Positions 1-64,000 of a stretch of 64,000 bases of DNA are shown here, one piece after another. The translations under genes and the position numbers were made by a program. Position 1 is the stretch's first letter. Each line of letters begins with the position of its first letter. Below the pieces are notes generated by a model, which was not told the origin of the DNA, searched no databases, and saw only the letters and a program-made list of their open reading frames with translations. Origin of the DNA: Microvirga alba. GTDB taxonomy: Bacteria; Pseudomonadota; Alphaproteobacteria; Rhizobiales; Beijerinckiaceae. The DNA lies in contig NZ_JADQDO010000013.1 in the NCBI RefSeq assembly GCF_015694465.1, positions 1-64,000 on the forward strand. Reading direction: 5' to 3'.

Positions 1-74
1 CCAACGCACGTCCGTCCAGGGGAGTGTGACATTCCTAGTTTGCCACCGTGGGACATTTTAACTTTGCGCCGACA
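1..74. mobile_element. Terminal end of an IS21-like insertion sequence (partial, cut by window edge)
   Basis: Two similar blocks containing GACATT, then TA, then TTTGC occur at about 26-44 and 50-68, 24 bases apart. Such repeated terminal blocks, with the outermost one ending in a CA dinucleotide (here at 74), are typical of IS21-family ends. Read inward on the minus strand the terminus starts TGTCGGCGCAAAG. No transposase is inside the window, so the body of the element would lie to the left. Family assignment rests on motif recall only. Confidence 0.5.
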
Positions 75-129
75 ATATAAAATTCGCATAAGATATATTA
101 TGGAACTTAAATATACGAGGAATTGGAAA

Positions 130-219
130 ATGTTAGATCTTTGCACCTCTACGCCCGCACAGGACTATACGTTCTCGCCGGCGTCTCTGTGGGCGGGAAT
201 GGATGTCACGGGAGCATGA
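130..219 (+). CDS. Possible 29-residue small ORF, function unknown
   Basis: An ATG at 130 follows a purine-rich GAGGAATTGG stretch that could serve as a ribosome binding site, and an AT-rich, promoter-like region lies at 75-115. The ORF encodes 29 residues beginning MLDLCTSTPAQDY and stops before the convergent MBL gene. No family is recognised. It may be spurious; it is listed because spacing and composition differ from the surrounding high-GC DNA. Confidence 0.2.
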   Translation: MLDLCTSTPAQDYTFSPASLWAGMDVTGA

Positions 220-247
220 TCCGGGTTTAACGACGATGATCAGGGGC

Positions 248-1045
248 TTAATTGAACTCGATCCGCATGCCGTCAAAAGCCGGCTCGATATGAGGCGGAA
301 GTTCGGCTCGGAGCTTTTCATAGTCGAGGTCGGTGTGCAGGTTCGTCAGAACCGCGCGCTTGGGCTTGACCCGCTCGATCAATGCCAGCGCCTCAGCGAC
401 TGAAAAATGCGTCGGGTGCGGCGTATAGCGCAAGGCGTCCAGAATGAGCACATCGAGTCCCTCTAGATTGCTCATGCTGGCTGCCAGCACCTCGCTCACG
501 TCCGGCGCATACGCGAGGTTTCCAAACCGGAATCCGAACGCTTCGATGTCCCCATGCAGCATCCGGAACGGAACTGCCTGAACCGAACCGCCTGGCCCCG
601 AAATAACGGTCGGAACGTCGTGATCCAACCGATGGGCTTCCAGGATCGGCGGATAGCCGCTCCCCGCCGGGGTCTCGAAACAATAGCCGAACCGCATCAT
701 CAGCAATTCGCTTGTTAGCCTGTCTGCATAGATCGGTATCTTGCGGCGCATGGCGATCGCCAGCGGACGAAGATCGTCAATTCCGTGCGTATGGTCCGCG
801 TGCTCGTGCGTGAACAACACTGCGTCGAGCCGTGTCACGGCTGCGTCGAGAAGCTGTTCACGCAGATCGGGCGATGTATCAATCAGGACGCCCGTCGTCG
901 CATTTCCGCTCATCCGTTCCACCAGAACCGAGCAGCGGCGGCGGCGGTTTTTCGGGTTTGACGGATCGCACGCCCCCCAGCCCACACCGACACGCGGTAC
1001 GCCGCCGGAGGACCCGCAACCGAGGATCGTCAGTCTCAACGTCAT
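248..1045 (-). CDS. MBL-fold metallo-hydrolase (PhnP-like phosphodiesterase family)
   Basis: This 265-residue cytoplasmic protein has the metallo-beta-lactamase signature THEHADHTHGID, with metal ligands His80, His82, Asp84 and His85. It opens with the LGCGSSGGVPR segment typical of the PhnP/RNase Z-like branch, which usually hydrolyses phosphodiesters such as cyclic phosphates. The actual substrate cannot be read from sequence. Its ATG overlaps the tatD stop by four bases (ATGA), so the two are probably translationally coupled. The pairing of tatD with an MBL protein next to metG is common in alphaproteobacteria. Confidence 0.9.
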   Translation of the reverse strand: MTLRLTILGCGSSGGVPRVGVGWGACDPSNPKNRRRRCSVLVERMSGNATTGVLIDTSPDLREQLLDAAVTRLDAVLFTHEHADHTHGIDDLRPLAIAMRRKIPIYADRLTSELLMMRFGYCFETPAGSGYPPILEAHRLDHDVPTVISGPGGSVQAVPFRMLHGDIEAFGFRFGNLAYAPDVSEVLAASMSNLEGLDVLILDALRYTPHPTHFSVAEALALIERVKPKRAVLTNLHTDLDYEKLRAELPPHIEPAFDGMRIEFN

Positions 1046-1842
1046 GACGCGGTCGCTAGCCTGTCTGCCTGTGCCGCCTTGGAGAACAGGCGATAGAAAT
1101 TGGCGGTCGTGATGTCCGCGATCTCAGCGTCGCTTACCCCGATGACTTCCGCAAGGGCTCTGGCCGTATTGGCCACATAGGCCGGTTCGTTGGTTTTTCC
1201 GCGATGCGGCACGGGGGCGAGATAGGGCGCGTCCGTTTCGACCAGCAGACGCTCACGCGGGACCGCAGACGCAATGCGGCGAATATCGTCCGAGTTCTTG
1301 AAGGTCAGGATGCCCGAGAAAGAAACGTAAAGGCCGAGCTCGACGCCGACCTCAGCGAGCTTTGGCCCCGAGGAGAAGCAATGAAGAACCGCGCCGAACC
1401 GCCCTCGCCTCATCTCTTCGGAGAGAATGCGGATCATGTCCTCATCCGCGTTGCGGGCATGGATGACGAGCGGGAGTCCCGTCTCCCGCGCAGCGTCGAT
1501 ATGCGTGCGGAAAACCCGTTGCTGTACGTCATGAGGGCTCTTGTCATAATGATAGTCGAGGCCGGCCTCGCCGATGGCAATGCAGCGCGGATGGGCCGAT
1601 AGAGTAACAATCCGATCGGTCGGGATGTCGGGCTCTGCCGCCGCATTATGCGGATGCGTGCCGATCGTGAAAAAGACCGTCTCGTAAGCCTCGGCCAGCG
1701 CGCGATAGGTCTCAAAGCGGGCGATGTGAGTCGAAATGGTCACCATTCGGCCCACTCCCGCCGCTGTGGCTGCGGCCAGGACGCCAGGAAGGCGGGTTTG
1801 GAAATCGGGGAAATCCAGGTGGCAATGACTGTCGATCAACAT
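1042..1842 (-). CDS. tatD: TatD family metal-dependent deoxyribonuclease
   Basis: The 266-residue protein begins MLIDSHCHLDF, giving the His6-x-His8 metal pair of the TatD amidohydrolase fold. It also has GEAGLDYHYD near residues 91-100 (Glu92) and VETDAPYLAP near the C-terminus. TatD proteins are metal-dependent 3'-5' DNases/RNases linked to DNA repair and quality control. Length matches the family. It lies in the minus-strand run between the inserted GH1 gene and the MBL gene, overlapping the latter by four bases. Confidence 0.95.
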   Translation of the reverse strand: MLIDSHCHLDFPDFQTRLPGVLAAATAAGVGRMVTISTHIARFETYRALAEAYETVFFTIGTHPHNAAAEPDIPTDRIVTLSAHPRCIAIGEAGLDYHYDKSPHDVQQRVFRTHIDAARETGLPLVIHARNADEDMIRILSEEMRRGRFGAVLHCFSSGPKLAEVGVELGLYVSFSGILTFKNSDDIRRIASAVPRERLLVETDAPYLAPVPHRGKTNEPAYVANTARALAEVIGVSDAEIADITTANFYRLFSKAAQADRLATAS

Positions 1843-1952
1843 AGCGGAAGGCGCCCTCCTCTTTCGACGCCTCTAGAGAATATTTCGGCGAAATGGCACT
1901 GCCTCCATAAAGCGGATAGCGTCCCTTTCGTCCACCATTCTCCCGACCGGGC

Positions 1953-3263
1953 TCACCGGGATGCCTGCTGGACATCGTCCTGGCGATTGGAAAACAGGCG
2001 GCGCGCGCGCTCCCGATGCCGGAGAACGGGCGCTTCGTTGTATTCGTAGGGATAGACGATCGGCAGGGTCAGGCAGACGCTCTGAGCCGGCAGTACATCG
2101 CACCAATCCTCAATAAGCTGCTTGTAGCCTCTGCCGACAGGCCGGATCTGGCGATCGAGGTCGTAAAGCCCCACGGGGCAGATGCAATTGTCTTCCTGCC
2201 GAAGGGCGGAGTTCCAATCTACTTGGTCAGTCAGGGAATACCAGGTGAAGCCGACGATCGGAACGCCGTTATTCCTGACGCGCAGCACGTTGGCCCACTG
2301 CTTCCAGAGCCAATTGGCCGCCTCGTCGCCCTTCGGCCCCTCCATGAGGTTTGTTTCGGTGTGCATCACGGGCAATCGGAAGCGGTCATAATATTGCCGG
2401 GTGATCTCGTCATAGCCGAAGACATCGCCCGCGGCGGTCGTGATTCCGTTCGCCTTCACCCGATGCTCGTTGCTGAGGTAATAGTCGTTTCCCATGATGC
2501 AGTGATGTCGGAGCGACGATCGGTCGAGGAAGAAATGATACTCCTCCCGGGTCATACCGTTATCCATCACATACTCATACATTTCCGAGTCGATGCGCCG
2601 TCCGTAATTGAGGTCGAGGGAGAGAAAACGCTTGGCGTTCATGATTTCCGCCGGCTTGATCGCAGCGGGGTTCTCCGCGTGGAAATACTCCGACGACTCG
2701 CTTTGAATGAAAATAGCGTCTGGCCTGATCCGGAGAATGCGCTCCATGGCGAGCACATTGGCTTTGACCATGTGCTTGAGCGCGGTGACGAACGCGCGGT
2801 CGCTCTTCAACTGCTCGTTCCACCAGCCATAGGCGGCTGAAAACAGGGCGCAGACGAACATCTCGTTGATGGGTGTGTAGAGCTGCACCCATGGATAGCG
2901 CGCGGCGAATGCCTCCGCATAGGACGCGAAAAGCTCCGGGAAATCGGGGTTCTGGAAGTTCTCGATCCAGTCGGGAACGCCGAAATGGCAGAGATCCACG
3001 ATCGGAATGATTTCCCGCTTTTCGAGTTCGCGGAAGGTCGTATCCGCGAAAGACCAATCGTAGCGGCCAGGGCCGATAAAGGTCGTGTAGAGCGGCGGCC
3101 CGTAGCGCAGAACCTGTAGACCGAGCTCCTTCACGAGGTCGAAATCGGTCTGCCAGTATTTGTAATGGCCGCACTTTTCCATCTCATCGATGCGGGTGCG
3201 GCCATTGTTGATCGTCGGGATGCTATTCTCGATCCCGGTGGCGAACATGAAGGTGGTGAACAT
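1953..3263 (-). CDS. Glycoside hydrolase family 1 (beta-glucosidase-like)
   Basis: A 436-residue protein with GH1 features: the TPINEMF segment near residues 135-141 fits the acid/base TxNE motif, and MHTETNL near residues 300-306 fits the nucleophile (I/V)TEN-like motif in diverged form. There is no signal peptide, so it is probably cytoplasmic. It begins MFTTFMFATGIENS; an internal ATG at 3248 is an alternative start. The substrate is unknown. It sits between metG and tatD, which are usually adjacent in related genomes, and is separated from metG by a nested inverted repeat. That suggests later insertion into a conserved cluster. Confidence 0.8.
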   Translation of the reverse strand: MFTTFMFATGIENSIPTINNGRTRIDEMEKCGHYKYWQTDFDLVKELGLQVLRYGPPLYTTFIGPGRYDWSFADTTFRELEKREIIPIVDLCHFGVPDWIENFQNPDFPELFASYAEAFAARYPWVQLYTPINEMFVCALFSAAYGWWNEQLKSDRAFVTALKHMVKANVLAMERILRIRPDAIFIQSESSEYFHAENPAAIKPAEIMNAKRFLSLDLNYGRRIDSEMYEYVMDNGMTREEYHFFLDRSSLRHHCIMGNDYYLSNEHRVKANGITTAAGDVFGYDEITRQYYDRFRLPVMHTETNLMEGPKGDEAANWLWKQWANVLRVRNNGVPIVGFTWYSLTDQVDWNSALRQEDNCICPVGLYDLDRQIRPVGRGYKQLIEDWCDVLPAQSVCLTLPIVYPYEYNEAPVLRHRERARRLFSNRQDDVQQASR

Positions 3264-3267
3264 CGCT

Positions 3268-3306
3268 GCTTCCGCTCCGGGCCGAAGGGCCGATCAAAGC
3301 GGAAGC
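3268..3306 (-). other. Nested inverted repeat between metG and the GH1 gene
   Basis: A 9-bp outer stem (GCTTCCGCT / AGCGGAAGC) encloses a second inverted GGCC repeat. It lies in the 51-bp gap after metG and just before the GH1 start. It lacks a strong T-tract on the minus strand, so it could be a weak terminator, an mRNA-stabilising hairpin or an attenuator. Confidence 0.35.
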
Positions 3307-3314
3307 GCTGTGCT

Positions 3315-4865
3315 TTAAGACGCCTCCGCTTCCATATAACGCGGGAAGATCGGCGCAGGTTGCGGCAGAGCCGTGCCGGCGCTAAGGCGATGGATCGGTC
3401 CGACGGCCGCAAGCACGCGCTGGTCGGGGGCAACCGACAACAGATCGAGAAGCTTGGCTGCCGCCTCAGGCACGAATGGCTGGGCCAGAATTCCGACCGC
3501 GCGCAGTACCTCCGCCGTCACGTAAAGTACCGTGGCCATGCGGGCGGGGTCTTGCTTGCGCAGCACCCAGGGCTCCTGCGAGGCGAAATAACGGTTGGCC
3601 TCCGCGACAACGGCCCAGATTTCGCTAAGCGCGGTGTGCAGGGCGTAATCGCCAAGCGCCGCCCTCGCCTTTCCCGGCAGCGCATCAGCAAGCCACAGCA
3701 TATCTTGATCGGCCTGCGTGAATTCCCCCGGTTGGGGCACAGCCGCATCACAATTCTTCGCGATCATCGACAACGAGCGCTGCGCCAGATTCCCGAGATC
3801 GTTCGCAAGATCCGCATTGATCCGGTTGACGATGGCCTCGTGCGAATAGTTGCCGTCCTGTCCAAAGGGCACTTCACGCATGAAGAAATAGCGAAGCTGG
3901 TCGACGCCATAGGTCTCGGCCAGATCGAAGGGGTCGATCACGTTGCCGACCGACTTCGACATCTTCTCCCCGCGATTGAACAGGAAGCCATGCCCGAAGA
4001 CCTGCTTCGGCAACGGCAACTCGGCGGACATCAGGAAAGCCGGCCAGTAAACCGTGTGGAAGCGAACGATGTCCTTGCCGATGATGTGAACATCGGCGGG
4101 CCAGTAATGCCAGCGCGGGTTGTTCTCTTCAGGGAAGCCGCAGCCGGTCAGGTAGTTGTTGAGAGCATCGATCCACACATACATCACGTGCTTCGGATCA
4201 CCCGGAACGGGCAGGCCCCAGTTGAAGGTCGTGCGGCTGATCGAAAGATCCTGCAGGCCGGAACGAACGAAACTGACGATCTCGTTGCGCCGGGTCTCGG
4301 GGCTGACGAAATCCGGATTTGCCTTGTAGTGTTCCAGCAGGCGGTCCTGATAGGCGGAGAGGCGGAAGAAATAACTCTCCTCCTCGATCCACTCGACGGG
4401 AGTGCCCGTCGGGGCGCGCCAGCTTCCATCGGGCTGCTTCGTCAGCTCGCTCTCATCGTAATACGCCTCGTCCCGGACCGAGTACCAGCCCGAATACTTG
4501 GACAGATAGATATCCCCCCTCTCCTCCATGCGGCGCCAGAGTTCCTGGGTCGAGGGTAGGTGGTCGGAATCGGTCGTGCGGATGAACCGATCATAGGAGC
4601 AGTTCAGCCGGTCAGCCATGGCGCGGAACTTCGCCGCCATCTCGTCGACGAATGCCTTGGGTGTGGTGTTGTTGCGGTCGGCCGTTTGCTGGATCTTGAG
4701 GCCATGCTCGTCCGTGCCCGTCATGAAGAACACGTCATAGCCATCAATGCGCTTGAAGCGCGCGATCGCATCGGACGCGACGATCTCGTAGGCGTGGCCG
4801 ATATGGGGAGCCCCATTCGGGTACGAGATGGCCGTGGTGATATAGAATTTCTGCTTGTCGGCCAT
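3315..4865 (-). CDS. metG: Methionine--tRNA ligase
   Basis: The 516-residue class I synthetase charges tRNA-Met in the cytoplasm. The HIGH-type motif is in [11 protein letters not shown] near residues 15-25 and the KMSKS loop is in [10 protein letters not shown] near residue 300, followed by the anticodon-binding alpha-helical domain. It is the short form without a C-terminal EMAP/tRNA-binding extension, as is usual in alphaproteobacteria. It follows holB by 40 bases and begins [18 protein letters not shown]. Confidence 0.97.
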
Positions 4866-4905
4866 ACGAAAACCTTACTGGTCAAACCTTCCGGGCGGCA
4901 GCGGC

Positions 4906-5970
4906 CTATGCCGTTCGCCGAACCGCATCGGCAAGATCGTCGAACAGCGTCAGGATGAAAGGCCGGCGATCGAGGTTGAACACGTCGATCTCGCGCGCCG
5001 AGCGGGCGATCTTGTCACACACCTCCACCAAAGGCGCAAGGCGTGATGCGCCAAGGCTTGCATGCTGATGAAGCCGCCCTGTGACCCAGCGCTGCACTGT
5101 TTCGAGGGTCAGATCGAAATTCTCGCCGGCGTCGCGTTTAGCAAGGGACTCGGCAAGCGCCAGAACCTGCTTGGAATCCGCCCGAGGCAGGCCTTCGAGA
5201 AGCCTGTTGATGTGCTCGATGAAGGCGACTTTTTCCTCGTCCAGCAATTCGAGGCTCCGTCGCACGGACCCTTCGCTGTACCGCAACGCCTGATCGACAA
5301 CGTCGTCCGAAATCTCCGTCCACGGCGATCCCAGAGAGGTGATGACGGATCGAATATCCTGGTCTGCGAGAGGTCGCAGCAGCAACCGCCGGCAGCGCGA
5401 GCGGATCGTCGGCAAAACGCGCTGGGGCGCATGGCTGACGATGAGAAAAAGCGAGCGCGGCGGTGGTTCCTCGATCACTTTGAGGAGCGCGTTGGCGCTG
5501 GAGATCGTCAGATCCTCGGCGCTGTCGACGATGCAGACCCTGTAACCGCCATCAGCCGCGGTTGAGCCGAACATGCCGAGAGCCTTCCGCACCGCATCCA
5601 CTGGGATCGTGGTCGAGGCACCCTTCTTGTCCGTGGCCGGCGCGCGCCGGAGAATGGCGAGATTGGGATGCGACAGCGCCGCCACCTGACGAGCGACAGA
5701 GGATGTCGGCGCAACATCCAAATCCTGGATGTCGCTATCCCGGTTTTTCTGGGGGTCGAGAACGGTGCGGGCCACGCGATACGCAAGGGTGGCCTTGCCG
5801 ATTCCCTGAGGCCCACCGATCAGCCAAGCGTGATGGAGGCGGCCGCTGCGCAGCCCTTCGATGAAAGCGGCCTCACCTTCCGCGTGCCCGAAGAAAGCGA
5901 ATTGGTGTCGCGGATGACGAACGCCTTCAAGCTGATCTGGCTCGTTCATATCGGCTTCGTCACGCGACAT
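4906..5970 (-). CDS. holB: DNA polymerase III subunit delta prime
   Basis: A 354-residue clamp-loader subunit. It has the AAA+ P-loop GGPQGIGKAT (residues 52-61), a Walker-B-like VDSAEDL segment, SSANALLKVIEEPP, and the SRC region near the sensor motif (IRSRCRRL). Delta prime forms part of the clamp-loading complex that places the beta clamp on DNA. The start overlaps the tmk stop by about 11 bases; a second ATG at 5949 is an alternative that removes the overlap. The tmk-holB-metG order is a conserved bacterial arrangement. Confidence 0.93.
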   Translation of the reverse strand: MSRDEADMNEPDQLEGVRHPRHQFAFFGHAEGEAAFIEGLRSGRLHHAWLIGGPQGIGKATLAYRVARTVLDPQKNRDSDIQDLDVAPTSSVARQVAALSHPNLAILRRAPATDKKGASTTIPVDAVRKALGMFGSTAADGGYRVCIVDSAEDLTISSANALLKVIEEPPPRSLFLIVSHAPQRVLPTIRSRCRRLLLRPLADQDIRSVITSLGSPWTEISDDVVDQALRYSEGSVRRSLELLDEEKVAFIEHINRLLEGLPRADSKQVLALAESLAKRDAGENFDLTLETVQRWVTGRLHQHASLGASRLAPLVEVCDKIARSAREIDVFNLDRRPFILTLFDDLADAVRRTA

Positions 5971-6637
5971 CGAGCGGCCTCGTCACGTTTGTCGCCAGAG
6001 CCGGAAGCCGCTCGCGTACGGTCGCCCAGATGGCGGCCTCGACTTCATCCGGCGGATGATTGGCATCTATCACCGCACAGCGCTTCGGGTCGGCTTCGGC
6101 GATGGCGAGAAAAGCCCCGCGCAGCGTCTGATGGAAGGTCAGAGCCTCATCTTCGAACCGGTCAACCCCCTCCCCCTTGCTGGCGCGGCGCGAACCGGCA
6201 CGGGACAGACCAATTTCGGCTGGAAGATCGAGGATCAAGGTCAGGTCGGGTTTGACACCCCGCAATGTGACCCTTTCTAGCCCATCTATCAATAGTTTAT
6301 CGAGATTTCCTGAAGATCCTTGATAAGCCCGCAATGAGTCCGCAAAGCGATCGCACAACACGTGAACGCCCTTTTTGAGAGCAGGCTCGATCGTCTTGTC
6401 GATATGGTCAATACGGGCGGCGGCGAACAGGACCGCCTCGGCGAATGGCCCGAGATGCTTCGCGCGCCCCTCGAGAATGAAGGACCGGAGTTGTTCGGCA
6501 TAGGGCGAGCCGCCTGGTTCTCTGGTGACGAGAACGGGCTGGCCGAGCTGTTCGAACCGCTGGCGAAGTCGACCGATCTGTGTCGACTTTCCCGCGCCCT
6601 CTCCGCCCTCGAAGGTGATGAATATGCCAGCCATCAA
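5960..6637 (-). CDS. tmk: Thymidylate kinase (dTMP kinase)
   Basis: A 225-residue P-loop kinase that phosphorylates dTMP to dTDP for DNA synthesis. Seen are FEGGEGAGKST (P-loop, about residues 8-18), the VLCDRFADS segment carrying the DR(F/Y) motif, and the lid region SRRASKGEGVDRFE. Length is normal. The ATG overlaps the stop of the upstream carboxypeptidase gene by four bases, pointing to translational coupling inside the conserved operon. Confidence 0.95.
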   Translation of the reverse strand: MMAGIFITFEGGEGAGKSTQIGRLRQRFEQLGQPVLVTREPGGSPYAEQLRSFILEGRAKHLGPFAEAVLFAAARIDHIDKTIEPALKKGVHVLCDRFADSLRAYQGSSGNLDKLLIDGLERVTLRGVKPDLTLILDLPAEIGLSRAGSRRASKGEGVDRFEDEALTFHQTLRGAFLAIAEADPKRCAVIDANHPPDEVEAAIWATVRERLPALATNVTRPLDVA

Positions 6638-7857
6638 AGCTTATTGGTCACGCTCGACATGGCGCGACGAACCCAGCCCGTGCCGAATTCAAGAAGACCG
6701 TCCAAAGCACGCTGCCTCAGGTTTCCTTCCCTGATGTCCTCGTTGGCATAAAGGGGCATTTCTAGGGCCTGCATATCACCACGGTTGACCTGAATCCGGG
6801 CGACCTCGGCTCCCTTCTGAATAGGAGCCTTGAGCGGGCCGGTATAAACGATGCGGGCGGAGATCCGCTCTCCCTCCCCACGACGAACAAGTACACGAAC
6901 GGGCTTCTTGGAGACAAGCGGTAAGGAACGCTGGTCACCGCCGAACACTTGAGCGTCCCCAATGACCTGCCCTTCGGCGAAAAGCTGCTGAGGTTCAAAG
7001 GCGCGGAACCCCCAATCGAGCAGCTTGCGCGCTTCCGTGGCACGATCCTTCGCCGTTTTCATGCCGTTCACGACGACAATGAGTCTTTGGCCGTTCTGGA
7101 CGGCTGAACCGATCAGGCCGTAGCCGGATTCTTCGATATTGCCGGTCTTCAGCCCATCCGCGCCAATGTCCATGGTGAGTAACGGGTTGCGGTTTTGCTG
7201 GCGGATCTTGTTCCAGGTGAATTCGCGCTCTCCGAACATCTTATAGAGATCGGGATAGGTGTCGATGATGAAAAGGCTGAGCTTGGCGAGGTCACGAACC
7301 GTTACCTTCTGGTGTGGGTCGCTATAGCCCGTCGCATTGCGGAAGGTCGATTTTGTGAGGCCGATCTGCTGGGCTCGTTCGTTCATCAACCGGGCGAAGT
7401 TGTCCTCCGTGCCCGAAATGCCTTCTGCGATCGCGATTGCCGCGTCGTTCCCTGATTGGACCACCAAGCCACGCAGAAGATCCTCCAGCCGAATGCTGGT
7501 GTTCACCTTGGCGAACATTGAGGACCCGCCTGAACCCGCCCCCCCTCTGCGCCAGGCGTTCGTGGAGATCGTGAACTCCGAGTTCATCGACAAGCGCCCG
7601 TTCTTCAATTCGCTGAAGACAACTTCCGCCGTCATGGTCTTGGCCATGCTGGCCGGCGCCATCAGCTCATCCGCATTTTTTTCGAACAGAATGGTCTGCG
7701 TATCGGCGTCGATGAGAATGGCGGTCGGCGCCGTGGTCTGGAAGCTCTGCGCCAACGCTTCTCGTGAAAATACCAGCACTGAAATGGCACAGGAAAGAAA
7801 GCCGATAATCGCCAGCTTTCGGGAGCTCGCATCTTGGCGCATCGCAACGACACCCAC
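6634..7857 (-). CDS. D-alanyl-D-alanine carboxypeptidase (PBP5/DacF type, peptidase S11)
   Basis: A 407-residue secreted low-molecular-weight penicillin-binding protein that trims the terminal D-Ala of peptidoglycan stem peptides. An N-terminal signal peptide (hydrophobic stretch about 15-30, possible cleavage after ALA near residue 36) is followed by Ser70-x-x-Lys73 (PASMAK), the SGN motif in VVQSGNDAA, and DGLKTG. The C-terminal part fits the PBP5 beta domain. Neighbours tmk and rlpA are consistent with a cell-wall and division cluster. An ATG at 7842 is an alternative start. Confidence 0.94.
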   Translation of the reverse strand: MGVVAMRQDASSRKLAIIGFLSCAISVLVFSREALAQSFQTTAPTAILIDADTQTILFEKNADELMAPASMAKTMTAEVVFSELKNGRLSMNSEFTISTNAWRRGGAGSGGSSMFAKVNTSIRLEDLLRGLVVQSGNDAAIAIAEGISGTEDNFARLMNERAQQIGLTKSTFRNATGYSDPHQKVTVRDLAKLSLFIIDTYPDLYKMFGEREFTWNKIRQQNRNPLLTMDIGADGLKTGNIEESGYGLIGSAVQNGQRLIVVVNGMKTAKDRATEARKLLDWGFRAFEPQQLFAEGQVIGDAQVFGGDQRSLPLVSKKPVRVLVRRGEGERISARIVYTGPLKAPIQKGAEVARIQVNRGDMQALEMPLYANEDIREGNLRQRALDGLLEFGTGWVRRAMSSVTNKL

Positions 7858-8058
7858 ACGCTTCCCTTAGGACACAGGGAATCTGTGGCGCGCCAAGGAC
7901 AATTCAACGACGGGCCAGCCTCCCTGGCGGGGGCGCTCGATCCTTAGAGCGTGATCAGCAAAAGCAGGATAACCCGATCTTTGCGGCCGATCACGGTCCA
8001 ATTTATTGAACTAGCTTATCATTTTCCGCCGAACCGTCGTGCTTCGGCGGATACCGCG

Positions 8059-9108
8059 CTACCGGAGCACGAACTTCGACTGATCGAGCGTGTTGAAGCT
8101 GCTGCTCTTGTGGAACCCTGCCTTGGATTCCTCCGGCGCGGAATAATACAAGCCGGCCAGGACCGGACGTGACGGCGGAAGAACGGTGGGACCGACCGAG
8201 CTGAGCGTCGCCACGGGCGTCGCCGCACTCGGGATCGTTCCGAGATCGAACGGCCGCTCAGGCGGGAGCGGAATCTTGCTCGCGAAAGACATCGAAACGG
8301 GCGCAGCCGAAGCAACGGTCTGCGCTGCGCTTCCCGCGGCGACAGGGGCCTCATCGGCCTCGTCGCTCGGCTCGTAGGCGCGCAAGGCGATTGCATCGCG
8401 CGGCGCGTTAGGCCGTGGTGAAGCTTGGGCGATCATCGTCGGCGCGGCGCCGGTCAGCGAGGCCGGCTGGCCATCGGTACGAAGGCTGGCGAGCAGAATG
8501 CGGTCGTCGCTGCCATTGGTCGAGGCCCGTCCGACATATTCCACCTTCACGCGCGCCGTGCCCTGGCCCTTGAAGCCGAGCGCGGAGGCGGCGCGCTCTG
8601 ACACGTCGATGATGCGGTTTCCGTGAAACGGCCCGCGATCGTTCACCCGAACGATCATGGAATGGCCGTTCTGCACATTCGTGACGCGAGCATAGCTTGG
8701 CAACGGCATTGTCGTATGGGCTGCGGCGATCGAGGCGCGATCGAAAATCTCGCCGTTCGCGGTCATGCGGCCGTGGAAATTCGACCCATACCAAGAGGCA
8801 AGGCCCACGCCCGCATAGCGGCTATTCTCGTTCGGCTGATAAGTGCGGCCGGCGACCGTGTAGGGCCTTCCAACGAGTTCGCGTCCACCGCCCTTGGGAA
8901 CCGGCTGGCCATCGGCGATGACCTTGGGGCTCGGAGCAACGCCGTATTTCGGGTCGATGCCGCCCCGAACATTGGAGCAGTTCGCGGCCGTCAGTGCGAT
9001 GGCGGTAACGCCTGCAATGCGGAGGATGGCCTGATGATTGACCGAGGCAATGCGCCCCTTCAATCCGGTCTTCGACTCGGCGCGATCACAATGCATATCG
9101 TTGCGCAT
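8059..9108 (-). CDS. rlpA: Septal ring lytic transglycosylase RlpA family protein
   Basis: The protein has a hydrophobic N-terminus and then a double-psi beta-barrel: GLASWYGSNFHG, TANGEIFD, RVNDRGPFHGNRIIDVS and ALGFKGQGTARVKVEYVG. This is the RlpA catalytic core, which cleaves naked glycan at the septum. The C-terminus is Pro/Ala/Ser-rich and no SPOR domain is obvious. The reading frame opens to 9225, but the ATGs at 9108 and 9096 fit a normal signal sequence better. The cysteine context (TAANC) is a poor lipobox because Asn precedes Cys, so lipidation is uncertain. Confidence 0.85.
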   Translation of the reverse strand: MRNDMHCDRAESKTGLKGRIASVNHQAILRIAGVTAIALTAANCSNVRGGIDPKYGVAPSPKVIADGQPVPKGGGRELVGRPYTVAGRTYQPNENSRYAGVGLASWYGSNFHGRMTANGEIFDRASIAAAHTTMPLPSYARVTNVQNGHSMIVRVNDRGPFHGNRIIDVSERAASALGFKGQGTARVKVEYVGRASTNGSDDRILLASLRTDGQPASLTGAAPTMIAQASPRPNAPRDAIALRAYEPSDEADEAPVAAGSAAQTVASAAPVSMSFASKIPLPPERPFDLGTIPSAATPVATLSSVGPTVLPPSRPVLAGLYYSAPEESKAGFHKSSSFNTLDQSKFVLR

Positions 9109-9699
9109 TCCCTTAGTTCGCACATCTCGCGGCACCCAATTCAGCAGGGCAGCCACCAAGGTGCTATTTCGGCGCTTAAGGGAAGGTGAAATAGCCGCGC
9201 TTGTCAATGGCAAAGCTCGCGTCAACGATACATTGTATATAAGCGTTTATAATTCATATATAACAAAGACTTACAAAATTTTCACGCGAGCCGCGCAGGC
9301 AATTCACGGTGCATAACGTTTCGGCCGAACCCCTGCCCCGGACTGCGATCACGCGACACACTGCGAGCCCCGGGGATCGCGAGAAAGGTGTGCATCCATG
9401 CGGAAAAATATCAATTAGATCAAATTTTTAGCCTCGTATCGCTCCGTCCGCACGAGGGTGAATCATATAGACCCGCACCTCTTCTCCGCGTCGCCGAACC
9501 AGATTTCGTTAACCAGACTTGCAAGGAGAGACACGAATCGACCGCCCCCATGTTCCTGGACGTTTCGGTCGATTGGCAAATGCGTCCAGCAGCCTCACTG
9601 CCTGGTCAAACGTGCGCACCAGTTGACGGCGATGGGCTCGCGGCCTTAGACAGCCTTTATCGCGAAACGAGGGCGGCACAGGCTCGCTTCCTCGTATCC
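9109..9699. other. Intergenic region between rlpA and tRNA-Ser
   Basis: This stretch contains an AT-rich patch at about 9225-9285, unlike the flanking GC-rich DNA, that could hold the rlpA promoter. No convincing gene was found; a long plus-strand frame here runs through the tRNA gene and is not credible. Confidence 0.5.
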
Positions 9700-9789
9700 G
9701 GAGGGGTGGCCGAGTGGTTTAAGGCAGCGGTCTTGAAAACCGCCGTGCGGGCAACCGTACCGTGGGTTCGAATCCCACCCCCTCCGCCA
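9700..9789 (+). tRNA. tRNA-Ser (anticodon UGA)
   Basis: A 90-base class II tRNA folds by eye. The acceptor GGAGGGG (9700-9706) pairs with CCCCTCC (9779-9785). The anticodon stem GCGGT/ACCGC (9727-9731 and 9739-9743) encloses loop CTTGAAA with anticodon TGA at 9734-9736. There is a long variable arm, a T-stem GTGGG/CCCAC, discriminator G and encoded CCA (9787-9789). The 3' end appears to have served as an integration target, since its last 14 bases recur at 45464-45477. Confidence 0.97.
9776..9789 (+). repeat. Putative attL (3' end of tRNA-Ser), 14-bp direct repeat
   Basis: The sequence caccccctccgcca ends the tRNA-Ser gene and is repeated exactly and in the same orientation at 45464-45477 beside the integrase gene. 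The match stops abruptly on both sides. P4-type integrases commonly use tRNA 3' ends, and the resulting direct repeats mark the ends of the inserted DNA. Confidence 0.65.
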
Positions 9790-10245
9790 TATAATATCGC
9801 AACGCCTTATAAAATAAGACGAAATTTCTTCGATGATTGGCGAAGCCCACACTTCGCCCCACATTTTTCATTCATTGCCATCCTAGTCGTCCCTTCTCAG
9901 ATTCCTGTAGTCCCGCGGATCGGAACTTGCGGCAGCCGTTGGCCTAGGGGCAAAGCGGGCCGTGAAGGTCAGGTCACCCGAACGCAATGTGATCGGCTTC
10001 ATTCCATCATATTTCGCTTCAGCGAGAGGCGACGTACTCCCCTCCTGCGTCGCTCCCTCCCCGGTTACGCGACCTTGAACCGCGCGGCGTCCCCGGCCTC
10101 CCCGGCCAGGCCGTCATCCAGGTCTCGGTCTCGTCCTCACAGGAGAGGACGACGGAACACTGGCGCCGAAAGAGGTCCTAACTGCGAGAAGCTTTATCAT
10201 AACGAACTCCGCTTTTTTGGGGCCCGCCTAGTTGTTTTCAGCTCT
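9790..10245. other. Intergenic region downstream of tRNA-Ser
   Basis: No supportable gene was found. The plus-strand frame across it is a continuation of a spurious ORF through the tRNA. If the island model holds, this is the left end of the inserted DNA. Confidence 0.4.
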
Positions 10246-12183
10246 TCAGAATCGTGTGACGAAGAGATAAACGGCCACGCAATAAAGCACTGGGAGCCAA
10301 GCCGCCCATGCGATCGTGACGAGCGACCATATGAAAAGAGCGCCCAGCAACACCCAAACGACAAAAAGCGCCGGCGCCCCAAAACTTGCTAAACGCAGCA
10401 GCCTGGGCTGAACGGCTTTCCATTCGGGCGGTGCCTCGCGGGGCGCATCGCTGGTCGGCGGTTCGCCCTTCACAATAAATCGCGCAATATCGTTCCAATG
10501 GGCTTCGCGAATGCCGGCTCCATGTGTCCCGACGACGAATTTGGCTTCGTGCAGGTCCGGATGGCGCGTCTCTCGCCGATGTTCGTCGAAACCATCGTAT
10601 CCGGCGCTTCCGATGTCGAACATTGCCGGGAACGTCTGAAACGCCTTCGCAAAAATGGCGACGACCCAATCCTTGGTGGCGACATAATTGAGAATCTTGT
10701 CGACCTGCCCAGGCGTGCTTGCTGATTTGTCGGGCAAGAGTGCGCTCCAGGGAAAGTCGCAACGCACGACGCTGCCCGCAAAAACGACATGATGGAATTT
10801 CGCCGCCGGATAGTGCAGCAGGGCGTGCCCCAGGAGATATGTGCCGTTCGAATGTCCGACATAAGAGAATTTTGCTTCAGGATAGAGGGCGCGCATCAAC
10901 ACGTAATGATCCATGAGCCAACCCGTCTTCCAATGGCGGACCCACGGCGCCACGAAAGGAAATATCGCGAAATAGCCATAGGTTCCCGTGAAGGAGCGAA
11001 ACACGCGCTGCTCGCGCTCGGCTTCTAGTTTGACGGCGCGCGCGATCTTGTGGGTCCAAAATCCCTTGTCGCGGATACCATGAATCACGAAAATAACGTC
11101 GGTGACCATGTCGTCAGGCGTGGCGGATAGCGTATCGGCCATGTGGGCGCGAGCGACGGCGATTTTTCTGAGATCGTCATGACTGTCGCCGGCGGCTTTC
11201 GCCAGCAACAGGAACCGCGCCTGATCCGCCAGAGTGAATTCTCGACAAATATCCGCGAGAGATTTGGCGCCCGGCGCCAAAACACTGCCGAGCGCGCCCT
11301 CAAGCATTTTGCGCTGGTCCTTGTCCGGCTTGCGCATATTTATCGCGCCATGATGCGTGGTGTCCGGCGTCTCGATCAGCACAAAGGACGCGTTGTCACC
11401 CTTGTGGACAACGATATCGACCGCATCATCCGGCGAAACCAGATCATCAATCGCGCCGAGCAGCTGAACCACGAAAATCGGAGGCACAGTCTCGCAAGTG
11501 GAGAACCGGCCCCCTCGACGGCGCAATTCGCGAGCGCGCGCCGCACGCTTTTCCACCAGCCGGCTAGATCTCATCAGAGCCAGCCATTCAAGTCGTGTTT
11601 GGACAATGAACGGCTGGCCTTGCCGCATGGCATACAAGGTCGGGACAGGCAGCCGGAGCATCGCGACGATCGCGCAATACCAGGAACCGAGCGTCCAGAA
11701 TGTCGACTGCCACCAATCGCGCGCGATTTCAGGTGCCCATCCACGACTCATTCCTGCCAGCAGAATGATCCGCTCAATGCTTCCGGCCCATGTCCTTTCG
11801 AGCCCTTTCAAGTCCTTTGCGAAAGGGGCCGAGGCGGTCTCGCCGTGCACGACTACGGCGACTTTGCGGGCGATCACAGCCCCACAACTATAGCCTACCA
11901 AAATGAGACGCTCGTAAACGCCGCCGTCGCCCCGCTTCTCGCGATCGGCAAGCGCCTTGTCGATTTCTTCGACGACATCGCGAACGATTTGCTCGACTGG
12001 AGTTGTCCTGAACAGACCGAAAAAGCCGCCGTAAGGCAAAACAGGTGCAAGGATGTCGATATCCTCGGATCGCTCCTCGACCGCCGTAAAAACTCCCTGC
12101 ATTTCTTCAGGGTTGCCATGAGGGCCATGCAACACAATGGCCAGTTCACGTCGGCTTCCGCGTTTTGTCAGCTGGGATTCCAT
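10246..12183 (-). CDS. Tandem alpha/beta-hydrolase-like protein with C-terminal membrane anchor
   Basis: The 645-residue protein has two alpha/beta-hydrolase-like halves. The first (about 1-270) has the oxyanion-side LHGPHG and nucleophile elbow GYSCG (Ser99). The second (about 350-590) has VIHGIRDKG and elbow GHSNG (Ser445), with a possible catalytic His in VVGTHGAG. The linker (about 270-350) is helical and charged. Residues about 600-645 form one or two hydrophobic membrane segments at the extreme C-terminus. The enzyme class (lipase or esterase) is inferred from fold signatures only. Nothing nearby suggests a pathway. Confidence 0.7.
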   Translation of the reverse strand: MESQLTKRGSRRELAIVLHGPHGNPEEMQGVFTAVEERSEDIDILAPVLPYGGFFGLFRTTPVEQIVRDVVEEIDKALADREKRGDGGVYERLILVGYSCGAVIARKVAVVVHGETASAPFAKDLKGLERTWAGSIERIILLAGMSRGWAPEIARDWWQSTFWTLGSWYCAIVAMLRLPVPTLYAMRQGQPFIVQTRLEWLALMRSSRLVEKRAARARELRRRGGRFSTCETVPPIFVVQLLGAIDDLVSPDDAVDIVVHKGDNASFVLIETPDTTHHGAINMRKPDKDQRKMLEGALGSVLAPGAKSLADICREFTLADQARFLLLAKAAGDSHDDLRKIAVARAHMADTLSATPDDMVTDVIFVIHGIRDKGFWTHKIARAVKLEAEREQRVFRSFTGTYGYFAIFPFVAPWVRHWKTGWLMDHYVLMRALYPEAKFSYVGHSNGTYLLGHALLHYPAAKFHHVVFAGSVVRCDFPWSALLPDKSASTPGQVDKILNYVATKDWVVAIFAKAFQTFPAMFDIGSAGYDGFDEHRRETRHPDLHEAKFVVGTHGAGIREAHWNDIARFIVKGEPPTSDAPREAPPEWKAVQPRLLRLASFGAPALFVVWVLLGALFIWSLVTIAWAAWLPVLYCVAVYLFVTRF

Positions 12184-12569
12184 CGGTTCGCTCCCCTGCG
12201 ATCAAAAGAGGAAAACGTATGCGAGCACGCCGTCTCCCGCGATTTCAGATGGATCGCCATGAGGAGACTGGTTTCGGCAGGGGTTTATTCCCGGCCTCGC
12301 CGCATTTTGTTAATTCGACGGAGCAAGCCGTAGCGCGCCAATTGCTATTCCACCATCGCACCTAACTCCGTGCACCCTATCTAGGGATAGTGAGCATAGT
12401 TGGAGAATTTCAGGAGAACGCAAGAGATCTTCAAGAACAGGCGCAAGGAAAGGCCCGTTGCTACCCATCGGTCGGGGGCCCGCGCTTCGCCAGCCTTGAG
12501 AATTTTGGACGATGTGTGCCCTTCTCACATGAAGCGCTGCACTTATCTTATAGAGCGCGGCTGTCGCAC
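12184..12569. other. Intergenic region without recognised features
   Basis: A 386-bp gap lies upstream of the tandem hydrolase and downstream of the small membrane protein gene. No convincing ORF, RNA or terminator was seen; it presumably contains the hydrolase promoter. Confidence 0.4.
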
Positions 12570-13088
12570 CTAAGATGTCTGGCTCGCGCTTCCGGTATCG
12601 ATGACCTTGGCTGTCCGGACGAAAAGCGCGTGAACCTTGGCCCAAAAATCACCGCCGAGCACGAAGAAGCTCGCGATCAGCATAAGGTCGCCTAGCACCT
12701 TAAGCCAGATATCGGATCCTGAATCGGGCCAATATTGCTCGGCATAAGGCTCCAACATCGCCGACACGAGCGGCAGGCAGAACATCACCAGCCCGATTGT
12801 ATATCGCGTGCGCCCCACCTCCGCCGGGAACAGCCCCCTCAAGAGGATATCCTTGAGTTGTAGGAAGCCCTCCTTTCCCATCACGGCCACACAGACGACC
12901 AGCATAACCTTGTTAGCAACGAAAATGGCCCCAGACATCGCTGCAATGCGAGCGGGCGGCGCCTGGAGCGCGGCAGCTAGCGGAACAAGCAGCCACAGCG
13001 CGAATGCAAGGACGAAAATCGTGATTCCGAGTTTACATCGTCGCCCGGTGAGCGTGGACGGCTCCAACTCATGACGGAAAGTTTTCAT
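12570..13088 (-). CDS. Small four-TM membrane protein (transporter-suffix-domain-like)
   Basis: This 172-residue protein shows about four hydrophobic segments: LGITIFVLAFALWLLVP, a middle IAAMSGAIFVANKVMLVV, YTIGLVMFCLPLVSAML and a C-terminal VLGDLMLIASFFVLGG. The pattern, with a GKEGF loop, resembles the 'transporter suffix domain' proteins, a small family often listed next to transporters but without a defined function. It is a single-gene unit on the minus strand. The assignment is from memory of the pattern and the function is unknown. Confidence 0.65.
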   Translation of the reverse strand: MKTFRHELEPSTLTGRRCKLGITIFVLAFALWLLVPLAAALQAPPARIAAMSGAIFVANKVMLVVCVAVMGKEGFLQLKDILLRGLFPAEVGRTRYTIGLVMFCLPLVSAMLEPYAEQYWPDSGSDIWLKVLGDLMLIASFFVLGGDFWAKVHALFVRTAKVIDTGSASQTS

Positions 13089-13274
13089 GTTTGTTCTCCA
13101 GCAGCGCTTTCGGAGACGAGATCGTTACACGCGCAAACAGGGTGCCCAACTAGCCCGATCCTCACTTTCGAAATAACGCGCGAACTCGAAATCGGGACGG
13201 CGTCGCGGAGCCTGGTACCTGAAACAAAGGACCACGTCGGCTGTTAATCGTGCTGGTATCCTGGAGAATGGATC

Positions 13275-13736
13275 ATGTCCCTCCACGCCTCGGCGACAGA
13301 GGCAGCCGAGTCATTGCGGCGCCAAGAGCGACGTCATGAGAAGTATGAGCGTTTGGTCAGCGTGACGCTCGCGCTGCCCAGACTCAAGGTTGCCGTCGCG
13401 CACCCATGCGACGTGGCCTCGCTCGATGCCGTGATGGAAGCCGTCGAGATGGGCCTGATCGAACCCATTCTCGTCGGCCCGCGCGACAAGATCGCGGCTG
13501 CGGCTAAGGACTTAGGCGGGGACATCTCCGCTCTGACGATCATCGACGCGCCGCACAGCCACGCCTCGGCGCACCAAGCTGTCGGCCTCGTCCGGGCGGG
13601 CAAGGCCGAAGCCCTCATGAAAGGGAGCCTCCACACCGACGAGTTGATGAGCGCCGTGGTGCAGAAGGAAGGCGGCCTCAGAACCGCGCGCCGGATAATG
13701 ACGCCCGCGCGAGGGCGCGATCATGAGCGAAGCTAA
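13275..13736 (+). pseudogene. 3'-truncated phosphate acetyl/butyryltransferase
   Basis: The first ~145 residues match the N-terminal part of the phosphotransacetylase family (also the C-terminal domain of bifunctional enoyl-CoA hydratase/Pta proteins): VAVAHPCDVASLDAV, a LVGPRDKI stretch, and MKGSLHTDELMSAVV followed by GGLRTARRI. Full-length members need about 300 residues. Here homology stops after ARRI and the frame ends within about twelve unrelated residues, right at the 3' end of the convergent cax gene. A deletion probably removed the catalytic half. A good start with GGAG upstream remains. Confidence 0.75.
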
Positions 13737-13745
13737 ACGCGACCT

Positions 13746-14825
13746 CTACGGACTCGATGGCACGCCCGGATCTGGCAGAAAGAAATACGTTACAGCGAGG
13801 ATCAGATAGACGGCAAGGAGTTGAACGCCCTTCAGCCAGTCCGACCGTCCGTCCCCTGCCACCTGCCCCGTAATCAACACCGACAGCAGAACGATAAGGA
13901 CCATTCCTGCCGGAAAGGTGAGGTTCATCGGAGCTGGTCCGATGACAAGGCTGACGAGCACGAGGACGGGGGCGACGAACAACGCGACCTGCACGCTCGA
14001 GCCAATGGCAATCGAGAGGGAGAGGTCCATCCGGTTTTTGATCGCGGCGGTGACCGACGTCGCGTGTTCGGCGGCATTTCCGAGTATTGCCACGATGAAC
14101 ACGCCGACGAACGCTTTGCTGAGGCCGGACTCTTTGGCGACCGGATCGATGGCGCCGACCAAGATCTCGCTCATCCATGCGATCATCACCGTCGCCGCCG
14201 CGAGCACGAGTGCCGCCCGGCCGGCGCTCCACGGCGGGGTGGACACCTCTCTTTCTTCAGCATCGTGTGTTCCGGTGAAAAGGGCGGAATGCGTCACGAG
14301 GGAAAACACCAGAAACAGGCAATACACCGCCAGAAGCACCACCGAGATAGTGATACTGAGCCCCCCAAGGCTTCCGGAGCTTCGCTGTCCAACGGCCACG
14401 TTATAGACGGCCGGAAGGATCAGGCCGATCGCTGCCAGCGTCAGCATCGTGGCCTGGGAGCGTGCTGCCACCGCATTGAAATGCTGCTCGGGGTGCCGCA
14501 GGCCTCCGGCGAGCATGGACGCTCCCAGGACCAGCAGGATGTTGCCGACAATCGATCCTGCGATGGAGGCCTTGACGACGTCATGGAGTCCGGCGCGCAA
14601 AGCCGCGATCGCGATGATGAGTTCTGCCGCATTGCCGAAGGTCGCGTTGAGCAGGCCGCCAATCCCCTCGCCCATCCGCTCCGCGAGATGCTCGGTCGCC
14701 TGCCCCATCCATGCGGCAAGCGGAAGGATCGCGAGGGAGGACGCAATGAACAGGAGCAGATGTTTGGCGGGAGCAAGCCATTCGAGCGCAATCGTCACCG
14801 GGATGAATATGAGGAGCCAGTTCAT
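13746..14825 (-). CDS. Calcium/proton exchanger (CaCA superfamily, Cax type)
   Basis: A 359-residue, roughly eleven-segment inner-membrane antiporter. The two inverted cation-binding repeats are visible: GNAAELIIAIAALRAG (about residues 64-79) and GNAAEHATSVTAAIKNR (about residues 247-263). It is expected to export Ca2+ (or other divalent cations) in exchange for protons. It is followed closely upstream on the same strand by a SulP transporter. Its 3' end abuts the truncated phosphotransacetylase gene, a likely rearrangement joint. Confidence 0.9.
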   Translation of the reverse strand: MNWLLIFIPVTIALEWLAPAKHLLLFIASSLAILPLAAWMGQATEHLAERMGEGIGGLLNATFGNAAELIIAIAALRAGLHDVVKASIAGSIVGNILLVLGASMLAGGLRHPEQHFNAVAARSQATMLTLAAIGLILPAVYNVAVGQRSSGSLGGLSITISVVLLAVYCLFLVFSLVTHSALFTGTHDAEEREVSTPPWSAGRAALVLAAATVMIAWMSEILVGAIDPVAKESGLSKAFVGVFIVAILGNAAEHATSVTAAIKNRMDLSLSIAIGSSVQVALFVAPVLVLVSLVIGPAPMNLTFPAGMVLIVLLSVLITGQVAGDGRSDWLKGVQLLAVYLILAVTYFFLPDPGVPSSP

Positions 14826-14871
14826 GAAAAAACTCCACCCGCACTTTGCGCTCGATTGGATCTCGGTTTCG

Positions 14872-16638
14872 TCACGAGTGCCTCTCCTCCGGCGTGGGCC
14901 ACTCGACCAAATGAGTTTCGAGATAGCTGCTCACGGCGGCATCAATGGTTGGGAAGAAGGAGTTCTCGCCAAGCTCGGAGAGCAGACCGAACCGCCGCAA
15001 TTTATCCTTCACGGGATCCTTGAGTTCCGCGAACAGCAAATCGATTCCGGCCGCGTGTAAGGCGTCGTTCAGCTCAGCGAGGGTGTCGGCGGCGGTGACA
15101 TCCACGCTGGTGACCGGTTCCGCGGCAACGACGAGCCAAAGGACCGGCGTCGGTGATTGCGCAGCCGCTTCCATGACACGTTCGCGAAAGAACTCGGCAT
15201 TGGCAAAGAACAGGGGCGCATCCCACCGGAACAGGACGAGACCAGGAATCTGCCGGGCGTGAGGGTAGCGTTTGAGGTCGTGGAAACCCATGACGCCCTC
15301 CGCATGGCCCAACACCGCGGAATGCGGCCGCCAGCCGTCCCACAGGAATTCGATCACGGCAATTCCGACCGCAAGGCCGATGCCGGGGATGGCGCCTAGA
15401 ACGGCGACACCGACGAAGCACACAATTGACAGCCAGAACTCCCACGGCTGCATACGATAGATGCGGAGGAGGCCTTCGATCTCGATGAGGCCAATAGCGG
15501 ACGCAATGACCACGGCTGCGAGCGCGGTTGAAGGCAAATGCTGGAGAAGGTTGGGGGCTGCGATCAGCAGGATTGCCACTGCCATCGCACCGACAACTCC
15601 GGTCAGTTGTGTGCGCGCGCCGGCTGCCTCCGCCACTGGAGTGCGGGAAGAACTGCTGCTAATCGGGAAACCCTGGAAGAAACCAGCCGCCAAATTGGCA
15701 GCGCCGAGCCCAATCATCTCCTGGTTCGGATCGACAGCAACACCGGTTCTGGCAGCATAGACGCGCGAAAGAACGCTCGTGTCGGCGAAGGACACGAGCG
15801 CGACGGCAGCGCCACCGATGAGGATGGGCGCGAGATCCGTGTAAGTGACCCAAGGGATTGAGAAGGCTGGCAGGCCCTGAGGGAGTGGGCCGAGCACTGC
15901 AACCCCAGCGCGCGCAGACAGATCGAGCACGCTGACGACCAGCGTTGCGGCTACCACCGCGATCAGGATGCCCGGCACGCGTGGCGCTTTCTTGAGAAGC
16001 AGGATCGCCGCGAGGGCCGCCGCTCCGATAGCGAGCGCGGTCCAGTTCGTCTTGCCGGCGACGATGGCGGTGCCGATGGCCCACAGATTCCTGAGAGGCC
16101 CGTCACTCTCGATCGAGAACCCGAAGAGCTTCGGGAGTTGGCTGATGAGAACTGTCAGCGCGATGCCGTTCATGTAGCCATAGCGAATGGGCTTCGACAG
16201 CAGTTCCGTGATGAAGCCGAGGCGCGCGACGCCCGCGAGAACGCACACGCTCCCCGAGACCACCGCCATCAGGCTGGCGATGGCTAGCCCTCTGTTCGGG
16301 TCTCCGCCTGACAGGGGCATAACAACGCCCAGTATGATGGCAGCGAGCGATGAATCGGGGCCCAAAACGAGAATACGGCTGGGGCCGAAGAGCGCGTAGA
16401 CGAGCAACGGCACAATTGTTGCATAAAGGCCATAGATGCCGGGCACGCCGGAAGCCACCGCATACGCAATCCCGACGGGCACCAGCATCGTCGTCAGGAC
16501 GAGACCTGCAAAGATGTCATGCGGGAGCCAGCCGAGCTTATACTCACGCACCGTGGCAAGCCCCGGCACCCAGCGGATCCACGTGGCCGGTATCATACGG
16601 CATCTCGCGAGAGGGAGCCAACCGAGAGCGAAATCCAT
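14872..16638 (-). CDS. SulP family inorganic anion transporter with STAS domain
   Basis: The 588-residue protein begins with the SLC26/SulP transmembrane core (MLVPVGIAYAVASGVPGIYGLY; GPSRILVLGPDSSLAA; a GLGAANLAAGFFQGFPISSS-like segment). It ends with a cytoplasmic STAS domain containing FFANAEFFRERV and EPVTSVDVTAADTL. The family moves sulfate, bicarbonate, chloride or dicarboxylates; the substrate cannot be told here. It lies 46 bases upstream of the cax gene on the same strand and may be co-transcribed. Confidence 0.92.
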   Translation of the reverse strand: MDFALGWLPLARCRMIPATWIRWVPGLATVREYKLGWLPHDIFAGLVLTTMLVPVGIAYAVASGVPGIYGLYATIVPLLVYALFGPSRILVLGPDSSLAAIILGVVMPLSGGDPNRGLAIASLMAVVSGSVCVLAGVARLGFITELLSKPIRYGYMNGIALTVLISQLPKLFGFSIESDGPLRNLWAIGTAIVAGKTNWTALAIGAAALAAILLLKKAPRVPGILIAVVAATLVVSVLDLSARAGVAVLGPLPQGLPAFSIPWVTYTDLAPILIGGAAVALVSFADTSVLSRVYAARTGVAVDPNQEMIGLGAANLAAGFFQGFPISSSSSRTPVAEAAGARTQLTGVVGAMAVAILLIAAPNLLQHLPSTALAAVVIASAIGLIEIEGLLRIYRMQPWEFWLSIVCFVGVAVLGAIPGIGLAVGIAVIEFLWDGWRPHSAVLGHAEGVMGFHDLKRYPHARQIPGLVLFRWDAPLFFANAEFFRERVMEAAAQSPTPVLWLVVAAEPVTSVDVTAADTLAELNDALHAAGIDLLFAELKDPVKDKLRRFGLLSELGENSFFPTIDAAVSSYLETHLVEWPTPEERHS

Positions 16639-16889
16639 CTCATGCCCGGCACCATTGTCCTGCGCCGCTTCTCATCTCCATGCATGTGGCGCGGAAGCCG
16701 AGGAAGGAAAGTCACTCCACCACTCTGATGGAATGCACGGCATTTTGATCCCCCGAGTTTCTAATGCTGGACCCTGGGAATTCTGATAAGTTAACCGCTG
16801 AGCGCTTGGGAGCATGGCCTCTCGCACTTCCAAGCGTCGAACATCGCTCTCTACATGTCTGATGGCGCTCGGCGTCAAAGGAGGTCGCG

Positions 16890-17312
16890 ATGAGCGTTCG
16901 CGTCACGATCGGTTTCGTCGCATTCAGCCTCGCGCTGTGGTCCTTGGCTTCGGACGGACATGCCGCAAGACTTAGCCTTTCCGCATTTCAAGGCGCCTGG
17001 CTGGAACCGAGCCTCGCCTGCGAGGCCGTCTATTCCCCCGGCGGGAGAAGCGCCTCGTTCAAAAAACCTCTGAATATTTTCGCGCCAGCCTTCGTCGGGT
17101 CCGGAAACCGACTGATGACGCCCCAGGCCTCCTGCCGCATCCTCTCTGTCCAACCCGAGAGCGGAAACCGTCAGACCCTCAACATGCACTGCGCGAATTC
17201 TATCGCCGCAAACGAGGTAAAGGTGATCATGTCACCATCGCCTGACGGTGGTCTTGCGCGCTACTTCAATGAACAGGACAGGACCGGGACTATCTACCGG
17301 CGCTGTCGATAG
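16890..17312 (+). CDS. Secreted hypothetical protein
   Basis: A 140-residue protein with a clear Sec-type signal peptide (VTIGFVAFSLALWSLAS, possible cleavage near HAA). The mature part has three or four cysteines (LACEAV, ASCRIL, MHCANS, RRCR), which may form disulfides in the periplasm. The start is well supported by AAAGGAGGTCGCG immediately before the ATG at 16890, a near-perfect Shine-Dalgarno. No family is recognised. Its stop directly abuts the convergent RND fragment. Confidence 0.7.
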   Translation: MSVRVTIGFVAFSLALWSLASDGHAARLSLSAFQGAWLEPSLACEAVYSPGGRSASFKKPLNIFAPAFVGSGNRLMTPQASCRILSVQPESGNRQTLNMHCANSIAANEVKVIMSPSPDGGLARYFNEQDRTGTIYRRCR

Positions 17313-17645
17313 CTATTCCCGATCCGGCGCTCTTGCGACCACCTTTTCCTCTAAATCCTGCTCGGCCATCCCGTGCGCGGACGGCGGCGTCTCCGTAGGT
17401 TTCCCCACCTTGAGGCCGCCAATTCCCTTCACCTTCTCGCGAAGCGCCTGGAACATCACGTAAAGCGGTGGGATTGCGAAGATCCCGACGAAAGAAGCGA
17501 GGATCATCCCGCCAAACACGGGCGTTCCGACATTGCGCCGAGCCAACTCCGACGCACCAGTCGCCACCACCAGCGGATAAAGGCCCAGGATGAAGGCAAG
17601 CGACGTCATTATGACCGGGCGGAACCGCAGTCGCGCCCTGCCCCC
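17313..17645 (-). pseudogene. C-terminal fragment of an RND efflux permease
   Basis: The minus-strand frame reads ARLRFRPVIMTSLAFILG, GLYPLVVATGASE and NVGTPVFGGMILAS followed by FVPPLYV-like sequence, the classic end of an HAE1/AcrB-type inner-membrane pump. Only about 110 of the roughly 1030 residues are present. The frame is lost near 17645, just outside the left end of the IS5-type element, and the rest of the gene is not on the far side. Insertion with an adjacent deletion is the likely cause. Confidence 0.8.
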
Positions 17646-17678
17646 GCCACAGTCCGCTTATGCCCGACGAGCAGACTA

Positions 17679-18516
17679 GGGTCCGGACCCATAAACTGAT
17701 TGGCGCCGCCGGGTCGGTACGATTCACGGCTTCCGGGAGGAAGCGAAGATGAATCGGGACCGTTTTTGGCTTACAGAAGCGCAATTCGCGCGGATCGAGC
17801 CGCATTTGCCCACGGATACGCGCGGGAAGCCTCGTGTTGACGACCGCCGGGTGATCAGCGGCATCGTCCATGTCCTGAAGTCAGGCGGGCGTTGGATCGA
17901 TGCGCCGCCCGACTACGGGCCGCGCAAGACGCTCTACAACCGCTATGTCCGGTGGGCCGCCAGAGGTGTCTGGGTCGATCTCTTCCATGCCTTGGCAAGC
18001 GCCGGCGGTCCTCCGGCCCAGGTGCTCATCGATTCCTCCGCCGTGAAGGCGCATCGCTCGGCCTCGGGTGGAAAAGGGGGGAGCGCTGCCAAGCCATCGG
18101 CCGCTCGCGCGGCGGCCGCACGACCAAAATCCACGCGTTAGCCGATCGCGACTGCCGGCCCATCGCCTTCCTGCTCACCGGCGGACAAGTCGCTGATTGC
18201 ACGGCCGGATCGGCCCTGCTGAAGCAGATGCCGCCGGCGCGCGTCCTCCATGGCGACAAGGGCTACGACAGTAACGCCATTCGCCGGCAGATTGAGGAGA
18301 ACGGCACGATGCCCAACATCCCGCCCAAGGCGAATAGGCGCTGGAAGAACTGCTTCTCGCCCACCCTCTACCGCGACCGCAACGCCATCGAGCGCATGTT
18401 CTGTCGCCTAAAAGACTTCCGCCGCGTCGCCACGCGATACGACCGCCTCGCCGTCAACTTCCTCGCCGCCGTCTGCATCGCAGCAACCGTCAGCTACTGG
18501 TTATGAGTCCGAACCC
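17679..18516 (+). mobile_element. IS5 family (IS427-type) insertion sequence
   Basis: The ends show imperfect inverted repeats: GGGTCCGGACCCATAA at 17679 and, on the reverse strand from 18516, GGGTTCGGACTCATAA. The element is 838 bp, normal for the IS427 group, and is bounded by TA on both sides (17677-17678 and 18517-18518), consistent with the short target duplication of this group. It encloses a two-frame DDE transposase. It sits against the truncated RND gene. Confidence 0.88.
17749..18506 (+). CDS. IS5/IS427-type transposase, two frames joined by a -1 frameshift
   Basis: The first frame (17749-18141) encodes the N-terminal DUF4096-like part and the first catalytic Asp in VLIDSSAVKAHR. 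The second frame (-1) carries LHGDKGYDS with the second Asp and DRNAIERMFCRLKDFRR with the Glu. The frames overlap at an A4G6 run (18072-18081), where a -1 slip continues as ERCQAIGRSRGG. A fused product of about 250 residues has all three DDE residues. Programmed frameshifting is known for this IS group, so the element may still be active. Confidence 0.85.
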
Positions 18517-18617
18517 TAAGGCGCTACTTCAGCTTCGTGCCAGTAGCAGACCTTCAGGACTATTCCGCTAGATCGTCGGTCTCCATCGGATCGATTTAGT
18601 ATCCAACAAAGTTCGTT

Positions 18618-18660
18618 CCCCAAAATGAAAAGACGAGAGGCTGCACCGCAACCTCTCGTC
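18618..18660 (-). terminator. Rho-independent terminator after the amino-acid binding protein gene
   Basis: A 9-bp stem GACGAGAGG/CCTCTCGTC (18632-18660, 11-base loop) is followed on the minus strand by a T-rich stretch (TCTTTTCATTTT). It lies 11 bases past the stop of the binding-protein gene. Confidence 0.75.
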
Positions 18661-18670
18661 CAAAGCGATA

Positions 18671-19519
18671 TTATTTCGGGCTCACGTCGAACTTGAACCA
18701 CTTCTCAGACAGGGTCTTCATCGTGCCGTCGGCGATCATCGACTGAATGGCAGGGTCGAGCTTCGCCTTCAGGTCGGCCTCGCCCTTGCGCAGACCGATG
18801 CAGGTGTCGGTTGCCATGATGCCGCCCGTCAGGAGAGGTCCGGCCATAGAGACATCCTCATTGCCCGGGCGCGAAACCGCATCCCGCAGATAGACGATGT
18901 TATCGAACACGGCATCGACACGGCCGGCGAGGAGATCCAGCGTATGCTGCTCAGAAGACTTGTAGGTCTTTACAGTGACCGTGTCCTTGAAGGTCTCCTC
19001 GATGAATTGCTGCTGGCTCGTGGACAGCGGCACACCGATCGTCTTGCCCTTGAGAGCGGTCTGGATGTCCTTGTACACCGGTTCCCAGCTAGCCTTCTCG
19101 TTCGTCGACATGGCCTCGCCTGTCTTGGGGAGCTTGGCGAGAGGCGAGGACTTGAGAACGCCAAAGGTATTTGAAGTGCGCGCGTAAGGGAGAGTGAAAT
19201 CCATAACTTCGCGCCGCTTCGGGTTCGGCCCCATCGTCAGCACGGCATCGAATTTACCGGCGACCAGGCCCGGCACCTGACTGTCCCAATCCTGCGCCAC
19301 GATCTGGCACTTGAGATTGGCGCGCTTGCAGACCTCATTGGCGACGTCGATGTCGTAGCCTACCACCTTGCCGTCCGCTGTGGTCGAGTTGTAGGGCGGA
19401 AACGCTCCCTCGACACCAATGGTAATCTGCGTCCACTCCTTGGCCGCAGCCGGCTGCCCGAGCAGCGCTACGAGAGCAAGGACGGGCGCTGCGGCCCTGA
19501 TGAACTTCGAATCCTTCAT
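18671..19519 (-). CDS. Amino-acid ABC transporter periplasmic binding protein (ArgT/HisJ-like)
   Basis: A 282-residue family-3 solute-binding protein. It has a signal peptide (cleavage near AAAKEW), the opening ITIGVEGAFPPYNSTTADG, the GYDIDVANEVCKRA segment that shapes the ligand site, and the DAVFDN motif in the second lobe. Cationic amino acids or opines are typical ligands of the closest groups, but specificity is inferred. No permease or ATPase is adjacent, so it may be an orphan serving another transporter. It has its own terminator and is divergent from the deacetylase gene. Confidence 0.9.
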   Translation of the reverse strand: MKDSKFIRAAAPVLALVALLGQPAAAKEWTQITIGVEGAFPPYNSTTADGKVVGYDIDVANEVCKRANLKCQIVAQDWDSQVPGLVAGKFDAVLTMGPNPKRREVMDFTLPYARTSNTFGVLKSSPLAKLPKTGEAMSTNEKASWEPVYKDIQTALKGKTIGVPLSTSQQQFIEETFKDTVTVKTYKSSEQHTLDLLAGRVDAVFDNIVYLRDAVSRPGNEDVSMAGPLLTGGIMATDTCIGLRKGEADLKAKLDPAIQSMIADGTMKTLSEKWFKFDVSPK

Positions 19520-19752
19520 GACATCCTACCCAGAATAAAGATTGTTGGAGGAGTAGTATATTCAACTCCGGTTTACAGGAGATGCAGCAGACCTTGGATT
19601 CTGCCCTTGGACTCCGCGACCTTACGTTAGATGATTGTACCAAAAAGTGGGTATAATTTTTTCACACAATAATGATGCCATGCATGCGCTGGCCTCGCAA
19701 ACGGTGGCTTAGAAGTGCCGTTGTGAGCGTTGATCTGAAGCAAGAGGATTCG

Positions 19753-20664
19753 ATGACAGACAGTAAGCCGCATCCCAATGGAGAGCCCTATGATTGGCCG
19801 GAGCCTACATGGCGCAGGATCGTCAATCGTGCCCGTGCCGGCCGCGATTTGACGCCCGTGCAATGGCCAAACGGTGCCCGTTGCGCCATCGCACTTTCCT
19901 TCGACGCGGACCACGATACCATCCCGCTGCGCGATGGGCTCGAAAGCCCGATGATGATCAGTCAGGGGCAATACGGCTCACGGCGCGGAGTGCCCCGCAT
20001 TCGCGCCATCCTCGAGAAAGAGGAGATCCCTGCAACCTTCTTCTATCCAGCAGTCTCGGCGATGCTTTATCCAGACGAGGTGCGTGGTGTCGCGGGCGAA
20101 GGTCATGAGATCGCCATCCACTCCTGGATCCACGAACGCAACAATCTTCTACCTTATGAAAAGGAGCGCGAGCTCAGCTTCCGTTCCGCGGAGAAGTTGT
20201 CCGAGATCAGTGGTCGTGATCCCGTCGGGATGCGCACCGCCAGCTGGGATTTCTCGCCCAACACCTTGGAGATCATCCGAGAGATGGGGCTTCTGTACGA
20301 CTCGAGCCTTATGGCGGACGATGATCCCTACGAGCTTCTCTCCAACGGCGAGCCGACGGGGATTGTCGAATTGCCGCCCGAATGGATCAGGGACGATGCA
20401 GTCTATATGGTCATGGAGCGCTTCTCCGGGCTTCGCCCCTACACGGCTCCCTCGGCTGTAGAGGAAATCTTCAAAGCGGAGTTCGACGGCGCATGGGAGG
20501 AGAAGGGCCTATACGTCCTCACCATGCATCCCGATGTCATCGGGCATCGCAGCCGGATCGGGATTTTACGGCGCCTGATTGCTCACATGAAAGCGAAGGG
20601 AAGCTGCTGGTTCGCGACCCACGAACAAATCGCCCGCTGGTGCAAGGAGCAAGCGGGCATCTGA
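19753..20664 (+). CDS. Polysaccharide deacetylase family protein (PuuE/HpPgdA-like)
   Basis: A cytoplasmic carbohydrate-esterase-4/NodB-fold hydrolase of about 303 residues. LSFDADHDT holds the catalytic/metal Asp pair, EIAIHSWIHERN the metal His residues, and GMRTASWDFSPNT a later catalytic block. This cytosolic branch includes amide hydrolases acting on small molecules (allantoin-related) as well as peptidoglycan deacetylases. The ATG at 19753 is preferred over 19672 because AGAGG precedes it and the upstream residues are not family-like. It is convergent with the M14 gene. Confidence 0.85.
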   Translation: MTDSKPHPNGEPYDWPEPTWRRIVNRARAGRDLTPVQWPNGARCAIALSFDADHDTIPLRDGLESPMMISQGQYGSRRGVPRIRAILEKEEIPATFFYPAVSAMLYPDEVRGVAGEGHEIAIHSWIHERNNLLPYEKERELSFRSAEKLSEISGRDPVGMRTASWDFSPNTLEIIREMGLLYDSSLMADDDPYELLSNGEPTGIVELPPEWIRDDAVYMVMERFSGLRPYTAPSAVEEIFKAEFDGAWEEKGLYVLTMHPDVIGHRSRIGILRRLIAHMKAKGSCWFATHEQIARWCKEQAGI

Positions 20665-20694
20665 AAAAAGCGAGCCCCGCGGAAAGCGGGGCTC
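20664..20694 (-). terminator. Terminator between convergent deacetylase and M14 genes
   Basis: A perfect 9-bp stem GAGCCCCGC/GCGGGGCTC with loop GGAAA lies at 20672-20694. On the minus strand it is followed by a six-T run (20665-20670), so it terminates the M14 gene. It has no T-tract on the plus strand but may act weakly there. Confidence 0.8.
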
Positions 20695-20703
20695 CATTCC
20701 ATG

Positions 20704-21840
20704 CTAGGGATAGGGGTCTCCCAGATTGTCGGGTACCTTCGCGGGATCTGTCCCGGCAATGGACAGGAAGGCCGTGCCAGGACGGGCAATCCGCGAGAAC
20801 AGCCTGCCGAAAACGATCCCATCGGTGCGTGCGCGCAGGACTGTGCGGGGAGCGTCGAGCGGCGCATCCGGTGAGACGATTTCCGCCACCACCTGCCCTT
20901 CCTTGACCTTATCGCCCAGGGCTACCTTGTGCACGATGATGCCAGGTACGGGCGACCGTACGTGATCGACGGCATCGACAGGAGTTCCTTGACACAAAGC
21001 GTCCGGCAGAGGGCCTGGATCTCCCGCGAGAACGCCACGCCGCTGCATGAATTTTATCAAGGCATCCGCATCGAAGGCCGCGAATTCGTCGGTGACATCG
21101 GCCTGACCGCGATATTCCAACGTTACCGAGAGACAGCCGTGATCGAGGGGAACATCGGGGAAGGCCTCCTTGATGCGCACCCAAGGCAGCTCGCAAGACT
21201 CATCGAAGCTCCCGCCCCCTCCTCCGGTAGCGATGAGCGAGGCGTGACTTTGAACTTGCGCCGAAAGATCCTCCGCCGACGGCCAGCCGGCGCCATTGCA
21301 ATACAGATACGTAATGCCCTCGAAATGGCAGTGCAGATCCAGCACGATATTCGCATCCACGGCGAGTTGCAGGAGCTTGATGCGAAGTGCAGCGAGTTCC
21401 GAATGTGACTTCAGGTCGGCCACTGTGTCCCGCAAGGCTCCGCGAACGATCCGGTCGTTCTCGGCGGCATCGGATCCGAACCGGTCCTGGAGCCGCTCGA
21501 TCACCGCGGGTGCGATGTCCGGGAAGTTCCGATTGAAATTCCCTCCACCTCCGAGATCGCCGCGTCCGATATGCATGTTCAGCATCCGTTGCCCCAATCC
21601 GATCGGATTGGCGAACGGGACGACAACGATCTGTCCGAGCACTTCTCCCGCTTTGTCGGCAGCAATCAGGCGCTGCAGCAAATGATGCGCCGCCAGCATG
21701 GCGGGCGTTTCGTCCGCATGTAGCGCCGCCTGGATGTAGACTTTAGGCCCTGCCGTTTCATCACCGAAGCGATGGACCTGCAAGCGGCGGCTGGTGCCAA
21801 AGCTGCCTTGGAGGATCTCAATCTCTTCCACCTTATGCAT
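20704..21840 (-). CDS. Succinylglutamate desuccinylase/aspartoacylase family protein (M14-like)
   Basis: About 378 residues of a zinc-dependent deacylase. ALHADETPAM gives the HxxE zinc pair, PFANPIGLGQR and GGGGNFNRNFPD the Arg/Asn substrate-binding part, and DLHCHFEG the third zinc His. The C-terminal domain (VRSPVPGIIVHKVALGDKVKEGQ) resembles a lipoyl/biotinyl-type barrel typical of this subfamily. The ATG at 21840 is preferred to 21885 because GGGAG lies about ten bases upstream. Probably releases an acyl group from an N-acyl amino acid; the substrate is not known. It is divergent from the M20 gene. Confidence 0.87.
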   Translation of the reverse strand: MHKVEEIEILQGSFGTSRRLQVHRFGDETAGPKVYIQAALHADETPAMLAAHHLLQRLIAADKAGEVLGQIVVVPFANPIGLGQRMLNMHIGRGDLGGGGNFNRNFPDIAPAVIERLQDRFGSDAAENDRIVRGALRDTVADLKSHSELAALRIKLLQLAVDANIVLDLHCHFEGITYLYCNGAGWPSAEDLSAQVQSHASLIATGGGGGSFDESCELPWVRIKEAFPDVPLDHGCLSVTLEYRGQADVTDEFAAFDADALIKFMQRRGVLAGDPGPLPDALCQGTPVDAVDHVRSPVPGIIVHKVALGDKVKEGQVVAEIVSPDAPLDAPRTVLRARTDGIVFGRLFSRIARPGTAFLSIAGTDPAKVPDNLGDPYP

Positions 21841-21992
21841 CAGTGACAACTCCCTGTTTTTCGGTGACATGCTCAATGCGGACACGCGTTCCGCTGATTG
21901 ATATCATCGGGCCGGTGATTCGCTATCGCCGAAAGACTGATTGTTAAGCACATACAAAATGCATGGGATCGGCAGAAGGAATCGTTCTCGAC

Positions 21993-23456
21993 ATGACCCG
22001 TGAATCCGCAATCCACTATGCTGAGGACTTGGTTGACTCCGGCACATTCAAGACCGGGCTTGCGCGCCTGATCGCGATGCCGACAGAGAGCCAAAATCCG
22101 GGGCGGAGTGAGGTTTTGGAGGAGTATCTCGCAAATGGGATCAGGCCCATGCTCGAGGAACTTGGCTTCACTTGCACGCGGTTGACGCATCCTTCCGCAG
22201 AGGCGCCATTTCTGTTTGCCGAGCGGATCGAAGGGGACCAATTGCCGACTATCCTCGGATATGGTCATGGCGATGTCGTTCGGGGGCTGGATGCCAGCTG
22301 GACACCCGGCTTGTCTCCCTGGGTCCTGACGGAAGTCGACGAGAAGTGCTACGGTCGCGGCGTCGTCGACAACAAGGGGCAGCATGCAATCAATATAGCG
22401 GCCCTCAAATCCGTTCTGGAAACACGCGGCAAGCTCGGCTTCAACGCGAAGTTTCTCATTGAGATGGGTGAGGAGGTCGGCTCGCCTGGATTGCGTGAGT
22501 TATGTGCGCAGCACAGAAGCCTGTTTATGGCGGACGCTCTCATCGCGTCCGATGGACCGCGTCTCGCACGTGAGCTGCCGACGCTTTTTCTAGGCACACG
22601 CGGTGCTGCAACTTTCGACCTGACGATCGATGCGCGCAGTGGCGGCCATCATTCGGGCAATTGGGGCGGCTTGCTCTCGGACCCGGCCATTCAGCTCGCG
22701 CATGCGATCAGCACGATCGTGTCGCCGACCGGGCGCATCCTGATCGATGCGTGGGTGCCGAGAGATATTCCCGCAAGTGTGCGCCGTGCGTTGTCAGAAT
22801 GCGTGGTGGATGGAGGGTCTGACGGGCCAAGTATCGATCCAGACTGGGGCGAGCCCGGGCTTTCCCGGGCAGAGCAGGTATTTGGCTGGTGCTCGTTTGA
22901 CGTGCTTGCCATGGAGGCCGGCGATCCTGCAACTCCGGTGAACGCCGTGCCGCCGCGCGCCTGGGCGCGCTGTCAGCTGCGCTTCGTTGTCGGCATCAAC
23001 CCCGATGACATCATGCCGGCTTTACGCCGTCACCTCGACCGCCACGGTTTTAACATGGTGGCTGTGACGGACGTGGACGGGATTTCGCACGCCACACGGC
23101 TCGATCCAGAAGATGAATGGGTCCAGTTTACCGCCAGGTCGATCGAGCGTACGTCGCAGCGAAAGCCGGTCATTTTGCCGAACCTCGGCGGAACGCTTCC
23201 GAACGACATTTTCGCCGAGGTTCTCGGATTGCGGACGATCTGGGTACCGCACTCGTATCCAGGCTGCTCGCAGCACGGTCCCGACGAGCACCTGCCGTTG
23301 GACATCCTTCGCGATGGGCTGCGCCTGATGACAGGCATATACTGGGATCTCGGTGAAATGCGCGATGCAATACGAGGTGATGTTTTCGAGGAACCGCCCG
23401 TATTCTTGAGAGCAGAGAAGCCGACAGTCTCGTGTAGCCACAGTCCCAACTACTAA
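21993..23456 (+). CDS. M20 family metallopeptidase
   Basis: A 487-residue di-zinc amidohydrolase/dipeptidase. LGYGHGDVV carries the first metal His and Asp. GRGVVDNKGQHA has the bridging Asp, and EMGEEVGSPG the catalytic base and metal Glu. The dimerisation domain starts with RSGGHHSGNWGG, and a later His is in YPGCSQHGPDEH. The family cleaves peptides or N-acyl amino acids. The ATG at 21993 has AGAAGGAA upstream; an in-frame ATG at 21963 lacks one. With the M14 deacylase and the amino-acid binding protein it suggests use of modified amino acids. Confidence 0.88.
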   Translation: MTRESAIHYAEDLVDSGTFKTGLARLIAMPTESQNPGRSEVLEEYLANGIRPMLEELGFTCTRLTHPSAEAPFLFAERIEGDQLPTILGYGHGDVVRGLDASWTPGLSPWVLTEVDEKCYGRGVVDNKGQHAINIAALKSVLETRGKLGFNAKFLIEMGEEVGSPGLRELCAQHRSLFMADALIASDGPRLARELPTLFLGTRGAATFDLTIDARSGGHHSGNWGGLLSDPAIQLAHAISTIVSPTGRILIDAWVPRDIPASVRRALSECVVDGGSDGPSIDPDWGEPGLSRAEQVFGWCSFDVLAMEAGDPATPVNAVPPRAWARCQLRFVVGINPDDIMPALRRHLDRHGFNMVAVTDVDGISHATRLDPEDEWVQFTARSIERTSQRKPVILPNLGGTLPNDIFAEVLGLRTIWVPHSYPGCSQHGPDEHLPLDILRDGLRLMTGIYWDLGEMRDAIRGDVFEEPPVFLRAEKPTVSCSHSPNY

Positions 23457-23699
23457 CCTCTCGATGGCCCTCATGCTAACGCTGAAAACCATCTTCCAGC
23501 GTACTGTCGAGGACGCGAGGACTGCTTTGGGTCAGATCTCGACCTTTGAGATTTACTCGGAATGTCCGCTCGTTGCGTTATGAGCGGACCCAAGCATTAC
23601 TTCAGAAAAGCGCCAGGAGCCGCCATTTAAGCTTGCTCCATGGCTCTTCTGCTGTCGACCCAAAGCGAACCTGACGCATCGGCGCAGTCCGTCGCGCGA

Positions 23700-24230
23700 T
23701 CAAGCAGGAACGTACGTCAACCTGATCACGTCCTCGCCAATTAGATCGCTGGCCACAAGGCGGAGCGGTGGCCGGTGGCCGGCGAAGAATGGCTTGCCGC
23801 GACCGAGCACGACGGGGTGGAGGTAGAGGCGATACTCATCAATAAGACCAAGGTCGGTTAGGCTTCGTGCCAAGTCTGGTCCGGAAACTGCAATCTCCCC
23901 AACGAGCCGAGCCCTCAGGCCACGTATCACCGCCTCGATGTCATCCTCGACAAGTGTGGCGTTGGGGCCGACTGACTTCGACGAGCGCGACACGACCCAC
24001 TTCGGTTGGCGCCGCCACGCCGCCGCGAACTCGCGTTGCTCCGCACTCCACTCAGGACGGTCTTCGTCCCAATAACGCATGATCTCGTACATGCGGCGAC
24101 CGTACACACTGCCCGTCAGGTCGCGCACTTGCTCTATCCAGTGACGAAAGAGCGCGGGACCTGTCGGCATTTCTAGGTGGTCGACGTAGCCGTCCAGGGA
24201 CTGGTTCATTCCAAAGACGAGCTTCGCCAT
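23700..24230 (-). CDS. Dihydrofolate reductase family protein (RibD C-terminal-like)
   Basis: A 176-residue cytosolic protein beginning MAKLVFGMNQSLDGYVD, the usual start of the DHFR/RibD_C-like reductase family. It has a YGRRMYEIMRYWDED segment, VSRSSKSVGPNATL and the LHPVVLGRGKPFF motif near the C-terminus. Members are NADPH-dependent reductases of unclear substrate, not the folate enzyme itself. The frame extends to 24380, but family similarity starts at 24230. It stands alone between two repeat-rich gaps. Confidence 0.85.
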   Translation of the reverse strand: MAKLVFGMNQSLDGYVDHLEMPTGPALFRHWIEQVRDLTGSVYGRRMYEIMRYWDEDRPEWSAEQREFAAAWRRQPKWVVSRSSKSVGPNATLVEDDIEAVIRGLRARLVGEIAVSGPDLARSLTDLGLIDEYRLYLHPVVLGRGKPFFAGHRPPLRLVASDLIGEDVIRLTYVPA

Positions 24231-24663
24231 GCTGCAAAATCTCCACCGCAGGGTATTCAGAATAGCTTGAGGCGACATTACGCAAAAGTGAGGTTGGGCA
24301 TAAACTGCGCGCCGCTTTGTCGGAGTGACGAATAACCGAAGGACCGCTAACCACCCGTCGCGGACATTCGCAGCGCCCACGTCGAATGGCAGCTTTGGGG
24401 CCGGGAGCGGACTGGCGGCTTCTGGAAGGCTTATGATGGATACTAGACGCTCGGAGCATCGTGCAAAACGCAGAATTTCGTCTCAGATGAATGGCTGTGA
24501 GCTGCACTGTGCCGGCCTAAAACACCACCGTCGCATTTCTAACTGGCTAGATGGTCACTTGCCGTGCGTATTAAAGTCGGCGCTAGGGATTTGCTTGCAT
24601 TGCTTAAGACCGAGCGACGAGGTGCCGCTCGATCAGGATGATGCTCAGTGGCATTGCCAAGCT
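24231..24663. other. Intergenic gap with degenerate repeat copy
   Basis: No gene was found. Around 24361-24415 it contains CGGACATTC and GAATGGCAGCTTTGGGG blocks that resemble sequences at 28680 and 31284. The short plus-strand frame here looks non-coding. Confidence 0.4.
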
Positions 24664-27600
24664 TCAGTCGTAGAGGACGCCGATGATCTTCCTGGCTGAA
24701 GTCATTATCGGGACGTCCGGAGTTTGATCGAGCTGTTCGGTGGCGATGAGCACCGACGATCCTAGTCCCCCGATCGTCTCGAACTGCCGAAGATGGCGGA
24801 GCCGCCCCGATAGTCTTGCACCCACGCGTTTGAAAACACTGGCACCTATGCTAAGCGACACAGCAATCAAGTGTCCTTCACACGCGTCGAGGTCCGACGG
24901 TTGTAGCTCATCGCCACCCAGTACGATCTGCCCTGGAAGGGCCAGCGGTACTGCGCTGTCTTCCTTCACCCGATAGGCGATCGCGATCCTCGCCAGTTCT
25001 GGCACGTCCCCGATCTCGGTTGCCTCATCACCTCCTTTAGGAGGCGGCATGGTACTAAAAATAACTCCGACGATCCGGTGCAGCTTTATTTTGCTTTCGT
25101 CGAATATCAGGCTCTTTCGCGATTGCCTGGGATCCGGCATCTGGGCGGCGAGCGATATTCCAGTCGATCCCGTCGCGCGGATAAGGCGTCGTGCCAGCAC
25201 CTGCCCTTTCGGACGAGCGATGACCAAATTCTGATCCCGCCCAGGATAGGGCTCCGACTCCACGATCGCGACAGAACCTGAAGGAATCGCGAAGCCGAGA
25301 GTTTCTCCCCGAATGAAGTACAGCGACTTGGAATCGAACCACTCTCCAATCAACTGTTCCTCCGCCACATCCTGAGAACCATCGTCGGACAACTTTCCCA
25401 CGAAAGCAGCGATGTCAGGGCAAAGAGGAACGGCAAAGCTTGGTCGTGCCATCGGCTTCAATGCGACAACATTGTCAGGGCGCGCATCGGGAGCGAGTGG
25501 TTCGCGCCACCGATGGTATCGGAACTGCTGATGGACATCTTCGATGCTGCTGCGCAATTGGGCGAACTGCGGCGCGACGTTCTTCACGTCCATGTAGGTG
25601 ATCGAGGACTTGTCGTGGTGGGATGTATTGAGCACCTGGCGCGCTTCTGCGCCAGCGCCGAGCGCCGGATTGTCGGCGAAACGTCTTACGGTGGCATTCG
25701 TGAAAAGTTCTCCCTCGCCCGTGGCGACAAGCCCTTTGAGCTTATCCACCAGAGGGAACAGCGTCAGGGCCTTGGTGCCGGCAGAGTATGCTGGATGAGT
25801 GAGCTCATCGAAGAGATCCCCCAGCCGCCCTTCGAGGAACACTCGCAATGCCGAGGCATAGTCCTGGGCGCGGATGGCGTCATCGGGATTCTTGAAAAAC
25901 TCCTCACGCTTGCGGTCGACCTCCTCTATCGCCGGCGATAGGCTCAGCGTTGGGCGCACGGCGTTGACAGGGTGAACGGAAACATGCGCGACGACATCAT
26001 CGGCCCTGTTCTCCCCAACGACCGATCGAGCGAACTTGCGATCATGGGTTGTCACCAGTAGCTGTGCTCCGGTCCGGGCGACCTTGCTCAGTCCTCGGGC
26101 CAGCCGCTCTCGATTATCGTTGTCGAGCAATTCCTGCGGATCATCCAGGACCAGCAGCTCCAGACCTCCGCGCGTCGCCAGGACGTGCTCGCGAAAGGCG
26201 AGGAAGAAGCCAAGCAAGGCGCCTCGGAGAGCTGAGGCGTTCGAGATGTGTTGGGCCGGCGCTTCCACTCCCTGCCGACCGACCCTCAGTTCCAGAATGC
26301 CCTTGGCGTCCATTCCGGTGTTTGTCAGCTCCGGAGCGAACTCGGTGGCGTTGCGGAACATTTCCTTCCGCCAATGCTCCGAACGCCGGTGAAGCTTGGT
26401 TCGAAGTGCATCCACTTGGGTCTGCGCGAGCCCGCCGAGCGGCACGATGACCGCGAGGGCCTCCCTGGCCTTGCCGCACGCTTCGATGCGAGTTTTCGTT
26501 TGGACATGCTCGCCCTTGCTGCGCAGCATGCGGCCGACGAGGTCGATCGCACTGTTCAGCGGGGTTGCGCCCTCCACAATCGCCAACAGCGCTGCGAGCC
26601 GCCTGGAAATAGCGCGATCAGCATCCTCGGATCCGTCTTCACCTTTCTGGAATATATGCGAGAGCTTCCGAAGCCTAGCGGAGTTCGTCTCCCGCCACTC
26701 GGCGAATGCGAGTGCACGGTTGATCCGAGCGACCATTTGTTCCAGCGCCTTGGCAGCGGATAGCTGTTCTGGAAGTTTGAAGGCGGTAGGCTCGTCGAAT
26801 GCGGGGAGCGTCGCTGCGTGCTTGTCGAACAGGTCGGCTGCATCGGAGGACAGTGGAGCAAGCGTCCCTGACATCGACTCGGTTTCGAACAGTTCTTTCA
26901 GGAAGCCCTCACGCAATAAACTGACCGGGGACGATGGCAAATCTCGCCGAGCTTCGGTGCCGATGCTCTCCGGCAATTCGCGCACCAGTCTGCCGAGCCA
27001 AAGGCTCGACCACTCCGCGATGGTCCTCGCAACGGTTTCTCGGTCCTTGGCTGCTTCCGTCAAATGATCGGTAACCCCACGACCGGTGACGGGGTCGACG
27101 GCGCCCTCAAGCGATCGGATGCAGATCGGGCAGTTGTTTCCGTGGGCCTCGTCGTGATCGTGCATCCATGCAGACACACGCGCATACAACTGGGCACGGC
27201 GCGCCAGATCCGGGCTGCTCGCGAGTTCGTTCAAGGTTGCTGCTTCAGCTTCAACCGCGCCGATGAGCTCGACCACCTTTGCTGTCTGGCCCTGATCGAC
27301 CTTTAGGGCGAGCAAGCGAGCTATCGCAGGCAAGCCGGCCAGTTGTTTGATCTGCTCGATCGCAGGCCGCACGCTTCGTTCGAGACCGTCGCGCGCTTGC
27401 TTGCTCTCAGAATCGAACGTCTCGCCGAGCACCTCGCGCGCAGCGGCAAGGCGGGTCGTCTTGAGAGCGGCGAAACCGTTGGATATCGCGTCCAGCCTAT
27501 CCTTCGCTTCTGCCGCTTCGGCGGTTGGTAGACCACCTTCGATCGCCATGTCGGAATGCGCATCGACAATGGCTAGCAGGTCGCTGGACTGTTCCTGGTA

Positions 27601-28569
27601 CTGCCGGACGGCTTGGTCCAGTTTCGAGTTCAGTTCCTTCACGGTCCTTGTGGTGATGCGATCGGAGACCTTGTCCGCGTGCTTGGCCAGATCGACCAGA
27701 TCGGCAAGCCCCGTCAGTCTAGCAACCGCCTCCCCCAGTTGCGACGCTGAGCCCACTGAGAGGAATGGCAGCAGTGCAGGCATCGTCGTGGCGATCCGCC
27801 AGGCTATGGGATCGAGGTCGATACCTGAGAAGTCTGGTGCGACTTCAACGATCCTTCCCCTGGGCGTTCGCTCCTGCCGCCGCAGAATAGGCGGGAGCGT
27901 ATTGCCCTGGGCGTCGCAGAAGGTCAGTTCGACCCAGCCGTCTGCGGGTATCGGTGCCCCATCGACGGGCAGATCGCTGTGCGCGTGAGGAAGTGGCGTG
28001 ATCGCCGACATAGGATGCTTGGTCGATCTTCCATCCGAATGCGAGACCTCGCAGGGAAATTCTACCGGTCCTTGCTCCGGGGCACGCTGGGATCGGATCA
28101 ACTGACCGGTCAGGCACCAGACGATCGCATTGGCTATGGAGGTTTTCCCCGAACCGTTTGCGCCCTCGAACAGTGTGATCGGCTTGCCGGGCGCGAACTC
28201 GAAGATATCGGGCGGTTCGCTGGTTTTCCCGTAGAGATGCAGGCCGGCGAACCGATGGGCCCTGAGTTTGAGAAGGCGCAATCGACTTCCCGACGGAGCA
28301 TTGTTGGTCCCACCAGTCGTAACAACGCTCGCCGGCTCTGACCCTACAAGATCTATAAGGGCCTCCACATCGTCGCCATTCAGGTTCGCGGCCCATTTGT
28401 TTGGGTTTCGACGGTACCAATCGAGCATGGCCCTGGCATCTGATGAAACGATTCCAAGTCGCTTCTCTCCGCCCAGTGAGACCTCACATCCATTCACCAG
28501 CTCCGAGAGCAGGACATCGGTTGTGAGAAGATGGATTTCCCTTACTGCACTTTGTTTCTCAGTTATCAC
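24664..28569 (-). CDS. SMC/Rad50-like ATPase with two tandem C-terminal LexA/S24-like domains (probable defence protein)
   Basis: A 1301-residue protein starting at a GTG after a G-rich ribosome site. Order: helical N-terminus (1-100); ABC N-half with P-loop GANGSGKTS (Lys142); long helical arms with a zinc-hook-like NCPIC (Cys480, Cys483); ABC C-half with Walker B LLVLDDPQ (about 805) and H-loop VTTHD (about 840); an all-alpha part with SHHDKSSITYMDV; then two similar ~95-residue repeats. Repeat 1 has ETLGFAIPSG (Thr1090) and LARRL (Arg1127). Repeat 2 has DSAVPLALPG (Ser1205) and FKRV (Lys1247). Both end in (I/L)xxIxGV. The spacing matches the LexA/S24 Ser-Lys protease fold. It is divergent from a Septu-like pair. 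The defence role is inferred from context. Confidence 0.75.
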   Translation of the reverse strand: MITEKQSAVREIHLLTTDVLLSELVNGCEVSLGGEKRLGIVSSDARAMLDWYRRNPNKWAANLNGDDVEALIDLVGSEPASVVTTGGTNNAPSGSRLRLLKLRAHRFAGLHLYGKTSEPPDIFEFAPGKPITLFEGANGSGKTSIANAIVWCLTGQLIRSQRAPEQGPVEFPCEVSHSDGRSTKHPMSAITPLPHAHSDLPVDGAPIPADGWVELTFCDAQGNTLPPILRRQERTPRGRIVEVAPDFSGIDLDPIAWRIATTMPALLPFLSVGSASQLGEAVARLTGLADLVDLAKHADKVSDRITTRTVKELNSKLDQAVRQYQEQSSDLLAIVDAHSDMAIEGGLPTAEAAEAKDRLDAISNGFAALKTTRLAAAREVLGETFDSESKQARDGLERSVRPAIEQIKQLAGLPAIARLLALKVDQGQTAKVVELIGAVEAEAATLNELASSPDLARRAQLYARVSAWMHDHDEAHGNNCPICIRSLEGAVDPVTGRGVTDHLTEAAKDRETVARTIAEWSSLWLGRLVRELPESIGTEARRDLPSSPVSLLREGFLKELFETESMSGTLAPLSSDAADLFDKHAATLPAFDEPTAFKLPEQLSAAKALEQMVARINRALAFAEWRETNSARLRKLSHIFQKGEDGSEDADRAISRRLAALLAIVEGATPLNSAIDLVGRMLRSKGEHVQTKTRIEACGKAREALAVIVPLGGLAQTQVDALRTKLHRRSEHWRKEMFRNATEFAPELTNTGMDAKGILELRVGRQGVEAPAQHISNASALRGALLGFFLAFREHVLATRGGLELLVLDDPQELLDNDNRERLARGLSKVARTGAQLLVTTHDRKFARSVVGENRADDVVAHVSVHPVNAVRPTLSLSPAIEEVDRKREEFFKNPDDAIRAQDYASALRVFLEGRLGDLFDELTHPAYSAGTKALTLFPLVDKLKGLVATGEGELFTNATVRRFADNPALGAGAEARQVLNTSHHDKSSITYMDVKNVAPQFAQLRSSIEDVHQQFRYHRWREPLAPDARPDNVVALKPMARPSFAVPLCPDIAAFVGKLSDDGSQDVAEEQLIGEWFDSKSLYFIRGETLGFAIPSGSVAIVESEPYPGRDQNLVIARPKGQVLARRLIRATGSTGISLAAQMPDPRQSRKSLIFDESKIKLHRIVGVIFSTMPPPKGGDEATEIGDVPELARIAIAYRVKEDSAVPLALPGQIVLGGDELQPSDLDACEGHLIAVSLSIGASVFKRVGARLSGRLRHLRQFETIGGLGSSVLIATEQLDQTPDVPIMTSARKIIGVLYD

Positions 28570-28816
28570 GTCGCCCCCCGTCAGAAATGATAGCTTTGCG
28601 TAGCCTCGGCATCATGTCCAGAAGGCGCAATCGCCATGCACGGAAATTAGTCCGCCATCTAACCACGCATTCAGGTTGCCTTTGCGATGGCAGTTTTGGG
28701 AGATCACCGATCGCGTCTGAGCGACTGAAATGAGGGCGCTAAGCAGATAAAAATCGCCTGTCCGTAATCACTCTCGACACGGCGCACAAAACGCTCAAGA
28801 ATTGCCAAAAGGCATA

Positions 28817-30343
28817 ATGGGGGAAGGGTTTATGTACGCCGAAAATGACTTTCAGTTACTGGAAGCGCGCACTGCCGATGTGCGCGTTGAGATTCCATGG
28901 CGACGCAAGGACCGCCCCTATATCAATCCCCACGCCGTGTTCAGCCGCATACCCCACGCCGATGGCGAACAGCACGAACATCTGACGGCCGTCATCGGCA
29001 AAAACGGTACCGGCAAATCCCATCTCCTGAGCGCCATCGTTCAGACGTTCCTGCGCCTTGAGGAACTGCAGCAGGGCACGCGAAAAGAGATCAAGGGCGG
29101 CCTGCCACTGGACCTGCTGGTCTATCGCGTGGATGGCTATCACTGCACGATCATGCAGAGGGGGCATCGTTCGATCAGCATCCAGGTCAACGATCGCGAA
29201 GTTGCTCCTGAAGACCTTCCTCTGCCCAAACGCATCGTCGCGCTGACCATCAGCCCGTTCGACAAGTTCCCGCTGCCCCGAACCATCCCCCGATCGGTGG
29301 TGCAGGTCGATGCCGCATCATCGATGTATCACTACCTCGGACTGCGGGACAATTTCGGGAAGGCATCGATCCGGACGCTCCTGTTCCGCTCCTTAAGCAG
29401 CCTGTTCGATACAACAGACAACAGTGCCCTCCGGCTGAGCAACATCGGCGCTGTGTTCGAATTCCTCGGCATGCGACCGATGATCAACGTCATCTACCGC
29501 TTCAGGGAAAGGTCGTTACTCCGCGAGATCGCGGGCGGGCTCGATCCTTACACCGCCGACACGGCATCCTATACGCAGAGGCGTCTGCTCGAAGACATCG
29601 TTCGAAGCGAAATTCCGTCATCCACCCTTCGAGGGCTGGCAAACCTTGCCCTCGACAAGGTTGTCCGTAACCGGATCGAAACGCGCGCAGACCTAGAATC
29701 CGGATTTCAGGACCCGCTGTTTCTTGACCTGCAGCCGCTGCGCCGCGCAGGTTTCCTGAGTGTGTCTGGCGTTGGTGTTGAGCTCAAGGATGGCGGCCCG
29801 ACAGACCTGCTTCAGGCAAGCTCCGGTCAGCTGAGCATGGTCTCTGCGCTGATCGCGCTCACCTCGGTCATCGAGAACGGCAGTCTGGTGCTCATCGACG
29901 AGCCAGAACTCAGCCTGCATCCTGAGTGGCAGGTGAAGTACATCGATCTGCTGCTGCGCACTTTCGCCCGGTACCATGGCTGTCATTTCGTGGTGGCCAC
30001 GCACTCGCCCATGGTGATCTCCGAGCTGCCTGTGCACGCCGAAGTCATCTCGCTCGACCAGGAAAAGCTGCCATCCACCAAGGAACTGCAGGGACAGTCG
30101 GCAGACTATCTCCTCGCCGAAGTGTTCGGTGCGCCGACGCCAAACAATCTCCACGTCCGGGACCGGATCGTCACTGCGCTGCGCATGATCGCAAATGGGG
30201 ATGTGAATTCGAAGGCGTTTGGGGAAGCGCTTGCAGACCTGCGCAAATTCGCGACCGAGCTGGAGCCGAGTGATCCGGCAGCCGAGCTGATCAAAAACGT
30301 TGAAGACGCTGCGCGGGACGCAGGGACTGAGGCGCAGTCATGA
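28817..30343 (+). CDS. Septu PtuA-like AAA/ABC ATPase
   Basis: An ATPase of about 508 residues of the OLD/AAA_15 type. P-loop VIGKNGTGKSHLL lies near residue 60, followed by an insert of roughly 280 residues. The ABC-like signature SSGQLSMVSALIAL is followed at once by LVLIDEPELSLHPEWQ (Walker B and D-loop) and VVATHSPMVISELP (H-loop). Its stop overlaps the start of the HNH gene by four bases. An ATPase coupled to an HNH nuclease is the Septu (PtuAB) arrangement, also used as retron effectors; no reverse transcriptase was seen here. Start options are ATG 28817 or 28832 (GGAAGG four bases upstream). Confidence 0.82.
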   Translation: MGEGFMYAENDFQLLEARTADVRVEIPWRRKDRPYINPHAVFSRIPHADGEQHEHLTAVIGKNGTGKSHLLSAIVQTFLRLEELQQGTRKEIKGGLPLDLLVYRVDGYHCTIMQRGHRSISIQVNDREVAPEDLPLPKRIVALTISPFDKFPLPRTIPRSVVQVDAASSMYHYLGLRDNFGKASIRTLLFRSLSSLFDTTDNSALRLSNIGAVFEFLGMRPMINVIYRFRERSLLREIAGGLDPYTADTASYTQRRLLEDIVRSEIPSSTLRGLANLALDKVVRNRIETRADLESGFQDPLFLDLQPLRRAGFLSVSGVGVELKDGGPTDLLQASSGQLSMVSALIALTSVIENGSLVLIDEPELSLHPEWQVKYIDLLLRTFARYHGCHFVVATHSPMVISELPVHAEVISLDQEKLPSTKELQGQSADYLLAEVFGAPTPNNLHVRDRIVTALRMIANGDVNSKAFGEALADLRKFATELEPSDPAAELIKNVEDAARDAGTEAQS

Positions 30344-30987
30344 CTCCCGTTCAATATGGCGCCGCGTGCCAGGCTGTGGTCGATACTTTCAACGCACGCG
30401 AGCCTGCGCAGAAGGACCACAACTACTGGAACGATCCCGTCATCGACCCGGTTCGTGCGGAGATCAAGGACCACTACATCGCGGAACAGAACCGTCGGTG
30501 CTGCTATTGCAACCGCGAGTATCCGACTAACAACAAGGCGGTCTGGGATGGCGAGCACATCATCGCCAAGAGTCTCGCGCCGCGCTTCATGTTTGAGCCG
30601 CGCAATCTGGCGGCGTCATGCAAGGACTGCAACATCGCGAAGGGCGAAGATGAAATCCGCGTCGATCCCAACCGGAAGTCATTTCCTGATCAGTCACAGC
30701 ACTACATCATCGTCCATCCGCACTTTGACGACTACGATGATCATATCCGGTGGTATGGCGATGCCGTAAAGCCTCTGTCACCCAAGGGTGGCGAGCTCGT
30801 TGGCATGTGCAAGCTGTGGCGCTTTGGGGTCGCCAAGGCTGGCGTCGAAGTGGCTCCGCCCAACCCTCTGGTGGACGGGCTGATCGGCGTCATGATGGAC
30901 CCCCAGGCAGACCCTTTGACCAAGGCAGTCGCTATCGAAGGGTATAAAGAATACGTGAGGGCGCGGGCCCAGAAGCCGGCAGACTAG
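30340..30987 (+). CDS. HNH endonuclease, Septu PtuB-like
   Basis: A 215-residue nuclease. A zinc knuckle, RRCCYCNREY, and a second Cys pair, SCKDCN, flank the HNH core: GEHIIAKSLAP (His of the catalytic strand), RNLAASC (Asn) and CNIAKGEDE. This order, with the Lys-Gly after the last Cys pair, is typical of the HNH proteins coupled to AAA ATPases. It overlaps the ATPase gene by ATGA, so the two are translationally coupled. It is expected to be the DNA- or RNA-cleaving effector held by the ATPase until infection. The target is not known. Confidence 0.85.
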   Translation: MTPVQYGAACQAVVDTFNAREPAQKDHNYWNDPVIDPVRAEIKDHYIAEQNRRCCYCNREYPTNNKAVWDGEHIIAKSLAPRFMFEPRNLAASCKDCNIAKGEDEIRVDPNRKSFPDQSQHYIIVHPHFDDYDDHIRWYGDAVKPLSPKGGELVGMCKLWRFGVAKAGVEVAPPNPLVDGLIGVMMDPQADPLTKAVAIEGYKEYVRARAQKPAD

Positions 30988-32010
30988 GCGCGAACGTCGA
31001 TTTCGATCATCCCGGCGCGGGAAGTGCGCCTTACTTGATCCGGAGCTGGCTTCGTCGTTTGAGGAGTGGCCTTTCCGTTGAGGCCGCGTCCAGCTTTTTG
31101 GCCTGATCGGAGTAGACGACGCCATCAGCAATCGTAGCGATTAGACGGAGGAAGTCTGTGCCTTTACCCATGCGCAAGTGCCAGCCGTAACGAAATTCGC
31201 GCGTCGGATCGAGCCTTCACTCGGCAGGCAAGTAGTTGTCGATCCCGCTACCCACCCAAGTTACGAAGGTCCACCGCTGGATGCGAACGGCAGCTTTTGG
31301 GTATTTCGACTCGAAGTCTAAACGACTGGAATGAAGGCGCAAAGCCGCTATTCGGTCACCGCCTCAGGAAGGTCGCCTTTGGGTCAAACTGAGACGAAGA
31401 GCGTGAGCGTCTGAATGTCCGCTCTTTGTTGCTATTCGGACGGTGCTCCAGATCGAACGCTCACTCACCAGCTCTGATTTGCGGCAGGATTTCGCCCCTT
31501 GTTGCGGCGATAACGTTTTGGACGGATGCGCAAGCAGATACGCCATATCAATGGCTTAGAGGATGCCTCTGAGGGAAGCTTTGCCTCGCCCACATCTGTC
31601 GTGAAGACGCTCACAAAGGCTGGTCATATGCTACCTAACGGCGCCTCAAATCGAGCCGAAGTCCGCCGCACCGACCGCGGGAGACTTATCTTTGCGTAGT
31701 GAGACCAGCCAAAGGTTTGACCTCAAGATGCAGGCAGGCCTGTTCCGGTCCGGGAGGCGTCACCCGACACCGAGAGATTTCCCGGGACCTTAGGCATGGC
31801 CCCTAATGGCGGCGACTGTTTCGTGACGGAGGACGAATGACTGTCGCGGTGGAGCAATCAGGATCGACGGGGATCGACTACTTCACTGGCGTTGATTGGG
31901 AGACACGGAAAACTGATGAAATGGCTGCTCGGCTCGGATGCGCGGGAGTCTCACCCTTAAAACAGGGGCGCAATACTGGCGATGACCGGGTATGGCAGGG
32001 GCGACGCATC
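30988..32010. other. 1-kb gene-free region with degenerate repeats
   Basis: No supportable gene was found over about 1 kb. It contains GAACGGCAGCTTTTGGG at about 31282, CCTTTGGGTCAAACT at about 31376 and GAATGTCCGCTCTTTG at about 31414. These resemble blocks in other gaps of this island (28681, 24381, 23560, 41698). It probably consists of decayed inserts. A 109-codon plus-strand frame at 31837-32166 overlaps the end of the ABC ATPase gene and is not convincing. Confidence 0.5.
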
Positions 32011-33804
32011 TCAGATCTGTACGAAGTGGCCTGGCGATACCACGCGATACTGTCGCTTCGGTGCCACATAGTCCATCGCCCGTATCGGGCTCTTGATCTC
32101 TTCCACGGCGCCCATGCGTCGTTCGCCTCGCCGCGAGGGATCTGGCACGGGGACGGCAGCAAGTAATCTCTTCGTGTAGGCATGTTGTGGATTCTGAAAT
32201 ACGGCAGCGCGCGGGCCGATCTCGACGATCTCTCCCAGATACATGACCGCCACACGGTGGCTCACCCGCTCGACAACGGCCATATCGTGGGAAATGAACA
32301 GGTAGGCTAACTTCATGCTGGCTTGCAGATCCAACATGAGATTGATCACTTGCGCCTTGATCGAGACATCGAGTGCGGAGACAGACTCGTCGGCGATAAT
32401 CAACTGCGGCTCAAGGGCAAGCGCCCGCGCGATGCAAATGCGCTGGCGTTGCCCACCCGAAAATTCGTGGGGGAATCGGCGTGACATATCGGGGCTGAGC
32501 CCGACCCGGCTCAACAGATCAGCAACCTTTTCCTTTGCCCGCGCCGCTTGGTTGTGAATATGCAAGGGTTCGGCGATGGCGGTTCCCACGGTCATGCGGG
32601 GGTTGAGACTCGCGAAGGGGTCCTGGAAGATCATCTGCGCGTGACGGCGCATGCTTTGCAGCCGGCCCCTAGGCTCAGACAGGATTTCTCGCCCGGCGAT
32701 CTTGATCGATCCGCTCTCAGGCTCGATCAAACGCAGGATTGAGCGCCCGGTCGTGGATTTGCCGCATCCGGACTCTCCGACAAGTGCGAGGGTCTCGCCT
32801 GCCTTGAGCGCGAAAGAGACGTCCTCAACCGCGTGAACGCGACTGGTAATCCTTCTAAAAAACCCGCTTCTGATATCGAAGCGCGCGACGAGGTTCTTTA
32901 CTTCGAGCACCGTCGTCGGCGCGACCGTATTGGGCATTTCTTGGGCATCGTTCGTCTCCCCTGTTTCGGGGTTGACAGCGGCAAACCGCCTTGGTCCGCG
33001 GCCTGCGCCCAGGGCGCCGAGTTTCGGAACTGCCGCCAGGAGCGTGCGCGTGTAGGGATGTTGCGGGCCGGCGAACACGTCAGACGTCGCTCCGGTTTCG
33101 ACAGCCCTCCCCTGGGACATCACAATGGTCCTGTCAGCGATTTCTGCAACGACGCCCATGTCATGCGTGATGAAGAGGACGGACATGCCTTCCTCCTCCT
33201 GCAGCTGTTTAATGAGATCGAGAATCTGCGCCTGAATGGTCACATCAAGTGCGGTGGTCGGCTCGTCGGCGATCAGCAGCTTGGGCCTGCATGCAAGCGC
33301 CATCGCGATCATGACGCGCTGACGCATCCCGCCGGAAAATCGGTGCGGGCAATCATGAAAGCGTGCTCTGGCCATGGGAATGCGTACCTTGTCCAGCAGC
33401 CTTACTACTTCCGCCTCTGCTGCGCCCGCGGACAGGCCGCGATGCTGCATGAGCACCTCGGCGATCTGAAATCCGATGGTCAGAACCGGGTTGAGACTGG
33501 TCATCGGCTCCTGGAAAATCATCCCGATCTGGTTGCCGCGAACTTGCTGCATCTCCGTCTGGCTCAGGCCGAGAAGGTCGCGTCCACCCAACAGGACCTG
33601 CCCCTGGACGCGAGCCAATTCCCCTCCAAGAAGCCGCATTATCGACAGCGCAGTCACACTCTTACCCGATCCGGACTCGCCGACGATCGCCAGCGTCTCC
33701 TTCGGCGCAATCGAGAACGTCATGTCGTGGACGATGGGGCTCCATTTGCCCTCAATCCAAAACGATGTGTTCAGATTGCTGACCGCGATGACAGGTGTGC
33801 TCAT
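32011..33804 (-). CDS. Peptide-type ABC importer ATPase, DppD-DppF fusion (GsiA-like)
   Basis: A 597-residue protein with two complete nucleotide-binding domains. The first has GESGSGKSVTALS, FSGGMRQRVMIA and LLIADEPTTALD; the second has GESGCGKSTTGRS, FSGGQRQRICIA and LIIADESVSALD. Each is followed by the oligopeptide-transporter C-terminal segment (HPYTRTLLAAVP and HAYTKRLLAAVP). It powers uptake of peptides or related compounds by the two permeases upstream. It is the last gene of the minus-strand operon, 23 bases after the amidohydrolase. Confidence 0.93.
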   Translation of the reverse strand: MSTPVIAVSNLNTSFWIEGKWSPIVHDMTFSIAPKETLAIVGESGSGKSVTALSIMRLLGGELARVQGQVLLGGRDLLGLSQTEMQQVRGNQIGMIFQEPMTSLNPVLTIGFQIAEVLMQHRGLSAGAAEAEVVRLLDKVRIPMARARFHDCPHRFSGGMRQRVMIAMALACRPKLLIADEPTTALDVTIQAQILDLIKQLQEEEGMSVLFITHDMGVVAEIADRTIVMSQGRAVETGATSDVFAGPQHPYTRTLLAAVPKLGALGAGRGPRRFAAVNPETGETNDAQEMPNTVAPTTVLEVKNLVARFDIRSGFFRRITSRVHAVEDVSFALKAGETLALVGESGCGKSTTGRSILRLIEPESGSIKIAGREILSEPRGRLQSMRRHAQMIFQDPFASLNPRMTVGTAIAEPLHIHNQAARAKEKVADLLSRVGLSPDMSRRFPHEFSGGQRQRICIARALALEPQLIIADESVSALDVSIKAQVINLMLDLQASMKLAYLFISHDMAVVERVSHRVAVMYLGEIVEIGPRAAVFQNPQHAYTKRLLAAVPVPDPSRRGERRMGAVEEIKSPIRAMDYVAPKRQYRVVSPGHFVQI

Positions 33805-33827
33805 CGGTGCCTCATCGGAAAGGATCG

Positions 33828-35078
33828 TTACGGGGATGGTCGAATGACTTCACCGGCTCGCATCACGAAGGTCGTATGCCGAAACGCCATCGGGTCGACG
33901 AGAGGATCCGATGCGACCGCAATGATATCCGCGCTGTAGCCTCGCGCGATGCGGCCGACGCTATCATCGATGAGTAGGGCTTTCGCAGCTCCTGAGGTCG
34001 CAGCTCGGATCGCGTCGGCGGCCGGCAAGCCTCCTTTGACGAGCCAGGCGAACTCTAGCCAGGTATCCTCGAATGGCGTGTCGCGCACGCCGGCATCGTT
34101 GCCGCAAACCATCGGAATGCCGAGTTCGACCATCTTGCCGAAATTCTCGACCATGATATCGAACTGACGAAGCGAATGGGACTCCGCAGATGTCCGGTTC
34201 GCACTCTCGCGCAGACCATCGAGATAGCGCGTCGCGGTCGACAGGTTAGCCATCATCGCCGAGCCACTATCCCGGACCACGGAAGCAACCTCCGGATCGA
34301 AGATCCGGACAATCACACCCTGCCCGTCGCGTTCAAAGAATGCGCAATGCTCAAGACTGTCAAAACGGGCGATTGCGGAGCGGCGAATGCTCTCTGTCGC
34401 CAGGACGTGAGAAACGCTAGGAAGCCCCCTGCGACGAGCCTCGTCTGCGATCAGGTTTAATGACTCTTGCGTGAAGACTGTTTCCTCCGGGAGTGAGCCA
34501 GGCGTCATTTGCCCGCCGCTCGCCATGACCTTCACGCTCCGTCCGCCCTCTGCCTCCAGCCGGTCGATATGCGCGCGGATTTCGTCGTGATCGTGCACCA
34601 CTCCATGCATGAAGTGCAGATGCCCCTTCGGCACCGTGATCGGCGGCCCGGAGCACAGCAAGCGTGGTAGCATCACCGGGCTGAGATCCGGTCGCCGGGC
34701 CAGCGCCAGCATGATCCAGCTCGAGCCGCAGTCACGGGCTGTCGTGACGCCGCTGGTCAGGAGGCGATGGGCATTTCCGGCTGCCCGCAAGAGCCGTTCT
34801 TCCGCTGTCTCGGCCTCGAAATCCGCCAGTGGCTGACTGGACGCGCTGAATTCCAGATGGACGTGGGTGTTGATGAGGCCCGGCAGGACCCACGATCCTG
34901 ACAGATCAATCACCGCATCTACCGCCGGCACGGCAGTCGCGATTGGTTCGATAGCCCGGATCTGGCCGTCTCCGATGAGGATGAGGCCGGGCTCGAAGCG
35001 GCCTCGCTCTTCGCACCAGATCGTTGGTGAACGAATCCAGTATCTCGCGGGTTGTGACACGGCCGGATCCTCTTTCAT
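33828..35078 (-). CDS. Amidohydrolase family protein (imidazolonepropionase/prolidase-like)
   Basis: A 416-residue metal-dependent hydrolase. LPGLINTHVHLEFS has the HxH metal pair. HFMHGVVHDHDE and a KVMASGGQM segment (possible carbamylated or metal-bridging Lys) follow, then SVSHVLATESIRRS, DSLEHCAFF and VCGNDAGVRDTPFED with the catalytic Asp. Close relatives include prolidase-type and aryldialkyl/ochratoxin-type amidohydrolases. The position between the permease and ATPase genes (18- and 23-bp gaps) shows that it works on the imported compound, probably opening an amide or cyclic amide. Cytoplasmic. Confidence 0.88.
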   Translation of the reverse strand: MKEDPAVSQPARYWIRSPTIWCEERGRFEPGLILIGDGQIRAIEPIATAVPAVDAVIDLSGSWVLPGLINTHVHLEFSASSQPLADFEAETAEERLLRAAGNAHRLLTSGVTTARDCGSSWIMLALARRPDLSPVMLPRLLCSGPPITVPKGHLHFMHGVVHDHDEIRAHIDRLEAEGGRSVKVMASGGQMTPGSLPEETVFTQESLNLIADEARRRGLPSVSHVLATESIRRSAIARFDSLEHCAFFERDGQGVIVRIFDPEVASVVRDSGSAMMANLSTATRYLDGLRESANRTSAESHSLRQFDIMVENFGKMVELGIPMVCGNDAGVRDTPFEDTWLEFAWLVKGGLPAADAIRAATSGAAKALLIDDSVGRIARGYSADIIAVASDPLVDPMAFRHTTFVMRAGEVIRPSP

Positions 35079-35096
35079 GTGCCTCCTGCCGCCCGT

Positions 35097-36041
35097 TCAG
35101 CGGTCGCTGATGGTCGGATTCAGGAGTCCGTAGACAATGTCCACGAGGATGTTGACGATGAGAATGAAGGATGACGAGACGAGAAGGAGCCCCTGGATCA
35201 CCGGATAGTCGCGGCGCAGAACGGCCGAGACCCCGAGGCTTCCGATGCCGGGCAACTGGAATAACGCTTCCGTAATGAAGGCGCCGCTGAGAAGGAGCGC
35301 CAACGACAGGCCGATGACTGTGACAATGGTTATGATGGCATTGCGGAAAGCATGACGACCGATCACGATCTTTTCCGGCAAGCCCTTGGCCCGGGCGGTG
35401 CGGATATAGTCCGCACCGAGCACTTGCAACAAACTCGCTCGCGTCATGCGCGCGATCAAGGCCGATTGCGAGAGGCCTAGCGCGAGAGCTGGAAGCGCCA
35501 GATGATGAAGCCACAAGCCGACACCGTCACTCAAAGGCGCGTAGCGCCCGATCGGAAACCAACGCAACTCGACACCGAGGACGTAGATGAGCAGCATTCC
35601 GACGACGAATTCCGGAACGCTGAGAAAGGTCAGAGAGACGCCGATAGTCGATGCGTCCTTCCATGAGTTCGGCGACAGCGCCGCGACAGTGCCGAGAGGA
35701 ATGCCGACGACGGCTCCCACGAGAAGCGCGAGCATACCCAAACTAAAGGTCACCGGCAGGCGCTCAAGAATGGCCGTTGCGACGCTCCGTCCGAGGAAAT
35801 AGGACTGACCGAGGTCGCCGGTGAGGGAGCCGGCGACCCAATGATAAAGTTGTTCCATGTATGGGCGGTCGAGACCGAGACGCCGATGAGCAACGTCAAG
35901 ACTCGCGGCACCCGCGTCCTGGCCCACAAAGCTTGCAGCCGGATCCCCTGGCGTCGCGTGCACGATCACGAAGGACAGCACGCTGACGGCGATCCACATG
36001 GGGATGAACAGAACAAGCCTGCGCAAGACCAGATTCATCAT
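35097..36041 (-). CDS. ABC transporter permease, DppB/GsiC type
   Basis: A 314-residue inner-membrane protein. It has the N-terminal transmembrane segment LVLFIPMWIAVSVLSFVIVHATPGDP, the hallmark of the DppB/OppB/GsiC branch, and the EAA loop RTARAKGLPEKIVIGRHAFRNA, which contacts the ATPase. About six transmembrane segments are present. It pairs with the DppC-type permease at 39051-39914. It lies 13 bases after the binding-protein gene. Confidence 0.94.
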   Translation of the reverse strand: MMNLVLRRLVLFIPMWIAVSVLSFVIVHATPGDPAASFVGQDAGAASLDVAHRRLGLDRPYMEQLYHWVAGSLTGDLGQSYFLGRSVATAILERLPVTFSLGMLALLVGAVVGIPLGTVAALSPNSWKDASTIGVSLTFLSVPEFVVGMLLIYVLGVELRWFPIGRYAPLSDGVGLWLHHLALPALALGLSQSALIARMTRASLLQVLGADYIRTARAKGLPEKIVIGRHAFRNAIITIVTVIGLSLALLLSGAFITEALFQLPGIGSLGVSAVLRRDYPVIQGLLLVSSSFILIVNILVDIVYGLLNPTISDR

Positions 36042-36054
36042 GGCACAGACCTCG

Positions 36055-37626
36055 TCAGTTGCCCTTCTTGGTGACGTTCCAGAAACGCGGTGTCACATAG
36101 AATGGCTGGTAACCGCCTAGCGCCGTGCGCGTCGCCTCAGGCTCGAAGTAATCTCCGATACGCAAAACCGCGACATCATCCCAGGTCAGCTTCTGTGCTG
36201 CGGTCCAAGCGGCCTGCCGTTCTGCATCGGACGCTCCCGAGTTGATCGTCTTGAGGAGCTGCTCCATTTTCTCGTTGCAGTAGCCGAAGGACGAGACTGC
36301 CTTGCAATGCAATCCATCGGTGAGCTGGAAGGGATCAAAGCGCGGCGACCAACCGGTTTGATTGATTGCCCAATCGTTGTTCGTCTGCGCCCGTTTTATC
36401 TGAGACGGCCAGTCCATCAGTTCGAGCTTTACGTTGATCCCCGCCTGCTGCCACTGCGCGGCTATTGCCTGTGATGCCTTGTACATCCATGCGTAGTTCT
36501 GGTTCGTAAGGAAAACGACAGGCTCGTTCTTATAGCCGGCCTCCGCGAGATAGGCCTTGACCTTGTTCAGGTCCGGCTTGTTGTAGACTTCCGAACCAGC
36601 CTCGGAGTGCCATTGCGTCTGCTCAGGGAAGAAGATGCTCGGTTGAACCCGGAAATAGTCGGGGCGCCCGAACGCAGCGGCCCGCATGACCTGTTCGGCA
36701 TTGATTGCTGAAAGCAGCGCCTTGCGGAACGGCAAGCTCGCCATCAACGGATTCTTGTGCCCAAGTTCCAGCACTATGGCCCAGCGTGGTTTGACGATCT
36801 CTACCTTGATGGTCTTGATGGTTTCGAGCTGCGGCACCGCAGTGATAGGCACTGCTTCCGCGAAATCGAGTTCACCCGTCTGTAACCCGGCGACGCGGCT
36901 GGCATCCTCCGAAATCGGCAGAAAGTTTACTTCGTCTACGCACACAGTCCGGGCGCCTCCGAAACCGGTCGGGCCATCGAAGCGCTGATCAGTGACATAG
37001 TTCTCAAACTTCGCCATCTTGATGCCCACGTCCGGTCGCCAATCGACAAGCCGGAACGGACCCGTGCCGATCACGTCAGTGCCACGGACTTCCTTGTCGC
37101 CATACTTCTCTGCGATCTCAGCGGGAATAATGGCGACCACAGGTGACGGCATCGCCAGATTGGTGACGAGCGGAAAATCTTGGGAAAGCGTGATTTTGAC
37201 CGTCTTGGGGTCAACCGCCACAACGTCGGTGACCGCGCGGAAACGGTTCGCGCCAGGGGATATCTTGAGGAAGCGCTTAAGAGAAGCCACCACGTCGGCC
37301 GACGTGAGTGCCTTTCCATTGTGGAATTGCACGCCATCTCGAAGAGTAAAGATGTAAGTCAGGCCATCGTCGCTACGCTTCCAGTCTTGCGCGAGTTGAG
37401 GGATGACCTTGTAGTTCTGATCGAGAGAGACGAGGGACTCGAACAGATGGATCGCAATCTGACGGCTCGCATTCGTGGTCGAGAGAATGGGGTCCATCGT
37501 AGAGGCATTCGCCGTCATCGCGGCCTGGATCTTCCCGCCCTTCGTTTCACAGGTGGCGGAAAATGCTGCCCCGGCACAAGCCAAAATCATAACGGAACTG
37601 AGCGTTGTCGATTTTAGAATGGTCAT
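36055..37626 (-). CDS. ABC transporter substrate-binding protein, family 5 (peptide/nickel type)
   Basis: A 523-residue periplasmic binding protein. The signal peptide has the hydrophobic stretch VMILACAGAAFSA, and the mature protein starts near ATCETKGGKIQAAM. The family-5 landmarks are QDWKRSDDGLTYIFTLRDGVQFHNGKAL-type sequence, GTGPFRLVDWR and AINQTGWSPRFDP. It delivers the ligand to the two permeases of this operon. Ligand identity is unknown; the linked amidohydrolase and PLP enzyme suggest an acylated or cyclic amino-acid derivative rather than a plain peptide. Confidence 0.93.
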   Translation of the reverse strand: MTILKSTTLSSVMILACAGAAFSATCETKGGKIQAAMTANASTMDPILSTTNASRQIAIHLFESLVSLDQNYKVIPQLAQDWKRSDDGLTYIFTLRDGVQFHNGKALTSADVVASLKRFLKISPGANRFRAVTDVVAVDPKTVKITLSQDFPLVTNLAMPSPVVAIIPAEIAEKYGDKEVRGTDVIGTGPFRLVDWRPDVGIKMAKFENYVTDQRFDGPTGFGGARTVCVDEVNFLPISEDASRVAGLQTGELDFAEAVPITAVPQLETIKTIKVEIVKPRWAIVLELGHKNPLMASLPFRKALLSAINAEQVMRAAAFGRPDYFRVQPSIFFPEQTQWHSEAGSEVYNKPDLNKVKAYLAEAGYKNEPVVFLTNQNYAWMYKASQAIAAQWQQAGINVKLELMDWPSQIKRAQTNNDWAINQTGWSPRFDPFQLTDGLHCKAVSSFGYCNEKMEQLLKTINSGASDAERQAAWTAAQKLTWDDVAVLRIGDYFEPEATRTALGGYQPFYVTPRFWNVTKKGN

Positions 37627-37684
37627 TGTCGTACACCTCTGGGATTAGGGAGAAGACCGTTCTTCGTTTTGGACAGGCAACCGA

Positions 37685-38905
37685 TCAGAGTGAGGAATCA
37701 GCCAGTCCCGTCACCGTGATGGCCGCACGCTGCGGTTCGAACTCGGCGAAGCGCTTTGTAGCGGTCATATCCTTGAGCCCGATGCCGGTTACGATGCAGG
37801 TGACCGTCGCGTCGGAATCGACCTCGCCGTTGCGCGCAGCGCGTATGAGCGCGGCGGTGGCATAGGCGCCCTGCGGTTCGGCGAAAATGCCTTCCAGATT
37901 GGCGAGCCAGGCTTGCGCCTCGGCTATTTCGTCGCTGCTGACCGGCAGCAGGGTGCCCCCCGTGTCCTGGATCGCGCTCCAGGCCCATTCCCCGTCGAGC
38001 GGTAGATAATAGTCACCTTCGACATAAAGTCGGTGGGTCACTTTATCGATGGGCGCATAGTTCCGGTCAGTGCGTTGTCCGCCGTGAATTCGCGGCATAT
38101 GCGTCGATTGGCCAAGGCCGACTAGCTCGGAGAACCCCTTGTGCATGCCGCCGAGCAAACCGCCGCCGCCGACGCAGCAGAACACCTCATCCGGTACACG
38201 ATTAAGTTCCGCAGCGATTTCGAACGCAATTGTCTTGGTCCCCTCAACCATGAACGGATTGACCGGTCGCGCCGAAATCATCGGCACGATATTGCGGGCA
38301 AGGCAGAACCCCTGGAGATCTCTGAACAAGTTCCAATGATCGCGGACTCGACCCTCACCCGGTGCAGGTACGAGAAAGAGCTGTCCGCCATAGACGCTGA
38401 TCTGCTGGCGCTTCGATTCTGCAGTGTCGTCCGACACCCAGACGAACGCTTCATACCCCGCCTTTGCGCAATAGGCGGAAAGAGCATTGCCCACATTGCC
38501 TGACGACACTGTCGCATAACGTGTGCGTCCCCAGGAACGGCCCATGCTCAGCGCCACCGAAATCTGCCGATCCTTGAACGACCCGGTCGGATTACAGGAT
38601 TCCAGCTTGAAAAAGAGGTTTTTCAGACCCAACCGCTTCGCGATCCGCTCGCTGCGCACCAGGGGTGTACTTCCCTCCCCCAGACTAATGACATGAGACC
38701 GGTCCAACGGCGCAAGGACAGCTCCAAAGCGGTCCCACATGGATCCGACAGACTTCCATTCGTCTGCGAACCGCTCCGCTACGGCCTGCAAATCGAACGT
38801 CACGCTGAGCTGCCCACCGTCAACAGGATCAAAGAACAGTGGACCGATCTCGTGTTTCTCGCCCGACGTCACACCCTGGAGCCAAACCGTTCCGTTATAT
38901 GTCAT
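37685..38905 (-). CDS. Threonine synthase-like PLP-dependent enzyme
   Basis: A 406-residue fold-type II PLP enzyme. LGEGSTPLVRSERI and CNPTGSFKDRQ contain the Schiff-base Lys, VSSGNVGNALSAY the substrate/PLP Asn loop and CVGGGGLLGGMHKG the phosphate-binding glycine loop. Threonine-synthase-like proteins also include lyases and deaminases of beta-substituted amino acids. It is in the importer operon, and RidA is the first gene of the same run. That fits a beta-elimination that releases a reactive enamine. The start is supported by GGGAGG seven bases before the ATG. Confidence 0.88.
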   Translation of the reverse strand: MTYNGTVWLQGVTSGEKHEIGPLFFDPVDGGQLSVTFDLQAVAERFADEWKSVGSMWDRFGAVLAPLDRSHVISLGEGSTPLVRSERIAKRLGLKNLFFKLESCNPTGSFKDRQISVALSMGRSWGRTRYATVSSGNVGNALSAYCAKAGYEAFVWVSDDTAESKRQQISVYGGQLFLVPAPGEGRVRDHWNLFRDLQGFCLARNIVPMISARPVNPFMVEGTKTIAFEIAAELNRVPDEVFCCVGGGGLLGGMHKGFSELVGLGQSTHMPRIHGGQRTDRNYAPIDKVTHRLYVEGDYYLPLDGEWAWSAIQDTGGTLLPVSSDEIAEAQAWLANLEGIFAEPQGAYATAALIRAARNGEVDSDATVTCIVTGIGLKDMTATKRFAEFEPQRAAITVTGLADSSL

Positions 38906-39050
38906 GACGCGGCCTCCCTCTGCTTGCCGTTCATTACGGTGCGAGCCCAGACGGGCACCGCCGACGTTGATCCAATTGGCGCACCGCTCCGCGCCTTCGT
39001 TCGGCGGGCGATGATGCGTGTCAGAAGAACGGGAACGGTGCAGCCCATGC

Positions 39051-39914
39051 CTATCGCGCCCTTCTCTTCGGATCGATAAATTGACCGAGACCGTCTCCGA
39101 GGAGATTCAGGGACAGCACGGTCAGGGCAAGTGCCATGCCGGGATAGATCACGAGCCAGGACGCTTGCTGAAAGCTCGCTCGCGCTTCTCCCAGAATATT
39201 ACCCCAACTCGGATTGGGCGGTTGCAGTCCCAACCCGACAAAACTCAATCCCGCCTCGCCCAGAATGGCGTAGGCAAAGAGGAAGGTTTCTTGCACGACA
39301 AGAGCCGGAATGGCGCCAGGCAGAATATGCAGGAGCAAAATGCGCAAACGCGACGCTCCGAGTGCCTCGGCAGCTTCCACATAAGGCATCTTGCTCAGCA
39401 CCAATGCCTCGCCCCGGACAATGCGCGCCGTACGCGGAATGTAGACGAGAGACAAGGCAAGGACGACATTGAACGCCGTATTTCCGAGGGCCGCCAGAAT
39501 CGCGAGCGCGAGAAGAAGCGCGGGGAATGCCATCATGACGTCCATGATCCGCATGAGCGGCCCGTCGAGCCATGGCGTGGTTCCAGCGCATAGGCCGATC
39601 ACCGTTCCCGCGACGGCGGTGACGGCCATCACCGAAACGCCAATGAGGAGGCTATTGTGCCCGCCATAGACGACTCGTGCCAGGAGGTCGCGCCCCAATG
39701 CATCGGTGCCCAGGCGGTGGGCTTCAGAGGGTCCGGTTAGGATCTCCGCGTAGTCTAAAGCATTCGGATTGAGCGGCAGGAACGATGGCAGGAGGATGAG
39801 CGTGGCGAGGATCACAATGAAAAGCGATCCGCCACCGAGCAGGAGCACGTTGAGATGGCGCCTCCTGAAGCTGCGTCCAGACGTTTTGAATACCGTCCGC
39901 ACCGTCGACGCCAT
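39051..39914 (-). CDS. ABC transporter permease, DppC/GsiD type
   Basis: A 287-residue inner-membrane protein of the DppC branch: a long first transmembrane segment, then the characteristic HRLGTDALGRDLLARVVYGG. The EAA loop is EAAEALGASRLRILLLHILPG, and LSFVGLGLQPPNPSWGNIL lies near the C-terminus. It forms the importer channel with the DppB-type subunit at 35097-36041. The two permease genes are separated by the PLP enzyme and binding-protein genes, an unusual order. Confidence 0.93.
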   Translation of the reverse strand: MASTVRTVFKTSGRSFRRRHLNVLLLGGGSLFIVILATLILLPSFLPLNPNALDYAEILTGPSEAHRLGTDALGRDLLARVVYGGHNSLLIGVSVMAVTAVAGTVIGLCAGTTPWLDGPLMRIMDVMMAFPALLLALAILAALGNTAFNVVLALSLVYIPRTARIVRGEALVLSKMPYVEAAEALGASRLRILLLHILPGAIPALVVQETFLFAYAILGEAGLSFVGLGLQPPNPSWGNILGEARASFQQASWLVIYPGMALALTVLSLNLLGDGLGQFIDPKRRAR

Positions 39915-39969
39915 CCTCGTCCATCTCCTCTCGGGTTGTCGGTTCCCGCCTGATGCTGTGTCTACGCGA

Positions 39970-40356
39970 TCATGTCACAACAGCGATTGCGGTCATCTCG
40001 ACCCTCAGGTCTGGATCGGCCAACCTGGCCTCCACGCAGGCGCGCGCAGGCGGATGAGCCGGGTCGATCCAACAGTCGTAGACAGCGTTCATCGCATCGA
40101 AATCAGTGATGTGCGGTAGAAAGACGTTGATCGCCACGAGATCCGCTTTGGTGGCGCCCGCCTGTCCGATCAACGCCTCGATCTTCGCGAGCACTTCCGC
40201 GGTCTGAACCGCGATCGATCCCTTGCGGGTATCCGCGATCTGGCCGGCCACGTGGACGCATCCGTTCACCAGGACGGCCTGGCTCATCCGCGCACCGATC
40301 CCGAAGCGCTGTAGTCCTCGCCTCTCGGCGGTGCGATTGGACGGCAAATGGGACAC
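39970..40356 (-). CDS. RidA family (YjgF/YER057c) enamine/imine deaminase
   Basis: A 128-residue RidA-type protein. It contains HVAGQIADTRKGS, IEALIGQAGATKADLVAINVFLPH and a PARACVEARLADPDLRVEMTAIAV C-terminus with the conserved catalytic Arg. RidA hydrolyses reactive enamines such as 2-aminoacrylate formed by PLP enzymes. A GTG start at 40356 is chosen because GGAGG lies nine bases upstream; the frame otherwise runs to 40476 through promoter-like DNA. It is the first gene of the importer operon and divergent from the IclR regulator. Confidence 0.87.
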   Translation of the reverse strand: MSHLPSNRTAERRGLQRFGIGARMSQAVLVNGCVHVAGQIADTRKGSIAVQTAEVLAKIEALIGQAGATKADLVAINVFLPHITDFDAMNAVYDCWIDPAHPPARACVEARLADPDLRVEMTAIAVVT

Positions 40357-40415
40357 GGCGCAAAACCTCCGGGCAGGAAGCAAGAAGCTGTGAAATCCGC
40401 TTGAAGTTTTGTCCG

Positions 40416-40441
40416 ATATACTGGACACGCTGTCGGTATAT
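40416..40441. promoter_or_regulatory. Operator-like palindrome between ridA and the IclR regulator
   Basis: ATATAC at 40416-40421 is mirrored by GTATAT at 40436-40441. Inside lies GACA-CGC-TGTC, and a further pair TGTCC (40410-40414) / GGACA (40423-40427) overlaps it. The site lies in the 169-bp divergent intergenic region, where an IclR-type regulator would be expected to bind to control both directions. Confidence 0.55.
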
Positions 40442-40525
40442 AAAACAATGTAGACACACCTCTTGCCCTTAGGCAATAGGCTTCAGGTGCAGTTCAGCGG
40501 ATGCGATGTCCGAAAGGTGAGACGA

Positions 40526-41293
40526 ATGAGTAACGAGCCGAACGCACGCATGCGCGGAATTGATCGTGCCGTCGCCATTCTCGAATTTCTGAAAGCGCGC
40601 CGCAGGCCGGTTAGCATCGGTGACATGGCCCGTGCGCTCGGAGCGCCGCGCTCATCCGTCTACGAGATCGTCGGACGCTTCGTCGAAGCCGGTATTCTCG
40701 AGACCGATCAAGATAACAGCGTCTATTTCGGTCGCTCGGTCTATTTTTATGCGGACGCCTATCTGGAGTCCCAACCTCTGGTACGCCTCGGTCGTGATGA
40801 GGCTATTCGCTTATCCCGAGCAACGGGCGAGACAACTCAGCTCTGCATGCTGGTCGCCAACAAGTACACTGTTGCCTTCATGCACCCAGGTTCAAGCCTG
40901 TTTCGCATTAGCTCCGAGACGGGTGTACTCGTTCCGATTCCCTGGACTGCATCAGGGCGACTTCTTCTTGGCGGCATGACTGATGACGAGATCAAGGAGT
41001 TGATCCCGCCAGAGGACTTCTGGTTGCCCGACGGACGCGAAATCAAGTTCAAGGACTTCATCAAGGACGTGCGGGATGCGTGCAAGCAGTATCGCACGGT
41101 GACCTCGGGCCTTTCCGATCCCTACACCATGTGCCTTGCTGCGGCTATTCGCGACCAACATGCAAATCCGGCGGCGACCATCTGTTTCATGGTACCGGCC
41201 AACACCGATGCGCACCGACGCGACGAGCTTCTCAATTTACTCAGCGCTTCGGCAGATGCACTCTCACAGCGCCTGAGTCACCTCGCGAACTAA
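40526..41293 (+). CDS. IclR family transcriptional regulator
   Basis: A 255-residue regulator. The N-terminal winged helix-turn-helix is GIDRAVAILEFLK, VSIGDMARALGAPRSSVYEIVGRFVEAGIL. The C-terminal effector (GAF-like) domain includes LGRDEAIRLSRATGETTQLC and VPIPWTASGRLLLGG. The ATG at 40526 follows AAAGGTGAG; the frame opens earlier at 40463, but those residues lie in the control region. Divergence from ridA and the importer operon makes it the likely local regulator, responding to the imported compound or a product. Confidence 0.93.
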   Translation: MSNEPNARMRGIDRAVAILEFLKARRRPVSIGDMARALGAPRSSVYEIVGRFVEAGILETDQDNSVYFGRSVYFYADAYLESQPLVRLGRDEAIRLSRATGETTQLCMLVANKYTVAFMHPGSSLFRISSETGVLVPIPWTASGRLLLGGMTDDEIKELIPPEDFWLPDGREIKFKDFIKDVRDACKQYRTVTSGLSDPYTMCLAAAIRDQHANPAATICFMVPANTDAHRRDELLNLLSASADALSQRLSHLAN

Positions 41294-42108
41294 GTGTTCA
41301 GGCCCAGCTTGCGTGCCAGGTCAACCCTGAATGAAGATCACAGTCGGATCACCCATTCGGGGCAGGCCATGTTGAACCCCTCAGTCAGTTCTTTTCATGA
41401 GCCCCATTCGTGCCCGTCGAACCTCTGTGACACTGGCAACTCCAGACGGAGCGATAAACGCCTATTCCACTCTGCCTCTAGATCATAGTCAGGCGAACCT
41501 GACACCGCGGGTATAGCTATCAGCCGGCCCGATTGCTAGGCTCCAATTGTGCGGTGCCTCTCAGTGTGGTCCGGCGACACCGGCTACATCCTGCAATCCC
41601 CATGCCGAAGCTTCGCCTGTGGACCGTGATCGCTTCTAACCGAGCTGCATGCATCAGCAACGGCATAATGGGTTTACGCCGGTGCTCTGAATGTCTCCTT
41701 TGGGTCAAACTCGGCCCTAGGCGCTGCCATGCAAAGGTCTGCTCACCGTACAAGGCCGGACCTTCAGTAAACGTCCGGAGCGTACCGGTAGCGGGTGCTG
41801 TGCAGTTGTCCCCTAACTGTCCCCTTATCGCGCTGAAATTGTGCTGCAGGGAGCTCCAAAGGCACTTGCAGTCGATTCGGCGTGGCTTCTGAAAGCAGGA
41901 ACCATGAACTCCGCCAACTCGATAGATGAGGACAGGCACAAGTTCAGTGTGCCGCAAACCTACGAAGCCCAGCACTGACATAATCTGACATGTTGATGCT
42001 GTACGGCCGGAGGGACCGGTCGTGACGTCCGCGGCCTGGGAAGGCCCGCTCCCATCACGCCCTACTTGGAGCGCCTGCAGGATGTTTGTAGGGGATCCGA
42101 CGCACCTT
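41294..42108. other. Gene-free region between the IclR gene and the integration module
   Basis: No supportable gene was found over about 815 bp. GAATGTCTCCTTTGGGTCAAACT at about 41691-41712 shares CCTTTGGGTCAAACT with 31376, so decayed repeat material is present. A minus-strand frame (41520-42323) runs out of phase into the neighbouring helix-turn-helix gene and has atypical composition. Confidence 0.45.
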
Positions 42109-42957
42109 TTAGAAGGACCGGCCGCGCAGTTGACAGCCGAGAGCTTCAGCCAGTTCGCTCGCCTCCTCACGCGTGAGGCCTCGAGCGGCCACTTGGCAGG
42201 CAGCAGCGTGCTTCTTTTCCGTTGGCACCTGCCACCATCCTTCAAGATGGCGGTTGAGTTGAAAGAAGATCTCCTCTTCCGGCAGGCCTGCCTCGACGGC
42301 GATAGCATGTCCGGACACATCAACAGCTGGATTCCCGGCAGCCCTTTCCAATGGGTTAGATCTCAACCGGGATACGTTAGCTGGGATCTGTAGCTGGGTT
42401 TGGGGCTCGCTGATGGCCCCTCCGGCAGGGTCTCGGATGACCCTAGCGAAGGTTCGCCCGTGAGCCTTCAACAGGGTCACAGGTGGACCTACGAGGTTTG
42501 CGGATGCTAGTCGCGGTCCTCGCTCCTCACGCCGAACTTTGCGTTCGATCCGGCGCACTCGTCGTGCCTCCTCGATCAGGGCACGGCGATTGCCGGAGTG
42601 GGATAAGTAGTAGCGTAACGACTTGTTTCTCCCAACCTCCTCGGTACAGATCCAACCAAGGCCGCGAAGCTGATCGAGAGCTCTCTTCACGGTGCTCCGA
42701 GAGAGTTGGCCCTCCTCCGCCATTGTCTCAATCGCGGGGTACGCATATCCCAGTTCGCGGCGGATCATGTGCATAATCAATCCGGCAATCACCTTCTCCG
42801 AGGGCTTCAAAAGAGGGTCGCGCAAGACCAACTCGTGCCAGGCCATTCGCTCGTTGGTGTAGTTCGGTCCGAGCTCTAGCGGCTCGAGGTCACTTGGATA
42901 ATTAACCACGGTATTGATCCAAACAGACAGCAGGTTTGGTGCCGTTTGCGGCCACAT
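42109..42957 (-). CDS. Helix-turn-helix protein of the integrative element
   Basis: A 282-residue protein with a winged helix-turn-helix of the HTH_36/replication-initiator-like kind at about residues 45-115: LKPSEKVIAGLIMHMIRRE, then YPAIETMAEEGQLSRSTVKRALDQLRGLGW. A basic stretch follows (EEARRVRRIERKVRREER), and the tail is of low complexity. Such proteins are common near integrases in alphaproteobacterial elements, where they may control element genes or replication. It is the most distal gene of the minus-strand set int, unknown, AlpA, HTH. Confidence 0.7.
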   Translation of the reverse strand: MWPQTAPNLLSVWINTVVNYPSDLEPLELGPNYTNERMAWHELVLRDPLLKPSEKVIAGLIMHMIRRELGYAYPAIETMAEEGQLSRSTVKRALDQLRGLGWICTEEVGRNKSLRYYLSHSGNRRALIEEARRVRRIERKVRREERGPRLASANLVGPPVTLLKAHGRTFARVIRDPAGGAISEPQTQLQIPANVSRLRSNPLERAAGNPAVDVSGHAIAVEAGLPEEEIFFQLNRHLEGWWQVPTEKKHAAACQVAARGLTREEASELAEALGCQLRGRSF

Positions 42958-43022
42958 TCACGCGCCCGATCTCCTTGGCCCCAACGGCAGGGCAAGTTCG
43001 GCGGACGCCATCCCGTCGCGCG

Positions 43023-43238
43023 TCAAGAACCCGTTTTTCCGAGCCTCTTGATTAGTTCGCGTATGTCCGCGACCCGCCATGCGGTTGTGAGGGGGCCGAT
43101 TTTGATGGGTTGAGGAAAGCGGCCGGACCTTACGCCAGCCCACCACGTGGTCTTGCCGACGGGGATCGGGCCTAAAGGCTTGATGATTTGGCGAATGCGC
43201 ACAAACCCAGTTTTTGGCAGGCCATCGTTCTCGATCAT
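43023..43238 (-). CDS. AlpA family regulator (excisionase-like)
   Basis: A 71-residue MerR-like winged-helix protein. It contains LPKTGFVRIRQI, GPIPVGKTTWWAGVRSGRFPQPIKIGP and TTAWRVADIRELI, the full AlpA pattern. AlpA proteins activate integrase genes of P4-like elements or act as directionality factors. An alternative longer frame on the same strand (42958-43284) is out of phase and rejected. Two 11-bp direct repeats lie upstream at 43312-43342 and could be its binding sites. Confidence 0.85.
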   Translation of the reverse strand: MIENDGLPKTGFVRIRQIIKPLGPIPVGKTTWWAGVRSGRFPQPIKIGPLTTAWRVADIRELIKRLGKTGS

Positions 43239-43311
43239 GTTTGCTCCGTCCGTTCGAGGTCGGAGCTGTTCTATTCTGGCCCAATCCGGCTGTGCGGGAA
43301 CCGGATCAGGA

Positions 43312-43342
43312 AAACGGGAAATGCTGGGGCCAAACGGGAAAT
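43312..43342. repeat. Two 11-bp direct repeats 20 bp apart upstream of alpA
   Basis: AAACGGGAAAT occurs at 43312-43322 and 43332-43342, exactly two helical turns apart. A related CGGGAACC lies just before. Same-face spacing suggests protein-binding sites, possibly for the AlpA product or the integrase arm domain. Confidence 0.45.
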
Positions 43343-43351
43343 CGGACCGAT

Positions 43352-44134
43352 TTAGTCCTGATTTTCCCGTGGCTTAAGTTTCTGAACCTCGTTGTGAGCC
43401 TGCCTCAGATATTTGCGGATGGTCTTTTCATCCAGAGATAGGTCGAAGCGATCGAGAGCTCTCAGGATCTTGCTTGTCGCGTCGCCCTTGAGTCTGGAAG
43501 GGTCGTAGCCATAAAGGCCCCGAGCCATCGCGTAGACCAACATCGTCAGGGCGGACCTTTCAGGTGCCTTCATCACCCGTTGCTCTTCGGCAAGTTCAAG
43601 TTCCTGCTCGAGCTGCTGAACGCGTGCCTCAAGCCGCGCACATTCAGCCTGGGTCTGCCTCAAGAGGTCCGTGAGCTTGGGATCTGTCTGCAACGCATCA
43701 GGACGGGCCGTGGGGGTTGACTGCATCGGCACCGAAGGCGGCCAGCTGGGAGGCGCATGGCCATAAAGCTCGTATTCGCCTACATCGCAATGCAGGTTAA
43801 TCCGTAACGTCCAACGGATGAATTCGGCCGAGGGGATCGGGTCGGGCAAATACCCTTCGGCATGGGTATCGAGAACGATCAAACGCCGCTTGTAGTATTC
43901 GTATGCATGATTGGACGAACTCGCATAGGGCTCGACCGTGGTCCAGTTTACGTAGCGCGGATCGCGTCCGAAGGAGATCGCAATAGCCTGCTCAAGCGTC
44001 CATCGTGGCTTCTTGAGCCAGAAATCTCGCTCCAGTTCGGTATCGGCGTCTGTGAAGAGCCGATCACCATCAAGGGCTTCCATTTCGATGTGGGAGCGCG
44101 GCCGGCCGAACCGGGCTGGTGGCGGTGGTTTCAT
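43352..44134 (-). CDS. Hypothetical protein of the integrative element, coiled coil
   Basis: The 260-residue protein is of no recognised family. The N-terminal half is mixed and contains WTLEQAIAISFGRDPRYVNW. Residues about 170-200 form a likely coiled coil (CARLEARVQQLEQELELAEEQ). The C-terminal ~75 residues (SALTMLVYAMARGLYGYDPSRLKGDATSKIL and DLSLDEKTIRKYLRQA) resemble a small helical DNA-binding tail seen in element-borne proteins. Its ATG overlaps the integrase stop by four bases, so it is translated together with int. Confidence 0.65.
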   Translation of the reverse strand: MKPPPPARFGRPRSHIEMEALDGDRLFTDADTELERDFWLKKPRWTLEQAIAISFGRDPRYVNWTTVEPYASSSNHAYEYYKRRLIVLDTHAEGYLPDPIPSAEFIRWTLRINLHCDVGEYELYGHAPPSWPPSVPMQSTPTARPDALQTDPKLTDLLRQTQAECARLEARVQQLEQELELAEEQRVMKAPERSALTMLVYAMARGLYGYDPSRLKGDATSKILRALDRFDLSLDEKTIRKYLRQAHNEVQKLKPRENQD

Positions 44135-45342
44135 TCGCTTGCTCCCGCGTCTTGCTCAATGAAGGTGGCCCAGAGCCGCATGAGTTCACGACGGAGCTCG
44201 AACAAATCACCGCGGCGATATGCAGCCTCCACCTTGTTCGAAACCACGTGCGCGAGAGCCATCTCGCAGACCTCACGCGGAACATTCGTCTGCTCGGCCG
44301 CCCAGTCTCGGAACGAAGATCGGAAACCGTGGGCTGTGATTGGCAGTTGCATGCGCCGCAAGGTCATCAGGAACACCATGTTCGATAGCGGCTTCGCACC
44401 AGACCTACCGGGGAAAACGTACTCGCTTTCTTGTGACAGTTGCCGCGCGCGCTTCAGGATCTCGATGCTGCGGTCCGACAGGGGCACCCGATGTGCCCGG
44501 CCGGCCTTCATCCGGTCTGCCGGAACCGTCCAGATCCGCTGGGCGATGTCCACCTCTGACCAGGTCGCACCAAGCACCTCCGCGGTCCGGCAGGCCGTCA
44601 GGATCAGGAACTCAAAAGCTAGGCGAACCGTCTCGCTCACCGCGCTGGCGCGCAGCTCGGCCACGAAGTTCGGCGCCTCGTTGTAGGGCAGCGCCGCATG
44701 GTGATCATCCCGCCCGTTTTGCTTTGGGAGCCCTTTGGTGACGCCATCGATCGGGTTCTCGCCGTTGCGGTACCCTGCAGCCTTGGCCCAATCAAGGACA
44801 GTCCCAATCCGTTGCCGGACCCGGCGCGCAGTCTCGGGCTTCGTCAGCCAGATCGGCCCCAGGGCGCGAAGGACATCGGGCGTATCGATCTGGTCAACGC
44901 GGCGCGAGCCGAGCTCGGGGAAGGCATATTGCTTCAGAGTGGTGATCCACTGCGCCGCGTGCTTGGCGTTCTTCCAGCTGGCCTTGTGCTCGGCATAGAC
45001 AAGCTCGGCCGCCTCGACGAACGTCGGGATGCGTGCCTGCGCTCTGCGCTCGGCTAGGGGATCGCCGCCCTCGCGGGCCATTTTGCGGTAGGCCAAGGCC
45101 TTTTCGCGCGCTTCGGCGAGGGAGACCAGTGCAAGCCCTCCAAGGCCGATATCCCGCCTTTTACCCCGAACGACCGTGCGGAGGATCCAGCGCTTGGCCC
45201 CAGATGGCTCAACGACAAGATAAAGTCCGTTGCCATCTGCGTACCGGCCCGGTTTACTAAGCTGCCGAACACGAAGCGCAGAAAGAGCTTTGTCTGGGTG
45301 CCGCCCTGCCCGCTTCAACTCTTGCCCCACAATCCAGCCCAC
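44131..45342 (-). CDS. int: P4-type tyrosine recombinase/integrase
   Basis: A 403-residue site-specific recombinase. The N-terminal arm-binding DUF4102 domain contains GRYADGNGLYLVVEPSGAKRW and GLGGLALVSLAEAREKA. The SAM-like core-binding domain spans about 100-210. The catalytic domain has Arg in TACRTAEVLG, the HxxR box in TAHGFRSSFRDW, His in ALAHVV and the nucleophile Tyr in AAYRRGD. All catalytic residues are present. It is transcribed away from the putative att site at 45464-45477, which lies about 120 bases upstream. P4-type integrases usually target tRNA 3' ends. Confidence 0.94.
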   Translation of the reverse strand: MGWIVGQELKRAGRHPDKALSALRVRQLSKPGRYADGNGLYLVVEPSGAKRWILRTVVRGKRRDIGLGGLALVSLAEAREKALAYRKMAREGGDPLAERRAQARIPTFVEAAELVYAEHKASWKNAKHAAQWITTLKQYAFPELGSRRVDQIDTPDVLRALGPIWLTKPETARRVRQRIGTVLDWAKAAGYRNGENPIDGVTKGLPKQNGRDDHHAALPYNEAPNFVAELRASAVSETVRLAFEFLILTACRTAEVLGATWSEVDIAQRIWTVPADRMKAGRAHRVPLSDRSIEILKRARQLSQESEYVFPGRSGAKPLSNMVFLMTLRRMQLPITAHGFRSSFRDWAAEQTNVPREVCEMALAHVVSNKVEAAYRRGDLFELRRELMRLWATFIEQDAGASE

Positions 45343-45463
45343 AAATCATGCCGGATTGTATAGGACAAAACGAACAACTTCGGACAGCCTTGATCGCCAA
45401 AGCAGCTGAATTTCTTGGGGATTCAGAACAGTAGCGAACAGAAACGAACCGCAACTAGGCGGA

Positions 45464-45477
45464 CACCCCCTCCGCCA
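45464..45477 (+). repeat. Putative attR: exact copy of the tRNA-Ser 3' end
   Basis: The 14 bases caccccctccgcca are identical to 9776-9789 and in the same orientation. They lie between the integrase gene and the GH63 gene, the place expected for an island end. No other tRNA sequence is present here, so this would be the displaced 3' fragment. Confidence 0.65.
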
Positions 45478-45608
45478 CAAACCCTTGATAGAACATCGCA
45501 AAATTTGTTGACGGGACGAAGTGCTTCTCGCACGTGCCTAATCGAAAGGCGCGACATCTTCCTCTCCCGGACCGCCGAATTGCGGTGACCGTCTGACGAG
45601 GCTCGGGC

Positions 45609-46898
45609 TCAGGCGGCGCGTCGGCTCGCCACAAGTTCCGCCACCATGGCTGCTGTCCAGGTAAAGCTGCCGCCGCCAAGCCCCTCGCCCGTCTGTGGAT
45701 CATAGTACTCGGCGAAGCCGCTCTTCTCGATCAGCGCCAGACTGTCGGAGATCACCTCGGCCGCCGCATCGTCCAGCCCGCAGCGCTTCAGGCCATCGGC
45801 AATGAGATAGTTGACGATGATCCAGATCGGACCACGCCAATAGCGCTTCGCCTCGAAGCGCGTATCCGCCGGATCGTGGCTTGCGATGCCATAGGCGAGC
45901 TGCCTGCGCTGAGCGCGGATGCGATCGCGAAGCTGGCGCTGCCGCTCCGGCGTTCCGACGCTCGCGACGAGCGGCAGGAAGCCGCCGATGGAGGGGCTGT
46001 CGACGAGTTTGTTCGCCACCCGGTCGAAGCACACATATTGCCCGTGTTTCTCGCTCCACAGCATCTCGAAGGCCGCGCGGGCCTTGGCGACACGCCAGCG
46101 TGCATCTTCCGCGATACCATCGACGCCGAGCACCTCGGCCAGATGCGCCACGTCTTCGTCGGAGCGCATAAGGATCGCGTTGAAGCCGGGATCGACGACC
46201 TGGAAGGGTGACGCGTCGTGCAGTTTCGAATTGTCCCAGCCCAACCCACGGAAGCACTGCACGAGCCAGAGATAGCGGTCGTATTCTGACTTATGCGGGC
46301 GCTGTCCGGCGTTCACATGCTGCGTATCGCGACGCTGATAGGGTTCGACGCCGTCCGTCGGAACCCGTGCCAGGGCTTCGTCCCAATCCACGCTATTGTC
46401 ACGGCCCGATTCCCACGGATGCAGGATCGCGATCAGGCCCGTGCCCTTCGGGTCGCGCATGTCGTAGAACCAGCGATGCCATTTCGCGGCCTTCGCGAGC
46501 AGAGGCCGAATACGCTCGGCCGCGAGATTCTTGTCGCGCGCTTCTTCATAAAGGCGGCGCAGCACGAGGCCCAGAACGGGAGGTTGCGTAATGCCGGAGG
46601 TCGGCGTCGGTCGGCCTGTATTCCACACGCCGGGGCCTGGAAAATAGCCGTCGTCGTTCTTGTGGAAGACGATGTGGGGCACCATGCCATCCGGCCATTG
46701 ATGGGCGAGAAGCGTCTCGATCTCGGTGAAGGCGCGCTTTTCGTCGAAATGGCGCTGCCCGAGAGCGGTCAGGCAAGAATCCCAGTTCCATTGGAAGGGA
46801 TAGAGACCTTTCGTGGGCACCGTGTAGCTGCCCTGGTCGTTGTCGGCCAGAATGCGGGCGGCGCGCTCAAAGGCGGCGTTGTAATCGTATGTCGACAT
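45609..46898 (-). CDS. GH63-like glycoside hydrolase (mannosyl/glucosylglycerate hydrolase-like)
   Basis: A 429-residue (alpha/alpha)6-barrel enzyme. FQWNWDSCLTALG near residue 40 carries the conserved WNWDS acid region. HPWESGRDNSVDWDEAL and YWRGPIWIIVNYL shape the site, and GEGLGGGSFTWTAA near the C-terminus carries the second catalytic Glu. There is no signal peptide. It is the last gene of the sugar importer operon, so it likely hydrolyses the imported glycoside. The ATG at 46898 has AGGAG six bases upstream; an upstream TTG at 46916 is less likely. Confidence 0.85.
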   Translation of the reverse strand: MSTYDYNAAFERAARILADNDQGSYTVPTKGLYPFQWNWDSCLTALGQRHFDEKRAFTEIETLLAHQWPDGMVPHIVFHKNDDGYFPGPGVWNTGRPTPTSGITQPPVLGLVLRRLYEEARDKNLAAERIRPLLAKAAKWHRWFYDMRDPKGTGLIAILHPWESGRDNSVDWDEALARVPTDGVEPYQRRDTQHVNAGQRPHKSEYDRYLWLVQCFRGLGWDNSKLHDASPFQVVDPGFNAILMRSDEDVAHLAEVLGVDGIAEDARWRVAKARAAFEMLWSEKHGQYVCFDRVANKLVDSPSIGGFLPLVASVGTPERQRQLRDRIRAQRRQLAYGIASHDPADTRFEAKRYWRGPIWIIVNYLIADGLKRCGLDDAAAEVISDSLALIEKSGFAEYYDPQTGEGLGGGSFTWTAAMVAELVASRRAA

Positions 46899-46912
46899 AG
46901 ACGGCTCCTGTA

Positions 46913-47950
46913 TCAATGAATAGCGGCGCCCGAGGCGCGGTCGAACCAGCGGATGCGGTCGGCTCTCGGCGCGAGCACGAGGGTCTCGCCTGGGGCGATC
47001 TTGTGGTCGTTTTCGATCACCGCGCGGAACAAATGTCCGTCGATATCGAGGGTGACGAGTTGGTGGGGCCCGAGTGGCTCGACGACGCGAACCTTGCCCC
47101 GCAAGCCCTCAGCGGCGCGCACGACGTCCTCGGGGCGAATGCCGAATTCGAGCGCCCCCTGCCCTGCGACCGCTGGGAAGGTCCGGCCGACGACGGCTAC
47201 ACCTCCAGCCTGCCGCTCGGCGGGAAGGAAATTCATAGGTGGCGACCCGATGAAGCTGCCGACGAAGCGCGTCGCCGGATCGCGATAGACCTCCGTTGCG
47301 GAAGCGGCCTGAACGATGCCGCCCTCGTGCATCACCGCGATTCGGTCGGCGAGGCTCATCGCCTCAACCTGATCGTGCGTCACATAGACCGTCGTCGTGC
47401 GGCTTTCCTGCAGAACGCCCTTCAACTCAGCGCGCATTTCCAAGCGGAGCAACGCATCCAGATTCGACAGCGGCTCGTCCATGAGCAGAACCGCAGGCTC
47501 GACCGCAAGCGCCCGCGCGACGGCGACGCGTTGACGTTGACCACCGGAGATCTGGTTGGAATAGCGGGACAGAAGCTGATCGATCCGCAACAGACCCGCG
47601 GCGCGCTTCACCCGGCGCTCGACTTCCGTATTCAGTATCTTCTGCATGCGCAGGCCGAACGCGATGTTCTCGAATACCGTCATGTGCGGGAACACCGCGT
47701 AGTTCTGGAACACCATGGCGATGCCGCGGGAGCGCGGAGGCAGATGATCCACGCGATGTCCGCCGATGCGAACCTCGCCCGCATTGGCGTATTCAAGACC
47801 TGCGATGATGCGCAGCAGCGTCGTCTTGCCGGAGCCTGAAGCGCCGAGGAGCACCATGAATTCCTGGTCGGCAATATGCATGTCGACCGTCTTGAGGGCC
47901 TGATAGCTCCCGAAGGTCTTGGCAACTCCAATGATGTCGATATCGGCCAT
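46913..47950 (-). CDS. Sugar ABC transporter ATPase (MalK/UgpC type)
   Basis: A 345-residue ATPase of the carbohydrate uptake family 1: P-loop LGASGSGKTTLLRI, Q-loop VFQNYAVFPHMTV, signature ISGGQRQRVAVARAL, Walker B LLMDEPLSNLDALLR and VTHDQVEAMSLADRI. The C-terminal regulatory TOBE domain includes EFGIRPEDVV. The frame extends to 48169, but the ATG at 47950 starts the family homology and follows the permease gene. It energises the two permeases upstream. Confidence 0.95.
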   Translation of the reverse strand: MADIDIIGVAKTFGSYQALKTVDMHIADQEFMVLLGASGSGKTTLLRIIAGLEYANAGEVRIGGHRVDHLPPRSRGIAMVFQNYAVFPHMTVFENIAFGLRMQKILNTEVERRVKRAAGLLRIDQLLSRYSNQISGGQRQRVAVARALAVEPAVLLMDEPLSNLDALLRLEMRAELKGVLQESRTTTVYVTHDQVEAMSLADRIAVMHEGGIVQAASATEVYRDPATRFVGSFIGSPPMNFLPAERQAGGVAVVGRTFPAVAGQGALEFGIRPEDVVRAAEGLRGKVRVVEPLGPHQLVTLDIDGHLFRAVIENDHKIAPGETLVLAPRADRIRWFDRASGAAIH

Positions 47951-47973
47951 GATGAAAACCCTTCCCAACCGGC

Positions 47974-48807
47974 TCAGCGGTTGGCGATTCCCCAGAGGGA
48001 GAACAGATATTTGCGAACGGCGAAGAGGAAGATGAGGGTCGGCAGGACGAGTGCCGCAGCGCCCGCGAATTTCAGCGGCAACGGCGAGACATCGAGGCTT
48101 TGCAAAAGGAAGGCGGTCAGCGTTCGATGCTGCACCGTCAGCACCGCCGCCGCGAAAACCTCGTTCCACGAGGTCACAAAGGCGAAGACGGCGGATGCGG
48201 CGATGCCCGGCACCGCGAGCGGCAGCACGATATGACGGAACGCGCCTATCCGCGTACAGCCGAGCGTCCAGGCCGCCTCTTCCAACTCCACCGGGATCGA
48301 CAGGAAGAGCGATGCCGTAATGAGGATCGAGAATGGGAGCGCAAGCGTCGTGTGGACGAATGCGAGCCCCAGAGCCGTATCGTCGAGGCCGGTGCGAATA
48401 TAAAGAACGGTGAGCGGGAGTGCCAGAAGCGGCAACGGAAAGGCCCGGGTCATCAACACTACCAGGCGGAAAGCCGACTTGCCGGGAAAGTCGAACCGCG
48501 CCAGCGCATAGCCGGCCGGAGCACCAAGGCCGATGGCGAGAACCATCGTCAACCCGGCGACGAGGACCGAGTTGAGAAGCGCCGTGGCGACGCCTTCATA
48601 GGTTGCGAAGAAATGCACGCTCTCGAGATTGAATTGCGGAACGGCCGGCTTGGGAAAGCCGATGACGGCTTTCGGCGAGCTCAGGGCGTTCACGGCTAGG
48701 AAATAGAGCGGCACCAGCACCCAGAGGCAGGCGGTAACCACAGCCGTGCCGATGAGAAAGTTGCCATTGCGCCGGATGACGGGGTTGCGAAGGGACATCG
48801 CTTTCAT
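47974..48807 (-). CDS. Sugar ABC transporter permease (MalG/UgpE type)
   Basis: A 277-residue inner-membrane protein with six transmembrane segments. It has the EAA loop EEAAWTLGCTRIGAFRHIVLPLAVPG, which binds the ATPase, and a FVTSWNEVFAAAV segment typical of MalG-type subunits. The start at 48807 overlaps the stop of the partner permease by four bases (ATGA), so the earlier frame start at 49218 is rejected. Expected to form the heterodimeric channel with the gene upstream. Confidence 0.93.
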   Translation of the reverse strand: MKAMSLRNPVIRRNGNFLIGTAVVTACLWVLVPLYFLAVNALSSPKAVIGFPKPAVPQFNLESVHFFATYEGVATALLNSVLVAGLTMVLAIGLGAPAGYALARFDFPGKSAFRLVVLMTRAFPLPLLALPLTVLYIRTGLDDTALGLAFVHTTLALPFSILITASLFLSIPVELEEAAWTLGCTRIGAFRHIVLPLAVPGIAASAVFAFVTSWNEVFAAAVLTVQHRTLTAFLLQSLDVSPLPLKFAGAAALVLPTLIFLFAVRKYLFSLWGIANR

Positions 48808-49658
48808 GCGCGCACTCCCGTGCGGTCGCGAAGCGCCCACAGCAACAGCACGGTGAAGCCGACCGAAATGGCAAGGATCAGAAGCGCGTAAGCCGAGGCG
48901 ACACCGTTGTCCTGGAAGTCGAATTGCCAGGCATAGGTTTCGCCCATGAGCACCTGGAGGTTCGTGCCCGCAAGCGCCGCGACGATGGCGAAGACCTCGA
49001 AGGCGAGAATGGTCCGCAGGATGAGCGCGGTCTGAAGGCTCGGCTTCAGGAGCGGCAGGGTAATGCGCAGGAAACGCTTCCATGCGCTTGCGCCGAATAC
49101 CTCTGCGGCCTCGTAATATTCGCGTGGAATCAGGCCCATTCCTGCAACGAGGATAACGAGCATGATCGCCGTGGCGCGCCAGACTTCCGCCAGGATGACC
49201 GCCGCGAAGAGAACCCACATGTTCTGATAGCTGAGAATGGTCTGCGGACCGGGGATCACGCCGAGGCCGGAGAGGATGGAATTAAGATAGCCCGTCTGTT
49301 CGAAGATCGCGAGCCAGATCAAGCCGGCGGCGAGATCGGAAATGCCGAGCGGGATGGTCAGGATATAGAGCAGCACATCCGCACGCCGCTGCACTTTCAT
49401 GACGAGGTTCGCTAAGGCCAAAGCCAGGATCGTCTGCAAGGGCACGATGATAAGCGTGAGCACGAAGGTGTTGCGCACGGCTGGCCCGAACTTCCAATCA
49501 CCGATCATGGTGCGGAAATGATTGAGCGAGAACGGCCCGCCGCCTTTCGGCGTGAAGGCATTCAGCGCCACTTCAATGAAAGGCAGCAAGAAAAACGCGA
49601 GCAGGAAGGCCGTCGCGGGCAGGAGAAGGGCATAAGGAAGCCAGCGCGTTTCCCGCAT
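48804..49658 (-). CDS. Sugar ABC transporter permease (MalF/UgpA type)
   Basis: A 284-residue inner-membrane protein. An N-terminal transmembrane segment (LLPATAFLLAFFLLPFIEVALNAF) is followed by about five more. The EAA loop is YEAAEVFGASAWKRFLRITLPLLKPSL. It pairs with the MalG-type permease that overlaps its stop. An intercistronic hairpin at 49689-49709 separates it from the binding-protein gene, probably giving the binding protein higher expression. Confidence 0.94.
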   Translation of the reverse strand: MRETRWLPYALLLPATAFLLAFFLLPFIEVALNAFTPKGGGPFSLNHFRTMIGDWKFGPAVRNTFVLTLIIVPLQTILALALANLVMKVQRRADVLLYILTIPLGISDLAAGLIWLAIFEQTGYLNSILSGLGVIPGPQTILSYQNMWVLFAAVILAEVWRATAIMLVILVAGMGLIPREYYEAAEVFGASAWKRFLRITLPLLKPSLQTALILRTILAFEVFAIVAALAGTNLQVLMGETYAWQFDFQDNGVASAYALLILAISVGFTVLLLWALRDRTGVRA

Positions 49659-49688
49659 AAGCGGTCCTCGCTCTCAAAAGAGATGGAT

Positions 49689-49709
49689 GCCGGCGGCAAA
49701 GCCGCCGGC
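49689..49709 (-). other. Intercistronic stem-loop between binding-protein and permease genes
   Basis: A perfect 9-bp stem GCCGGCGGC/GCCGCCGGC with loop AAA lies between the two genes. A weak T-rich stretch follows on the minus strand. Such hairpins commonly stabilise the upstream mRNA or cause partial termination. Confidence 0.6.
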
Positions 49710-49722
49710 AAGGAGGTTCGGA

Positions 49723-51012
49723 TTACTCGACGGTGCAGACGTTCTGGGTCGTCGGATCGGGCGCCCAGCACGGTGCTTTCGCTTCATCGAGGATCGACTT
49801 CACGACGTCGCCCTGTTGCGCAAGCACCGCCTTCACATCCTCGCCGCGCAGCACGATGCGCTGGAAGGTATCGGAAAACGCCTTGTTGAACTTGCCGTTG
49901 AGATCGCCGAGCCCGACGGGCAGCAGGCTCGGCTTCGCGTTCGACGCCGAAGACTGCGCCGCGACAGCAGCGCCGGAGAGCCGCACGGAAGGCGGCATGT
50001 CAGCGGGGAGCGTCACATCCACCACCGGGAAAAAGCCGGTTACGCGCAGCGTCGTGATCTGCGTCTCGGGCTTGAGCATGTAAGCCGCGAGTGCTTTCGC
50101 CTCTGCGGCATCCGGCGAGGTCTTCGGGACGGAAATACCGACCACGACCGGCATGAAGCCGCGGCCCGCGGGGCCAGCCGGAACCGGGAAGGCCACGAAG
50201 TCGTCCGGCATCTTGTCGAAAGCATCTTTCAGGCGCGCCGTGTGCTCCCAGGCGACCCAGACCTGACCGGCCATCAGAGGCTCTTGCATGAAGCCGTAAT
50301 TGTTGGAACCCGGATCGGTTTCCGCCCACAGGGCCTTGAAATCGCCCCACATCTTCTCGGCTTCCGGCGAACGGAACTTCACGACGTTCGAGCCGGTGTA
50401 GGACGGATAAAGATAGCCTTGGAAGAAGCGGTGGATCAGGCCTTTCGGACCAGCCGGAAGGCCGATCTTCGGCGAACCCGTGGCCTGGCGCATGGTCTTG
50501 CCCCATTCGATCAGCTGGGCATAGGTCAGGTTGTTGAGATCGGCGCCCTTCGGCAGATATTGGAGCGCCTTCTTGTTGGCGGCCATTATGTAGGTGGCCT
50601 GCATCCACGGCACATATTTCTGCTCGGAAGTTCCGAGCTTGCCCAGTGCCGCATATGCGCCGTTCACCTTCGCGCCCGACTTGCCGACCACGTCGGAGAG
50701 GTCGACGAAGCCGGAGGAGAAGGACGCGAGTTCGCCGTGCAGGCCGCCGATGATGCCGATCGTGCCTTTGCCCGCCTGAGCCTCGGCCCCGATGCGGGTC
50801 GCGAAGGGCCCCGGATCCTGCGCCAGATACTGGACAGGTTTGCCGAAGCCGGCGAGCACTTGCTCGCGCATCATCTTGGTCTCTTCGACCGGCGTCGCCG
50901 CGGTCGACCAGAACAGCAACGGATCGGCTTTGGCAACGCCGGTGGCGGCGGTCGTCATGAGAACGCTTGCAGTCAGAACGGCCAAGCGTTGGCCCTTATT
51001 GATACGAAACAT
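49723..51012 (-). CDS. Sugar ABC transporter extracellular substrate-binding protein
   Basis: A 429-residue family-1-type binding protein with a Sec signal peptide (LAVLTASVLMTTAATG, cleavage near AKA). The mature part contains the expected two-lobe pattern, including PWMQATYIMAANKKAL, FRSPEAEKMWGDF and WVAWEHTARL. An HxxE-like loop and aromatic residues fit a sugar site. It binds the ligand in the periplasm for the MalFG-type permeases downstream. GGGAGGGAAGT lies just before the ATG. Ligand unknown; the GH63-like enzyme hints at a small glycoside such as glucosyl- or mannosylglycerate. Confidence 0.9.
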   Translation of the reverse strand: MFRINKGQRLAVLTASVLMTTAATGVAKADPLLFWSTAATPVEETKMMREQVLAGFGKPVQYLAQDPGPFATRIGAEAQAGKGTIGIIGGLHGELASFSSGFVDLSDVVGKSGAKVNGAYAALGKLGTSEQKYVPWMQATYIMAANKKALQYLPKGADLNNLTYAQLIEWGKTMRQATGSPKIGLPAGPKGLIHRFFQGYLYPSYTGSNVVKFRSPEAEKMWGDFKALWAETDPGSNNYGFMQEPLMAGQVWVAWEHTARLKDAFDKMPDDFVAFPVPAGPAGRGFMPVVVGISVPKTSPDAAEAKALAAYMLKPETQITTLRVTGFFPVVDVTLPADMPPSVRLSGAAVAAQSSASNAKPSLLPVGLGDLNGKFNKAFSDTFQRIVLRGEDVKAVLAQQGDVVKSILDEAKAPCWAPDPTTQNVCTVE

Positions 51013-51032
51013 ACTTCCCTCCCTTTGTTACC

Positions 51033-51048
51033 TCAGGCTTTTGCCTGA
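51033..51048 (-). other. Small hairpin in the leader of the binding-protein gene
   Basis: TCAGGC/GCCTGA with a four-base loop lies in the 5' leader between the lacI stop and the binding-protein start, about 20 bases before the ATG. It may affect translation or end lacI transcripts partially. Confidence 0.35.
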
Positions 51049-51060
51049 TGGGTTCGATTA

Positions 51061-51080
51061 GCGCGCCCTATCGGGCGCGT
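51061..51080 (-). terminator. GC-rich hairpin overlapping the lacI-type stop codon
   Basis: CGCGCCC/GGGCGCG with a four-base loop spans the stop codon (51068-51070). No strong T-tract follows, so termination, if any, is partial and would leave the operon genes expressed at a lower level from the regulator promoter. Confidence 0.35.
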
Positions 51081-52120
51081 GGACTCGGCGCAGGTCCGTG
51101 GCTCCGGCGAGAAACGAACTCCGCCTCGATCAGGCGCGGGGAAACCGCCTCCATGCCTTGTTCGAGACACGCGACGATCATGTCGGCGACGATATGCGCC
51201 GCCTCGCCGCCGCGCTGGTTGAAGGTCGAAAGCGGGGGGTCCGCATAAGCCGCGATGGGCACGTCGTCGAACCCGACCACGGAAAGCTGGTCCGGTACGG
51301 AGATCCCGCGCCGACGAGCTGCCTCCAGGACCGCACAAGCCAGTATGTCCGTCAGCCCGATGATCGCGGTCGGTCGAGGAACGAGATCGAGCAGGCGTTC
51401 GGCCGTCTGCAAGGTCGCCGCCTTGTCGCCCTGCTGCGCTTCGAGCAGCGCTTCGGGCCGTATCGTCAGACCTCGCCCTTCCACCGCCGTCATGAGTCCG
51501 CGCTTCCGGAAATAGGCATAAGTATAGGGTTCGGTCGGCCCGATGACGGCGATGTGTTGATGCCCCAGATCCATGAGCATGTTGCCGAGATTAAACAGCG
51601 CTTTCTCACCATCGGTATCAACCCACGGATAAGGCGCGGTCGGCGTCAGGACTCGCCCGTGTGCCACGAACGGGAAGCCGCGTTTAAGAAGGAATGGAAT
51701 GCGCGCATCGTCCCGTGTCAGGCGGTTGATAACGAGGGCATCGACGCGCTGCCCGTCGATCAGATGCCGCAGGACGGCGAGTTGATCCTGTCCGGGAGAA
51801 ACGGTCGCCAGAATGAGGTCACGGCGATGTCCCGCGAGTCCATCGGCAAGACCCGTCATGAATACGCCGAGGAAGGCGTCGACGATGTCTCCCCGGATCG
51901 GGAGCATCATTCCGACGAAATCACTCCGGCCGGAAACGAGCATGCGACCCGCGCGGCTGGGAACATACTGGGCGGCTTGAGCGGCTTGCATCACGCGCTC
52001 GCGCGTCTTGCCGCTGACGTCAGGGTAGCCTGCAAGGGCGCGTGAAACGGTCGTAATAGAAAGGCCGAGCTCCTGTGCGAGCTCTTTCAGGCGCGTCTGC
52101 TTCTCCCCGGGAGCACGCAC
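51068..52120 (-). CDS. LacI family transcriptional regulator
   Basis: A regulator of about 350 residues. The helix-turn-helix RLKELAQELGLSITTVSRALAGYPDVSGKTRERV and hinge AAQYVPSRAGRMLVSGRSD are followed by a periplasmic-binding-like effector domain (VALVINRLTRDD-like and GLTDILACAVLEAARRRGISVPDQLSVVGFDDVPIAAYADPPL-type segments). The frame opens with TTG at 52135, inside an operator-like palindrome; GTG at 52120, five bases after GAGG, is the better start. It precedes the sugar operon and probably represses it and itself until the ligand binds. Confidence 0.9.
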   Translation of the reverse strand: MRAPGEKQTRLKELAQELGLSITTVSRALAGYPDVSGKTRERVMQAAQAAQYVPSRAGRMLVSGRSDFVGMMLPIRGDIVDAFLGVFMTGLADGLAGHRRDLILATVSPGQDQLAVLRHLIDGQRVDALVINRLTRDDARIPFLLKRGFPFVAHGRVLTPTAPYPWVDTDGEKALFNLGNMLMDLGHQHIAVIGPTEPYTYAYFRKRGLMTAVEGRGLTIRPEALLEAQQGDKAATLQTAERLLDLVPRPTAIIGLTDILACAVLEAARRRGISVPDQLSVVGFDDVPIAAYADPPLSTFNQRGGEAAHIVADMIVACLEQGMEAVSPRLIEAEFVSRRSHGPAPSPRAR

Positions 52121-52131
52121 TGGCACCTCGT

Positions 52132-52145
52132 CCAAAACGTTTCGG
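52132..52145. promoter_or_regulatory. LacI-type operator, site 1
   Basis: CCAAAACGTTTCGG is a near-palindrome with the central CG usual for LacI/GalR operators. It lies directly upstream of the regulator's likely GTG start. Its reverse complement matches site 2 in 13 of 14 positions. Confidence 0.6.
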
Positions 52146-52562
52146 ATAATGAGTAGAATGAGTGTGCCGCTGCTGTCAACGGGGCAGCAACCCTCCTTCA
52201 GGGCGCGGGGCCTTCTGGATCGGTGGACCTCGTGGATCAGAGGTGATCCGCGCCTCTCCTCTTGAAAAGGGAATCCGAAACATTTTGGGGTTGCGATTTC
52301 ATAATGGCAATCCGGCAGCGACGGGGCTCGGATGCCGTGGGATGTGTCAATCGATGGACAGTGCCCGCATTATTCTCGACGGCTGAGATAGTTCACATAA
52401 TGCGCAAACAACAGGTGAGGCTTGCCTTCAATCCGTAGTCATCTCCGCCGATCAGTTCAGAATGCTGGCCACCTGAGGCCGCGTGAGAGGTCAGGCGGCA
52501 TTCTATCCTCAGCGTTGCGACAGATCCCAGAGGATTTCCCCCTCTTTCTAGAGTCGGCTGCT
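52136..52562. other. Intergenic region between the lacI-type and histidine-kinase genes
   Basis: About 430 bp without a gene. It contains the two operator-like sites and presumably the promoter of the sugar operon. The histidine-kinase gene ends at 52563 in the same direction. Confidence 0.5.
52275..52288. promoter_or_regulatory. LacI-type operator, site 2
   Basis: CCGAAACATTTTGG differs by one base from the reverse complement of site 1 and lies 143 bp from it. Paired sites allow looping by a tetrameric LacI-type repressor. Confidence 0.5.
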
Positions 52563-53963
52563 CTACGTTTCAGAGCGGTCAAAGCCCATTCCTGATGTTC
52601 GGCGTTGAAGCCTAAGCACCAGACGGACCGAGGTCATTCGGTCGTCGCGTCCGAACACCAATGAACCATGATGGACTCTGGCGACGTCGGCGGCGATCGC
52701 CAAACCTAGCCCCGATCCCGTCGAGCGCTCCCCTTTGTGAAATGGAGCGACGAACTCTTGTGGCGCGGCCGCGAACCCATCGCCATCATCGCGAACCTCG
52801 ATCCACGCGTGCTCGGTGTCGGTGCCGACAGCGACAATCATCCGACTGCGCGCGCCATGACAGAGCGCATTGTCGATGAGATTGCCGAGGGCCTCGCGAA
52901 GGATGACGGGATCGCCCTCGATCGTTGGGGCGTTGGCTGCCGGCGCGAACGCTATGTCGACCTCGCGCGGCAGAGAAAGTGGCACCGACTTGGCCAGAAC
53001 GGATTTGGCGAGCGCGTTCAGGTCGATCGGGACAGTGGGAACGGAGTCCGCTCTATGGATCACCATCGCATGGTCTAGAAGTTGGCCTGTCAGATGCGCA
53101 AGTTCGCTTGCGCGCTCGCGAATGCGCTCGATAGCGCCCGCGCGCCTCGCGGGAGGCGCATTCGAGAGGATCTCCACCTGGGCGTCCAGCGCCGCAAGCG
53201 GCGTCCTGATCTGGTGGGCCGCATCGGCGATGAAGCGCTGCATCACCGCCATCCGGTCCGAAAGGCGACGCATAAAATCGTCTATGGCCTGGACCAGATT
53301 GCGGATTTCGACAGGGGGTTCCGCCTCCAGCGGCCTGAGATCGTCAGGGCGCCGGCTCATAATCTCGCGCTCGATACGCGTGAGAGGATTCAGTGCTACC
53401 TTGACCGCGAGGCCGGTGGCGACAAGGGCGAGAGCGCTCATCACCGCTATGACGGCCAGCGCCTTGAGCGTGAGGGCGCGCGCGAGGGCACGCCGGGCCT
53501 CGACGGTCTGGGCAACCACAATCGTCGCCCAGCCCCCCGCTGCTGGATCGTCAATGCGCCTGGCGACGGTAGCGATGCGGACGGATTGTCCCTGATAGGT
53601 CCCATCCTCAATCACGACGCCCGTCCTGGCCTGAGCGAGCGATACTTTGGAGCTGAGGTCCTCGTAGCCGGCCACGACAATCCCACGCGGGTCGACAACC
53701 TTGTAGAAGACGAGATCGTAGGCCGAGAGGGTCGCGATGGCCGAAGCCGGAGGCTCCAGCGCCACGACGCCGCCTTGGACATAGACGTTCTCCGCGATCT
53801 GCACCGTTCCACCGGTCAGCAACCGGTCATAGGCTTGCTGCGCTGCTACGGAGGCCGAGTGCCAGGCCGCGAGGCCGAGGATGACGGCGCCCGCTGCAAG
53901 CACCACCGAAAGCACAGCAATGATGCGAACCCGCAAGGAGAGGCGAAGATCAGAGCGTCGCAA
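52563..53963 (-). CDS. Two-component sensor histidine kinase (TctE-like)
   Basis: About 466 residues. Two transmembrane segments (IIAVLSVVLAAGAVILGLAA and a second near residue 170) flank a periplasmic sensor region with the TctE-type AYDRLLTGGTVQIAENV. A HAMP-like linker, the HisKA box FIADAAHQIRTPLAALDAQ, the N-box LIDNAL, DDGDGF and the STGSGLGLAIAADV ATP lid follow. The TTG at 53963 is preferred; it overlaps the regulator gene by 14 bases with GGGG upstream. The pair probably senses a small organic molecule handled by the adjacent transporter. Confidence 0.9.
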   Translation of the reverse strand: MRRSDLRLSLRVRIIAVLSVVLAAGAVILGLAAWHSASVAAQQAYDRLLTGGTVQIAENVYVQGGVVALEPPASAIATLSAYDLVFYKVVDPRGIVVAGYEDLSSKVSLAQARTGVVIEDGTYQGQSVRIATVARRIDDPAAGGWATIVVAQTVEARRALARALTLKALAVIAVMSALALVATGLAVKVALNPLTRIEREIMSRRPDDLRPLEAEPPVEIRNLVQAIDDFMRRLSDRMAVMQRFIADAAHQIRTPLAALDAQVEILSNAPPARRAGAIERIRERASELAHLTGQLLDHAMVIHRADSVPTVPIDLNALAKSVLAKSVPLSLPREVDIAFAPAANAPTIEGDPVILREALGNLIDNALCHGARSRMIVAVGTDTEHAWIEVRDDGDGFAAAPQEFVAPFHKGERSTGSGLGLAIAADVARVHHGSLVFGRDDRMTSVRLVLRLQRRTSGMGFDRSET

Positions 53964-54615
53964 GCTGATACCCCAACCCGCGCAGGGTACGGATTTCGAC
54001 GGGAGCATCGGCGAGTTTGCGCCGCAGGCGCGCGACAAACTGCTCTACGGCGTTCGGGCTCGCCTCCTGGTCGAAATTGAACAGTTGCTCAACGAGTTCC
54101 TCCTTAGGAACAATCCGGTCAGGCCTCGCAGCGAGAATTTCAAGAACCGTCAGCTCCCGCCGCGTCAGGTTGAGCGGCCGGTCGCCGATGGTGGCGATGC
54201 GCCCAGCCCGGTCGATTGAGAGCGGACCGAACCGCAGCAGGTTGTCCGGCTGCCCGGCGCTCCGCCTCAGCAGGGCGCGGGCGCGAGCCTCCAGTTCACC
54301 GTAGTCAAAGGGCTTGATGAGGTAGTCGTCGGCGCCCAGATCGAGCGCACCGATACGCTCGCCGACGGCCGAGCGAGCGGTGAGAACCAGCACGGGGGTC
54401 CGCAAGCGGCGGGCGCGCATTTCCTTCAGGATCGTCAGGCCGTCCCGTCCGGGCAAGGTCAGGTCGAGGATGACGAGGTCATAGGCCTGCACAGCCAAGA
54501 GCTCGGCCGCGATAAGGCCGTCCCGCTCCCAATCGACCGCATGACCAATCTTTTCGAGCCGCATCACGATTGCTTCGGCGATGTCGGCGGTGTCTTCGAC
54601 GACAAGAACGCGCAT
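53950..54615 (-). CDS. OmpR-family response regulator (TctD-like)
   Basis: A 221-residue regulator. The receiver domain has the acidic pair in VVEDTAD, the phospho-acceptor Asp in LVILDLTLPGRDG, Thr in VLTARS and Lys in LIKPFDYGEL. The C-terminal winged helix contains LNLTRRELTVLEILA and AVEQFVARLRRKL. GGGAGGGAA precedes the ATG. Its start faces the divergent ABC importer across 94 bp, a layout usual for TctDE systems that control a neighbouring uptake operon. Confidence 0.94.
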   Translation of the reverse strand: MRVLVVEDTADIAEAIVMRLEKIGHAVDWERDGLIAAELLAVQAYDLVILDLTLPGRDGLTILKEMRARRLRTPVLVLTARSAVGERIGALDLGADDYLIKPFDYGELEARARALLRRSAGQPDNLLRFGPLSIDRAGRIATIGDRPLNLTRRELTVLEILAARPDRIVPKEELVEQLFNFDQEASPNAVEQFVARLRRKLADAPVEIRTLRGLGYQLATL

Positions 54616-54709
54616 TTCCCTCCCCGAGTCAGGTCGGTGTCAGTTTTCCAAGATACCTCATTGGGTAAGCGCCCAAAAGTGCGCAGGGAAACGTAACAAG
54701 AGAGGGAGC

Positions 54710-55489
54710 ATGCAAGCCCCGTTCAATGCCGCATCGGCGTCTCCACTCCTTTCGGTGGAAGGCGTTACACTGCAATATAAAACGCCCGACGTCGTCGTGA
54801 CCGCCACCCGGCGCGTCTCATTCGACGTGTATCCATCAGATCGTTTCGTGCTGCTCGGCCCTTCAGGCTGCGGCAAGTCGACCCTGCTCAAAGCGATCGG
54901 CGGCTACCTTACCCCCGTCGAGGGGCGGATCAGTCTGAAGGGCCGCACGGTGAACGGCCCTGGCCCGGACCGGATGATGGTTTTCCAGGAATTCGATCAA
55001 CTCTTACCCTGGAAGACGGTGCGCGAGAATGTTGTCTTCGCGTTGACCGCCTCCGGTCGCGCGACCCAAGTGGAGGCCGAGGAGCGTGCGCGCTCCTATA
55101 TCGACAAGGTAGGGCTTACCAAGTTCACCGACAGCCATCCTCACATGCTGTCCGGCGGCATGAAGCAGCGCGTCGCCATTGCCCGCGGCATGGCGATGGA
55201 GCCAGACGTCCTTCTAATGGACGAGCCTTTCGCCGCGCTCGACGCCCTGACCCGCCGCAAGATGCAGGACGAATTGCTGCGGCTGTGGGACGATACGCGG
55301 TTCACGGTGCTCTTCGTCACGCATTCGATTGAAGAAGCGATACGCGTCGGCACTCGCATCCTACTTCTTTCGCCTCACCCCGGCGAGGTCAAGGCCGAGC
55401 TCAATAGCCTGCCATCCGAGGCGATGGGCACGGCTCGTCAGGCCGAACTTGAGACCCGCATCAACAACATGCTCTTCGCGAGCCACTGA
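54710..55489 (+). CDS. ABC transporter ATPase, taurine/sulfonate/nitrate type (TauB/SsuB-like)
   Basis: A 259-residue ATPase: LGPSGCGKSTLLKAIGGYL, VFQEFDQLLPWKTVRENV, LSGGMKQRVAIARGMAMEPDVLLMDEPFAALDALTRR and VTHSIEEAIRVGTRI. QEFDQLLPWKT is characteristic of the SsuB/TauB/NrtD branch. The ATG at 54710 follows GAGGGAG; the longer frame starting inside the regulator gene is rejected. First gene of a three-gene importer. Confidence 0.94.
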   Translation: MQAPFNAASASPLLSVEGVTLQYKTPDVVVTATRRVSFDVYPSDRFVLLGPSGCGKSTLLKAIGGYLTPVEGRISLKGRTVNGPGPDRMMVFQEFDQLLPWKTVRENVVFALTASGRATQVEAEERARSYIDKVGLTKFTDSHPHMLSGGMKQRVAIARGMAMEPDVLLMDEPFAALDALTRRKMQDELLRLWDDTRFTVLFVTHSIEEAIRVGTRILLLSPHPGEVKAELNSLPSEAMGTARQAELETRINNMLFASH

Positions 55490-55505
55490 ACCGAAGGCGA
55501 TCGAT

Positions 55506-56372
55506 ATGACCGACCTCGTCACCTTCCGTCCTGAGATCATCCGGGAAGTCCATTCGAGCGACGCTCCAGTCGTCGCCAAGACCCTGAGTCTCGCAGAGCG
55601 AGCGTACCGCCTTGGCTTCGTACGCAAGACGGTGATCCTCGCCGCTCTCGCCGTAGCCTGGGAGCTCTATGGCCGCTGGCTCGGCAATCCGCTGCTCTTT
55701 CCGACCTTCGGCCAAACGGTCGACGCCTTCGTCAGCAACATCTTGAGCGGCATCATCCCGCAGCGCATGCTCGTTTCACTCCAGACGCTGGTCATCGGCT
55801 ACGGCATCGGCATCGGGCTAGCCGCGTTGCTGACGACGCTGGCAATCGGTTCACGCTTTGGCGCCGACCTACTCGAGACCCTGACCTCGATGTTCAATCC
55901 GCTGCCAGCCATCGCATTGCTGCCGTTGGCGCTGATCTGGTTTGGCCTCGGTGCGGGCAGCGTGATCTTCGTGCTCGTCCACTCGGTGCTTTGGGCGATC
56001 GCGCTCAACACCCATGCCGGCTTCCGCTCAGTTTCCAACACTTTGCGCATGGTCGGCCAGAATTATGGGCTGCGCGGCCTGAAGCTGGTGCGGCTGATCC
56101 TTATCCCGGCCGCTTTCCCAGCGATCCTGACCGGGCTTAAGGTCGGTTGGGCATTCGCCTGGCGCACGCTGATCGCAGCCGAACTCGTCTTCGGCGTTTC
56201 CTCAGGGTCGGGCGGCCTCGGATGGTTCATCTACGAGAACCGCAATCAACTCGAAACCGCCAATGTCTTCGCCGGTCTGTTCACCGTCATCCTGATTGGC
56301 CTGTTCGTCGAGAACGTGATCTTCGCCACGATTGAACGCAAGACGATCCGCCGTTGGGGCATGCAACACTGA
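55506..56372 (+). CDS. ABC transporter permease, TauC/SsuC-like
   Basis: A 288-residue inner-membrane protein with six transmembrane segments. It has the LLFPTFGQTVDAFV segment common to the TauC/SsuC family. The EAA loop is RMVGQNYGLRGLKLVRLILIPAAFPAIL, and LKVGWAFAWRTLIAAELVFGVS lies near the end. It starts 16 bases after the ATPase stop. Probably imports a small sulfonate, nitrate-like or aromatic compound. Confidence 0.93.
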   Translation: MTDLVTFRPEIIREVHSSDAPVVAKTLSLAERAYRLGFVRKTVILAALAVAWELYGRWLGNPLLFPTFGQTVDAFVSNILSGIIPQRMLVSLQTLVIGYGIGIGLAALLTTLAIGSRFGADLLETLTSMFNPLPAIALLPLALIWFGLGAGSVIFVLVHSVLWAIALNTHAGFRSVSNTLRMVGQNYGLRGLKLVRLILIPAAFPAILTGLKVGWAFAWRTLIAAELVFGVSSGSGGLGWFIYENRNQLETANVFAGLFTVILIGLFVENVIFATIERKTIRRWGMQH

Positions 56373-56421
56373 AATTAATGCAACGCGGCCGAAGCGCCGT
56401 AACAAAAAGAGAGGAAACAAA

Positions 56422-57438
56422 ATGGCATTCAAGAACTTCATCCGGGCGGCCATGGCGGCGGCTGCCATCAGCACCGCGCTCGGCGCCCCGGCTCGCGCCG
56501 AGGTCAGCGAGGTCCGCATCTCCAAGGGCTTCGGCATCCTCTATCTGCCGCTAATCGTGATGCAGGACCAGAAGTTTCTCGAGAAGCGCGCCAAGGCGGC
56601 CGGGCTCGGCGACGTCAAGGTCACTTGGCTGATGCTCGACGGCGGAAACGTCATCAACGATGCGATGATGGCTGGCACACTCGACTTTGCCGGGACCGGC
56701 GCGCCAGGGTTCGTTACGCTCTGGGCTAAAGCCAAGGGTATCCCCGGGGTTGAGGTCGTCGGCGTTTCGGGCATGAGCTCGACTTCGCTGTGGCTTATGG
56801 CGAACAAGCCCGAACTGAAATCGCTCAAGGATTTCACATCGAGCGACAAGATTGCGCTGCCCGGCATCAAGACCTCGCTCGCGGCGGTCGTGCTGCAAAT
56901 GATCGCGGCTAGGGAGTTTGGCGACGCCAACTATGCCAAGATTGATCCGATGACGGTCAGCCTGCCGCATCCGGAAGCGCTCGCGGCGCTCACAAGCGGC
57001 AAAACCGAGATCAAGGCGCATTTCACCTCGCCGCCTTTCCAGTATATCGAGGCCAAGAGCCCCGGCGTTCACCGCGTGCTCAACTCGGTCGATTATCTCG
57101 GCAATCTGATGCTCGACGTCACTTTTGCGCCGAAGAAATTCACCGATACCAATCCGAAGATGACGCAGGCCTTCATCGACGCGATGGACGATGCGAATAC
57201 GTTGATCGCCAGTGACAAGAAACTCGCCGCCGAGATCTACGCCAAGACCTCCGCGGTGAAGGTTGATCCGGCGGACGTTCAGGGAATGATCGAGGACAAA
57301 GATGCGCGCTTCACGACCACACCGGAAGGCGTGATGAAGTTTGCTGAATTCATGCATAAGGCCGGGTCGATCAAGGTCAAGCCGGCGACGTGGAGCGAGA
57401 TGTTCGTTCCTCAACTCGCCGGGCGTCCAGGTAGCTGA
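56422..57438 (+). CDS. ABC transporter substrate-binding protein, NMT1/TauA/SsuA-like
   Basis: A 338-residue periplasmic binding protein. The signal peptide ends near APARA. The mature part has RISKGFGILYLPLIVMQDQKFLEK, GGNVINDAMMAGTLDFAGTGAPGF and IALPGIKTSLAAVVLQM, all typical of the SsuA/NMT1 family. AGAGGAAAC precedes the ATG; earlier in-frame codons overlap the permease gene. It is the last gene before a strong terminator. Ligand not determined. Confidence 0.92.
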   Translation: MAFKNFIRAAMAAAAISTALGAPARAEVSEVRISKGFGILYLPLIVMQDQKFLEKRAKAAGLGDVKVTWLMLDGGNVINDAMMAGTLDFAGTGAPGFVTLWAKAKGIPGVEVVGVSGMSSTSLWLMANKPELKSLKDFTSSDKIALPGIKTSLAAVVLQMIAAREFGDANYAKIDPMTVSLPHPEALAALTSGKTEIKAHFTSPPFQYIEAKSPGVHRVLNSVDYLGNLMLDVTFAPKKFTDTNPKMTQAFIDAMDDANTLIASDKKLAAEIYAKTSAVKVDPADVQGMIEDKDARFTTTPEGVMKFAEFMHKAGSIKVKPATWSEMFVPQLAGRPGS

Positions 57439-57471
57439 GCGCCTTTCCTCTACACCTCCTCCACACATTGT

Positions 57472-57499
57472 AGCCGCGACCCGCTGGGTTGCGGCTTTT
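57472..57499 (+). terminator. Rho-independent terminator of the TauABC-like operon
   Basis: The 10-bp imperfect stem AGCCGCGACC/GGTTGCGGCT (one G-U) with a short loop is followed by TTTT, 34 bases after the binding-protein stop. Confidence 0.85.
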
Positions 57500-57705
57500 C
57501 TGTCAGCGCAACTGCCCACCCTGGCGCGTCGCTGATAGCGGCCGAGCCTAAAGCTTAATCCCCCAGCTTTTGCGGCCAGAGATCATCGCGCAGGCTAAGC
57601 GTCCGCTACCTAGAGTGAAGGCGATGATCATCATCGAATCTATCTCATTGTGCGGTCTCTGGTCCGCGCCGACGCGGTCAGCCGTTTTGAAGCGACGGCC
57701 GCATA

Positions 57706-59253
57706 TCAGAACCCCCAGGGCAATCCCATCAGGTACCAGGCGGCGAGCAGGACAAGCCAGGTTCCGGACATGATGAGCACGTACGGCAGCATCAGGGCGA
57801 TGACCGTGCCGACACCGGCATCCTTCTGGTATCGTTGAGCGAACGTTACGATCATCGCGAAATAGGCGTTCAGCGGCGTGATCGAATTCATGGGCGAGTC
57901 GCCAACGCGGTAGGCGGCGAGCACTGCCTCCGGCGCCACGTTCAACTTCATCAGAAGCGGCACGAAGATGGGCGCGAAGATGGCCCATTTCGGCAGGGCA
58001 CCAGTGATGATCAGGTCCAGGATCATGACGACGATGGTGAAGCCGACGAGCAGCCAGAGCGCGTCGAAACTAGCCCGTTTCAGCACATCGGCAAGCGAGA
58101 CGGCTGCCAATGTCGCCATGTTCGTGTAATTGAAGTAGGCTAGGAACTGGCTGATGATCAGCAAAAGAAAGATAAGGCCACTCAAGCTCGCGATGGCCTT
58201 CGTCATGGCGTTGATGACGTCAATGGAACTACGCATCGTCTTCGCGCCGATGCCATAGCCGATGCCCATCGCCAGAAAGATGAGGGCTATCACCACAATC
58301 AGACTGTTCATGAACGGCGAGTTGCCGATGATCGCCCCGGTCTCCGGATTTCGCAACGGAGCGCCGGAGGGGAGAGTCAGAAGGCCGAGAAAAATGATCA
58401 CACCGATCAGCGCGTATGTCGCGTATCTCAGCCCCAGCCGCTCCTCGGCAGACAGGGCGTTGTCGGCATCGACTGTATGCTCGCCTTCATAAGGTCCCAG
58501 ACGCGGCTCCACGATCCGTTCGGTGACGAGCGCGACGACTACCGTCAACATGAGGACCGAGGCAATCGAGAACCAGACATTTGCCGTGAGATCGATCGAG
58601 ATCGAGGGGTTGAGAAGATGGATTGCGTCGTTTGTGACCTCGGTCAGGATGCCGTCGATCGGCACGATCAGGATATTCACGGCGAAGGCACTGGCGACCG
58701 CCGCGAAGGCGGCGGCAAGCCCAGCGAGCGGGTGGCGATTGACACTGATGAAGGCCGCTCCGGCAAGGGGGATGAGCACCAGGTATCCTGCGTCCGCCGC
58801 GATGCTGGAGAGGATGCCGACAAACACAAGAATATAGGTCAGGAGCCCACGGGGAGCGACGGCGACGAGCTTGCGGATCAACGCGTTGACGAGGCCCGCC
58901 GCCTCAGCCACACCGACGCCGACCATCGCGACGATGATGACGCCAACCGCGTTGAAATTCATGAAATTCTGGACAACGCCAGTGAACATGAAACGAATGC
59001 CGTCCGCTGTCAGCAGGCTTCTCGCGGCGGTCGTCGCGTGTTCGACCTGATGGGTTTCCGGGTTGATCACCTCGTAGCTGACGCGAACTCCCATCAGATA
59101 GAAGATGTGAGAAAGCACGATTACAATCCCGATGAGGATAATGAATATCACTGCGGGATGCGGCACCCTGTTTCCGACTTTCTCGACGACATCGAGCACC
59201 TTCTGCATCGTGGACTTGTGCGTTTCCATGGTAACCTGGGTCACGATTGTCAT
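57706..59253 (-). CDS. AbgT family transporter
   Basis: A 515-residue inner-membrane protein with about ten or more transmembrane segments. AbgT landmarks are VGNRVPHPAVIFIILIGIVIVLSHI, GVGVAEAAGLVNALIRK and a LVGFTIVVMILDLIITGALPKWAIFAPIFVPL region, followed by RVGDSPMNSITPLNAYFAMIV. AbgT takes up p-aminobenzoyl-glutamate in E. coli, while MtrF and YdaH homologues export sulfonamides and p-aminobenzoate. Its ATG overlaps the stop of an RND adaptor gene by four bases, favouring an efflux role here. Confidence 0.93.
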   Translation of the reverse strand: MTIVTQVTMETHKSTMQKVLDVVEKVGNRVPHPAVIFIILIGIVIVLSHIFYLMGVRVSYEVINPETHQVEHATTAARSLLTADGIRFMFTGVVQNFMNFNAVGVIIVAMVGVGVAEAAGLVNALIRKLVAVAPRGLLTYILVFVGILSSIAADAGYLVLIPLAGAAFISVNRHPLAGLAAAFAAVASAFAVNILIVPIDGILTEVTNDAIHLLNPSISIDLTANVWFSIASVLMLTVVVALVTERIVEPRLGPYEGEHTVDADNALSAEERLGLRYATYALIGVIIFLGLLTLPSGAPLRNPETGAIIGNSPFMNSLIVVIALIFLAMGIGYGIGAKTMRSSIDVINAMTKAIASLSGLIFLLLIISQFLAYFNYTNMATLAAVSLADVLKRASFDALWLLVGFTIVVMILDLIITGALPKWAIFAPIFVPLLMKLNVAPEAVLAAYRVGDSPMNSITPLNAYFAMIVTFAQRYQKDAGVGTVIALMLPYVLIMSGTWLVLLAAWYLMGLPWGF

Positions 59254-60482
59254 CCTTTCGATGGTGGAGCCACCAAAGCCGGAATGGGATCGGAAGCCCG
59301 GGCAGTTTTGGTCCGCGTCTTAAAAGCGGCATGGAGTTTCGCCGCCGGTAGCGGCATCCCCGAGAGTTCCGTCTCGTCCGCGGGAAGAGCGCGAATGCGC
59401 TGGCCGGGGTGGAGTGCCTGTATGCCGGCTGTGACGATGATCTCGCCCGGTTCTAGCCCTCGAGCGATAACGACGCTCCGTGCATCATGGCGCAGGATTT
59501 CGACATTTCGCAGGGACACGTTCGATGTCGCGGGATCGACAACCCAGACGGCAGGCTCACGCCCCGATTGCGTCAGGGCACGGGCTGGGACCCTGATCAC
59601 GTCGGTGGACCTGAGCGCAAGCGACCCTGTCACCGTCGAACCAAGCCGCATGGCTTCCGGCGGGTGACTGATCCCTACCCGCACGCGGAACGTCCGCGTG
59701 ACGGGATCCGCTTGAGGTGAGACTTCCCTTACGCGACCCGACGCTGTCACCATGGGGTTATCGGCCAGAGCGACACTGATCGTTGCATCCGGCGATGGCA
59801 TATGGAGCAGGCGTGCCGGGACGTCGAACACCGCATCCCGGCCTTCAGCCCGCGCGAGCTGCAGCACCGTTTGGCCGGCCTGCACGACCTCGCCTGCTTC
59901 TGCCTTGCGTGCCGTCACGACGCCTTCGGCATCGGCTCGCAATTCCATAAACCCAAGCTGGTCCCGCGCCGCATCGACCTGCGCCTCTGCATTCTCCAGC
60001 TGAGCACGGGCCGTCTGCAGGGCCTGTTGCGCCTCGTCGAAACGCGGGCGGGTCGTGAAGCCTTGGGCAAGGAGGCCTTGTTGTCGTTCAAAAGTGTTTT
60101 GTGTTTTGGTGACCTGACCTTGAGCCGCCCTCAATGTGGCTTCCGCTGCGCGCAGGGCATTTTGCTCCGTCTGAGGGTCGAGCCTCGCAAGCAACTGACC
60201 AGCCTCCACGCGATCGCCGACATTGCCCGCCAGCTCGATGACGCGACCGGCGATCCTGAACGCGAGGGAGACTTCCTGCTCGGCCTGCACCTCGCCTGTC
60301 AGCGCCACGACATCGCCGAAATCGCCCCGCTTGACGGTCAACACGCGAACAGGCCGCCCCTCCCCCGCTGGCAACTCGACATTGCCCTGACATGCGCTCG
60401 TCAACATCAGAATCGCAGCAAGCGCCAGGAATTGGCGTGTTGAGGCCCATCTATCCCGATATCGATTTGATGCGATGCTCAT
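59250..60482 (-). CDS. RND efflux periplasmic adaptor (membrane fusion protein)
   Basis: A 410-residue adaptor. An N-terminal lipoprotein-type signal (LALAAILMLTSACQG) is followed by the barrel-sandwich half ALTGEVQAEQEVSLAFRIAGRV and LARLDPQTEQNALRAAEA. A coiled-coil hairpin (about 100-175), the second half AEAGEVVQAGQTVLQLA and a C-terminal beta-barrel with GLEPGEIIVTAGIQALHPGQRI complete it. It links the RND pump to an outer-membrane channel, which is not encoded in the window. It overlaps both neighbours by four bases. Confidence 0.93.
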   Translation of the reverse strand: MSIASNRYRDRWASTRQFLALAAILMLTSACQGNVELPAGEGRPVRVLTVKRGDFGDVVALTGEVQAEQEVSLAFRIAGRVIELAGNVGDRVEAGQLLARLDPQTEQNALRAAEATLRAAQGQVTKTQNTFERQQGLLAQGFTTRPRFDEAQQALQTARAQLENAEAQVDAARDQLGFMELRADAEGVVTARKAEAGEVVQAGQTVLQLARAEGRDAVFDVPARLLHMPSPDATISVALADNPMVTASGRVREVSPQADPVTRTFRVRVGISHPPEAMRLGSTVTGSLALRSTDVIRVPARALTQSGREPAVWVVDPATSNVSLRNVEILRHDARSVVIARGLEPGEIIVTAGIQALHPGQRIRALPADETELSGMPLPAAKLHAAFKTRTKTARASDPIPALVAPPSKG

Positions 60483-63400
60483 GATGAGGGGACCCTCTCC
60501 GGTTGAGTAGTGTGTTGGCGAGGGTGAGGCGCGCCGGCCTTACGGCCGAACCACGCCGCATAAAGTGTGGGCAAGAAGACGAGGGTCAGAACCGTTGCGA
60601 CGAGGAGCCCGCCCATGATCGAGAAGGCCATCGGCCCCCAGAACACCGTCGGAGCGATCGGCGTCATGCCCAGGATGGTGGAAACAGCCGTCAGCATGAT
60701 CGGCCGAAAGCGAGCACTGCTCGCATCCATGACCGCATCGAAGACGCCTTTGCCCGAGGCCCGCTCGACATCGATCTGGCCGATCAAGATGACCGCATTT
60801 TTGGTGATGATGCCGAGAAGCGCGAGGATTCCGAGGAGCGCGACAAAGCCGAGCGGCTTTCCGGACAGAAGCAGAGCGCCCACGACTCCGATCACGCCCA
60901 AGGGAGCCACGCTGAGCACCATGAGAAGACGCTCAAAACTTTGGAGCTGAACCATCAGCACTGTCAGCGTGATGAACAGCATTAACGGCACGACCGCCAG
61001 GACCGAGGCCTGCGACTTCGCGCTCTCTTCCACGGTACCGCCCACCGCAATTGCGTAGGATGGCGGCAGGCTCTTCCTCAGATCCTCCATGGCAGAGGCA
61101 AGCGAAGACGTCACCGTCTCCGGCAATGCGCCTGGCACGACATCGGCCTGCACCGTCAATGTCGGGATGCGGTCCCTACGCCACACGAGCGGATAGTCCT
61201 GGTCATATGTGAACGTGGCGAATTGCTTGAGCGGCACCGTCCTCCCGTCCGGCAGGGCGACCTGCATCGTCTCCAGCGTCGAAAGGGAAGCACGCTGCTC
61301 GTCGGTTGCTCGCACCACGACATCGACGAGATAGATATCGTCCCTGACCTGCGTGACGGACGCGCCGGAAATCACGGTGCTTAAGGCTGCCGCGATGGCC
61401 TGAGAACTCAGACCAAGGCGCCTCGCCTCATCCTGATCGATGCGGATTCCGAGCTCTCGCGACGGCTCGATCCAGTCGAAATTGACTTTCTCGGCGCGGT
61501 GGTCTGTGGCAACGATCTGCGCGACCTTGAAGGCGATCTCTCGGACCTCGGCAAGATCGGGACCGCTGACCCGATATTGCACGGGCCAGCCCACGGGGGG
61601 GCCCAGCTCCAGGGGATAGACACGCGAAACAAGATTCGGGAACTCGCTCGCGAGGAGGGTTTCGAGCTTACCCTGCAGGCGCCCCCGCGCTGCCACATCC
61701 CGGGCGACGATCACCGCCTGGCTGAAGAAATCGTTCGGCAATTGTGCGTTCAGGGGCAGGTAGAACCGAATGGCGCCGCGGCCGACATAGGTACTCCAGC
61801 GCTCGACGTCAGAGTCGTTGTTCAGGACGGCATCGAGCCGTCGCGCGACGTCCGCACTCGCGTGGATCGAGGCATTCTGCGGCAGTTGGAGATCGACCAA
61901 AAGCTCCGGCCGGTCGGAGGCGGGAAAGAACTGCCGCGGGATCAACGGCAGCGCGAGGAGCGAGGCGACAAAGAGGGCGATGGTGATGGCAATGGTGAGC
62001 CACTTCGCATCGATAGCGGAGGTTAGAACGCGCCTGTAAAGCGTCATCACCCAGCCAGTTGACCCCTCCCCTGACCCTGATTTCGGTGATTTGAGGATCC
62101 AGACGCCGACCAGCGGCGAAAAGATCACTGCGACGAACCAAGAGACGATCAGCGCAATCCCCACGACTGCGAACAGGGAGAAGGTATATTCCCCAGCCGA
62201 GCTCGCGGCGAATCCGATGGGGACAAAGCCCGCAATGGTGACGAGTGTCCCGGCGAGCATCGCCAAAGCGAATCTACGGAATGCGAATGTGGCCGCACGC
62301 TCCTTGTCGTCGCCGGCGGCGAGACGAGTCATCATTGCGTCGGTCGTCGTCATCGCATCATCGACGAGCAATGTTAATGCGATGATGAGCGCGCCGAGCG
62401 ATACGCGCTGCATGTCGATGTCAACGAGCTTCATGACGGCGAACACGACAGCGAGCGTCAGCGGGATCGACAGCGCTACGACAAAACCCGGTCGCAGTCC
62501 CAGACTGATGAAACTCACCGCCAGAATGATCCCGATTGCTTGCCAGAGCGATGTGGTGAAATCGGCGATTGCGTGTCGGACAGTAACCGCCTGATCGGCG
62601 ACCAACCGGGGCTCGATGCCGACCGGCAGATCCGCGCTGATCGCCGCCATAGCCTTCTTGATGTTCGCGCCGAGGGCGAGAATATCTCCCCCCTCGCGCA
62701 TCGCGATTCCAAGGCCAATAGCCTCGCGGCCGTTGACCCTGAAGAGAGGCTGAGGCGGGTCGGCAAAGCCGCGTCGGACGGTCGCGATGTCACCGAGCCT
62801 GACCATGCGGTTACCGACCGGGAAGTTGACGTCCAGAACATCCTGCTCGGACCGGAACGCGCCTGACACGCGCAGCGAGAGCTTTTCCGCCTCCGTCTGG
62901 ATCGTGCCAGCGGGGCGTACGACGTTTTGGTTCTGCAAGGCTCCGATCAACGCCGCACGGTCGATACCGAGATTGGCCAATTCGGCGACCGAGAACTCAA
63001 CGAAAATCCTCTCGTCCTGCGCGCCGATGACCTCGACCTTGGAAACGTCCGGAATAAGGAGAATCTTCGAGCGAGCAGCTTCGACGTAGTCCCGCAGCTC
63101 GCGATGCGTGAAGCCATCCGCCGTGAACCCGTAGATGATGCCGAACGTATCCCCGAACCGATCATTGAACACGGGGCCGACGACGCCCAAAGGCAGCGAC
63201 AGACGGATATCCGAGACAAGGTTTCTGACCTGGTACCAGGTGTCATGCACCGCCGAAGCGGAGGTGTCTCCCTTGAGATTCACGAAAATCGTCGTGACGC
63301 CAGGACGGGTGAAGCTGCGCAGGAAGTCGAGGTTCGGAGTTTCCTCGAGTTGTCTTTCGATGCGTTCGGTGACCTGCTTGAGCGTATCGTCAAGCGTAGC

Positions 63401-63565
63401 GCCCGGCCATGCCGCTGATACCACCATGGTCTTGATCACGAAGGACGGATCTTCTGCGCGGCCGAGCCTGAAATAGGATGCCACGCCCGCAATAACCATG
63501 ACGATCATCAGATAGATGACCAACGACCGGGATTTCAAAGCCCATTCTGAAAGGTTCAGCCTCAT
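60479..63565 (-). CDS. RND efflux pump, HAE1/AcrB-like inner-membrane permease
   Basis: A 1028-residue proton-driven exporter with twelve predicted transmembrane segments and two large periplasmic loops. LIIALTLLVDDAMTTTDAMM in TM4 carries the proton-relay Asp pair. ETPNLDFLRSFTRPGVTTIFVNL lies in the first porter domain, and GILALLGIITKNAVILIGQID and GPMAFSIMGGLLVATVLTLVFLPTLY lie near the C-terminus. Length is normal. Start and stop overlap the two adaptor genes, so the pump is made with two different adaptors. Substrates unknown. Confidence 0.95.
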   Translation of the reverse strand: MRLNLSEWALKSRSLVIYLMIVMVIAGVASYFRLGRAEDPSFVIKTMVVSAAWPGATLDDTLKQVTERIERQLEETPNLDFLRSFTRPGVTTIFVNLKGDTSASAVHDTWYQVRNLVSDIRLSLPLGVVGPVFNDRFGDTFGIIYGFTADGFTHRELRDYVEAARSKILLIPDVSKVEVIGAQDERIFVEFSVAELANLGIDRAALIGALQNQNVVRPAGTIQTEAEKLSLRVSGAFRSEQDVLDVNFPVGNRMVRLGDIATVRRGFADPPQPLFRVNGREAIGLGIAMREGGDILALGANIKKAMAAISADLPVGIEPRLVADQAVTVRHAIADFTTSLWQAIGIILAVSFISLGLRPGFVVALSIPLTLAVVFAVMKLVDIDMQRVSLGALIIALTLLVDDAMTTTDAMMTRLAAGDDKERAATFAFRRFALAMLAGTLVTIAGFVPIGFAASSAGEYTFSLFAVVGIALIVSWFVAVIFSPLVGVWILKSPKSGSGEGSTGWVMTLYRRVLTSAIDAKWLTIAITIALFVASLLALPLIPRQFFPASDRPELLVDLQLPQNASIHASADVARRLDAVLNNDSDVERWSTYVGRGAIRFYLPLNAQLPNDFFSQAVIVARDVAARGRLQGKLETLLASEFPNLVSRVYPLELGPPVGWPVQYRVSGPDLAEVREIAFKVAQIVATDHRAEKVNFDWIEPSRELGIRIDQDEARRLGLSSQAIAAALSTVISGASVTQVRDDIYLVDVVVRATDEQRASLSTLETMQVALPDGRTVPLKQFATFTYDQDYPLVWRRDRIPTLTVQADVVPGALPETVTSSLASAMEDLRKSLPPSYAIAVGGTVEESAKSQASVLAVVPLMLFITLTVLMVQLQSFERLLMVLSVAPLGVIGVVGALLLSGKPLGFVALLGILALLGIITKNAVILIGQIDVERASGKGVFDAVMDASSARFRPIMLTAVSTILGMTPIAPTVFWGPMAFSIMGGLLVATVLTLVFLPTLYAAWFGRKAGAPHPRQHTTQPERVPSS

Positions 63566-64000
63566 TACAGCTCCGCTCCCAAGAGACGAACGGTCTGCCC
63601 TTCGTGAAGCGAGCCCACTCCGGCTGTTACAACCACGTCGCCCGGGATCAGGCCTTCGGTGATGAAGGCCGTCGCAGGCTCCAGGCGCCCGACACCGACC
63701 TTGCGGAGGGCGACGGCGAGCGTTTGGGGATTGACTACCCAGACGGCAGAGCCCTGCTGCTCTTGCCGGAGCGCAGTCGCGGGGATGGCAAGCCCCTGCG
63801 AGCCATATGCCGTCAACACGCCGACAACCGCCGTGCCGAGCCGGAAGGATGCGGGCGGGTCGGTCAATCCCACGCGGACCTGGAAGGTCCGTGTCACCGG
63901 ATCGGCCCGCGGCGCGATTTCGCGCACTCTTCCCTCCACGGAGATGGTGGGATTGTCCACGGCGCTGACGCGGACGCTCGCATCGGGAGAAGCAGCGCCA
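63565..64000 (-). CDS. RND efflux periplasmic adaptor, C-terminal part (partial, runs off window)
   Basis: The visible C-terminal ~145 residues of a second adaptor continue to the window edge (AASPDASVRVSAVDNPTI). They contain REIAPRADPVTRTFQVRVGL and GLIPGDVVVTAGVGSLHEGQTV, which closely parallel the adaptor at 59250-60482. Its stop overlaps the pump ATG (TAATG). The N-terminus with signal and hairpin is outside the window, so the annotated start is artificial. Confidence 0.9.
   Translation of the reverse strand, partial: GAASPDASVRVSAVDNPTISVEGRVREIAPRADPVTRTFQVRVGLTDPPASFRLGTAVVGVLTAYGSQGLAIPATALRQEQQGSAVWVVNPQTLAVALRKVGVGRLEPATAFITEGLIPGDVVVTAGVGSLHEGQTVRLLGAEL

Follow-up and report, generated by a model that had tools for sequence, protein, structure and literature searches.

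Gene content of the locus

The window analysed here, a stretch of 64,000 nucleotides from Microvirga alba, contains at the locus of interest a long gene on the minus strand and, divergent from it, two overlapping genes on the plus strand (Table 1). The long gene encodes, as the original prediction had it, a 1301-residue SMC/Rad50-like ATPase with a zinc-hook CPIC motif (residues 480–483), and the ORF does not appear to be a chance frame, because long relatives are encoded in many genomes and on plasmids. The description of the divergent genes as a Septu-like ATPase/HNH pair was likewise confirmed by the PADLOC models and by the ATGA overlap of the two ORFs, and in operon arrangement the pair belongs to Septu type I; the 1301-aa protein does not. 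The previously given gap of 247 bp between the divergent genes holds for a PtuA start at the ATG at 28817, and other starts give other gaps: the TTG start of the ORF leaves 232 bp to the 1301-aa gene and the ATG at 28832, which is preceded by GGGAAGGG, leaves 262 bp. The true start of PtuA may be either of the two ATG codons.

Table 1. Genes, protein domains and other features of the locus, in window coordinates.
Feature	Position	Strand	Basis or content
1301-aa protein gene, GTG start	24664..28569	-	Rad50/SbcC-like ATPase, zinc hook, HEPN-like domain, two LexA-fold domains
Split Rad50-like ABC ATPase, residues 1-867	25969..28569	-	AAA_23 (E 3.1e-11), Rad50 (E 6.5e-11), conservation
HEPN-like helical domain, residues 868-1026	25492..25968	-	Invariant R909, E913, H985
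First LexA-fold domain, degenerate, residues about 1041-1171	25057..25449	-	Conservation, profile alignment, predicted fold
A-A-F, residues 1054-1056, aligned with LexA cleavage site	25402..25410	-	Profile alignment to LexA; A1055 invariant
Second LexA-fold domain, residues 1172-1301	24667..25056	-	Conserved S1205 and K1247-R1248
Upstream region of 1301-aa gene, common to PtuAB-less Shinella locus L026	28570..28747 (178 bp)	-	DNA comparison
PtuA, Septu ATPase, 513-aa ORF	28802..30343	+	PADLOC PDLC00283, E 3.1e-93
PtuB, Septu HNH nuclease, 215-aa ORF	30340..30987	+	PADLOC PDLC00325, E 8.1e-58

The locus had also been placed on a tRNA-borne island with repeat-rich flanks, a setting that the window does not bear out. 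The sole tRNA found in it is a Ser tRNA at 9700–9789, about 15 kb away; a search for tandem repeats in the region of 8–40 kb gave none, and the repeats in 22–34 kb were imperfect pairs of 18–37 nt alone. Neither a scan of 10 ORFs nor one of five flanking ORFs, which together covered part of the ORFs of the window, turned up an integrase. The scans did reveal an IS transposase (17892–18506), part of an IS-type DDE transposase split across two frames at 17749–18506. A further ORF at 13275–13736 is probably a truncated gene, as its match to a model for phosphate acetyltransferase is confined to approximately the initial 40% of that model. The immediate neighbours of the 1301-aa gene are PtuA and a RibD_C protein.

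Relationship of the 1301-aa protein to the Septu pair

The original prediction took the three genes to act as one system, with the large ATPase as sensor or regulator of the divergent Septu pair. Co-occurrence, on which that prediction was to stand or fall, was assessed in 90 neighbourhoods of relatives of this ATPase, 10 from plasmids (out of 25 matching records) and 80 from genomes (out of 87 relatives obtained in one scan with a single peptide pattern), with flanks of up to 8–10 kb per side, shorter at contig ends, in which ORFs of at least 60 aa were searched. PtuB relatives were found in 0/90 and PtuA-like ATPases in 2/90, both weak matches, among loci that cannot be counted as independent (the neighbours of L027 and L032 coincide down to their distances); profiles built from eight proteins each for PtuA and PtuB gave the same counts. 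One of the weak matches, in L036, is a HEC-04-like ATPase. The other, in L058 from Ralstonia pickettii SSH4 (positions 7074–9679), pairs a PDC-M01A ATPase with an HNH-like protein and, like the Septu genes of the window, diverges from the big gene; it is the lone Septu-like pair among the 90 neighbourhoods.

The genomes of the order gave a similar picture. Any match to the big protein was found in 15 of 397 genomes, with strong matches (E 4.6e-86 or better) in eight, one of which (G228) is partial, covering residues 343–1301 and containing stops. Five of the 397 carried a PtuA relative with E ≤ 1e-30; the genome of the window was the only one to encode both (1/397). Seven PtuAB loci (L130–L136, from 16 other places found) all lacked the big ATPase within the stretch examined. 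The closest relative found, L026 from Shinella sp. H4-D48, shares 91% DNA identity with the window from 24641 to 28747, ending short of PtuA, and carries the big gene and the 178 bp upstream of it without PtuAB; a second short match of the same locus covers window positions 24393–24495. The divergent adjacency in the window and the similar case in Ralstonia are thus set against the neighbourhoods, the genome co-occurrence, the seven PtuAB loci and the Shinella locus, by which a three-gene Septu system was rejected as highly improbable. The locus comprises two things, an ordinary Septu pair and an independent single-gene family to which the 1301-aa protein belongs.

ATPase part and family-wide conservation

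The family was matched in PADLOC, Pfam and NCBIfam through general ATPase models only. AAA_23 matched 15 of the 15 members tested and Rad50_zn_hook one of 15 (E ≤ 0.01), and the Rad50 match of the window protein was obtained in a PDB profile search (Table 1). The Lamassu protein LmuB resembles the 1301-aa protein as a generic Rad50/SMC-type ATPase (PDLC03859, E 3.2e-19), and this model is unspecific, as it also matches an SbcC-like neighbour (E 4.5e-23). No LmuA is encoded beside the window gene, nor was one found near the relatives among the neighbour families listed (25 of 68 and 25 of 65), and an assignment to Lamassu was rejected.

Conservation was evaluated in 71 proteins, namely the window protein and those of 70 loci (L041 and L072 are cut near the end by the contig), the remaining 20 of the 90 loci having failed intactness owing to stops, frameshifts, truncation or contig ends. 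The alignments used 61/64 (A2), 57/64 (A3) and 61/62 (A4) of the sequences available. Invariant columns, allowing at most one gap, numbered 41 of 1301. In the ATPase part, the Walker A region spans G136–K142, a DDPQ motif is located at 809–812, and the ABC signature is atypical, with N777, S779 and R782 invariant. The zinc hook (C480-x-x-C483) has both cysteines in 71/71 proteins and is situated in an insert presumed to be of the coiled-coil type. The last 434 residues contain nine invariant positions (R909, E913, H985, A1055, V1103, L1140, S1205, K1247 and R1248), six of which are the ones expected to be functional: R909, E913, H985, S1205, K1247 and A1055. In an alignment of 15 members reaching down to 21% identity, the key residues were kept, with the exceptions of A1055, which is Gly in one member, and of N981 and H984, each replaced in a single member.

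The HEPN-like domain

Residues 868–1026 have the helical HEPN fold in the predicted structure and contain, in the window protein, the motif R-X3-E-X71-H. The E-to-H spacing is 64–72 in the family and exactly 71 in 42 of the 71 proteins. H985 is present in 71/71 and N981 in 70/71, and a check for Rx4-6H, a motif that most HEPN RNases have, found an Arg 4–6 residues before H984 in 48/71, before H985 in 26/71 and before neither in 23/71. An R-X3-E...His arrangement is described as the catalytic pattern of the PrrC and RloC anticodon nucleases, with Ala mutants of any of the three residues reported as inactive in RloC (PMC2610378), and the RNase domains of both have been assigned to HEPN (PMC3710099). 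We infer that the domain is a metal-independent ribonuclease acting on RNA or tRNA. Sequence comparison of the HEPN part gave no significant link to PDB chains; Pfam returned 0 families for the window member and scattered weak matches alone for the other 56 of 57 members (best E 0.036). For two AAA_13 proteins, a search of the PDB likewise gave no relative at E ≤ 0.001.

RloC, a zinc-hook anticodon nuclease (PF13166, AAA_13), shares with the 1301-aa protein a Rad50-like ATPase with a CxxC zinc hook, a HEPN-type domain with R-X3-E...H following the ATPase, and an organization as a single gene in which a fixed partner is rare. Most of ten long AAA_13 relatives that were aligned show R-X3-E and an Asn-preceded Ser-His. 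The E-to-H spacing of 64–72 exceeds the 36–52 residues of RloC (Arg-X3-Glu-X36-52-His), the chain is 1301 residues long compared to about 725–800 in the long AAA_13 frames examined, and the 1301-aa protein has an extra N-terminal segment before the P-loop, the atypical ABC signature and two C-terminal LexA domains. AAA_13 matched 0/15 family members at E ≤ 0.01, and a profile comparison between the HEPN part and AAA_13, with L123 left out of the AAA_13 set, was not significant (E 0.097). Membership in RloC is, on these three counts (unmatched model, too long a spacing and insignificant profile comparison), not claimed. PrrC is similar in combining an ABC ATPase with an R-E-H anticodon nuclease domain; in the account given in PMC2610378 it is without a zinc hook and tied to a type I restriction enzyme, and a LexA tail is not described there.

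The tandem LexA-like tail

The LexA-like tail of the original prediction was recovered by both profile and predicted structure, and consists of two tandem domains with the predicted fold of the LexA C-terminal domain (S24/LexA). The second copy holds the Ser-Lys dyad, with S1205 in 71/71 proteins and K1247 in 70/71 (one gap). The first is without a dyad: the position of the Ser is occupied by T in 46 proteins, N in 12, S in eight, W in three and G in two, and that of the Lys mostly by Arg. A1055, aligned with the LexA cleavage site, is present in 71/71 proteins and followed by F in 43 and R in 21, so that the Gly of the Ala-Gly cleavage site of S24/LexA is missing; Cys-Gly is an alternative cleavage site of the LexA type. 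With LexA, CI and UmuD of the S24 family, the tail thus shares the fold of both domains, the dyad of copy 2 and the alanine at the cleavage position, and it differs from them in having two copies per chain, one of them degenerate, in being fused to ATPase and RNase-like domains, in the absence of a visible DNA-binding domain and in the residue that follows the alanine.

Because the degenerate copy holds the loop and the intact copy the dyad, the sequence suggests that one LexA copy cuts a loop belonging to the other. Rows from VIA for LexA that span model residues 180–434, for which range ends only are given, hint that in the model the strand of the cleavage loop packs with copy 2. It is also possible, though we regard it as doubtful, that the HEPN-like domain is indeed an RNase and that the tail, without cutting its own chain, serves in binding or regulation or as a protease with a different protein as substrate. 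The degeneration of copy 1 would fit this, as would F or R in place of Gly after A1055 (64/71), and signal peptidases, enzymes whose substrates are other proteins, match copy 2 as well. The dyad would, however, be superfluous in a fold for binding alone, and S1205 and K1247 are kept in every intact member covering them, as is the alanine at the cleavage-site position in 71/71.

LexA-type proteins generally cleave upon binding to the RecA filament. RecA-independent control has been reported for IrvR (PMC7101444). SOS boxes of the GTTC-N7-GTTC type, on either strand, were found in 3/86 upstream regions, and none of the SOS box patterns searched was present in window positions 28401–28900.

Distribution and genomic neighbourhood

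The 87 relatives found in a single genome scan with one peptide pattern indicate a widespread family. Within the genus, the big protein is encoded in 2/48 genomes, the second time in a version that shares 38% identity and contains a stop, which fits a gene acquired sporadically, and the empty-site comparison in the genus gave no clean empty site. Among the 25 plasmid records with a match, 11 were typed as conjugative and eight as mobilizable (19/25 in all), and no match to the big protein was found in phages. In L022, a plasmid of Bradyrhizobium guangxiense, and in sister plasmids the big gene is broken; in six more Bradyrhizobium plasmid records, too, the match is split into four pieces, which cover 100% of the query in three records and 56% in the other three.

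Nearest neighbours were scanned with one ORF per locus (81 of 147 upstream and 83 of 154 downstream candidates), and matched models for AbiE, Mokosh, Hhe, Druantia, BREX, type III restriction, reverse-transcriptase defence and CBASS cyclases, each in 1–4 of the 81 upstream or 1–2 of the 83 downstream ORFs, with 25 of 68 and 25 of 65 families listed. Clustering of 1326 neighbouring ORFs from the 90 loci revealed no fixed operon partner. The overall picture is that of a self-sufficient gene, often located near defence genes.

The commonest neighbour cluster was SbcD-like (12/90 loci), which raises a different reading, in which the protein is an SbcC-like SMC protein of DNA repair or plasmid maintenance that works with SbcD-type nucleases and is no toxin. 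The Rad50-like ATPase with its zinc hook agrees with this, as do annotated SbcD/SMC genes adjoining the big gene on some plasmids and the predominance of transferable plasmids noted above; yet 78/90 loci had no SbcD-like neighbour in the clustering, its position and strand vary where present, and both the invariant R-X3-E...H and the Ser-Lys dyad would be left unexplained. We therefore consider a repair or maintenance role improbable.

Two groups of loci have recurrent neighbours. In four Bradyrhizobium loci (L023, L086, L090 and L093), an SbcD-like gene and a gene for a protein of ~1261 aa lie downstream of the big gene with gaps of 89–575 bp, and these are possibly a subclade with a real partner. 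In three Mesorhizobium loci (L019, L081 and L094), a protein of ~2000 aa, annotated as DUF3320 in L019, is encoded directly upstream.

Proposed mechanism

Computation established the order of the domains, their predicted folds, the invariance of the key residues, the lack of a fixed partner and the frequent defence-gene setting. Taken together, we lean towards the 1301-aa protein being an RloC-like, RNA-cutting effector with its ATPase as the gate and LexA-type self-cleavage as the switch, encoded by a single-gene mobile system of the defence type that stands beside Septu by chance. In such an effector, the Rad50/SbcC-like ATPase and zinc hook would sense the state of DNA or of the replication and repair machinery, the trigger being a RecA filament, DNA ends or a phage factor, and the HEPN-like domain would act on its presumed RNA or tRNA target as a metal-independent RNase in the manner of the RloC/PrrC anticodon nucleases; the purpose would be defence against phages. 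The tandem tail would be a built-in switch, with copy 2 supplying the protease dyad and the degenerate copy 1 carrying the substrate loop with A1055 directly behind the RNase domain. Upon activation, the tail would cut the chain and separate the ATPase-RNase part (residues about 1–1055) from the tail (about 1056–1301), and the cut would either unleash the RNase or shut it down. As the domains follow one another as RNase, cut loop, degenerate copy and intact copy, we propose that the tail is a natural inhibitor shed on cutting; in the opposite reading, cutting would be an off-switch.

For RloC, an internal switch (a putative sensor of double-strand breaks to which the ATPase is coupled) and activation by break inducers have been described (PMC3874168). 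The effector envisaged here would follow the same logic with an added proteolytic step, and the analogy to RloC is drawn from domain order, fold and catalytic triad. In a more specific and tentative version, the protein would be an immune switch in a single chain: a RecA filament or DNA-end signal would cause the active LexA copy to cut the loop of its degenerate twin and free the RloC-like anticodon nuclease, whereby an SOS-type signal could, with no transcription in between, directly arrest translation.

No description of an ABC-HEPN-LexA fusion was found among the matches listed in the open-licence literature. If the favoured reading is right, two textbook devices, the self-cleaving LexA switch and the Rad50-like anticodon nuclease, are joined in one chain, through which the sensing of DNA damage would arrest translation by a post-translational route, and the pairing of an intact with a degenerate LexA copy would represent a new regulatory design. 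Point mutants of the invariant residues offer a direct test of this reading.

A Septu system has been reported to cut tRNA-Tyr (PMC13096335). By coincidence, the PtuAB pair and the big protein may for this reason both be tRNA-directed defences, each complete alone.
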